DNA of 64,000 nt, from contig NC_090784.1 in the NCBI RefSeq assembly GCF_040054535.1, positions 15,634,501-15,698,500 on the forward strand, in the 5' to 3' direction. Shown piece after piece: positions 1 through 64,000 of this stretch (the first letter of the stretch is position 1; the number at the start of each line of letters is the position of its first letter). This stretch comes from Antennarius striatus. Taxonomy: Eukaryota > Chordata > Actinopteri > Lophiiformes > Antennariidae. The notes under the pieces were generated by a model. The model was not told where the DNA came from, did not search any database, and saw only the letters and a list, made by a program, of their open reading frames with translations. The position numbers and the translations under genes were made by a program.

Positions 1-70
1 TTACATTATGTGCCATTATTGCACGCTGTGTACTTGTCCCCCTTTTATTTGCGCATGTGTTTGTTTACAG

Positions 71-1056
71 GAGCGACCTGAAGAAGATGCGAGAATCAAA
101 AAGTGTCGACAATGTTCAGTTTCTCCCGTTTCTCACCACGTGTCTTAAGTGAGTGGATGAGTATTATTACACAATCATTCTTCACTATGACAAGTTAGGT
201 AATATTCTTGCTCTGGTCTCGCCTCTCGTCTCCATAGTAATCTGGCATGGTTGTATTTTGGGGTGCTGGAAACCGATCAGACGCTGATCTTGGTCAACAC
301 TTTTGGAGCTATTCTCCAGATAGTTTACATCTTGTCATACTTTCACTACACCAAACAAAAGGTCAGCTGCTCTCTTCAGTTAAACACAAGTTTATTTGAA
401 TATGTTATGTGGAATCCTGTCTCTTACTACCTGTGTGTGTGCTTGTGTGTTTCAGTCTCTGGTGATTTCTCATACCTTGGGAGCAGCGACCGTGTTGACC
501 TGTGGCTGGTTCTACTTTGCAGTTTTTCTTAGTGATGAAAACACTCGGATCAACCAGCTGGGCCTCACCTGCAGTGTAGTCACCATCAGCATGTACCTGT
601 CCCCTCTCGCCAATCTGGTACAGCTCACCCTTACTACAGACAGACACAGAACACTCATGGATAAAGTAGAAATAAGATTTTTTTGGGTTAGGGTTAGACT
701 GACTTGTCCATTTAGTGACATACTTGATATCATGCAAGACAGGAAAAACTACTAACTTTATACACACAGCTGGTTTTTCCAGAATTCATGTTTTCAAAGG
801 GTTGTATCAGTGGAATAGTGAGACTTTCTATTATCTGTAGTATGTTTTCTTAGCTATCTCTAGTCACTAACTGTTGACTATTCATTGGTTGGTGGGGCCA
901 GTCAAGCCTCAAGTATTATTGACTTTACTCTTCACTGCTAACAGCATTTGTATCAAGTGTCTGTCCTGTTTTTTCCAGATGAAAGTAAATAATGCTGCCA
1001 TTATAATCCAGTCCGAAGCACCATCTACACTCCACATTCGCACAACACAAAGACAT

Positions 1057-1091
<35 letters not shown>

Positions 1092-3324
1092 AAAAAGTAG
1101 ATATGGTACTATATACCATCTGTTTCTTGTGTTAAACTCGTAATCTTTGATCAAGTGTGTGCTAGCTTTTTCCTCCCATTTAATTTAGCTTGTAGAAAGA
1201 ACTCCAGTTATAAAGGTGATGAAATCCCAAAATCCACTTAAGTATTCATTTTATATGCTTGAAGAAATCATCTGTAGACACATTCCATTGTCTCCAATCG
1301 CTAAAATGGATTTGAAGTGAAGTCTCAACTGAAGCTAAATGAAGAGGTCTTGTTTCCCTTAATCATAAGGTTGTGTAAATTGTATCCAAGCCTTTACTGG
1401 AGCATATTTGCATAGTGAAATGATACCTATATTTGTACAGGTTTTTGGTCTGACATCTATTTCAGCTGTTATGAATTCAGTTTCCTATGCAACAGATATG
1501 TATTTGTTTTCAATTTTTGAGGGATTTCAGTTGTTCATATCTTCTACATGACAGCAGACTAGCAGTCTGGTGTGTTGCTTTTGTCCTTGACCAGTTGTAA
1601 TGTGTAAAATCTAATCTTCAGCTTTTGTTGTCCTCAAACAAAACTCTGTTCCCTTCATTAAATCACTTTGTACAGACTGTGACTAAAGGAGACAAAAAAT
1701 AATTTTATCATTTCTGTCTTTTAAGTCATGAGTAACCATAACAATGCCCATTGATCAATTTTAAGTGCAAAGATCCAAAAACTCTGAAAGATATTAAATG
1801 ATCGATTAAATCCTCTGTTGAACTAATTTACATGACATGTCAATATAAGCTGGATAAAAACAGTCAACTGGCAGCTTGCATTTCTCAATAAGGCAGTCAG
1901 TGACCTCTGAAACGTGGTGTATTTATGCAATTATTGAAATATGGAGATATGCACCACAGACCTGTAGAATTAAAAATAAACATGCAGAAGCATGTTCCCT
2001 TGTGATGATCTGTTAATGTTACCTGTAAATCAACACTCTCATGGCTCCATAATACTAACAGAAACTGTTAGAGTACTGTATGTAGTGGGGGTTTTTTGGC
2101 CATGTGCCCTGAAGTTTTGCTCAAGTAGGAAATAGCCTCTATTTGGTCAACCCAGTCAACTCTGCACATACAGTTCTGCTGCAATTATGGGTCCCCTGGT
2201 CTAATTCCTTTTGTCTCTTTGAGTCTTCTTGTCGCTTCTCCGTCTGCTATCCTGTTTGTTTCCTTCCCTTCATCTGCCCCACGGTGCCAAATAACTCCCA
2301 GTCAGTTTCCTGCCATTCTTTCTCATATCTGTGTCTTCCTGTTATTGTCAGTCTGACTGTTTGTACCTCGTGCCCTTAGTAACAGTCTCTGTTCACTTGA
2401 CAGATTAAATGAGTTTATAGTTGGTCCATCTCTTCATTGTTCCAAAAATACATGGAATATCAGAAAACAGTCGGTCAGATTGTTACTTAGGTTTTAACCA
2501 GATATCCTGATAAGTTAATCTTATGTTGAAGAATATAAGAAGGGCAAACAGGGAAATTAAAAGATCCAGCGCATTCCAAACTTCATCTCATCTGTTTGAC
2601 CCCTAAATTAAAGTGATAAATGTGATATTGGAGGAATATCTTGGAGGATTTTCTTTGGTTTTGGTACAGATTTCTACTCTGACTCAAGGATGAACTAATT
2701 ACAACTTTCGTGGTCAAAATTATTACAACTATAATACAACATAACCATAAATCATCAGGTAATGGACTGACATGAATCTAAAAATACAAAAAGTGCACAA
2801 AGGCATTCAGAATTTATGATAGAAGAATTAGCAAACTGCTGCTTATTTACTTTTAACTGTTTAATTGTGTTAACTAATGAGCAGGTAGCGTGATTAGCCT
2901 TCACAATTTGGATTCCGGAGTCACTTTAAAAAATTAGGATTAATTATTAAAGCATTTTATTTGTTAACTGAGTGCCTGCTTTCTTTTGTCTTTCAGGTTG
3001 AAATTGTGCGTAGTCGTAGTGTGCAGTGTTTGTCCTTCCCTCTGACTGTGATGACCCTGCTCACATCAGCATCCTGGGTCCTGTATGGCCACCAGATAAA
3101 TAACTACTATATAGTGGTATGAGTCACAATCTTGCACACAGCATTCAACATTATTTCTTAAATTGACGTTATTACTGCCTTATTAATGCTCTTCGTCCTG
3201 TTTGTGTTCCTTCAAGGTTCCAAACACACCAGGGATTTTGACCAGTCTTATCAGATTTTATCTGTTTTGGAAATTTTCGCCTGCTAATAGCAGCTCACCT
3301 CACTATGACCCTTTGCATATATGA
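71..3324 (+). CDS. slc50a1: Sugar transporter SWEET1 (partial, 5' exons outside window)
   Basis: SLC50A1 is the single animal SWEET, a seven-helix sugar uniporter made of two triple-helix MtN3 repeats, placed in Golgi and plasma membrane. Five coding exons are visible: 71-148, 238-361, 456-617, 2997-3116 and 3217-3324, all GT-AG with phases that join. The protein reads through NVQFLPFLTTCLNNLAWLYF (first MtN3 repeat), then ISMYLSPLANL, SVQCLSFPLTVMTLLTSASW and IRFYLFWKF, which match vertebrate SLC50A1 segment by segment. The stop is at 3322-3324. The start and first helix lie upstream of base 1. The last ~15 residues, rich in Ser and Pro, are unlike the mammalian tail. The intron 618-2996 is large compared with the others and holds a CA microsatellite. 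A poly(A) signal fits at 4119-4124. Identity is secure from family knowledge. Confidence 0.95.
618..2996 (+). other. Large slc50a1 intron, no other gene seen
   Basis: AT-rich intronic sequence between exon 456-617 and exon 2997-3116. Apart from the CA run I see no coding segment with splice sites and no recognisable repeat. The short open frames on both strands lack family features. Confidence 0.7.
1060..1089. repeat. (AC)n microsatellite
   Basis: An uninterrupted CA run of about 15 units in the third visible intron of slc50a1. Confidence 0.95.
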
Positions 3325-4140
3325 TAGTGTTGTAAAAATAAAAAAAGATGGCAGGTCAGAAGACTCCATGGAGGCCTACAGAGAAGCTCCCCCATCACTC
3401 ATCTTGTAATGTTAATCATACAGGGAAACAGAGGTACATAGAGCTGTCATTGGACGTCCATTAATGAATTGAAGGAATTTCTCTTCAGCTTGATTTAAGG
3501 GTTTTGAGGAGGTACAGTATATCAGTTACTCATTTAAAGGTTAAATATGTAAAGGATTCAGTGAGTGGCAGCTTTAGAAATTGCAATCACCTGAATTTCC
3601 TCATCCCACTTTCAGTACAGGCTGTTAAAAACAAACACTGAAGACGGCCGTCTTTAGAGCCGGGGTGGTTTGTCCACACTGGGCTAATGTAGAAAATAGA
3701 AATATAATGTTGCAGCTTTGGGGAAACCATACAAAAGGGTCCACTGTCTGTGATGTCACTTCAAAGGAACAAAAACAAATGGTGCATTATAGATGCTTAA
3801 ACAGGACAAAACCTAAATGTGTTGCACCTCTGCTCACAAATCCTACACTATAGACCTTTAAATGAAAAAAAAAATTATGTCTGGCTGTCTTTTTTTTGTG
3901 CAGCTGTAAAACAGAGAACCTGTGCGTCTACTCCTTCAAGTGCCTTCTGTTGGGTCATGTTTACTGTTAACTATTGATGGTATTTGATCAACAAACACGT
4001 CAGGAGACAAGTTGTATCGTCTTCACCTCACGTTAACCAAAGATTCTGTGGTGGTATTTCCTGAATTTTATTTTAGTATAATATATTTGGTTTCCTCGGT
4101 TTGTGGTACTCTTGTATTAATAAAGCCAGTATAAACTTCA
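3325..4140 (+). other. slc50a1 3' UTR with poly(A) signal
   Basis: About 800 bases follow the stop codon before an AATAAA at 4119-4124. A second AATAAA lies near 4384. The UTR contains a degenerate interspersed repeat (separate entry). Confidence 0.6.
3535..3865 (+). repeat. Degenerate percomorph interspersed repeat in slc50a1 3' UTR
   Basis: The segment starts near a sentence-like motif ATTGCAATCACCTGAATTTC and ends near AAATCCTACACTATAGACC followed by a short T/A tail. Both ends are typical of a short non-autonomous repeat very common in percomorph fish (remembered, not searched). No long open frame of its own is credible. Confidence 0.5.
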
Positions 4141-4144
4141 CATT

Positions 4145-5297
4145 TTCACTACTGCCTTGTAAGAAAAGGTAGTAAGGATTTATCTTTATACTCATTCATG
4201 TGTAAACTCATTCATGAGAAAATGTTGGATCATATGAGTGGTGGTAAATTATATCTGTTCACAATTGTTTATGTATATTTTATGACTTTTTATTACAGAA
4301 TGTACGTTGGTTGAAATGTAAACAAAAATTTTGGGGTAATCATATTGTTATTTTTATAACTTGTTTATGGGCTGTAAAAGACAATAAATCATTATCATGG
4401 GATTGATTTACAAGAGTTTTGTTGGCTGATAGTGTTTGGTCATTGAGTCTTGTCACCTCATTACTACCTGTAGTAACAACATGCAAATTTAAAAAAAACA
4501 TAACTGGGGTAGAGTTTCCACACTTTTAAAAGCATATTTAAAATTGACAAATATTTTTTCAGTCTTAAAGAGCAGTTCTTTTTCTTTTCTTTGTTTTTTG
4601 GGACGGTGGCTGTTTTCTGGATTTGAGCACTGCAGTCATGAAGGATTTTTTTTTGGGACAATGCTGCACTTGATCCTCAGTTTGTGTTGTAGTTTAAAGG
4701 TTTTGTTTTGTGAGCTTATGTGCAGATGTGTTGAGATAAGCCTGTGATTGGAGTAGCTGTCCAAGAAGGGACAAAAGCTTGTTTGATGGTGTGGCGGTGT
4801 GAATGAGCTTGTTTGTGCGACTATGTTGATATAGAGAGGGCAGTGGTGGGAAAGGCCACGCCAATGGTTCTCATCCCATGTGTGTGTTTGTATGCTACAC
4901 TAGCCTCTCTTCCTGAGCTCAAAGAACCGGCCACTGACACTGAACACAGACACAACACCATACTGTGATGGAAGGGAGTGTTGTGCAAAAAAAAAAAGCT
5001 GAGGAGACTGGAGGCGTGTGATAAATGTGTTCCAGTTGCAATAGAATTAAAAGAAAATGGGACATTTTAACTTTGCTTCAGTAGGAAGTAAGGAAGGAAG
5101 AGTTATATATAAGGACAGGTGGAAAACTGTCAGCTTCGTGACAAGAAATGTAAGTTTGAACTTTATGCACAAGGAACATTAAATATGACAAGGCTTAAGG
5201 TGTATTCTGATAATGTGATTCTATGTGAAGTGGACGGTAGCGGACATTCATCCCTAAGAAATACTCAGCTGTAGGGAACTAACAGGTGCCTCTGAAG
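4145..5297. other. Intergenic DNA, no gene recognised
   Basis: Between the slc50a1 poly(A) site and the hAT element. The small open frames (for example 4544-4747) are low-complexity, Phe/Ser-rich and lack splice or family support. I see no promoter or RNA gene. Confidence 0.6.
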
Positions 5298-7547
<2,250 letters not shown>

Positions 7548-8906
7548 CTCTGAACCCCATATATATTCCATTTACTAATTCATTATTTCATATTTGTAGG
7601 TGAACAAGTTAAGTATCAAAGACATCATGTACAAACAAAGCAGACAGAAGAATCTATGAAGTCAGGATTGTTGGGAAACGATGAGTGCAAATGCTGTTTG
7701 GGTGCTGCGCTCCAGAAACCAAACAAAGTGAAATCCAAAACCTAAAGGTATGTGAGGTGAGATCTGCAGGCTGCCTGCTGCTGTGGATTATATGCTGAAG
7801 GTCCAGGAGTCACAGTTTCCAGTTTCTCTGTAGCCCTGGAGAGGCAGTTTTGACAGGGACACTGGAACAGCAAAGACATGCCGTGTAGTGCATTACAATA
7901 AAACTAATCCAGAGGGAAACATTGATATTAATCTACTTTCACGGCAATTCATACAACAGTAGTCAGGATGTTTCCTCCGATCAAACAGATGGCTCTAGAG
8001 GGAAAACCTTGACCTGTCTTCACGATGGGAATCACACAAGTCAGTCAGATTTGTTCTCTGAAATCCATGACTTCTACAGAACTCCATGGCTGTCTCTCTA
8101 ATGATTGTTCAGGTAATTCAGTTTGGAACAAAGTGGTTTAGTTGTTGTCACAACTAAACCACTTTGGTTGAGTTGACATTGTTGACTAGCTACAAATGTG
8201 AACAGATGAGAAAACACAAAAAGCACCATTTGGATCCACATGGATGCCAAAGTCTTGTCCTTGAATTGGTAACATGAGGAAAGGTAAAATATGAAGCCGG
8301 GACAGGCTGGAGCAGACACGTGATGCAGACTCATTGGGTCTGCTTTTGAACACACGCATGAGTCAACATTTTGATAAAAAGGCCAGACACATACAGAACG
8401 AGGTGGGGCATTAATTAAAAACTGGTAAATGATGAGTTCCCCAGAAAACTAGACAGTACTGGGTGTTGCCCATTTTTCTAATGAAAAGAAACAGTCATTA
8501 ATAAGGTTGTGGGGACAAAGCATGGAGTCACACAGGCTCCACATGCCCCTCATCACGAATTAGTGTTTATTGTGAAGAGACGTGTTAAGTTGTAGACGGG
8601 AAATAGAGGCAAGGCTCTGAACCTGCTGTGTGCACGTCTTTGGTCTGGAGCCAAAAAGCGACTGGAGACTTGTGTTGTGTCTATGAGTGTGTGCGTGTCT
8701 GTGTGGATATGGAGCAGAGTAAGGGTGTTATAGAGGAGTAATCAGCTGAACAATGAGCACAAAGCACAAACAGGATCCCTGTGTTTCCTGTAGTAGAGAC
8801 TGTCTCTTAAACAACACATATAAGCTGACTCTTGTGCTTTTGCAAACATTATTTAAGGCATATGGCAAGTAAACACTGCATGCATTTTGTTGCAGGCATA
8901 GGCATA

Positions 8907-8907
<1 letters not shown>

Positions 8908-8956
<49 letters not shown>
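8908..8956. repeat. (AC)n microsatellite
   Basis: An uninterrupted CA run of about 24 units in intergenic DNA. Confidence 0.95.
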
Positions 8957-8957
<1 letters not shown>

Positions 8958-10798
8958 ATATGTGCATTCAGATGTCTATTTTTGTGATTACGGGGCAAAT
9001 TTGGATCTGCAAGGGTTTTGTTTCACCAGTAATTACACACAACAAAGTGTCTGCTAACATGCAATCTGCAGTCAGACAGTGTGCACACTCAGCGTATAAA
9101 CACACACACGCAGCATACACACTGGGAGGGCAGTCAGCAGCATGTATACTTTCTACCATCAGTAAAAGTACACCTGTCCCACCTGTTGTTTTGAAAAGAA
9201 AAAGAGGCCAAGAAGGAATGTGCTTCTTTCAGGCTTTTTGTCAGACACCTCCCCTCCCTTGTTTTTCTAATCATGATCAGCTTTTACTCCTTCTTTCTAC
9301 TCTGTGACTTTCTTTACTTTACCTCATATCACATCTGTTGCTTATCTTGTATATCTGACTACGCCTTCTATTTCTCAACGTATTATACCTCCTCCATCCA
9401 TCGCCCTGCAGGCCTTGTCCTACATTAATGAAACAGTCACACGCTGGAGACAGATTCGCACACTCAAATGATCTGCAGTGATAATCATGTCTGCCTCCTG
9501 AAGCGGACAGCCAGTTGAAGATTTATGGATTTTATCAGCGAAGGAGAGAAGAGTTGTCAAGCTCTCCCAACCCAGAAAAAGTCATTTCAATCATGTTTGA
9601 TAAGCAGAAGAATAACACGCAGAAGTCCTCAATGAAGCTTTCAAACATGGCGTTTAACGCATGCACTTGCTTGTTATTGCAGTTGGTGCTATAGGTATTT
9701 ATGGTCATGTGCAGGGAGCAGCAAGTGGCTTTCTATTCCCAGTTTTACGAACACCTCCACCTTTGTTTTGATTCCGCTATCAGCAGTTTTTTCCTCCTTG
9801 TTGCTCAGTGGTTTTACAGCTGAAGGCCTCAGAAGAACATGCAGGCAGCAAAGGTAATGCATAAATACTGTTCTTTATGTTTTTGGGGATCCTGTGCATA
9901 TAAATGTGATTCAGCCCTTTCGCTGTCACATGTAGCTACTGAAACACATTTGCTCTGTGGCTCTGCCACGATAATAGATTTACGGCGAGCCCTCCGGAGA
10001 GTTTTAACTTATAGTACGGTTCAGTATGTCCTGTGTCTCCCCCAGAATGTGGCTACCTCCTACTTCATTTCCTTCCTCCTCCAAGTTTCTGCTCTCTTAC
10101 AGAATAGGAGTAGTTAGAGGAGTGATGTGTGGACAGCTAGTCATTATGCTGTCAGGGGATAGCCTATGGAACAAAAAACATAAACATTTCACCTCTAATA
10201 TATATCATCTGTCAGATATCCTGTTTTACAGGTAGGACATATCATGAATCAATATCTGTGACTGACAGCTGTGGACTAGACAACAGCTGCAACAAGCACT
10301 CACTTGAGTTAATGGTGAACCATTTAGCATGAAGCTTATAACCTTATCATTATTTTGAGAACATTTCGGGAAGTAAAGAACGATGTGATTGTCGAAACAT
10401 AAAATTAAGAACTAGACAATATCCAAAGAACACAGGCATTGATCTGGATTAACTATAAACTCTAATGGATTATTCTGTGGGCCATACCTTCTCAAAAAAA
10501 AAAAAATTTCCTCGTTAATTATCGAAAAATCCAGACAGAAAACATTAATGTTACTTCAGGTGGTATCATACAATAAAAGAACTGAGGACTAAGTTAATGC
10601 TTTTTGCTGCTGAAAAATGAAACTACTCACAAACAATAGTCAGAGCCTGAGGGGATTCAGTCCTGTCTGAGCATATTCTCTGGGTTTGGTGCTCATCCAG
10701 AAAACACCTGCGTGACAAATCTGTGCGTGTGTTTTTTGAATGACAGCCATTTAAAGTGTATTATGGATTGGATTACGTGGATTTTTTTACTTTTTTTG

Positions 10799-10813
10799 GG
10801 GGGGGGGGGGGGG
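10799..10813. repeat. Poly-G homopolymer
   Basis: A run of about 15 G directly after a T-rich run. It could form a G-quadruplex on the + strand, or be an assembly-length uncertainty. Confidence 0.9.
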
Positions 10814-13800
10814 GACCTGCAACATTGGGAACGCAGTTTGTGTCTGCATAGGATCTGCACAGCCACTGTGATGCTGAGGAAAGACAGCAGACAGCAGTTC
10901 AGGGGTCTGTTCAGGAGTCTGGTCTTACTTTACCTCACATTTCTGCTGCTTCCTGCACTCTATACACACTTGAAAGTTGCTTCATCTCATTGCATGAGGA
11001 GTTTTTTTGTAAATGCTGAATACTAAAGGACACCACGCTCGTCTATATTGTGAGGTGTTTGTCTATTTTCATTAAAAACTATAAGAGTTTTTGAGTCATG
11101 CCCCTGATGAAAACAAGGTATTACATGCTGGGACAATAAAAAACCCTTTATTGGCCATTAAAATTCAATAGTTCCGTTGCTTATTCATGATTTCATCTAA
11201 CTTTGTCGTCATCAGACATTTGATCAACTCTTCATGTGACTCATTTTACAAGAGCAGAAAGTTTCATTGTCAATTTTACATGGTAATACCTTTGCGTGCA
11301 AATGCTGGCTTAACTTGCGGGGATGAACTTGTCAGGTAAACATGAAAACTGCTGTTGGTAAAAATTATGCAATGACACTTGAGCTCTATGGAAATAGAAT
11401 AATAAGTACAGGTGAGTAAAAAGAAAAACACACAACCAAAATGTTGATGTAGAGATATAATTGTGGTTTTTATTCTGGTTTTCATGGAGGCATACTTCAT
11501 CCTTTTACTGTATACATCACTTTCAGGGCTTATATTTGTTTGAAAATGAGGCTGTCTGATTGAAAACACTTGTGAATATTAATTCATGTTGTTTTTGAAG
11601 TGATATGACTGGAAATTTAGTCTGTAAAAATCATGAAGAGCAAGAACAAAAAAAAACAATCAAAAAAACAATCTTCTAGGTGGAGCAACGTTGTAAACAA
11701 GGAACCAAATGGGCTGAAATCTGTTGGTAAGCTCTACCTGACGTGACGTCACAGATTTGCAGTCTGTCCTGACGCGTGAGATCCAGGTGTGTTTCACCGA
11801 CTCACGTTCGCACCGACAGCATCGTTTCAAAAAGCTCAATTTCGCCACCTAACGGTGAAATGCCGGTATTGCGCATTCTTGCGGCAGAACAATAACAGAT
11901 GACTCTCCTGTGTTGCACAAGTCATATAAACCCTTTCACCTTTGTGTGACGTACCTTGTTGACACTGTTTGACTGTAAAAACAGTCAACCAGTCCAACAA
12001 GCCCATCAGCACATACAGATGTTCACAGAGTGCCACGTCTTGTTTTTGTCCTTACGCAGACATCCTATGTATAGAATCATATATAGGGTGTGTCCCCGCC
12101 CTGTGCAAAATGTGGTGACTTCATTTAACCCTGGGACACAAAAGATCCACTATATGTTGTACAATTGGGCTGGAACACATTCGTGATGGGGGATAGTCCC
12201 TCCCTCACAGCCTGTCAGGCTCTACGTACTGTATAGACATCAGATTTTCCACCACTAATGTCGTGAGTCGTGTTCATATTCACCTCTGCTATTTTACAGA
12301 TGATCAAAATGTGACAACTTAATGGCATATGATAATTAAATCACCAGAAGTGTGACAAAAAACATTGATGTTTTGGTTGCAGGGCGAGAAAATAAGAGGC
12401 AGTCAATAAAAAAAGATTGACAAGGGGAGTCAGAAACACAAAATAAGATGAAATACACTAAAGAAACAGTTTCTGTCATATCTGCATCATGGAAAGCATG
12501 ATTACTTACAAATTCGATTTTCTCTCCTGTAATAGGAAAATTATAGATTATTATGATTATGAACATGATCATGTTTTGAACCAGGAATACACAACATTGA
12601 AATAAAAAAAAAATTCCCTTGGTGGTAAACACACAAAAGTCCTTTTTTGTGAAACTTTTTTCTTTATTCTCAGAGCTCTGACTTTAAAGTTTGAAATAAA
12701 TATAATATTTCCTGTCGCCTCAATCCTAAATCACAGTATTTACTTATTTACTTAACTTATTCACTTAGAATTTTCTTATGTGAAGATACACTGTACCATG
12801 ATCAACATTTGACACAATGGGATCCAGTGTTGTTAGTAATCAGTCATTTATTGTTTTTCTCATGACATCATAAAAACATTCTACTAAAGGAGACTCTGGT
12901 TTCTGTGAAGCTACAGTCTAAAATCATTCAAGAGCTGTGCTGGAAAACACTTAAAGGAGTCTGGACATGTCATAGAGACAGGAAACACACATGCACACAA
13001 CAAAAAGCATGGATGGACATCATAGCCATCCTTAACAGTAACGTCGTATTAGGTCATAAAGTACAGTCAGAGCCAGTCATTTTAAAATAGAACAATGTAG
13101 ACAGTCTTTTGCATTGAAATCATACATTACTGTGCTTGTACATTCCCCAAATATAAATGTGAATCAGCTTAGATATAAAGTGAGTGAGCTGCTTCACTTA
13201 CAGAGGAAAAAACGACAGCTACAGAAAACAAGTCGACTGTAAAGTGAAACAGATCTCATAAAATAAAACTTTTCTATCAGCCGAATACATCCACTCACTC
13301 TTTTAAGTGCAAATCAAACACCACAGTTTTATGCTGGACAAGACGTTTTTTCACATTTTTACCGTTCCTTAAAATATATAACACTGAAATGTATTTATAT
13401 GTTAAGTCAAACAACTTACTTACAACACTGAGCTAACTGTAAGCAAATTGACCCAACTGAAATGAGTAAAGAACAGCGATGATATTAAACACCATCTGGG
13501 ACTGTATACACAGGAACATGTGATCCAACCATGAGCCAGCTCAGATTTACAATTCAACAACTGATGAATATTCACATTCTGCAAATACCAATTATATGCA
13601 CTCAGATAACATTTGTTGATGCTGTTTTAAAAAATTAAGATATAAATTTAGAGATGCAAAACATCTGAGGTTCTTTCACAAGGTCAAAGTCAGTCTTCTG
13701 CATGTTTAAGTCATGAATCCTTGTTACACTTGCATGCAGACTTTATTTTCCTGTCATTCTGGAACAAATAATGAGTAGTGTAAAAGGAGGACAATTTTTT

Positions 13801-14188
13801 TACATTGCAAATAGATAATTTTATCAAGTAGTAAAGAATTAGAGCTCCACCTGCCAAGAAAGATCTGCATAGTCTAAAAACACTTTGGCCATAGCGTCCA
13901 AAGGAGAGTTGGAAAATCAAGATTGAAGAAAGCAGCTAAGGTCTAAATGAGTGATTTGTTTTGTGCAGGCCAAATGAAAATGCAAAACATCATTAGACAT
14001 TTATATTCTGAGTTAAATAAAGTAAAACTCATATTTAGAAGAAAAGTCACAACTGGAATAAAGAAAGTACAGTATAAGAAATAAAGTGAGACAGGATCGA
14101 GGTGAATGTTGGCTCCCACTAGAAGGAGAGGATGAATTACCTTTAATGCTGCAAGCATGAGAATAGATTTCATTTTATCACAAACTAT

Positions 14189-17100
14189 TCATTTACTGAG
14201 ATTTGTTGCGTGTGTTTGGATCGTTACCCTCCGTGGTGGCATCTCCTCGGGGCTCTGATTGGCTACCAGGTCCTGCAGCTGCAAAGCTCCTCCACCAATG
14301 AAGCAGAAGGCCGGACAGACTGGAGCTGAACAATCTATATGTCCATGACACAGGATACGCAGCGAATGGGCATCATAGAAGGTAACATGTCCTTTATCAC
14401 AGTCTAGACACACTCCTAGTTGGGGTGGGAGAGGAGTGGTGTGAGGGTGAGGCAGATTGCTAAGGGTGCTATTGTGGGATTGCACTCCTCCCAGGCTGTG
14501 GCTGTCCCCTTGGCTCTGACTGTGGCCATATCCTTGAGGAAGTAGGATCTTGCCCATGCCTATTGTAAGGAAGAAGAGGGGAGGAAAGTCCTGGCCGTCC
14601 TCCGCTCCACTGTCATGGCCACTGTCGGGGTCACACCTGAGAAAAGGTAAAACATTAGGCTGTGTAAGAGAAAAAAATAAGGGAGGAGCAAATAATATGA
14701 TACCAGTGGTAGAGCTGACAACAGCTATACTATTGAGCCAGGTAGCTGTATGCTGAGTTGGGTTCAGTCCCTGGCATCTGCTGTCCTAAGGGGGCACAAG
14801 CCAGTGTCACCTGTAGGTCAGCCCCAAGCCCGGATAAATGCTGAGGGTTGCAGAAGGAAGGGCATCCAGTGTAAAAAACTTTGCCCAACAAAGTTTGGGC
14901 CCATATTTGTTGGGCCTAAACCCTACCTAACAAATGTCTCTTGTACCAGACTTGCAGGTGAATAAATAATCCAAATTGTAAATTTTAAAACTTTACATTT
15001 TATATTTTAGATGATTAAGTTACCGAGGGCTAGACATTTCCTGAGGGAGATGAAACCACTCTTGTAGCTTCGCCTCCTGCCCTACCCCCACCTGTAAGAG
15101 AGAATTGCAGAGGTAGAAAACTTTGATAGCTACAGGTAAAATAAAGTCCATATCTAAACATTATTACAGCAAAACTAAAGACTTATAACCATCCTTCTCA
15201 CCTTTACCAGATACGAGCCAGGCTCCACAGAGCATGCCCAGTAGTGCCTGCCTTGAGTGACGGCCAAATCAGCCACCAGCAGGTCAGAAGTCAAGTGGCA
15301 AGAAGTCAGTGTGCGGTCAGCAGCCTGCAGGAGAGAGAGGCCTGGCACACTGCGGGCATAGGTTTGGCCTTTACCCAGTGCCAACCTGTCAGCATGCAAC
15401 CCCCAGCGGGAGTCCAAGGAGAAACTCAATACTGAGAGGATAGGAAAAGGAAGCATAGAAGGAAGGGAAAAATGGGTAAAGAGGGAGAGAGGTAGTGAGG
15501 AAAGTCAATGAAAGGAGTCAGGAGGGAGTAAATTCGGAAGCTGCAACAGCCAGCCACAGTAAATCCAAACACATAGTGGATAAAGAGATCAACAAGAGTC
15601 AGAAGATTACATGTTAGAGGAGGCCGATCAAGAAAAAAGATGCATTCAAGAGGAAAAGTAGGAAGTGCCTTTGCCAGGAGGAGGAAACATGAGAGAAACA
15701 GCAGAGGTAACATTCACTCTAGTTGATTGTTTCAACTGATCAGATCAAAAAATGGTTTGTTGTGAAGAGATGACAATGAGGGAAGAGAGGGATATTTTTA
15801 AATGAAGAAGGACAGACCTGTAGCAAGACAGACAGCAGTGAGAGTCTGACTGGAATGAAAGTGGAATGTATAACAGACACAAGAAGGTCTGTGCAGAAAC
15901 GTAACTAACACCTGAAGTTGGAATGGGACAAACTAGGGGATGGAGAGACAAAAGAAAAATCAAGATTAGTCCATCAATTGAAAAATGACATTAAAAGAAA
16001 AAATAATCCACCAATATTTGTTTTCTTTGTTACCAATGCAAAACAAATTGTTTTAAAAATTTAGGATGAAAATTTCCAATCTTGACTTTTTAAAGTGCAC
16101 GTCTTTTGCCAAAGTTGATCAATTCTGTGACGTTGCATCGGGAAAAAAGAAAGAAAAGAGAAGCATTTCTTGCAGTGAATGAAATGCAAAAATGAAAATA
16201 TTGATAATGTAATAAAGTACATATCAATATCTCACCAGGTGCTGGTGGAGTGTGGAGGTAAACTTCCTCACTGTACTCTCCAAACCCAGCTTTGTTGCAG
16301 CCTCTCACCCTGAGCACATACACACTGTCTATCTGCAGCTTATCAACCACAGCATTGGCCCCTCTCACTTCATCCAGACGCTGCCACGCTGTTGCAGCAT
16401 TAGGGGATCTTGTGCCGCCCCACGTGGCTGCAGCTCCTCCTGCTCTTCGCTGGTATTCAACAGAGAAATACCAAGCTGGGGCTGAGTCCTGGGGGAGGCG
16501 CCAGCACAGAAACAACTGGTCATAAGCAAGCGTCTTCTGAGTGTCAATGACTGGAGCCAGCGGGGCTGTGTGGAGGAGAAAGATGCACATTTCTTTAATT
16601 TATCCTCATAAAAAAAATTTTAAAAAAAGATTGATCTTTTCCTCAGTTCATATCACAGACACAAAGAGCCTACTGTGTATGTACTCCAAGCCACGGATGA
16701 GCTTGATTTCTTTGGATGCATCGAGGTGAAAATGTCTGAAGGATGAATCAGCAGAGAGAGAGAAACGCTGAAGGCTTTCTATGGCCTTCACCAGTCTGCA
16801 GAGGAACATTTCACACAGGACATTTCACTCAACATTTTCCAAAAAGAGGAACAAACATTGATGAAGAAATGTCATAAAGTCAAATCTAATGAATTCAGTG
16901 CTTGTGTATTTAGAGTGTGTTACCTGTTGTGAGTGACTCTGGCAGCCTGAACAAAGCAGGGTGCATCTGTCTCCTTCAGCAGCTCCTGTGTGTATGCCGT
17001 CAGGCCCGCATACTCCAGCAGGCCTCGCCTCTCTGAAAGCTGGGCGGTCAGGGCCTCCTCCCTCCTGCTGCGGGACCCGTCCAAGGCCAGGGTCAGAGCC

Positions 17101-20100
17101 CCCTGACGCTCCGCTACAGCCGCTCCCAGCTCACGGATGAAGAGGTTCAGCTGATGCAGAGCTACAACACTGTTCGCCTGAAGAACAGGAAGATTAGGAA
17201 ACAAATAAAACTGAAGTGTGCCATTGTGGTATACTGGTAGACTTCCATTTCTATATAACACTAACTAATACCTATAGAAACACGACCTATCCCTTTAGCT
17301 GTAACTGGAAAATGGAGGAATAAACCAGGGATGGATTCTCAGTTCGTTGAATCACAATTTTTTTAAAAAAAAGTAATTTCCTCTGACAACACTGTGTGTT
17401 GTTACTTCTTGCAAAAAAAATCTATATTTAAATCAAAGTCTCGAGGTGTTTAATACTATTGCACTCAGCAGAATAATGCAGCAGAGCCTATTACAAATAC
17501 TATTTTAACTGTACAAAGATAAAATATGACGAAAATTACAGGTAATAGGAAATAAGATGATATACTGAACCTCCATCTGTTTTATAGCATCTTCTAAGCG
17601 AGTGATCTGACTTTGTATCGTCTCCTGGTTGGCCAGGATGAAGCTGACTTCCTTGATGATCTTTTCCTGTAAGACCAAAACCAAGGTTCACATTACAAGG
17701 TTCATAACATAAGGATCTTTACACAGTTGAAATGCACACAGAAGCTGACCTTGAGGTACTGGTAGGCCTCTGCAATAGGCAACACTCTGTGCCCGTGGTG
17801 GACACGACGGAGCTTACAAACTGAGCACAGTAACCTCTGGCAGCTGCAGCAGTACCACTGCAGTCTCTCCTGCTCGTGTTCTGTGCATGTTAAGACCTAG
17901 AAAAGAGAATGGGATGAAATCACAGCAACAGCAGAAGAGAAGCTATTACTTACGATGCAAAATAAAGCAGACAAACCTTGGGCCGAAAGTTGTTGGTGGG
18001 TAGAATGTGTTCATGTTGTGCTCGAGGAGTTCCCCAAGGGTGGTAAAGTTTGAAACACTCGTTACAGAAATTGGACTTGCAGTCAGAACAGCCTTTAGTA
18101 GCCTCCAGAGACTGAGGAGGCTTACAGAATCCACACATGATGACTATGTTGCCCAGACTTACTGTGTGTCGATACCTGGAGGCCAAAGGGGGCACAAAGA
18201 GATAAGAGCAGGCCTTAAATTATTCTGAAGTTGAATAGAAAGCAAGAAAGAATGAATCCTTTAAACTAAAGAAAGAAGAAATTGAACTCATTTAAGTTTG
18301 ATTTGCTCTACTTTCTGGAGTTGGGAGTCCAATTCTTTAACTGCCTGACCTGGATACATCACTAGTAGCTGGCTTGTTAGTGCATCCTCCACAGTAAAAC
18401 ATGCAAAATCACATTTTCTTGACCAGCGCAATTGCTGCCTGGGGAGGGAACAGCTACGGTCATCAAAGTGCTGTGTGAAACTGTGAAACCGCCTTTTCCC
18501 ATAACTCCAAACCAGAAGCAGACCTCTCTTCAGTCTTCAGTATTTGTTTTTGCTAAGAGAGGATGATGAACATCACAAGAGAAAAAAAATATTTCTTTCT
18601 AAACATCCTCGACAAACCTGAATCAAAACCATTTCACCTGTTGTTTTCCTACAGGATGATGTATCGTTTGAGCTATCCCAGCATTCCTCTCTCTGGCTTA
18701 GCCTCAGCGGTAGAAGAAAGATTTATTATTGAAACTTGTTCCGCTAAATGATTTCCTGGCTTATTTTTGAAGCCGAATTGACTGAGCCCTTCACTTCTAA
18801 TGATACCTCATCATCCACGGAACTACTGCATTTTTTAACACATTAAGACTTTGTTATTTCTGTTAATGAGCAAGTGATGGAATATTATCACAGGTAAAAA
18901 ATAAGCTTACAACTCAAGCTTGGAACAGAAGTGTTGGTTCTGCTTGTACCTCATGCACTTTTCTACCATGACAATGATCCAAAGCACACATCTAAGGTCA
19001 CTGCTGTATTTATGAAGAAGATCAGGGTGAAAGTGATTCAGCGGTCAAGTATGTCTCCTGACCTCATCCTGATCAAACACATATGAGGAATAAGAGTGAC
19101 TCTCCATCCATCATCCCAGGTTTTAAAAGGGGTCATTCTTCAGGAATGGAGAAAGAGATAGATGCTAGAACATGTTGACAACTGGTTTATTCCATGCCAA
19201 GAAGACTTTATGCTGTCCATAAAAATAACGGAGGCACTACGTAATATTAGATGAGGTAAGTTTTGATAGGGTGTATTCATTTTTGCACAACTAAGAAGAT
19301 TTTGTTACCTAAGTTACATTTTAACCCAAGATTTAAGTTGTTTTTTTAGTCAGTTTTTCAAAAAAATATTGGTAATTGCACTTGTGGTGTATATATACTG
19401 TATATACAGACAGTGTATACACTGTATGTGTGTATATATACTGTATATGTACTGTAGAATGTGAATATACTGTATACATATATGTATACCACAAGTATAC
19501 CACAAGTACAATCAGTTTTATTAAAAAAACAACAACACACACACATGCATACATACATACACATACATAGATAGAATACCTCTCCACAATCCGCTCTAAT
19601 GTGAGGTTACGAAGGCAGTCTGCCAGGCCTTTCTCTCCAAGCGCCACATCCTGCTGACAGGAAGGACATGGGAACAACATGGAGGGAGGGGCTGTGTCTT
19701 TCCGTCTCCGACCTGGGTATGTCCCACACACTGGGAGAAAGATGCAGGAAAGTGGATGAGAGAAGATGGAGGAAAAAAACATGGAATTAGTTCACTGCAC
19801 TCACACACACCTGCTTGGCTGCCTCCCCTGTCTCATGCCTGCAATGCCCCTAGTCTACGAGCATTTGAATAAATCATGACAAGCTATACATAAAGTAGAA
19901 TAGAATAGAATAGAATAGAATAGAATAGAATAGAATTGAATTGAATTGAATTGAATTGAATTGAATTGAATTGAATTGAATTGAACTGAACTGAACTGAA
20001 TTGAATTGAATAGAATATTACTTTATTCCTCCCCCAAAGGAGAAATTCCCATTGTCCCATCCCATTCCCATACAGGAGCATAACAGAACAGCAGGCAGGC

Positions 20101-21416
20101 AACACACACTACACTACACACTCTTCAATAATAAAAGCAAAATAGAATGTAAGTACAATAGAAAATGTACACATGCCCACATATACACATTAATCAAGTA
20201 CAAATGGCCCCTTGTATATACAATGCTGGATGTGATTATGACAACCATGATTGATGAAATTACATGAAAGGTGGGATCAGCTGCATCATCAGCTGCATCA
20301 TCATAGCACATCATCATCATGTGATTTCAAACTGATGATGTCACTATCTCAGGTGTCATCATGCTGAGATCATTCTAGAAAAACTTTTTTTCTTGGGCAC
20401 CTGAAAGTCAAAATTCAAAATGTTCACATGCACATAAATCCTCTCTCCACCTGTTCTGAGGACCCGGTCCAGGCGGTCAGGAGTTCTAGGTGTGGGCCTT
20501 CGAGGTAGTCGAGGGGAGCGGGAGTTGGGTGTGGAGGCCGGTGAGTTGGGTTCTGGAGGGAGGTCTGGAGGAGGATAACCTCTTTGGACCAACAACTCAG
20601 CGGCACACAGCAGACACACACTGTGGTGGCATGGCAGGAGGACTGGCTGCTTCACCATCTCATCACACAGTGGGCAATGCAGCTCCTGTTCCATACTCTT
20701 CATGTTGGACTGCAGAGGAGAGGATATGGATGTGGAAGAGGCAAATGTCAAGTAAAAAAAGAACTTTATTTTGAACGTTTTGCTAGTCTTGATCATTAAC
20801 AACACAGACCCAGAATTAGCTGAACAAGCACAAACGTAGGATTCTTTAATTTTAGGAACCTTTATCCAAAAGGAAAAGAAAAACATTTGAAAGAGATATG
20901 GTTCTTGGGTATTTCCGTTTGGTTTGCGTTGTTAATAGTTTTAGTGGCCTTGTTACAGCTAAACGCAGCATTTCGTTTCTATGACAACATGCATCATCTT
21001 TGACTTCTCGTCACCCGCGGCGATAAACAAGGATATAAGATGCGGTTAACATTTATTTTGTCAATCAAACGCTAGATCTAGATTTTTGCGGCCTAGATAT
21101 TTTTTTTAGGATTTCACCAGCAGTAGGAAAATTTTGCACAAAAAACCTCTGACATAACAGATGCTAAAACGTTCGGGGGGAAAAAAATATACAAGGCAGC
21201 CAGGAACATGGAACAACGTGTGAAATGTGATGTTTTTTATTTTATTTTATTTTTTTAAAATATATATATATATATATCAATATATACCGGTGTGTCTTTT
21301 CAAACACGCACGCGTGGTAGAAATAAATGGCGTAATAAAATGAGCGTCACACTTACATTTAAACGAACCAACTCGTCCATGATAGAGGTAAAGGTTTTCA
21401 AGTCCGCTTCTGCCAT
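14189..21416 (-). CDS. trim46: Tripartite motif protein TRIM46
   Basis: TRIM46 (TRIFIC) bundles parallel microtubules at the axon initial segment. Twelve coding exons on the minus strand: 21357-21416, 20451-20709, 19580-19730, 17977-18175, 17750-17896, 17571-17666, 16924-17177, 16674-16795, 16236-16565, 15202-15431, 15024-15091 and 14189-14636. They sum to 2364 nt (787 aa; mammalian form about 759). Domains in order: RING starting CPLCDEM and split by a Ser/Pro-rich insert as in class I TRIMs; a B-box with [19 protein letters not shown]; a second B-box ending HHGHRVLP; coiled coil; COS-box; FN3 ([20 protein letters not shown]); and SPRY ending [15 protein letters not shown]. The ATG is in [20 protein letters not shown], which matches the mammalian N terminus. 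The SPRY loop in the last exon is longer and His/Ser/Pro-rich. Introns hold a Tc1 remnant and a pentanucleotide repeat. The gene is divergent from tmem107. Confidence 0.96.
14745..14960 (+). repeat. SINE/LINE-like fragment in trim46 last intron
   Basis: The phrase GCCCCAAGCCCGGATAAATG, followed by GGAAGGGCATCCAGTGTAAA, is a hallmark of a widespread teleost retroposon (recalled from general knowledge). The copy is truncated. It lies in the intron between the last two trim46 coding exons. Confidence 0.6.
18930..19310 (+). mobile_element. Tc1/mariner transposase C-terminal remnant
   Basis: A + strand frame reads [19 protein letters not shown], then [11 protein letters not shown] where Tc1 transposases have SPDLNPIEN, then [19 protein letters not shown] is the diagnostic segment around the second catalytic Asp of Tc1 DDE transposases. 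The frame carries internal stops and only the 3' third is recognisable, so this is an old inactive copy. It sits in trim46 intron 3 in the opposite orientation to the gene. Confidence 0.75.
19376..19570. repeat. TATA/TGTA-rich simple sequence in trim46 intron
   Basis: An imperfect tract of TATACTGTATA-type palindromes followed by a CA/CATA-rich segment next to the exon ending at 19580. Its open frames on both strands are repeat artefacts. Confidence 0.7.
19896..20190. repeat. (TAGAA)/(TTGAA)n pentanucleotide repeat plus retroposon-type tail
   Basis: Pentanucleotide units change from TAGAA to TTGAA to CTGAA over about 120 bases. They are followed by TTACTTTATTCCTCCCCCAA, the same kind of tail that follows the GATA runs elsewhere in this window. 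It lies in a trim46 intron. Confidence 0.8.
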
Positions 21417-22363
21417 GATTCCACGCTGCCAGTGTCTTTGTGGATCAAGAGTAAACCTGTTCAGTGGGGAAAGCCAGAGGTGAAAAGCAGCCCTTGATCA
21501 TCCCACTGAATCATTCGATAGACCTTTGAGGTGTTTTTTTTTTCTTTTCTGTTCTGTACGTTCAGTCCCACTCTGAAGACCACGTCGCGACGTGAAAGAG
21601 ACGTGGGAGTGGTCATGTGGAAGCGTGCGATTTTATGTACAAATATCACAGCCGCATTGAAAATGGAAAATGCATTGTCAAATTTTGTCTTGGTTGTAAG
21701 TAGTATTTAATTAGAAGTAGTAATCATTTTATTTCGAAATAACTGCATTTAAGTGCGTTATAATTAATATCGTATTTTTTCCCAAGCCAGTCAGTCAGTC
21801 AATTGAATAACAGTGAATGTAAAATGTTTAACACCTATAATAATGTGTTCATATTTTGCGTCAGTGCCCTAGATAATCAAAAGCTCTCAAAATAAACCTC
21901 TTATCTATTGTCCTGATTATCTTCCTAGCCCATTTTCGATTTCACGTCCCAGTTTTTGTGTTACCATTAGATGGCAGTGTTGTGTAGGACAAATTTCTTG
22001 AGAGCTCCATCGGTCCTCCTTTGATTATTTTCCGTGTCCGGAACCTTTGGAGGATGGCTGCTGGTGAAGCCGGTCTGTAACTACGAATGCACCGCTTTCA
22101 AGACATTCTTGTTTGTTGTTGTGGCAACCGTAGCAACCACTTTATTTACCACCATTTCAAGTTGATTTTTGAAGATATCGGATCTGTGTATGTTTAACGT
22201 TCAGCGACAAGTATTGTTTTTTTTTTATTCGACTTTGATGAAGCTAGTTTTAAATATCGACCCGTAGCTTCGTGCTAAGTGTGCTATATTTAAGCGGTTC
22301 ATCGTTAGCTGCCCGGGCTTTTGCATCTTATTCTGGTTGTCCATTAAGGAATCATTGCTGAGC
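21417..22363. promoter_or_regulatory. Divergent promoter interval of trim46 and tmem107
   Basis: About 950 bases separate the two start codons, which point away from each other, so both promoters must lie here. I see no clear TATA box. A short upstream ORF, ATG at 22054 to TAA at 22080 (eight codons, MAAGEAGL), has a good initiation context (AGGATGG) and would lie in the tmem107 5' leader if transcription starts upstream of it. Confidence 0.5.
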
Positions 22364-23619
22364 ATGTCGGCTATCGGCAGTCTTGTCCCTGCGCGGTTTT
22401 TGACTCTCATAGCCCACCTTGTTATCGTCATTACGATTTTTTGGTCAAGGGTGAGTAAGGAAATATTAGCTTATCCTAGAAGACGCTAAATGATTTAGTC
22501 ATGTCCTCATATACTTGCATAATTAATGTCGAATTCTCGTCTTTTGTTCATGATTTTCATTCTGAGCATTTTAAATATACACTTCACAGGAAAACAACGT
22601 GAAAGCTTGCTTGCCTTTAGATTTCACGCAAGAGGAGTATGACAAGGAAGACAAAAAGTGAGAAAATACTAAATAAATAAATGAAAAATAATTTTACATA
22701 CACGCTGACTTGTTTGGTTTCGTGTCAGATTGATGGTGGCTCTGGCGGTCACCATCGGTATGTTCGCCATAGAGTTGGCTGGGTTCTTCTCAGGAGTGTC
22801 CATGTTCAACTCCAGCCAGGGTCTTCTGTGTATCCTTTACACTTAAACTGTTTGTCTCTTATAAATGATAAAAAAATTAATATTGGTACAGGTTAAATAA
22901 AATTAAATAATTAAATAAAAGCGGTATAAAGTACTGAAGATGGGAATTATTGTTGGTCTTTAATTGAAGATGGCGACAAACTTAGCCAGAAACCTGGTTT
23001 TAAATTAAAAACATATTGACCAAATATTTAAGTATTGAAATAGATAATTGAAATGAATATTTATCAAGTAATTGTAAACGTAAGTTATAGTTCCATGACT
23101 TTAAACTCCGGTGCATTTGCCTCTTTGCTTACTTTAGCAACAGGAGCCCACGCCAGTGCCTCAGTGGCTTTGATATTCTTTTTATTTGAGCAGTGGGAGT
23201 GTGACGTCTACTGGTGGATCTTTGCCATTTGCAGGTTAGTGAACATTTACCCAAACGTGTGTATGTTTCTTTTTTCCAAGAGTGTTTTTCCCTAACAGAT
23301 ACTGAACACAGCACTAACTGTCCACTGCAGTGCATCTGTATCCTTGTCTTTCTTTGTTTTTGAGAGGTGGGAGTGCTGGACATATTGGGTTATTTTTGCC
23401 ATTTGCAGGTTGGTGTTTTTTTATGTGCACATTTGTGTACAGCATTAGCTTTCATAGAGGACTAAAGGGATTTATCAGGATGCAGCTAAATAATCTGGCT
23501 CTGTTTTCAGTAGTTCTTTCTAAACTTCTGTTTCTGTGTTTATCTCTAGTGTGCTGCCTGCTTTTGTGGAGATCCTTCTCTTTATAGCTGTTTTTGGACT
23601 GAAGAAGAAGCCATTGTGA
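22364..23619 (+). CDS. tmem107: Transmembrane protein 107 with a duplicated fourth coding exon
   Basis: TMEM107 is a four-helix protein of the ciliary transition zone, part of the MKS module. Exons: 22364-22450, 22590-22657, 22729-22829, then either 23138-23234 (4a) or 23312-23408 (4b), then 23550-23619. Each isoform is 423 nt, or 140 aa, equal to the human protein. Conserved segments include LVPARFLTLIAHLVIVITIF, CLPLDFTQEEYDKED, GMFAIELAGFFSGVSMFNSS and the C-terminal GLKKKPL. Exon 4b (HCSASVSLSFFVFERWEC) resembles the human segment more than 4a does (HASASVALIFFLFEQWEC). Both exons are 97 nt, enter in phase 1 and leave in phase 2, so including both or neither shifts the frame. It is head-to-head with trim46 and just upstream of krtcap2. 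Confidence 0.95.
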
Positions 23620-24505
23620 AAGACAATGCCACTGTGATACACTGCACATTGCACATGTATTGATATCTGACAAACATTATCGAAGGGTACTTTTTAGAAG
23701 ACTGTCCAGTAAAATAGTCAATTCAGTCTCACATTCCCATGGAAAATGCTTAATGTTATTATGATTCCAAATACATTTTGTATAAATTATTTTTTCAGCT
23801 GTTGATGGTTGTCCATTGTTTTCCTTTGACCTTGTTTTTTACTCATATCTATTTTTAACTACTACATCAAACACATCAAGAAATACTTCATTAATTTCCC
23901 TCAGTACAGGCAGACTTACTCTACATAGTGTTTAGTTAGACATTTGAATGACAGAACTTGTCAGATGGTACTGCTTTTTGGAGCGTCATGGATGGTGCAA
24001 TATCCAGACTGCCCATACAATATTAATACATTGTCGCAGCATCAGCAGAAAGAAACACTGCACAAGGAATGTAATAAAGTAGTACTGTACACCAATGACC
24101 TTTCCAGTGCAATTGCATTATTCATTTGTCTTTTATTCAAAATCAATAACTTATATTCATGTTAATTAATGGTTTTGCTTTGACTCTACGAATTGAGCAG
24201 TGAAGAGAGAACATTTAAATCTATGAGGAAAAACTTCCCCATGCACCATGACGTTCAATTTTATTCTATTACCGCCTATTTACAAAAAACATTGTGACAG
24301 GCTGAACAAGATCACTTCATTTGACAGAAATCTAACAAGAGGAACCAGCCGTCTTTACCACTCAGGCCCCGCCCACTGGTCCCACCTCGTATTTGGTCCG
24401 TGTAGACTGAGTTGCTGTTCCTAGCGCCGGGTCCATTAGCTGTCCTACCGTAATACCACCGAGGCCACGTCATTTTTTGCAAGAAGTCTGATTTAACTTT
24501 AAATA
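23620..24505. other. tmem107 3' region and krtcap2 upstream DNA
   Basis: It contains the tmem107 3' UTR and the krtcap2 promoter. A GC-box-like CCCCGCCC sits at about 24366-24373, some 140 bases upstream of the krtcap2 ATG. There is no separate gene. Confidence 0.5.
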
Positions 24506-26606
24506 ATGGGTATGTCCTGCGTACAAAATTTGTCATGTTAGTTGGATTCATTAGGACATTTGCATATTGTTCGGTCTTAGCACTTACGATCAAGCGAGTG
24601 AGCTAAGGCTAACCTTTGGAAAGAGGCAACTCTTGGGGAGCCGGATTTTGTGTTGCATGAAGAAGCGTTCCTATGAAAATGTATACGTACCTAACATTAC
24701 ACACTGTGTTACTGGGTTAGCGTCTTTGAGTGTTAAGTTGACAGAATATTTTTGCTGCTAGCGTGCGTTACCTGGTTTAGAGCTTAGTGTAATTTGTCGG
24801 AAATAATTTATGAAGGAACACTGACGTGGCCTTAAGTTACACAGTCCTCCATGTCTCAATACAATCGTTAACACGCATAAAGCTAGCAGTAGTTCAACTT
24901 GTTAAAAAACATCCATCACAATTTTTTTTTTAACTTTTTGAGTTCATAGACTTCCTTAATTTATAGTAAGTCCTATTTCGTACAGTCTGTGTCCCGATAG
25001 GAAATATCCGTATTTCTGATGAGGACCACCGGACTTAAATTCATAAGCGTGGATACAGCAGGAAGCCCGTGCCTTTATTCATTATTTAAATTGTATATAA
25101 CCAGGGTTAAAATAGCCACGTTTTTATTCATCCCATTTGAAGGTTTTTGATTTGTATCGTTTTATATAATTTATATACTGTATATGTATTGTGTGTATAT
25201 ACACTGTATATATACTATGTATTTACTGCATACTATAATTTTCCCGGTGGTTCGATTCCTGCTCCCGCCCAGTTATCTGGACTGTGAGCTGACAGAGGGA
25301 GGTGTCAGCTCACTTCCCGCACTGCCGAGGCGCCCTTGAGCAAGGCGACGTCTCCCTTTACAAGTTGCTCATTTAGGGCACACCAGGAAGGAGATGCCCC
25401 CCACTCTACCTCCCACTGCATGCAGGCCCCCTGTGTGTGTGTGTGTGTGTTTGAATATATTCAAATGTATTCAATGTATTGATATGAATAATTGGTCAAT
25501 ATGTTTAAAGTAGATGTTAAAATCATTTCTACTTGCTGGGATATAGATATTTTGTTTTCGCACAATTAAACCTGATTCCTTGGCTTTGCAGCGGTGAACA
25601 CAGGCACCTCTCTTGTGCTGTCCAGCCTGCTGTCAGTGCTGGTGTTTGCTGGGATGCAGATGTTCAGTAAGCAGCTGGGATCCACTGAGTGGCTCACCAT
25701 CCTGGGAGGATTCATGGGCTCAGTCCTGTTCATTTGCTCCCTCACTGTATCCTGTTTGTGACTGCGTGAATTAAACTGCTCTTGTAATTCGGTTTTTGAA
25801 AATAAACTGCAGGATTTTTTATTTTTTTTGATCTTACGAAATATTGAAGCACAGCTTACATCCTGTTCAGTTTTGTTCTTGTGTAGAAATTCTTCAGTAA
25901 AATCAGTTCCAATTTCTAGTTGATTGTATGACAACTCTGAAAAATATTCAACCTTAACATATTTTGCAGGCATTTAATAATCTGGAAAATCTGGTTTTTG
26001 GAAAGGGATTCCAAGCAAAGATATTCCCAGAGAGTAAGTAGTGACAAGAATTAAGTAAAATTCCTGTTTTTTAAAATGTCTTCATTGTGTAATATGTCTA
26101 CTCCAAGTTGCTGAGGCAAACGTTCAGCTCAGTTTACATTAAAACTAAATGTGTGACCATGAACTGCTTAATCACACGTAACCATCTTACTACACAGTAA
26201 ATCAGTTATTTGATAAATCAACAGTACATGCATTTGATGATGGATTAGGAGTTAATGAACCTTTCAGGCTTTGTTCCTCACTCATATTATTCACTCTCTC
26301 CAGTTCTGTTGTGCCTGTGCTTGTCTCTCTTTGCCTCCGGTCTGGTACACCGTGTCTGTGTCACCACATGGTATGTGACCAGCAGATCACAAATACCTGT
26401 TTCATCTTTATACAGCACACTTAAAATTTATGCCTGAATGTAGAAAATTTTACAAAACATTTATTTTAATTTCCTTCTTTTCCAGCCTGATATTCTCCCT
26501 CTTTGCACTGTACTACATCAACAAAGTGTCTGCTGCCCTCTACCAAGCAGCGGTTCCCACAGTGACACCAGCCAAGGCTACCAGCAAGAGCAAAAGAAAG
26601 AACTGA
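24506..26606 (+). CDS. krtcap2: Keratinocyte-associated protein 2 (oligosaccharyltransferase subunit KCP2)
   Basis: KRTCAP2 is a small multi-pass ER subunit of the STT3A oligosaccharyltransferase complex and helps couple it to the translocon. Exons: 24506-24509, 25592-25746, 25970-26033, 26304-26370 and 26486-26606, totalling 411 nt and 136 aa, the same length as human. The first coding exon gives only ATG plus one base; the G joins CG at the next acceptor to give M-A-V-N-T-G. Diagnostic segments: [55 protein letters not shown] and a basic tail KSKRKN that fits ER retention. Intron 1 holds a SINE. Confidence 0.96.
25245..25450 (+). repeat. tRNA-derived SINE in krtcap2 intron 1
   Basis: It has a box-B-like GGTTCGATTCC at about 25251, then TGCCGAGGCGCCCTTGAGCA and a GT-rich end. 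The 'gaggcgcccttgagcaagg' phrase is typical of a widespread teleost SINE. It is not a functional tRNA because no cloverleaf can be drawn. Confidence 0.65.
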
Positions 26607-27960
26607 TGAATCTTTTGGATCCAGTATGAAGCCAGGTGCTGCTGGCACACCATTTGCATATGTTGCAATAATGTTCTCTGCCCTTAAACCCAATAGCCAT
26701 ATTTTTCAATGTGGTTGGGAAATTCAGTCGGAAAATGACGATTAGGTCATCAACCGCAAATTTTTCATCTTAATAACAACATAGTCCTTTTTTTTTATAT
26801 ACAGTGATCTAGAATTGCATAAAAATGTGTATGACCGTAATAAAACAAGACTAACAACATTCCACAACTCTTCTTCAGGACTTGCACACTGGTTGCAAAG
26901 AGATTCATAGATCCCATTGTGTTCTGTGTCAACTGCCCCAAGTTGCATTTTTTTGTTTGTTTATATTTGTAAATTAAACTCTGTGAAAGACTCTGTGTTT
27001 ATTGGGTGAAATAGTTTGCACATCCTTTTGTTCAGTTGGATATAGCTCTGGTACGATCTGTTGAGGGGTAGAAAATACAGGTTGTTTTTCCCTCATCCAC
27101 TGGCTCCACATACAGTAAGTAAATCACATTTGTTTGATTTTCACCAGAAGACAACTGCTGGTTTTCCAATGCAGGTGTCCAAGTGACTCCAGGCCCTTGG
27201 AGGTCTTACGAACTTGGATGGATTTAGACCAAATATGTATCTGACCGAACGCGTAATGCACTGCACACATCTAAGGTCATTTTTCAGTGAAATGAAAGAA
27301 TCAATGAGAGCATGAACATATTTTAACTAAGATTTTTGACATTGTTGCTTTTGGGTGTCCAGCATCTACATTTCTTGCATTTTAAATTCAGACAGATGTT
27401 TTGGTTGCGAAAGATGTATAGGAATACTGGATTTACACGGCTGTTGTCCTATGAGATAGATCAATAAATACATACTTTTATTGATCCCAGACTGGGAAAT
27501 TCACAAATGTGTTGTTTCCTTCATTTAAATGTGTTGTTTTCCTCATTTAGTTCATACTTCTAACAAAACAAAAACGAATAGGATATCTCAAACACAGAAA
27601 GAATGAAAATTAAAGTGATGTTTTAGGTTTAATTTCCTTTGTGTCAAATCCGTTAGATTTTGAACTTTTGTTGAAAACATTCCGCAATTCATGTAGAGGA
27701 CAAACGTTTCTTATCATAAAATATGATGTTATGAAAGATTGGATCGGGAACGTATTGGTTCTACACTCAAAATATTACATAAGTAGAAAATAATTTGGCT
27801 CACAACGGTTCAATGTAGAAATTAAACATTACACTGAAGTTCAGAACACCCGAGCAAAGAGAGCGATCCAGGGCAGGGATGGTGTTTGCACATGGGTTCC
27901 ACGTCATTCGTTCCTACTCTCTGCTGGTATCTGTATCCCTCCCATCACACTGGGCGTTGC
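26607..27960. other. krtcap2 3' region and intergenic DNA
   Basis: An AATAAA near 26838 and an AAATTAAA near 26972 are possible krtcap2 poly(A) signals. A short retroposon tail (TTTTATTGATCCCAGACTGG, about 27475-27515) resembles the tails elsewhere in the window. No gene is seen. Confidence 0.5.
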
Positions 27961-27970
27961 CCCGCTGTCC

Positions 27971-28053
27971 ATAAATACTTGGATAAACTTTCAGTGAGCT
28001 CCCGCACCCTTCACGGTTCATCCCAAGACAACAGTATCTGCCTCTGCGTCCTG
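27971..28053 (+). promoter_or_regulatory. Promoter and non-coding exon 1 of the S100A11-like gene
   Basis: A TATA-like ATAAATAC at 27971-27978 is followed about 30 bases on by a probable transcript start. A non-coding exon ends at 28053 with a strong donor (CTG then GTAAGT). An untranslated first exon and a start codon in exon 2 is the usual S100 gene plan. Confidence 0.55.
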
Positions 28054-28987
28054 GTAAGTCCTCTCAAATCACGGATCGTCCGCTTCTCTTGTTTCCAACG
28101 TTGAGACGCGCTTTGGTAGAAATTTGCTTGGAAACAAAAGTCCACATTTCGCGATGAAAACGAAGGAGTTATGGTAAAATGTGGTACATGTTAGTTCGAC
28201 GCGGGTGTCTAAATGCAAAAACTGTTTTGTTTTGTTTTTTTTCCAACGTTTTTCATGGGTTTTCCTCATTTTTCTCTTGGGTGGGTTTGGGCGTCATTGG
28301 CGCATTACGCAGCAGTTTCCACCGCAGACATGTAGCCGCTCGCCCTCTGTTTGTCATCTCAAGGTTCTGGACGTCTCGTTTTTGAAACTCTTCCTACAAA
28401 TGATCAGTGGAAAGGAAAGGCATGCGAAGAGTGGGAGCTGTGAGATAAGGTTTTTAGGTTTTATGCCAGGAAAAAAAAAAAAAAACGTTTGAAAACCAGA
28501 GAATTCACTCAGAGCGCCAGTAAAACCAACACCCACATCCTGACTTAACAATGTGTTTGCTTTGGCCGTAGTCTGCTCATTGGTGGAAAGGCCACTCAGA
28601 ACAGTTACCTCAGGACAGCATGAAAAATATTACATTTCAGGAAGATTTGAATCATAAATTACAGTTAATCATACACTAATGTTCACAAAATTATTTAATA
28701 ATAATTAAATATATGTATTTAACAAGTGATGACATTGAATATACAGGGTAGTGTAAAAAAAATGGCTGCAGGCTCATGGTTCAATAAAGATCTAAGCCTA
28801 TTTAACTTCTAATATTGGGTAAATAAACTAAGTTTCACTCTTCATACTCAACTGCGTGTAAAATACCGATACGGCTCAGTAGCTTCCTGTACTTATCAGA
28901 TAAGTGAAGAAGACAATGAAGACCTATGTCCTGTGATTTTGACACCCAGATTTGTCTTTCCTGCTTTCAGCACCTGTCTCTGCAGAC

Positions 28988-29399
28988 ATGACTGCTTTGG
29001 AGAAATGCATGGAGTCCCTCATTGTCATTTTCCACCGCTATGCTGTTCAAGATGGTGATGGGAAGACATTAAGCAAAAGAGAACTGAAAAAGCTAATTGA
29101 CGAAGAGCTACCCAGCTTCATTAAAGTAAGTATATTCCACCCTCCTATATGTACACGTATGATTAATCTACCCCCAATACCCATGACTCATCCATCTTCC
29201 TTAAATTAGCATCCTAACCTTGTTGCTGCTTTTGCAGGCCCAGAAGAACACTCAAACAGTGGAGTGCATTATGAAGGATTTGGACCTCAACAAAGATGAT
29301 AAATTGGATTTTGAAGAGTTTCTCCCCCTCGTTGCAGGCCTTGCGCTGGCCTGTGAAAAGTGTTACAACCTCCACGAGAAGAAGGGAAAGAAGCAATGA
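28988..29399 (+). CDS. s100a11: S100A11-like EF-hand calcium-binding protein
   Basis: S100 proteins are small dimeric calcium sensors. Coding exons 28988-29125 and 29238-29399 give 99 aa. The N-terminal S100 loop (YAVQDGDGKTLSKREL) and a canonical C-terminal loop DLNKDDKLDFEE, with Asp/Asn/Asp/Asp/Glu at positions 1, 3, 5, 9 and 12, are intact. The segments EKCMESLI, SFIKAQK and LVAGLALACEKC match the S100A11 pattern best (mammalian: ERCIESLI, FTKNQK, LIGGLAMAC). The tail ends in a basic KKGKK. A poly(A) signal lies near 29460. S100A11 and SNX27 are also near each other in human 1q21, which supports the name. The subfamily call is from memory, without a tree. Confidence 0.8.
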
Positions 29400-29499
29400 G
29401 CAAATGCTAATGCTGAATTTTTTTTTAGTATGATGCAACACAATGTGTGCCAGATTCAAAAATAAAAACTACTGTTGATAAAATTCAACCCTTTTATGT

Positions 29500-32400
29500 T
29501 TCTTACTCTTTAATATGTTACAAAAAAACCATTGACCAGTTCACATAAGAGATCTCCTCTGGATCCATAACTTGATCAAGAGTCAATAAATTACATAATC
29601 TTAGAAGAATCGAGAAGTTTGTATCTGAATGGGTCCTGATAGATGAAATAAAGTGATCATTCAAATGTGTATATTTGTCCTGTTAGCTCACCCAAGTGAC
29701 AGCTTTTTATATGAATTATGAACACCCCTATTGGGACATAATGTAAATGATATATGTAATATGAGGGGGATACTACAAGACAGCTATTTGGAAAATTTAA
29801 CACGTTTATTTTTCTGTTTCCATGGCACTAACTCTGGCTGTAAAAGTGAACTTGAATGATTTAAGTGTTAAACGTACAACAAAATATTCAAAAGCCTTTC
29901 AGCTTCACCAAAAATACTAAATAAATGTAGAGGACACCTTCAAGAGTCTTCAGCAGACACGCTTCTCATGTCTCCATGGACTCACAACCAGGTCCGTGAG
30001 GCCGCAAACATAACGGAGAGAGAGAGTGCCATCACTTTGATCCAAAACAACCTGAAGGATGAGCTCTCTCCCTGGCACAAGCCCCAGACACACCCACACT
30101 CCTCCTAGTCTTCAATAAATGGTCCACATGAGGAGTTATGCCAAATATATCTTTTGCCAATTGTAAATTAAGATCTTTGTGTTTCAGTTGAGTAAAGGTT
30201 TTGGAAATGGCCTACAGAGAGGACAAGATTCATTTTGGGCAATCTGAAGCTTAGTGGATGGATCACAAGCATATGAGGGAGAAAGGCCCATGAAAGTATG
30301 AGAGTTGTCAGTTTTTTGGTTCAAACTTCAACCATTGGCTTGATTTTTTAAAATAAATTTAAATATTGTGTGACTTGCACTGTTGCAATGATCAATTTCA
30401 TAATAGTCAGACTCACTGCAATCTTTGTAAAATACAGAAGTTGATCATGCTTTACGGTTTTCAAATAGACTTTAAAGCCATTTGTGCAATCAGATAACAT
30501 CTACCGGTATTTTTCCTCCTCTTCATTCCAGTGTTGCTGAAATCAATACAGACATTATTTAGATGCTAGATATTAAATAGAATGAATGAAATCTGTTTGT
30601 TCAAATGTGTAAGACTCCACAATGAGATTCAATTTCTTACTGTAAAAGAGATTTTATAGTCCAACATATGTGTGATACAGGTCAACACGCTTGTGACACA
30701 CCTGGAACCAGCGGAGTGTTTTCTGCATGGGTTCATACGGTTATGTAAAGTCCACCAACATGCATTGTACATATGAAGAATTCTCAAGACATTCAAAAAT
30801 ACATGTTTTGCATTTTTGTAATATGTGGATCATTTTGACGGTCATTTTATAAGTAGCTCGCATGCTGGAAAAAAATGTGAGCACCTCTGCTGTAGATCCC
30901 TGATGTCGAAGAGCCCCAGGTTCAGTCGATAATAATAATAATGTTCAGGTCGTCACGTGATCCATTAAATTTAGCAGCACTTCCGGCTTGCGCATTAAAT
31001 CGATCCACTGCATGTCGGCAGTCTTCTCTCGTGTGACTTGCGGAATACTGATTTCGCTCCAGTGTCACAAACACCGCTGCTCGTCGTAAAATACCGATGA
31101 AGATCGACCTAATCTGTTAAAATATCTTGTGCTGCTGAAAATTACGTGGACTAGCAGTTGTCTGAAATGCCTGAATCTGGTTGGATGAGAAAGAATTAAG
31201 CTTTGTGGCTCTTAGTAAATGCTCTGAATGCTCCTTTGGGCACATTCAAGTCAGGTGTTTGCCTGGAATCCTCGCTTTTCTTTTCACGAACCGTGTGAGC
31301 GCCCTCTGCTGTTGAACACAAGGGTAGCGTCTTTTGGAAGTGATGTTTCCTTGCACCGACCACTAGGTGTCACTTGTAGGAAGCAGTGCGTTTGCTTTAA
31401 CTGACCACTAGATGTCAGTAAAGTCTTGAGAACCATTTAGCAAGTCAAGGCAGAATCTTGGAAACATTAGGTACTTCTTCCAAATGCATTTACCGTGTAT
31501 TCTGAGGTAAAAATGGGCAATTTTTCAGCAAAGTTTTTGAGTTTGTACATTTGAAAGGAATAGCATAAAAAAATAAAAGCAACACTTTTAATTTTGGCTC
31601 CATTTCACATGCATACTGAAGGAATATCCCCCTCAAATCTTGTTCAAAAATTTGGTTAAAAGTCCCACATTATACTCTTTTTAATTAATTTCATACAGCT
31701 GTCAGACGTCCAACTACACTGCATTTCCATGTATTGCCCCAAACTAATCAATGGTACCGAATTTCTACTGTCATAAAGTTGCTGAAATGAGCTCATTGGA
31801 GAACAGGCTGCTAATCTGGGCTGATCATCAAATGTGAATGAGTTCTCTCTGTCAACGCCTGCTACACGCCCCTGTTTTTGTGGAGCACCTGAGCCATGGC
31901 ACCTTAAAAGACATCAGCGGAGGAGATAACAGATGAGCATGGACAGGAGATGATAACAGCTGTGTCTTCCAACAGTCCTCAGACAATGAGGAGGAGACAA
32001 GGCTGAGACACATTTTCTCCCACCCCTGAACACCTGTTGTTAGCTCTGGTAGCGTCATCTTGACCAAGGACATCCAACAGAACACACATACATAGACATT
32101 GGACTGAAGACATAACTCGCACACACATCTGCCCTCTGCTCTTACCTGTCATGTGACTGGTGTTACATGTGTGCTACTACATGTCACAAATAAGGGGCTT
32201 TTGTTTGCCAGTCCTGCCACTAGACTGAAGTACAGTATATTCAGTTGAATTGAGAAATACGTCCATCCATTCATCAACCGCTTATCCAGAGCCGGGTGGT
32301 GGAGGAAACAACCTCAGCAGGGATGCCCATTCTACCCTCTCCTGTTGCACCTCTTCCAGCTCTTCCAGGGAGATCCTGATGCATTCTCAGGCCAGCAGGG

Positions 32401-33150
32401 AGACATAGTCTCTCCAGCGTGTCCAAGGTCTTCCCCGGTGCCTCGTCCCGTCAGGACATGCCCTGAACAACTCCCCAGGGAGGCGTCCAGGGGGCATCTG
32501 AAACAGATGCCTGAGCCACCTCAGCTGGCTCCGGTCAATATGAAGGAGCAGCCGCTCTAGTCCAAGTTCCTCCCTGGCGACTGAGCTCTTCATCTCTAAG
32601 GGTGGACCCAGCCACTTTACAGAGGAAACTCCTTTCAAACCTTTGTATCCTGGATCTTATCCTTTCTCTCATGACTCAAAGCTCATAACCATAGGTGAGA
32701 GTAAAAACACAAATGATCCCAAATTGTCTAGAAAAATTAAAAAATGATGCATATGGAAGGCTGTTTCATGAAAGACGAGAAGGCAAACACTATGTCTATG
32801 CTCCAAGCAGAAAACCCAGTATGTATTTTGTGTTATGGGAAGGTGTCTGTTGTCAAAGAGTATGACCTGCATACTTTTCGACACTTAACACAAAGCTAAG
32901 TATGCCAAATTTTGCCTTCGAGAAAAACAACAAATTTTCCAACAGTCAAAAGGAAAACTAGAATCGCAAGTGAGTTCACAAAAGCAGGAATGGTTGGACT
33001 AATAGATAGATAGATAGATACTTTATTAATCCTGGAGGATATTGTACATATCCACTGCTCAGGCATTACATCACGAATAAATACTGGATTAAACACCAGG
33101 AGATAAAGAAACACTGACATCACAGGACATACAACAAGACATACACTAAC
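29500..33150. other. Intergenic DNA between S100 genes, with retroposon fragments
   Basis: No coding exon with splice signals was found. It contains a LINE fragment (32262-32700) and a GATA-tailed repeat (33000-33166). The small open frames at 31852-32124 and 32345-32560 are shadows or repeat-derived. Confidence 0.6.
32262..32700 (-). mobile_element. Non-LTR retrotransposon (LINE) 3' fragment
   Basis: On the minus strand one reads RSQLRWLRHLFQMPPGRLPG followed by GRPWTRWRDYVSLLA, the C-terminal end of a common fish LINE polyprotein. The plus strand has the familiar CCATCCATTCATCAACCGCT end. The copy is 5'-truncated and carries frame breaks, so it is inactive. Confidence 0.7.
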
Positions 33151-33166
33151 AGACACATGCAGCAGG
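33000..33166. repeat. (GATA)n-tailed interspersed repeat, second copy
   Basis: A few GATA units, then TACTTTATTAATCCTGGAGG and about 130 bases nearly identical to those after the 6796 repeat. Its end (33166) coincides with the start of the S100 tandem-duplication unit. Confidence 0.75.
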
Positions 33167-33592
33167 TTAACTTATCAGAAAGTATGTCTGTAGACAGAAT
33201 TTATGAATCCTGGCCCATTTACCAGGTTTTTCCAGAAGTACTTGATTTAGTCGATGTGGATGACTGAGAACCTACACAAGACATCCAAAAGTACTTGTTT
33301 TTCTTCATTTTTTTGTGAATGAACATGATCATTGTTCTTCCCTTGTATAGAGAATCTTATTGTGCTCTACAGGTAATATGGCCAACTGCCTAGAATTTTT
33401 GAGTGAATGTTTATAAATGTATGAGAATGTAAGAAAAAAATTTACATTCATGTGAAAACTTTGCTATTTAGTAATTTTGTTTACTGTACTTTCACAGCTA
33501 AGATGAGGCACACACGTATTTTACATTTATTATGGAATTTTTTCGGTTACTTGGTAAACAGGTTTTAACATGTTGGGGGGGCTATATGTCCA

Positions 33593-33601
33593 CTATTTAA
33601 G
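33593..33601 (+). promoter_or_regulatory. TATA-like box of the first S100-tail gene
   Basis: CTATTTAAG lies about 60 bases upstream of the ATG. The same element is at 36857-36865, and a CTCTTTAAG variant at 39666-39674, in the two other copies. Each is followed at the same distance by a conserved TTTTTCTCCTCAGTCTG-like stretch that may be the transcript start. Confidence 0.5.
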
Positions 33602-33654
33602 AGACGTTTTTTCCCCTCAGTCTGCCACTGGTTTGAATCACTGACAACACAAAC

Positions 33655-34550
33655 ATGGAACCTGAAACTGGTGAGTGATAGTGATACACAAGATCTCAGG
33701 GAAGATATATTTGTGGAAGGAAAGAGCAGCAACAATGAAGTAAATTGTGATGCAGAACTTACAATATTGAAATGTTTATTATTTCCTACTAAAACCTCAA
33801 GCTATTGATGTTGAATGTACACTTTTATAACTTATGAAAATATGATGTACTTCAGAATATTTATTCTGTTATTTATTAAGTTATTAACCTACAGCCTGTC
33901 TATTTTTTTTTTTTTAATTACTTGCTTTTTTGCACATATTAATCAACAGTACTGTTCCACAGCTTCAGATATAGCCCCTTTGGACCAGGTTATTTTAAAT
34001 ATGGTGGAGATATTTATGGAGAATGCTACCAAAAACAAGATTCATAAGGACAAGCTGCCTGAGCTGCTGAATTCAGCGATAACAAGTACTGAGTTGACAG
34101 TAAGAGAATTAAATCACTCACAAATGATATTCACATCTTTAAAGAAAGCGTTGATTGTCCTGCTACTTGTTCAGAGCTCATATGCTAAATGGAACCTTGT
34201 ATTTTCAGGAAAAACTCAAACCAGATGAGATCACCAGAGCCATTGAAAATTTGGGAAAAAAAGAAGATGACGACAAAATCGATTTCATAGAGTTCAGCAG
34301 ATGCGTGACTATCCTGGCCAAAAGATACTTTCATATGAAGATAGGCAAGGTGATGAAGGGCGAGGAGGGTAACAAGGGTGACAAGGGCAAGGTGGACAAC
34401 GAGGTTGATGAGGACGACAAGGGCTGCAAGGGCTGCAAGGACAAGAAGGATGCCGAGGGTGACGAGGGTGACAAGTGTGACAATGGCGGCAAGGGCAAAG
34501 GCCAAAAGAAAGACAAAGATGGAGAAAAGGATGGCAAACAAGAAGAATAG
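33655..34550 (+). CDS. S100-domain protein with Lys/Gly/Asp/Glu-rich tail, copy A
   Basis: Three coding exons: 33655-33670, 33975-34099 and 34209-34550, encoding 160 aa. The acceptor at 33974 was chosen by homology with copies B and C; one a few bases upstream would also keep the frame. Residues about 8-90 form an S100-like two-EF-hand domain (LDQVILNMVEIFMENAT, then EKLKPDEITRAIENL and KIDFIEFSRCVTILAKRYF). The C-terminal loop is degenerate, with Lys instead of Asp at position 1. Residues about 95-160 are a polyampholyte tail with four Gly-X-Y triplets (GEE GNK GDK GKV), then irregular D/K/G/C sequence with three Cys. No signal peptide and no membrane segment. I do not recognise this S100 subfamily. 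AATAAA at 34766-34771. Confidence 0.85.
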
Positions 34551-34559
34551 GATGAAAAA

Positions 34560-35080
34560 ACAAATCTTAACTACCATCCTTAAGATATTCACTCTACCAG
34601 CTTGTATTTCAAAGTTTTTAATGCATTTACAGTATAGATACTGCCAAACTTGTAATTGAATGATGATGGGCATTCTGGTCCACTATGAAAGCTGTTGTTT
34701 AAAATGCAAAAGTTGATATTCTCTGTAACACAGTTTGAAAGCTCTATTCCATGAATACTTCCTAAAATAAATTCCATATAAATCTGTTGTTGCTGTATTG
34801 ATGGAAATGACTGGTCCTGTCTTTTTCATGTCCTAAAAATGATATTTCTGTATTTCCTCTCTTTGCGTCTTTTTGTACCAACTTTGTTATCACTGAGATG
34901 GGGGGGAAATGTGAGGTATTCATTCCACTAAGCAAAGTAAATTAATTTCTTAGTCAACTACCATAACTTACTCCATGATCTTTGATCCAAGTAATGATTG
35001 TTTTCAGTTGTTTGAGATTCAACCTTATAAGATTACCTGATCTGGATGAGTGAGAATCTCTACCAAAAACTTCCCCCACT

Positions 35081-35115
<35 letters not shown>

Positions 35116-36850
35116 AATTAAGCAAAGATTTCATGTCATTAAAAAAATAATTCTGTATTTTCTTTATTGAATATTTGGAGGGGTGGCACGATGGCACAGT
35201 GGGTAGTGCAATCACCCCACACCTTGAAGGTTTGAGTCCTTTCTGTGTGGAGTTTGCATGTTCTCCCCGTGTCTGCGTGGGTTCCGTCCAGGGTCTCTGG
35301 CTTCCTCCCACCACCAAAAACATGCACTTCAGGTGAATTGATTCTTCCAAATCGCCCGCAGCTTTGAGTGTGTGCATGACTAGTTGTCTTTTGTGTGGCT
35401 GCGGCGAGTGGCGCTGGCATCGCTCCGAGTGTCCCAAGCCTCTCTCTCCTAAGTCAGCTGGAGAAGTCTCCAGCAACCCCCCGTGACCTGAAAAAGTGGA
35501 AAAAGTGGGTAAGAAGATGAACAAATGAATAAGTATTTATTATTTCTAATTAATAGATCAATCAGTTTATACTGTTGTGTGTGCTATAATTGTAATGGCA
35601 ATCCTTCTGGTCCGGTACTCCACATTACCATCACTATTAAGCAGTCCCTTGGCAATGAGCTTGACACTTAAAGAATTTTCCAAGGCAGTAGCTCTGTTCA
35701 AAAACTTTACTTGAAAAAGTAAAAACAAAGTTACAAAATTCTTTCATAGGCACATTGTCAAAAAACTGTCTTGCTCCATAGGCTGCTTAACCTGGTCTGA
35801 TGGCTGTGATGTCACTAGCAGCATCATTAAAGGAGCATTTACATGTTTTTAAAGGAAAGCTACCAAAATATCATTAACAATATCAATATGGCTCTTACAA
35901 TAGTGATAAGGGCCACCAGCATGCTGGGTGCTTTTCATACAGTGTAAAATAATCCTGCAAGAGGGCGTTTCACAGAATGTTCACAATTAAATGTGCTACT
36001 ATATTTAGTTTATGAACTACTACTGTCAGCTCTGACACCTTAGGGTGTGTCAGCCAGACAATGATGTGATGATGGCTGTGGGGAAGGGTGAATGCAGAAA
36101 ATGATGAGTTATGATAATATTGCTGTATGTTTGAAATTGGATGTGTTACTCTGTTTGGTTCTCAACTCTGCGTCATATAGCGCCGTGTTCTGACTGGCTT
36201 GCAGTATGTCATAATCAACTATCTTTGAAAGAGTTAACTTATCAGAAAGTGTGAGTTTGTAGACAGTATAAATGTATACTGGCTCGTTTACCAGGTTTTT
36301 CCAGAAGTACTTGATTTCCTTGACGTGGATGACTGAGAATTTGCAAAAGACATTCAGAGGTAATTGTTTTAGTGTTTGTTCGTCTTCATTTTTTTGGAAT
36401 CCTGGTGAATGCACATGATCATTTTTCTTCTTATATCCTGTTCTTCCCTTATGTGGCGAATCTGATTGTGTTCTACAGGTAATAAGGCAAAGTGGAAGAC
36501 AGTATTGAAAAGTGTGATTTGCCCCATGAAAGGGACTTGGTAGCAGAGAAGAGAGGAGGCAACAAGGAGGAAAGACACTGCCTAGACTTTGTTGCATGGA
36601 AGTTTATAATTGTATGAGAATGAAATAAAAAATTTTAAATCCATGTGAAAACTTTGTTTCTTAGTCATTTAATTTACTTTCACATGACAACAACATTATC
36701 AGCTAAGATGATACACACATGTATTTTACATTAATTATGGAATATTTTCTCTAGATATTGGTATGCTTGGTAAGTGGGGGAATGTGAGCCGAGTTAAAGT
36801 ACATAGCTGTGTGCATAGTTGTGTGCATATAGTTCAGTCTTAACCGTGTG
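34560..36850. other. Spacer between copies A and B
   Basis: It holds the copy A 3' UTR, a CA repeat (about 35083-35110), a V-SINE (35174-35520) and, from about 35905, the duplicated 5' flank of copy B. The open frame 36109-36597 on the minus strand is a shadow of repeated flank, not a gene. Confidence 0.6.
35174..35520 (+). repeat. V-SINE/DANA-type SINE
   Basis: The head GGGTGGCACGATGGCACAGT and the core TGGAGTTTGCATGTTCTCCC, followed by CGTGTCTGCGTGGGTTCC, are the conserved parts of fish tRNA-derived V-SINEs (DANA-like). The copy runs to an A-rich tail before 35520. Confidence 0.8.
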
Positions 36851-36922
36851 TGTCGACTATTTAAGGGCGTTTTTCTCCTCAGTCTGTCACCAGTCTCAGT
36901 TTGAACAGCTGATAACACAAAC

Positions 36923-37753
36923 ATGGCAACTGGTAAGTAATGATCTCCGGGGAGATATATTTGTTGAAGGAAAGAGCAGCAGCAATGAATTAAATAATGA
37001 TGCAGAACTTACAAATTTTGAAATTCTTGTATATCTCACCTGGCTTTACTAGGCACTGAAAAGAATAGGAGAAAGCTTTATTATCTACTACTAAAAACTG
37101 AAGCTGTTGATAGTGAATGTGTACTTTTAAATCTTATGAAAATATAATGGTTGTTCAGAATAGTTCAAGTTATTTACTTGCAGCCTCTCTGTCTTCTAAA
37201 ATTTTTAAATTATAGCCCGTTTGGACCAGGTTATTTTAAACATAGAGAAGATTTTTACAGAGAATGCTACCGAAAACAAGATACCTAAGGAAAGGCTGCC
37301 TGAGCTGCTGAATTTAGAGATAAAAAGTACTGAGTTGACGGTAAGAGAATTAAATCAATCACATATGATATTCACATCTATAGGTAAAACGTTGATTGTC
37401 TTGGTTCTTGTTTAGTGCTCATATGCTTAATGGGAACTTGCATTTTTCAGGAGAAACTCAAACCAGAAGAGTTCACCAGAGCCATTGATAAATTGGAAAA
37501 AAAAGGGGCCGATGAGATCGACTTCAAGGAGTTTGTTCAGTGCGTGACTATCCTGGCCAAAAGATACTACAATATTAAGAATGGCAAGATACAGAAGGGC
37601 GAGAAGCGCAACAAGGGCAACAAGGGTGGCAAGGGAAAGAAGGACGACGAGGGTGACGAGGGCGAGAAGGGCGAGAAGGGCAAAAAGGGCAAAAAGGGCA
37701 AAGGTAAAGGTAAAGGCAAAGATGGAGAAAAGGACAGCGAACCAGAAGAATAG
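36923..37753 (+). CDS. S100-domain protein with Gly-X-Y/Lys-rich tail, copy B
   Basis: Three coding exons: 36923-36932, 37216-37340 and 37451-37753, encoding 145 aa with the same intron phases as copies A and C. It starts MATARLDQV. The S100 core reads LDQVILNIEKIFTENATENK and EKLKPEEFTRAIDKLEKK, then EIDFKEFVQCVTILAKRYYN. The second loop lacks normal calcium ligands at positions 1 and 5. The tail keeps a triplet register for about 16 triplets (GEK RNK GNK GGK GKK DDE GDE GEK GEK GKK GKK), some without Gly, and ends SEPEE. TATA-like box at 36857-36865. AATAAA at 37920-37925. Confidence 0.87.
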
Positions 37754-37925
37754 GATGATAAAAAATAATCTGAACTACCATCCTGAAGACATTTACTGTA
37801 CCAGCTTGCATTTTAATTTTTTAATGCATTCACAGGCTGTTGTTTAGAATGTGAAAGCATGTGATGCCAGTTTTCTCTGTAACATGGTTTGAAAGCTTTT
37901 TTCAGTGAATTCGTCTTCAAATAAA

Positions 37926-39700
37926 TTCCACCAAAAATGGTTTGTACTCAATCAGTGGAAATGTCTGGTCCTGTCTTTTCAACACTACGGGGTTTGGGTA
38001 TTTGGAGGTGCTGATCCCAATTCTTTGGTTCTGTGATTCCTTGCTTGCTTGTTTTGTTAATAATCCAGCAAATCCTTCAGCCTTCTAACTCTGCCACCAG
38101 AGGACGCTTCAACCCAGGAAACCCTGCCAATCTTCTTACTTTTCCTAAAGGTTGGAATTTGCAATTCCTATTTGTAATTAATAGATCAATCAGTTGCTAC
38201 AATTGTGTGTACTAAAGTGATGTTATAAGGGCCTCCATGATGCTGGGCGCTTTCATACAGTATAAATTTTTCCCATAGGAAGACGTTTCACAGAATGTTC
38301 AAAATTAAATGTGCTGCTATTTTTCATTTATGAAACGGTAAGGCATCAGATCAGTTGTATTTTTAGCTCCTTCCATATTTCCAAAATCATTGTTCGGATT
38401 TGTACTTTTGTTGTTGATATTTGTGATCACCCCTCGACTAGAATATACAACATTAACTGATATCAAAACATCAGAACGCAATGGATTTCTCGACAGCTCA
38501 GTAATTACTTTCTGTAACTTGATTTTTGCTTATTAGCCGATGTTAATCAATCTTCTTGGAAGAGTTTCAGCCAGACGATAATTTTTTTTCAGCTCCATTT
38601 CTCCAAAATATATGATGGCTGTGAGGGAGGGTGAATACAGGAATGACTTAGTTCTGATAATATTGCCATATATTTGAAATTCAATCTAAGCAGCACTTTG
38701 TTCTGACTGGCTTGCAGTCCTGTCAAAATCAGCCTTTTTGAAAAGGTTAACTTATCAGAAATCGTAAGTTTGGAGACAGTATTTATAAAACTCAGAAGTA
38801 CTTGATTTAACCTCAGCTGGATGACTGAGAACCTACACAAGACATTCAGAAGTACTTGTTTCTCTTCTTTTTTTGTGAATGCTGATGAAAAATGCTGAAA
38901 AACCTCTATTTCCTAATACTTTCTATAACTTTTACTCCACTGTGTTCATTCCACTCTTGCGTGACTAAGAGCTTTTGCGTTGTTTGGTGCAGAATTACAC
39001 TGCAGAACTAAACAACCTCCAATGCGCTTAAACCTCAACCAGGGACTTAGTAATCACAACACGTGATCATTCTTCCTGTCCTGTTCCTCCCATTGTGTGG
39101 AGAATCTGACTGTGTTCTACAGGTAATATGGCCAAGTCGACAACATTGTTGAAAAGTGTGATGTGTCCTATGAAAAAGACATGGTAGCAGGTAAGAGAGG
39201 GGGCAAAAAGAAGAAAAAAACTGCCTAGAAATTGCTGAGTTGAAGTTTATAATTATATGGGAATGTAAGAAAAAAGTCTAAAGTTCATGTGCAAACTTTG
39301 TTTTTTCATAGGTAGTTTATCAAATTGCACAAAAAACTGAAGCAGTGATAGTCTCAATGTACAAATTCGAAAACATTTACAATACTGAAAAGGACTATTT
39401 CAGGACACAGACACCCAAACACACAGACACCCAAACACACACACTCATGCACGCACACACACATATGGCTTCCACATTATTTGTTAAGATGAGGACCATA
39501 CTGTATGTAATTTATATTTATAATCGAATTTTTTTCCTGCAGATATTTACTTGCTATGCTTGGTAAACAGGTTTTGGCTGTTGGGTGTGTGTGAGCTGAT
39601 TGATTGTCTAGGTGCGGTGTGCATAGTTGTGTGTGTGTATAGTTATTACTGTAAGTGTGTGTCTACTCTTTAAGAGGCGTTTTTCTCCTAAGTTTTCAAC
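37926..39700. other. Spacer between copies B and C
   Basis: From about 38226 the sequence repeats the 5' flank of copy B. From about 38749 it contains the shared GTTAACTTATCAGAAA motif found upstream of all three copies. It also has a CA-rich tract near 39410-39465. No additional gene. Confidence 0.6.
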
Positions 39701-39732
39701 CAGTCTCAGTTTGAACGGCTGATAACACAAAC

Positions 39733-40632
39733 ATGGCAACTGGTGAGTAATGGAGATATATAAGATATCAGATATATTTGTCGGTGGAAAGAGAAGCAAC
39801 AATCAATTAAATTATGATGTAATATTAAAAATGATTGAATATATGTCATCTGCCTTTACTATGCACCGAAAGGAATGCAATTGAAAGCTTTATCATCTAC
39901 TAAAAAAAACTCAAGCTGCTGATGTCAACTTTTGTGTCTTAAGAAAATATGATGGTAGTTCGGAATATTTGAAGTTATTTACCTCCAGCCTGTATATCTT
40001 TACATTTTTATTTTCTTTTTGCTCATATTAATCAACAGTCATTTTCTATACTGACACATATAGGCAACTTGGACCCGGTTATTTTAGGCTTGGTGAAGGT
40101 ATTCACGGACAATGCCAATGAGGACGGCAAAATTGAAAAGGATAACCTGCAAGGGGTGCTGGATTCAGCGATAAAAAGTACTGAGTTGATGGTAAGAGAA
40201 TTAAATCACTCACAAATGATATTCACGTGTTCAAATGAACTGTGATTGTCCTGCTTCTTGTTCAGTGCTCATATGCTTAATGGGGCATCGCATTTTCAGG
40301 AAAAGCTCAAACCAGATGAGATCACCAGAGCCATTGAAAATTTGGACAAAAAAAAAGACGAGGACGGCAAGATCAACTTCAAGGAGTTTACTCAGTGTGT
40401 GAATACCCTGACTAAAAGATACTACAATATTACTACAGGCAAGGGGAAGAAGGGTGAGAAGGGCGAGAAGGGCAACAAGGGAAACAAGGGCAAGAAGGGT
40501 GAGAAGGGCGAGAAGGGAGAGAAGGGTGAGAAGGGCGAGAAGGGTGAGAAGGGCGAGAAGGGTGAGAAAGGAAAAAGGGGCAAAGACCGTAAGAAAGGTA
40601 AAGATGGAGATAACAGCGAACCAGAAGAATAG
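39733..40632 (+). CDS. S100-domain protein with 16 perfect Gly-X-Y triplets, copy C
   Basis: Three coding exons: 39733-39742, 40064-40191 and 40300-40632, encoding 156 aa. It starts MATGNLDPVILGLVKVFTDN. The first EF loop region has NANEDGKIEKDN. The second, DKKKDEDGKINFKE, keeps Asp, Gly, Ile and Glu but is two residues longer than the 12-residue canonical loop. After TKRYYNITT the tail has 16 uninterrupted Gly-X-Y triplets (40444-40587; ten are Gly-Glu-Lys) and then an acidic end SEPEE. The tail is coded by a 9-bp unit GGN GAG AAG with silent third-base variation at Gly. No proline in the triplets and no signal peptide. Collagen-like by register, but triple-helix formation is an inference. 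Confidence 0.88.
40444..40587 (+). repeat. 9-bp coding minisatellite in copy C
   Basis: Sixteen in-frame 9-bp units, most of them GGN GAG AAG with C, T or A at the glycine third base. The absence of stops in several frames explains the Arg-rich and Pro/Ser-rich shadow frames on both strands. Confidence 0.9.
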
Positions 40633-40782
40633 GATGAAAAATCTTAACTACAATCCTTAAGACATTCACTGTAGTAGCTTGTATTTCTTGTTCTTCTTGT
40701 ATTTGGTCCACTATGGAGGCTGTTGTTTAAAATATGAAAGCATGTGATGTTACTGTTCTCTGTAACATGGTTTGAAAGTCAA

Positions 40783-41070
40783 GTCAAAAAGTCAAAGTCA
40801 AAGTCAGCTTTATTGTCAAATATACCATATATGCACGACATACAGCACAGATGAAGTTGCAGTCCTCTCTGACCCACGGTAGACAGTACAACACAGGCAG
40901 GACACACAGACAGTAAAACACAGACAGTACACCGGACAGTACAGCACAAATGTATTAGAGAAACACAAGGGATGGCTAACATCTCTATACACTCTAATCT
41001 CATAGGGGAAGTGACGTGTGCGCAGTCCCTGAGTTGATGGGGGGAGGGAGAAATAGGTAGTCAAACAGCT
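40783..41070. repeat. Retroposon-type repeat inserted in copy C 3' UTR
   Basis: It starts with imperfect AAGTC units, then AAGTCAGCTTTATTGTCAAA, and runs for about 280 bases. It splits sequence that is continuous in copy A (…TTTGAAAG/CTCTATTC…), so it entered after the duplication. The AATAAA at 41093-41098 lies beyond it. Confidence 0.7.
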
Positions 41071-42587
41071 CTATTCAGTCAATTCTTCATGGAATAAAAT
41101 TCCACCTAAATCTGTTTGTGCTCTATTGATGGAAATGTCTGGTCCTGTCTTTTGAACACTATTGGATTCAAGCCCCCCATAAATTAAGCAAATTCCATGT
41201 CATAAAAATAATATTTCTGTATTTCCTCTTTTTGTATAACTTGAGGTATTCATTCCAGTAAGCAAGATGAATAAATTTCTTAGTCAGCTACCACAACTTA
41301 CTCCATAATATTTTATCCAAGCGATTATGTTTGTCAGTGTAAGAGTTTCAATCTTGTACGATTATCTGACCTGTATGAGTGAGACTCTCTGCAAAAAAAA
41401 ATGTCAAATAAACAAATTAAAACTGCTTGATGGCAGGATTTCCTCAGCAAAACTTTGACCTCATCTCCTCTTTCTTGAACCAGAGCTGTCAATCACAGCC
41501 TGTCCTTTTCTTTTCTGATATAGAAGAAGAAATAATTCTACATTTATACATCAGGAGAGGATCATGAGATTCTACTTCATTTCCTTAACGACTACTTCTT
41601 AAAAATATACCTTTGTTACGTCCATTACTGAAGGAGACAAAACTATGTATTTAAAATGTTCGAACAATTTAGGTGCTTCACCTGTCACCCTGTAGAAGTT
41701 TGATGGACCCTCCATCAACTGTGGCAGGAAGAGGTCCAAAAAGGACAAATCACAGCACCAGTGACTGACAGTGAAGATACAGGGGTTTGAAAGCTATTGT
41801 TTTAATACCCCCAAGATACAGAGACCGAATTACTGTATACTTTTTGTGTAACACTCTTGAATTAATTATGTCATGTGCAAACAGATAAATTACTTAACTT
41901 AGCCATCAAGTTGAAGAACTGAGCAAAATTGTAACATTCAGCATAATTGTGCTTATATTTCTTCATTAAATAATCATTAGAGTCATTGATGGACTTACAT
42001 TGTGTTTGTTGTGCCCAATAAAAATCCCGTCAGATGTTTAAATAAAGTTTAATGACTCGTTAGCTCAGGAAAGAACTTTGAACTTAGCTGAATGCTGCTC
42101 CCATAAAAAACATATCAGCTTAAGAACAGGTTCTGCCGGTTTGCAAGATGCACTGACAAACAATGACATGTTATTCAAGAAGAGCAAAGAACAGTCAACT
42201 GGTCTTGCTCAAGTTTTGTTCAAGACGTTTAACTTTACCATTACATATGGGAGTCGCTGTCCTGCCCACCCTCGTGTGAGCTGTTATGGTGAGCTACCCT
42301 CAGATGTGGTTGCTATGGTTTCTGGGGATGGAGGTTAATGCTGTTGTAGGTGGCAGGGTGAATGGTAACAAGACTTATTATCTTGGAGGTTTCAGTCTTT
42401 TTTGTTGGTTTGTTACCTCTTCCAATAGAATTATAAATATATGAACTCTGTATACACCAGTCAGAACTGAAATAGGCTCGTTGATGAGAGGTGGAACATC
42501 TTCAACCAACCTAAAACAAGTTCAGTTGATTCTTTATTACTCTTCTTAAATTACCTCGACCTTTATTTACTTAACCAACAAAAAGAT

Positions 42588-42589
<2 letters not shown>

Positions 42590-42640
<51 letters not shown>

Positions 42641-42663
42641 TGCGTGTGTGTGTGTGTGTGTGT
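42590..42663. repeat. (GT)n/(GCGT)n microsatellite
   Basis: A GT run interrupted by several GCGT units, then GT again. Confidence 0.95.
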
Positions 42664-44948
42664 CTGCCATCAGGGAATACAATATGTTTGTCTTTCTGTC
42701 ATGGGAGATGTTTTATTTGTTGAGGCTGAATAAATTAGTACATAATTTTTATTTGTGATGTCATCAGTTTGGTGGGTAGTTTACTGTGCTTGGTTTATTT
42801 GCCCTCCTGGCTAAGAGCTGAGACTCTGCCTTTGCTCTGACTCACAAACCCATCCCCTTCTGTCTATTCCTAACTGTGATGATTCTTTTGTCATGTGAAC
42901 AGCCACACAAAGACACATTTCTACTGCGCTAATACATATTCCAAAGCTAGGTCCTGATGTTTACTTTTCACATGACAGTTGAGACAAGGGCGTAGCAGCA
43001 GTACAGGCAGCAAGATAACACCGAGACCTTAGGGAGTAAAAAAACCAGAACACTTATATGTTAAAATTGAAACATGGATACACACTTATTTGAGAGTTGT
43101 ATCTTCCTTCACAAGTAATTATTAATTAATTTCTGAAGAGGTAGGACTCACACAGAAAAAACTTTTTCACCCCTGAGGATTGTAGAGACACCAACTCATG
43201 TATATTGTGTCTTTGGACTAGCATTCTGTCTTTATCCATAATATCAGGCATCAGGAGTCAGAGTAAATATATATAAATACAGATTTCAGAATATTGTACT
43301 CGTGACAATCTCCCCTTTTTTTATGTAGCATTTTCAGAATTCGTCTATGAGGTGAGTATATAGTTTGGGAGGAGTCACATCTGCCTGTGCCATTGAGCTT
43401 GTTTCATGAAAGCTGCCAAGAACCATAAGGATTCTAACAGTAGGTTTGAAGGAGCCTGTCAAGTGAGTTGAGGTTAAGATGGTGCCAAATTTAATTCTTC
43501 CTCATCCAATCTGACATATCAAGATATTTAACATAGTTTTGATGCATGCTATTTTTAGCAGCCCTACAGATTGGACATGCATGACATTTCGTCAGACATC
43601 ATACAAATGGCATTGGTTTAGTTATTGTAGCTTTTGTTAATGACATGGGAAGAAGAATGTTGAATAATTAAAAAAACCTTTTTAAAAGTAGCCTTTAAAA
43701 AAGGTGAAACAGCTGGTCTGAACAAAACAAGACAAGAAAACAAGGAATCACAGAGTGTGCAAAAAGAGGAAACAGTGACCACCAAATAATCACAGCATTA
43801 CTATACCAGCCATGGAATGGGTTTCCAAGCCTTAGAAAGTCTATCAGTAATAAAACACATGTCACATCAATGTAACACACATTTCTATGCATGTAATCAA
43901 TGTCATCATCTTCATACACACAGGCATGGTTTACTTCATCAGCTTACAGTATAGCTCAAACTGCATATGGCATCATTACTGTGGATAGAAACCAACAAGG
44001 ACTCAGAATGTATATTTGTTTTAGTATTCAAGCATTTTTTGAAAGACAAAGACATCACAAGTGTTTGTCTAATGCTCACTCAATTTACCTCACTTAATAA
44101 CTCGGTGTGAAACCTCTAATCGGTGTTTTGGACCTAATTGTTTGAAAGTGCTGAATGCATATAATATGCACAATTTATTTGGCTTTATCAACGTGTTGCA
44201 AGCTATATGTAAATGGAATATACCTTAACATGCAAGACTGTACAGAGAAATTTGTATAGGTCTGTGTGACAAGTGATAATCTTTCACCACACTTCTAAAA
44301 AAATCAGAATCTATTTGAATTTGATTAATACAATTTTAATAGTTTACACTCATATGACCATCTTTAGAAAACAATTACAACAGTTAACAAAAGAAAAAAA
44401 ATAACCCCCAGGAAAGCCTACAGGAAAACATGATTTATTCATATTTTTCAAAGAAGGTTTCATACAATTTCTCAACTTGCACAGCCTGTTACACAAGTTA
44501 TTCAAATATCTAGGCTGTTATTTGACACCGGATTATGGAGAACACAAATGTGTAAGGAAAAAATCAGTTTGTTCCTGGACATGCAAAATAATTTTGCATC
44601 ATTAATCCAAGATTAAGAATCCAGTCACTGAGAGTGATGTATGAGAATTCTGCTGTGCCTCATGAGAAAAATGACAATAAAACTTATTACAATAAAACTG
44701 ATAAGTCTTTAAAGAATGGGCAGTGATGGGCAAACAGTGAACACTGTGGCCCAAAACAACTGCATGACTGTCTCAAAGGCAGAATGCAAACCATTTTACA
44801 AGACAGAAGCAAGTGGATTCTAATGATGCAGGTATGTCATTGTCTCATTGTTGATATGTGACCAGAGCAAATATCTCACTGAGCACTGATGGCTATAATG
44901 AATGAATAATAATGAATGGCAGGATGACATGCGAAATTAACTAAGGTC

Positions 44949-44952
<4 letters not shown>

Positions 44953-44980
<28 letters not shown>

Positions 44981-45797
44981 TTTTTTTTTTGATTTTTGCA
45001 AAAACACTTTAATCTCATTCAAACATTTTGCAGTTTTACATTAGATGAAAGCATTTAAGTGCCTCAGAACATCTTTCCAAACAAACTTCAATCACATTTA
45101 ACATTTAGAACATTTAGAACATTTAGAACATTTTACAAATTTTCATTAGATGAAATTTCAAAAACACTAAACACTCAAAAACATTAAACACCAAGAAACA
45201 AAGGGAAATACAATATAAGAATTAGTGCATTATAACAGGAAGTTTGCAAAAGTGAGGTGGTCATCAACTAAAGTGCATAGGGCATTTTTGTAACACCAGA
45301 TGTTCCTAAAGTTATTCAGGTCTTTTGTCAATTTATAGAAACCAAATTCTAGTTTTAAGCGACATCTGATGTTACAGCAAAAAACAGTAGCTGCTTCTTG
45401 AGCGGTATTGTTTTCAATTTTCCTCTTCCTGGTCACATGAATTGCAAGTTTTGCCTCCCCAGAAATAAAATTTAAAAGCTGCCACTTTCTCTGATTCGAT
45501 CTATTGTACCCAGCACCGTAGATGAATTTCCTGATACTAAAGTTTTCATTGAACAAGTTAAAAACATTCGTTAGAAGAGTGAAGAGCACTGCAAGTCTCC
45601 CACACTCACTGAAAGCATGAAAGACTGTCTCCTGAAGAGGACAGAAGGGACACTGGCTGGACACTGCAGGGGCAAAAACAGAGACAAAAGCATTGGAACC
45701 GACGGCACCATGCAAAATCCTCCACTGGAGGTCGGCTGTTTTTTTCTTGAGGGGAGGTTTGTACAGAAGTCTCCACTGCGGGTCAGGTCCATTTCAC
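44953..45797 (-). mobile_element. LINE 3' end, first of two adjacent copies
   Basis: The minus-strand frame 45230-45715 (161 aa) contains CPFCPLQETVFHAFSECGRL, a reverse-transcriptase C-terminal zinc-binding (zf-RVT) segment, then LNFISGEAKLAIHVTRKRK. This is the usual 3' part of L1/Tx1-type non-LTR elements. The element ends on its 3' side in a poly(A) and an AAAG-type tail (44953-44990). It is 5'-truncated and lacks the reverse-transcriptase core. Confidence 0.75.
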
Positions 45798-45801
45798 AAG
45801 A

Positions 45802-46509
45802 AAGAAAGAAAGAAAGATTTTTTTTTTATTTTTGCAAAAACACTTTAATCTCATTCAAACATTTTGCAGTTTTACATTAGATGAAAGCATTTAAGTGCCT
45901 CAGAAGATCTTTTGCAAAAAAAAAACTCCAATCACATTTAACATTTAGAACATTTAGAACATTTAGAACATTTAGAACATTTTACAATTTTTCATTAGAT
46001 GAAATTACAAAAACACTAAACACTCAAAAACATTAAACACCAAGAAACAAAGGGAAATACAATATAAAAATTAGTGCATTATAACAGGAAGTTTGCAAAA
46101 GTGAGGTGGTCATCAACTAAAGTGCATAGGACATTTTTGTAACACCAGATGTTCCTAAAGTTATTCAGGTCTTTTGTCAATTTATAGAAACCAAATTCTA
46201 GTTTTAAGCGACATCTGATGTTACAGCAAAAAACAGTAGCTGCTTCTTGAACGGTATTGTTTTCAATTCTCCTCTTCCTGGTCACATAAATTGCAAGTTT
46301 TGCCTCCCCAGAAATAAAATTTAAAAGCTGCCACTTTCTCTGATTCGATCTATTGTACCCAGCACCGTAAATGAATTTCCTGATACTAAAGTTTTAATTG
46401 AACAAGTTAAAAACATTTGTTAGAAGAGTGAAGAGCACTGCAAGTCTCCCACACTCACTGAAAGCATGAAAGACTGTTTCACGAAGGGGACAGAAGGGAC
46501 ACTGGCTGG
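45802..46509 (-). mobile_element. LINE 3' end, second adjacent copy
   Basis: Nearly identical to the first copy, including the AAAG tail and poly(A). It is truncated about 130 bases earlier on its 5' side and has an extra stop, so only a 68-aa frame (46079-46285) stays open. An additional ATTTAGAAC unit distinguishes it. High similarity indicates recent origin. Confidence 0.75.
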
Positions 46510-47694
46510 AAAGAATGAAATTCCTTGTTATTCACAGATACATTCAGCCAGACCAGAACTCAAAAACTACAGTAATCTTGCATCATACTTGCCTCATTTG
46601 CCTATGCCAATGGCTGCAGGATATGTAATTATAAATTATTTTAGTGTTTTGCTTGGGAAATATTTAAGTCACTTACCACTTTTATACATTCTATTTGTAT
46701 TTTCCTAAAAAAAAACAAATTAACAATTTTAATGTTTTATTTTGGTAAAATTCAATACATTTTATCCAAATGTTCAGTTATTAGCGATGATGGTGTTGGT
46801 GGAGGTACAGTATGTGCTCTCAGAGAACCTTCTGTTGATCCTTTTATTTGCCATGCAACAAAATGATCTGTACACAGGTTTGTTAAATTATGAAAATGGG
46901 TTGAGCAAACATTTGTGGTTCTCCAATTCACTAAATGTAACCTATACATCATCACAAGTCAATGCGCTGTGAGATCAAATAAATAATGTGGGCATTGGTC
47001 TATCACACAGACAAACAATGTGGTTATTTTTGTCTGTTTTAGTGTGTGAAATAATACTGACTAAAAATGGATCAATCACATCTTTTTTATGTTCAGTCCT
47101 GGGTATGATGTTAAACTCCATCCAATCCGGAGAGGAATAGATGCCGCCAGGCTCAATTGCCCATGAAACACCATATGATGACAACCACGGGTCGTCCATG
47201 GTGCTCCATAGGCTAGGCTAGGCTAGGCTAGGTAATGTAATGTGAAGGGTTATGCTTGCTTAAGTAATAAAATAACACTCAAGATTGGGGTTTTTTATTT
47301 TATATGAATTGTTTTATAGCATTCTCAGCACTGTATGCATGGTTGTAGCAGCAAACAAAAGGATGCAAATGCATTCTCTACCAAAATATGGAGTTAGATG
47401 GGTAGTTCTTATAATTCCATTTAGTGACAACTATAAAAGCAGCCTGTTCTATTGTTCTGGGTTCCCGCTTCGGGATCGCAACTGAGTGTGACCTGGAACC
47501 CGACATCTCGTATTCTGCATTCAACTCTGACACTCTACAATAAACCATTTGTTTGAACTCTGAGGTAAGTTCTATTAATTTTTAGCAGGCAGGAATTTTC
47601 TCTGAGACGAGAGGGAGTCTCTGACAAATGTAATGTCAATGTGGGTCTTTCAGGGAACAGTTTTATATGAATATTGATGTAAGATTAGATAAGA

Positions 47695-48200
47695 TAAGAT
47701 GAGCTGAGCTGAGATAAGAGTCTACCTGGTAGTAGAGCTCCTGAGGAGGCTGTGATCCCCTGTAATTGGAACACACTCAACTTGAAGGGGGAACCCCTAC
47801 CCCAGTCTGTCACTTCAGAGGTACTGTTCCTGTCGTCCACACCATATTGCAGACATGTGTCATCCATGACAGCCCTACAACATCTAGAGATACTGTATTC
47901 ACGGTGGATCTCATCCACCCTGGTGCTGTGGCATTATGAAGCTGTTTAACATCTGCAGTGACTTCAGCCCCGGTTATGAGTGGACACACCTTCAAGTCCT
48001 CTGGCTCTGTTCCTCACTGGAATGCACGCCAATGAAATTGAGGATATCCTCAAAGTATTCCTTCCACCATCTGACTACTGTCCAAGTAAAGGTCAGCAGG
48101 TCTCCATCCATCCCATAAATGGTGTAGACAAAGGGTCACTTTCCCCTCCTGAAACCTTGAAACATTTGCCAAAATCTCTTCAGGGTAGACCAAGGCTGCG
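47695..48200 (-). mobile_element. LINE (Rex/RTE-like) reverse transcriptase fragment
   Basis: The minus strand reads WWKEYFEDILNFIGVH, then PLITGAEVTADVKQL, SLDVVGLSWMTHVCNMVW and further on LQGITASSGALLPGRLL, matching the fish LINE pattern YFE-LLN, ITGAEV, LDVVGLSWLTRLCN, YRGITLLSLPGK. There are several frame breaks. The fragment is truncated at both ends. Confidence 0.7.
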
Positions 48201-48279
48201 CTTCACTGTGCCAGTCAGTACTTGTCAGCTACTTCAAGACTTCCACAGGTCGATCATAGACTCTTTCTTCAGCCTGATG

Positions 48280-48325
48280 GCAAGTAACCCGACTACAAGT
48301 AACCCGACTACAAGTAACCCGACAA
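48280..48325. repeat. Short tandem repeat, 15-bp unit
   Basis: Three units close to AGTAACCCGACTACA. It gives repeated SNPTT in one frame; not a gene. Confidence 0.75.
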
Positions 48326-49958
48326 TGACCCTGCACCTCCTAACCCAGCGGCGACCACCTCTGCAGCCCAAGCATCCGCTATTGGAAGTGACGTCCCCAG
48401 TGGATCGGCTAGCAGGATTAAGTAACATTAGAACACAGACCAGGTGTTCCCAGTTACTTGATAATGCCGCACAGCTGAGAACCTATAAAACAAAGCAAAC
48501 AGTGACCTGGAGGTACCAAGGCTCCGGGCTGTGATACTAAGCATTTGTTTCCTCATCTAAATGTTCATATGACTTTATTGTTCTATCAACTCATGTTAAT
48601 AACTTGACTTCTTTCCAAGAGTCTTTGTGCTTTCTAAACCTGCAGGTTACCTTGGGTTACTGTATCATCATTGTTATCATTGCTATTGTCTGTGTTATTA
48701 ATAATAATTATTTTTTTGATCACTAAACACATAATTTGAGATATTTTGTCTATTACAATAGATATTATTGTTACAGTGGTTGCAATCCACCTATACTCCT
48801 CATCTTTCTTCCATCTCTCTCAATCTATCTCCCAATTTTTGACTCTCTCCTTCTCTATTCTCTATATAATCACATCATTGCTGACACTCCTTACATCCAA
48901 ATCTTCTTTATATTCTTTGTCTAGGCCTGTGAGCGAGCAGAAAAAACAGACACCACTGAAGATAGAGAAGAAAACACACTACTAGAGGTAATAATCAACA
49001 TAAACATTCTTTGCTCAGGCAAAAAGTTTTGACTTTCATAAAAGAAGAACAGAAGAAGTGGAGAGGATCAGGGAGAACTCAACATGAAACTGGGAGGAGG
49101 CTTGGAAAAAGGGTGTGCCAACATTTATTTTAAAAGGCTTGTTTCCATGTTCTGCACTCACATTCTGTAATCTTTTGCTTCAACTATCTGGATCATCACA
49201 CAATTTGGGTAAGAGGAAATATAATTTGAGATCCTTTATTAAGGTGCTGTATTAATTATTTAACTTCTCATCTATTGATTGGTGCTAGGTGAATCCACAA
49301 GTTTTTGGGTGCAGCTTCTTTCTGAAAAGTGATTTGCATTTTAATCTATGGTAAGATTATAGTAATTATAATTTGGATATAATAACACGGAGGAATAACA
49401 AAATGGTGGTGAACTATAAATAAATGATTCTGGTTTAAAAACAATAATGATAATATATTAAAAAAAACATAGGAAACCAATGAACACTTGTTTGAAAAAG
49501 TAATTAGGTTGGAAAACTGGAAACGTAGTGAGTGCAAACAGCGCAAGGCAGTGCAGGGTAAATAATATTGAAGAAAGAGAGTTGGAAGCCATACTACGTC
49601 ACTCCAACATATTTTAGTAAATGCACGATTTTGCCACATCTCAAATATTTCATCACGTCTATTTTTCAAATACAATACTGGAACTGCAGTATCTTACTCA
49701 TTGAAATGAATGGAATAAGTTAGAAGATAAATATTAAGTCAACGCTGAATCACCTCTATCCATAAAACAAACAAGGGAGGTTAACATGCTTTAAGAGTCC
49801 TGATCATAAAATGATGTTCAACTTTTCATTAGTTATTCCAAAGAATTGCGGTACAATCCATGGTTTTTTCCAATTTTTCAAGAAGCTTCCCTGTTTAATG
49901 ATGTGAACATTTAAAAAAACACAGAGCAATATTTTCTTCCAATGTGTGTTCCAGCACA

Positions 49959-50304
49959 ATGCCAAGGCTTGCAGAGGCAGTTGCAACCCTCAAATATGTC
50001 TTTCACGAGTATGCCGCTCGAGATGGAAATGCTAGTACTATGACCAAGAAGGAACTTTCTGAAATGCTCTGTGCTGAGATGAGCGTATGTAAAAATGATT
50101 TGGCACAATTCTAAAATAGAGCTGTGAATTCCTGTTGACATATTTTTGATGTTTTACAATGCATTTACAAAATTTTTCTTTGTTCAGACCACAAGAACAG
50201 AAGATGTGGAAAAATTCTTCAGGATGCTGGATGAAGACCAAAATGGTGTGATTGACTTCAAGGAGTTTGTCATGTTTGTAATAACACTATGCTTAATGAC
50301 CTGA
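49959..50304 (+). CDS. Short S100-type EF-hand protein (80 aa)
   Basis: Coding exons 49959-50084 and 50188-50304 with the usual S100 intron between the two EF-hands. It starts MPRLAEAVATLKYVFHEYAA. The first loop is the S100 type (RDGNASTMTKKEL); the second is canonical, DEDQNGVIDFKE, with ligands at 1, 3, 5, 9 and 12. At 80 aa it is about 10-20 residues shorter than usual, with a short hinge (CAEMSTTRTEDVEKFF) and a stop soon after helix IV (FVMFVITLCLMT). The acceptor just before the ATG (CCAG at 49954) implies a non-coding exon 1 upstream. AATAAA at 50458-50463. Subfamily not recognised. Confidence 0.85.
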
Positions 50305-52109
50305 AGTCCTTTGACCTCTTTGGTTCAGAATTTTACTGTCTTGTTTGATTTTAACTAATTTAGTCACTAAAAAGTTCTCCAATACTTTCAACATTCAAGT
50401 GTAAGATTTTCACAAATAATCCTTTTGGTTAACTGTCCTGCTAAACTTTGATATTTAAATAAACAGAAGAATCAATAAAAACTCCAACTTCCACATGTAT
50501 ACCACATAAAGTCATGCTTTCTGAGAAGTACATGTTATGACTATGAGTGTGTATCAATGAATTTCAATGTCAGAGATGGCTATTAAAGAAACAGACATGA
50601 CCGCTGTCTCATTTTATGTTTGTGTGGTTTATTAATTAAAAACTCAAGCATGTGACCTTCTCTGCTGCATTCCCACTTGGCAGAAATCAAAAATCTGCTT
50701 TGTCATATAAAATATTATTTTAGCAGTGAAATAGCTGATCACTCAGGGACTCCACCATAACCAAATAACCCCTCATCTATCACCATCACTCCAGTCTCTC
50801 CATCAGCCAGATGGGGACCCATACAGACGTGCAGGTTTGGACAACTGTCCAAACGGTCTGTTGGAGGACACTGATGAGTGAAACCTTTTCATCCCCAATG
50901 TTAAACAACCTTTTAGGCCTCCTTGACTTCTCACTATGGAGCCTTTTTTTAAAATAGCAGGTTTCTCTGATGGACATGTGGTAGAGGTTTTGTGTACCAT
51001 CCTTCCGTCCACCCACAGCGGCGGTTATCATGCTTCAGGAGTCCTGATCATAAAATGATGGTCAAGTTTTCCTCCGCTGTGGGTGCGACCTCAGTGATGC
51101 TCATCAGGAGCCTGCTGAGAAGCTGGAGGAACCAACTCACCCCACAGCAACAGACTCCAGATGATGCTGAGCTCTTCCCGGTAGACATTTTGTCTCCTTG
51201 TTTTAATGACTATGTCAGACACGATCAGCCTCAGTGACAGCGATAGCAACAAAATGTACAGACTGACTGTTAAGTATTTGAACAACGGCAAACTCAAAGA
51301 TCGGGCTGACACACTAAAACACAGCATGGAGGGTTTACTTCGGTCTGGCACCAGGTGTGAACCCTTCATGGGAGTCATTCTACAAGCCACCATTAACTGA
51401 AAAGATTGGGAGATTAACAACAGTGGATTTTACATGGTGAGGTGGACGTCAACAGTTCAATTTCAATTTTAAACCCAAATATGTCAGAAAACTGTCTCCT
51501 TGTTCTCGCAGAGAAACTGTGTTCCTGCGTTTAGAGAGTTTTTCTTTCATTTGGTCTTGCTTTTAAAAAACAATTTGCATAATCGGTTTGATTTTTTTTT
51601 TTACAGGAAAAATCAAAAAAGGAGTGTCAGATTTTAAATTTCCTTCTGGGTTCGGCAAAGATGGCAATTTATTTAAGCAGGAAACAAAAGGTTGAAGACT
51701 CATCAGACTGCAACGCAGAAGTCATTTTAATGCAATGGTAAAAACAAGAATTACAATTTCAAACTTATAAACAATTTGGATACTTTTAAAATCTTATGTT
51801 GTGTCAAAGATGTCTAATGTACTGTGTTGAGTGAAAAGTTTTCATTTAGTCTTTGCTTGGTTTAATATATGTATATTTGTTTAGTTTTTCATTATTTTCA
51901 ATATTATTTATTGATTTTGTATGTGAATTATTTTTGTGTGAATCTTTTTTAATTTTGTATGTGCGTGATTCATTTGTCAATTTGTTTTTCTATGAATAAA
52001 CACACTTCTAAAAAATACATTTCATTTGTTCATTTGATAGTGCAGGAGTCTTGGCTTAAATCAGTTGAATCATTGATCAAGATAATGGATTTTTTTTTTT
52101 TGGACGGAT

Positions 52110-52245
52110 GTAGTGAAAGAGGACATGAAGGTAGTTGGTGTGAGACAAGAGGATGCAGAAGACAGGGTTGGATCGAGGCAATTAATTTGCTGTGGTGACC
52201 CCTGATGGGAAAACCTGAAAGGAGAAGAAGAAGAAGAAGAAAATG
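52110..52245 (+). repeat. SINE 3' tail with (AAG)n end
   Basis: TGTGGTGACCCCTGATGGGA, then AAACCTGAAAGG and an AAG run, is the common 3' end of teleost tRNA-derived retroposons. Only the 3' part is present. Confidence 0.65.
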
Positions 52246-52937
52246 GTTTTCTTTAACCCCCCTAGTAGGTGCTGACATAACTAACTCCAACAACTTGAAG
52301 GTGTTTGCTCACTTTTTTTTTGTTTCCTTAACCCCTAACCAACTACTGTATCTCAGGGGTATCTCAGTGAATTTTTTGCAGTTTAACTTCGTCTAACTGC
52401 TAACTAGCAAGTCATTAATGCTGCCCCACTAGGGGGATATTATATCTCCAAACATTTGAACATTTTCTTTAAGTCATCTCAATTACCTGGTGATTGACTT
52501 TTCACCTAAAAAGATTCTTGAAATTACATTCTGACAACAGAAGTTGTATTGATATAAACATAAAATTAAGATAAATACAACACTCATAATTATAGGTAGT
52601 TAGGTAGGTAGGCAAAAATTGATTAGCAAAATAGGTGATTCATTTTTTGCCAGTTGCACTGTTCGCAAAGTAATTCTTGTGTACTGTAGTTCTAATTGCT
52701 GACACTTGTGGTCTCCACTCTTTTCAACTTGTGATCCAGCCAAGTCTTGACCAATGACCACATTTTAGTTTTTAGTCTTAGTCTATGAGCAGGTGTTCTC
52801 CTTTTTCCCACTAAACATTGTTCCCACCTTTGAAAGTAAAAACCAAAATATTTTGGATATATATAAAACAATATTATAAAAAATAGAAATATATTTTATT
52901 AAGAAATATATCAATCAATAATTAATCAGAAAAAACA

Positions 52938-53032
<95 letters not shown>

Positions 53033-53060
53033 TACTTTAATAATCCCGGAGGAAATTTAA
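52938..53060. repeat. (GATA)n plus retroposon-type tail
   Basis: About 23 GATA units, followed by TACTTTAATAATCCCGGAGG. It abuts another fish repeat motif, CTGAAGAAGCCTCTTGGAT (53068 onwards). Confidence 0.85.
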
Positions 53061-53437
53061 ACTGACTGAAGAAGCCTCTTGGATAAGAGGTGAAATATCT
53101 CGGTGGATTTATTCAAACAATATAACCACAGTAATTTTCTAGAACCCATAAACTTTCTTGGCTGCCATTGAGCGATGACTTCTGACTTTCAGATTCATTT
53201 GTAACGTTCTATTAGAGCCAATACATAAATATGGCTGCGATGTTTACTCAAAATCTAACGTGACCCACATGGAACGAATCCTGCGGCGGACTCGTGAGTC
53301 TTCGGCTTCTTTCGTCATTTTCCGTTAATCTCACTCCGTTAGCTAGCAAAGCTACGTAGCCTGCTACCATCCGCTAATGTATGAATGACATGTATCGCTA
53401 GCTGGATTGGAGTGGATGGTACAAATAGAGTAGAAAA

Positions 53438-60714
<7,277 letters not shown>

Positions 60715-62980
60715 GAAGGGAGATCATTACCTCTTAACTGGACACCATTGTCTATGCTTCAGTTCAGCTCGACCCAATAACACTCAGCTATTAACCACAC
60801 GGCCATCATTTCTACCCAATGAGCTACAACGTCAGAGGCTACACCTCATACATTGAAACCAACAAGCATCTGCGACTGAACAAATCCAATGAAATGAGGG
60901 ATGAAAGGCTACGGACATGTGGACCAGAACTCTTGAATCCACCACATCATAATCACACATTGAGCAGAGTTCTGTCAAAAAGAAATTAGGTTTCCCGAAC
61001 TAAAGTCTTGTATTCATGCAAGCCTCCTTCTGACTTGTAAATGAGACCTAGGTTTTACGCTTTTGCTGAATGGAAATGGAAAAATCAGTGGACAAAAAAG
61101 GGAACATGAAAGCTCTTATTGCTTGTAAAGGTAGGGGGTATGCATGATTGTTGATACTGACAGCTGACCACAGGAAGACATCTTTCCATTTGTTAGCAGA
61201 GCAGCAGAGTCATCTTTGTCTTTTTCGTCAATAGTTTGTGTGCAAGCATTTATAAATGTTAAACGTAGGTGCATTGGGCCTCCAGTAGACTAGGGAGCGA
61301 CTACAAGAAGGCCCTTCTGATGTAAGTCCCGGTCTTGTTAAATCACATTCATACATTTTCAGCTGTTTACCATTTAATTTTCATTCATAAAAGACAACTA
61401 TCAGTGTTGTTATGTGGTGAGTAAAAGAGGGACTTTGTAGGGTCATTGGAAGCCTTTTGTGTATAAGATAAGAGAAATAAGATAATCCTTTATTCTTCCC
61501 ACAGTGGGGGAAATTTACACTACACTACAAAGAACAGACAGAAAGGAATTAGCATGAACAGGAACAAATCAAATTTTAGACTTATGTTGCACTTTATCCA
61601 ACAGTATTAACACATGTGGGAGATATAGACTAAAAAGCAGATAGCTGCCTTAATAGTCTTACTGTCCACACTGAGTTTACATCCAGTTTTGACTGACTGA
61701 CCACAAACAATAAGATAACAAACCGCACCATCAAACTGTGTGTCCAGAGGCTTGTGTGAAACATTTCTGTATTAATAGTATTATGTGAACATTTGGCCAT
61801 TGCCAAGCAGCAGACTGACTGGACTCAGTCGTGTTTTGGTGCGTATTACCCACGTAAGACAGCAGGGGTCCTTATCTCGCTGGGCTATTTTGCAAGCAGT
61901 GATTTACTGTGTTTCTTTGAACTCCCACAGGATCTATAATAGCCTTGTATTTGAAATAACTGTAGCCCATCATTGTCTGTACTGTTAAACTCACACACTT
62001 TTAATTCGAGATGTGTGGGAGGAGGATTTTCTAGAGAAAATGGTTGATAGGGCCCGTCATCAAGTTGATGGATATGAAAATAACTGCAGATTCACTAAAA
62101 GTCTTAACAGTAACTTAACATGAACGTGTATGGTCAGTAAAATATACTCAGAGTAATTAAATGTCCTCCTAACTGAGCCCAGGTAGCATTAAAATTAATT
62201 AATACAATGAAATGAAATGATAATGTAATTGTCAATTCATTTCAATTGGTCTGATGAGAAAAACACATTTTTTAAAAAAATATTTATTTATGAAAGTTAT
62301 ATGTTCAGTTGCTACTAATATTTTCAAGATGAGTTTGAGCTTTGTACTAAATCAAACTTTTGAGGGCTAAGATGGTGTCCAAAAATAAGGCTTTGCACTT
62401 AAGATATATCAATACCAGTAAATTAAAGTATCCAACATTATTCTACTAATAATACTATTGTTTTGTCATCTACAAACAGGTTGAGTCAACAAAATCAAAT
62501 TTAAAATCAAGATTAGCATCTTCAAAATACCAATAAGGCTAATATTAATGCTGCTGTCCGCAAACCCAATCTTGGTGATGAATTGGCTTCAGTGGACCTT
62601 GGTGGGGGTACAAATGGAATTTAATTGAAAGTATTGAACCTTGAATTGAATTTGAATGTGCAATCTCAAATGCCTAATACATTTCTCAGCATATTTGTCT
62701 GTTGACTGAACCGTCTGATGTGTTTGTCTGTCATGACCTGATCTGCCCACCTCCCAACGTGTGCTCACCAATCCTTTTTTTTTTCTGACTAAACTGTGGT
62801 GTCATTAGCATATATATTTCAGATGCAATGTTAATTGTCTGTTTTGATTTGGGGGGGGTTTCTCCATTTACGGTTTATTTTTCAGAACTACACTTAGAGT
62901 GGAGATTGACAACTTTCAGATTCTGCACCCTGTTGAAATGTAAAATTTAAAATAAAATATTTGGTTACATCACTTACTAT
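60715..62980 (+). other. Probable snx27 3' UTR
   Basis: About 2.2 kb follow the stop before an AATAAA at 62951-62956 and another near 63005. A retroposon-type tail (TAATCCTTTATTCTTCCCAC, about 61464-61600) lies in it. The open frame 61785-61988 lacks support. Confidence 0.5.
61464..61600. repeat. Retroposon-type tail in snx27 3' region
   Basis: AAGATAAG-type units, then a TTTATT…CCCAC…GGGGGAAATTT segment, the same arrangement as the GATA-tailed repeats in this window but with a different tandem unit. Confidence 0.6.
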
Positions 62981-63815
62981 AATAAATTGTAACATATTCT
63001 TTTAAATAAAGTGATTTATTGATGCAAATGTACTTTTTGGTGTGTTTGTGTGTAGTGTGAGCAGAGAAAGATCTAATGGAGATGACTTCATGCACCCTCT
63101 CACACACTATGTGACAACATGTTTTCCTCTCTTCCTCCTTCCTGCATTGCGCTCCTCTTCTTTCCCACTCCAACATCCTTTAATGAGATCTGGGAGACAA
63201 TTACCCAACAGGCAATGAAATGGCTATCCTATATTGATCTGCAGTGTGTGTCCTGCGCACATTAATTAATATCTATTGATTGTTGGATGTAGGGGATTGT
63301 CTTTGTGAACATCTGAATTTTATAAAGCAAACTGGGGTCGTGTCCTAAGATGTCTTGCACATGGCTAGACTTAATCGGTGTTGATCTGTTTCACTTCACA
63401 CCCTGATCGTGTGATGGGAGAGATAGCTCAAAGAATAATTTAAATAAAGAATTACATTCAAACATACAAAACCAGATTTTTTTTGTTGCTAAATTTGAGG
63501 GTTATATATTTAAAATGTAAAACTAGTAATTTATGGTATATTTTGCTATTCTGGATTTATTTAAATTTCCTCCTCTTTTGCAGATATCAAGTCAAGACGA
63601 CTGAATGTCAAAAATCTGCTACTCTAGCATTTTTTAAAAATTGAATCATTCAAATGCAGCACCTCTAGCTAGCTGTTATACTTTTATATTCTGTCATATT
63701 TTTATATTCTCTCCCTTTCTTACCTTTTCCACACAAGCAAACATGAAGTGCTGAGACCACTACAGAAGGACTCAGTAAAAGGGTTGTGTGTGTGTGTGCG
63801 TGCGTGCGTGTGTGC

Positions 63816-63869
<54 letters not shown>

Positions 63870-64000
63870 GAGAGTGTATGTGTGGTTATTGCTTTATAGG
63901 TTATCTTCAGGGTCCCTACTGTACCACTTGATGTGTGAGTAGGTTTGTGGTTGATGCTTCATATATCTGCTGAGGTGTGTGCAAATTTTTACAGCAACTG
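62981..64000. other. Downstream intergenic DNA, no gene seen
   Basis: AT-rich sequence with a GT/GCGT tract followed by a GA tract (about 63786-63875). No exon is recognisable before the window ends. Confidence 0.6.
63786..63875. repeat. (GT)n-(GA)n compound microsatellite
   Basis: GTGTGCGTGCGTG units pass directly into about 25 GA units with one CA interruption. Confidence 0.95.

Follow-up and report, generated by a model that had tools for sequence, protein, structure and literature searches.

A tandem-duplicated exon 4 downstream of a U12-type donor in tmem107 of Antennarius striatus

Described exon pairs at minor introns and the tmem107 locus

The nearest known cases to the exon pair described here are JNK/Mapk9 and mouse Tmem87b, both characterized below from excerpts of the cited papers. 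In JNK/Mapk9, U12- and U2-type sites at a hybrid intron are used in a mutually exclusive manner, and the exon choice is tissue-specific (PMC3584512, PMC6717393). Exons 11 and 11a of Tmem87b form a mutually exclusive pair of equal length associated with a minor intron in the gene of a membrane protein (PMC6717393). Exons 4a and 4b of OGDH, a third vertebrate pair, are mutually exclusive as well and are separated by a short intron; exclusivity is enforced there by branch points located 25–41 nt from the donor in human (PMC7969005). U2 and U12 sites are generally incompatible (PMC3584512), and this incompatibility is counted among the means of enforcing mutually exclusive exons (PMC7969005). In some genes, the staggering of major and minor sites makes the selection of exons mutually exclusive (PMC6865273). 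Spliceosome incompatibility separates only a small number of exon pairs, 5 of 629 human clusters in the excerpt of PMC5740500.

The tmem107 gene of Antennarius striatus, located in the 64,000-nt stretch of contig NC_090784.1 that was analysed here (the window), resembles all three of these systems and differs from each. It carries two adjacent copies of exon 4, termed 4a and 4b, behind a U12-type donor. The geometry mirrors that of JNK/Mapk9: the minor intron lies upstream of the pair in tmem107 and downstream in JNK/Mapk9, and the hybrid intron of JNK/Mapk9 consists of a U12 donor and a U2 acceptor, whereas the predicted intron between 4a and 4b of tmem107 would consist of a U2 donor and a U12-like acceptor. 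As excerpted from PMC6717393, the Tmem87b exons are 72 bp long, a multiple of three, and 11a is situated inside the downstream minor intron; the tmem107 exons measure 97 nt and the minor intron precedes the pair. Human TMEM107 belongs to the same protein family and is named a minor intron-containing gene, the intron not being specified in the excerpt (PMC13216214). No tandem exon of human TMEM107 was seen in the excerpted literature on the gene, and no description of the tmem107 exon pair was found in the TMEM107 literature searched, most subscription-journal papers being outside this search.

Gene layout, homology and constraint of the twin exons

The gene is encoded on the plus strand and comprises six exons including the twins: exon 1 (coding part 22364–22450, ATG at 22364), exon 2 (22590–22657), exon 3 (22729–22829), exon 4a (23138–23234), exon 4b (23312–23408) and exon 5 with the stop (23550–23619). 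Intron 2 (22658–22728) has a length of 71 nt and is thus shorter than the 77-nt gap between 4a and 4b. Exons 1, 2, 3 and 5 were joined in silico with either twin, which resulted in an open protein of 140 aa in both cases; in the profile search the 4a and 4b isoforms reached 175.3 and 171.1 bits, respectively, on Pfam TMEM107 (PF14995, cut-off 26). Inclusion of both twins led to a stop after 134 aa, skipping of both to a stop after 97 aa. A full-length reading frame therefore accommodates only one twin exon per mRNA, as an initial annotation of this DNA had proposed.

That annotation was also exact with regard to the exon coordinates, the lengths of 97 nt, the AG acceptors, the CAG|GTTAGT and CAG|GTTGGT donors and the equal phases. 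Its peptide identity of 21 of 32 positions is consistent with our recount of 22 of 33, in which both junction serines were included. The peptides, each with the exon 3 junction base, read STGAHASASVALIFFLFEQWECDVYWWIFAIC for 4a and SLTVHCSASVSLSFFVFERWECWTYWVIFAIC for 4b.

The twins are adjacent, homologous and equal in length and phase, as expected of tandem-duplicated exons, and the proposed tandem duplication agrees with a nucleotide identity of 65/97 and with the match of both peptides to PF14995. The two longest direct repeats within 22830–23549 both link 4a to 4b with a 174-nt spacing, the second one extending into the donors. Exon 4a peptide alone scored 38.3 bits (E 1.9e-9) and exon 4b peptide alone 34.9 bits (E 2.2e-8), each above the family cut-off, and the two were aligned to identical profile columns; the full exon 3–4a join was aligned without a gap. 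Because the longest repeats occur at the 174-nt spacing and each peptide matches PF14995 by itself, the resemblance of 4a to 4b is, by sequence comparison, not due to chance. Neither copy appears plainly ancestral. The suggestion that 4b is nearer to the human sequence hardly holds, since 4b and 4a agree with the human peptide at 24/33 and 23/33 positions, and 4a scores slightly higher on the Pfam profile.

Substitution rates between 4a and 4b were estimated according to NG86 over 33 codons, including 2 shared junction codons, and amounted to dS 1.1, dN 0.32 and dN/dS 0.29. The bootstrap interval of dN/dS was wide, from 0 to 0.72, with values below 1 in 99.7% and below 0.5 in 87% of bootstraps. 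Differences were distributed over the three codon positions as 10, 9 and 13 and were only mildly skewed. Neutral drift of 4b was simulated at several rates: at 0.5, 0.7 and 1.0 changes per site, 0 of 4000 simulations at each rate were stop-free with 22/33 identities, at 0.35 changes per site 0.9% and at 0.2 changes per site 26%. Given a dN/dS of 0.29 at a dS of about 1.1, both exons look old and constrained, and the constraint signal, obtained on 33 codons, favours two used exons.

Splice-site classes and separation of the copies

Intron 3 starts with GTATCCTTT (22830–22838, plus strand), a U12-type 5′ splice site that matches the consensus RTATCCTTT at 9/9 positions and is the sole occurrence of this motif in the window after scanning of both strands. 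As a mean of 1.4 such sites per window is expected by chance, the weight of the donor comes from its place only and was judged after the fact; the probability of ATCCTTT following a given GT is about 9e-5. Compared to the U2 consensus, the exon 3 donor matches at 3/9 positions, versus 8/9, 7/9, 8/9 and 7/9 for the donors of exons 4a, 4b, 1 and 2, respectively. Exon 3 ends with TGT and consequently has no AG at −2,−1, a property described for GT–AG U12 introns in the excerpt of PMC10853781. The donors of the twins are U2-type, GTTAGT for 4a (23235–23240; 8/9 with the preceding CAG) and GTTGGT for 4b (23409–23414; 7/9 with the preceding CAG).

The two acceptors are of different appearance. Upstream of 4b no pyrimidine tract is present (23297–23311); the pyrimidine content at −20 to −5 is 44%, lower than at the other four acceptors of the gene. 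A candidate U12-like branch site TTCCCTAAC (23288–23296; 8/9) is located there, with a distance of 16 nt from branch A to AG. Its CTAAC could double as a U2 branch site. The acceptor of 4a is pyrimidine-rich (23118–23137; 81% at −20 to −5), and its candidate branch site TTCCATGAC (23091–23099; 8/9) is weak and remote, with a distance of 39 nt from branch A to AG and no intervening AG. Both candidates deviate from TTCCTTRAC at position 5. For the acceptors of exons 2, 3 and 5 (63–75% pyrimidine), a scan of 60 nt detected no branch-like site within one mismatch. At this tolerance the window contains 30 branch-like sites, no more than the 38 expected by chance, so that position alone carries the argument for 4b; the chance of such a site at 10–20 nt before a given AG is about 0.4%, again judged after the fact.

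The excerpted literature gives a U12 branch-to-acceptor distance of 10–20 nt, with an optimum of 11–13 (PMC8199999, PMC3584512). Exon 4b thus shows the features of a U12 acceptor, namely a branch site within this distance, with one mismatch at position 5, and no tract, whereas 4a, at 39 nt and 81% pyrimidine, does not. Because 39 nt exceeds the published range, splicing of 4a may be inefficient or absent, or may follow a U2 route from a donor at 22758 (see below). From its sequence, it may be equipped with a weak U12 acceptor that is used when 4b is disfavoured, or may be a fading exon.

From these site classes, assigned by consensus, we infer that exon 4 underwent an old tandem duplication and that one copy enters each mRNA, the copies being separated by spliceosome incompatibility and selected by branch-site competition, and we regard this combined reading as somewhat better than an even bet. 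The copy joined to exon 3 would have to be recognised by the minor spliceosome, because the exon 3 donor is U12-type, and either copy would leave to exon 5 via its U2-type donor. Joining of 4a to 4b would combine a U2 donor with the U12-like acceptor of 4b, a pair that is not normally spliced, and the copies would thus stay apart. The choice would be made between the close U12-like branch site of 4b and the remote, weak one of 4a with its pyrimidine-rich acceptor.

The frame shift by itself would offer little protection. With both twins included, the stop precedes the last junction by 45 nt, and with both skipped it falls inside the last exon, so under the usual 50–55-nt rule nonsense-mediated decay would be a poor backup and neither aberrant product need undergo it. 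The tandem duplication and the frame exclusivity of the initial annotation are borne out; its steric explanation, a block of 4a–4b joining by the 77-nt gap, is not, and the U12 donor and the 4b acceptor had been overlooked. Intron 2 of the same gene is even shorter, and roughly 60 nt separate the 4a donor from the likely branch A of 4b, more than the 25–41 nt of human OGDH and over the steric threshold of roughly 50 nt between branch point and donor given in the excerpt of PMC7969005.

The exons might be truly mutually exclusive and yet be governed by tissue-specific repressors or enhancers, or by competing RNA structure, the U12 donor being incidental. Means other than U2/U12 incompatibility are the rule in the human clusters mentioned above (PMC5740500), and 12-nt arms of 92% complementarity connect the 4b acceptor (23300–23311) with the last intron (23501–23512). 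The base-pair probabilities of these arms are 0.15 or less. Against this reading, a perfect U12 donor is very unlikely to occur by chance at the end of exon 3. Competing structures were also sought as duplexes of the three introns, which were compared with dinucleotide shuffles (150 each); fractions of 0.75, 0.97 and 0.58 of the shuffles were at least as stable, and this candidate was rejected. We consider such regulation improbable, at about one chance in a handful.

Only slightly less credit is given to the possibility that a single exon is in use, its twin being a relic or seldom spliced in. The likelier relic would be 4a, because its acceptor looks U2-type (pyrimidine fraction 0.81, best U12-like branch site at 39 nt) but the exon 3 donor is U12-type and reaches only 3/9 as a U2 site. 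Against this, 4a is stop-free, retains both splice dinucleotides intact and outscores 4b by a small margin on the family profile. The pairwise dN/dS of 0.29 is also lower than the value of at least 0.5 expected if one copy drifts, which 13% of bootstraps nevertheless exceeded.

Very unlikely is a U2 route from GTATGT inside exon 3 (22758–22763, plus strand; TCG|GTATGT) to 4a, with full exon 3 joined to 4b by U12 splicing. This donor is the best in-frame U2-like one of exon 3, the resulting junction preserves an open frame up to the normal stop, and the 4a acceptor is pyrimidine-rich. The site nevertheless matches the U2 consensus at only 6/9 positions, which is equalled by one out-of-frame GT in the exon. 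The predicted product measures 116 residues; the 24 that it lacks belong to a conserved membrane segment, the second, most of which would be lost. By contrast, the join of complete exon 3 to 4a is free of gaps on the profile.

Chance resemblance or an assembly artefact is strongly disfavoured, a recent assembly duplication in particular because only 65/97 bases match and dS is near 1.1, and both peptides occupy the same profile columns.

Genomic context and ciliary relevance

The 548-Mb genome (42 contigs) was searched with PF14995 and with isoform A, and no convincing second tmem107 copy was found among the best candidates, which were scored. Five of the 10 matches listed for PF14995 and six of the 7 listed for isoform A are located in the window gene. 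Two candidate loci (L007, L008) were translated and bore no exon-like resemblance on visual inspection, L007 also containing stops, and a further one (L018, E 0.16) is apparently another frame of a Gln-rich gene. Three loci (L009–L011) reached 15–17 bits on PF14995, below the cut-off of 26, and were judged by scores alone. No relatives were detected in PDB or among viral contigs and contigs of prokaryote genomes.

TMEM231, another transition-zone gene that is listed alongside TMEM107 in the excerpt of PMC13216214, served as a control and contains a consensus AT–AC U12 intron in the same genome (L031, G000:C4:4846000-4855500, minus strand). Its ATATCCTTT donor is a perfect match, the branch site TGCCTTAAC lies 12 nt before the AC end, and the joined exons are open. 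Two 9.9-kb TCTN-family stretches, examined as additional controls and of uncertain gene coverage, contained no perfect U12 donor; a single branch-like site was noted there, with an AG 15 nt downstream.

The U8 snoRNA sits in the 3′ UTR of human TMEM107, as stated in the excerpt of PMC9104694. The window was screened with Rfam at gathering score, and no match was obtained. In this fish one U8 snoRNA was located, on another contig, C14 (L022, G000:C14:4404539-4404671); the surrounding stretch of about 19 kb contained no convincing tmem107 match (best E 0.33).

Other genes of the window were assigned by their domains. A SWEET-type transporter is encoded at 203–532, a gene with RING, fn3 and weak SPRY domains at 14189–20931 (minus strand) and a gene with PDZ and PX domains at 53429–57439. 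The latter two resemble TRIM46 and SNX27, respectively, and we take these neighbours to suggest a synteny that differs from the human TMEM107 locus. The frame 28943–29209 (plus strand) matches Pfam S_100, and neighbouring frames in the region 28943–50114 are S100-like by eye. Repeated Lys/Gly/Glu-rich tails are present in the plus-strand frames 34155–34550, 37388–37753 and 40246–40632; the last of these matches Pfam Collagen and the first matches nothing. On the minus strand, 45230–45793 weakly matches, just below the cut-off, a zinc-binding domain that accompanies reverse transcriptases and is probably a retroelement fragment.

With regard to the protein, exchange of 4a for 4b changes 11 residues within positions 87–112. 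According to hydropathy, the differences span the third hydrophobic segment, the loop (EQWECDV in 4a, ERWECWT in 4b) and the start of the fourth segment. Two exon-4 variants would provide one gene with two versions of the third membrane segment and loop, and exon choice might thereby alter ciliary function. TMEM107 is a transition-zone gene and is listed with Meckel–Gruber and Joubert ciliopathy genes in the excerpted literature; loss of ZCRB1, a minor-spliceosome gene, disturbs ciliogenesis (excerpt of PMC13216214). The exon choice may even serve as a read-out of the minor spliceosome, strong U12 function leading to 4b and weak or tissue-limited function to 4a or a stalled intron, which we put forward as a tentative and rather improbable extension. 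If it is true, the minor spliceosome would tune the composition of a membrane protein in the ciliary transition zone. A ciliary gene with an exon choice dependent on the minor spliceosome would be directly testable in fish.
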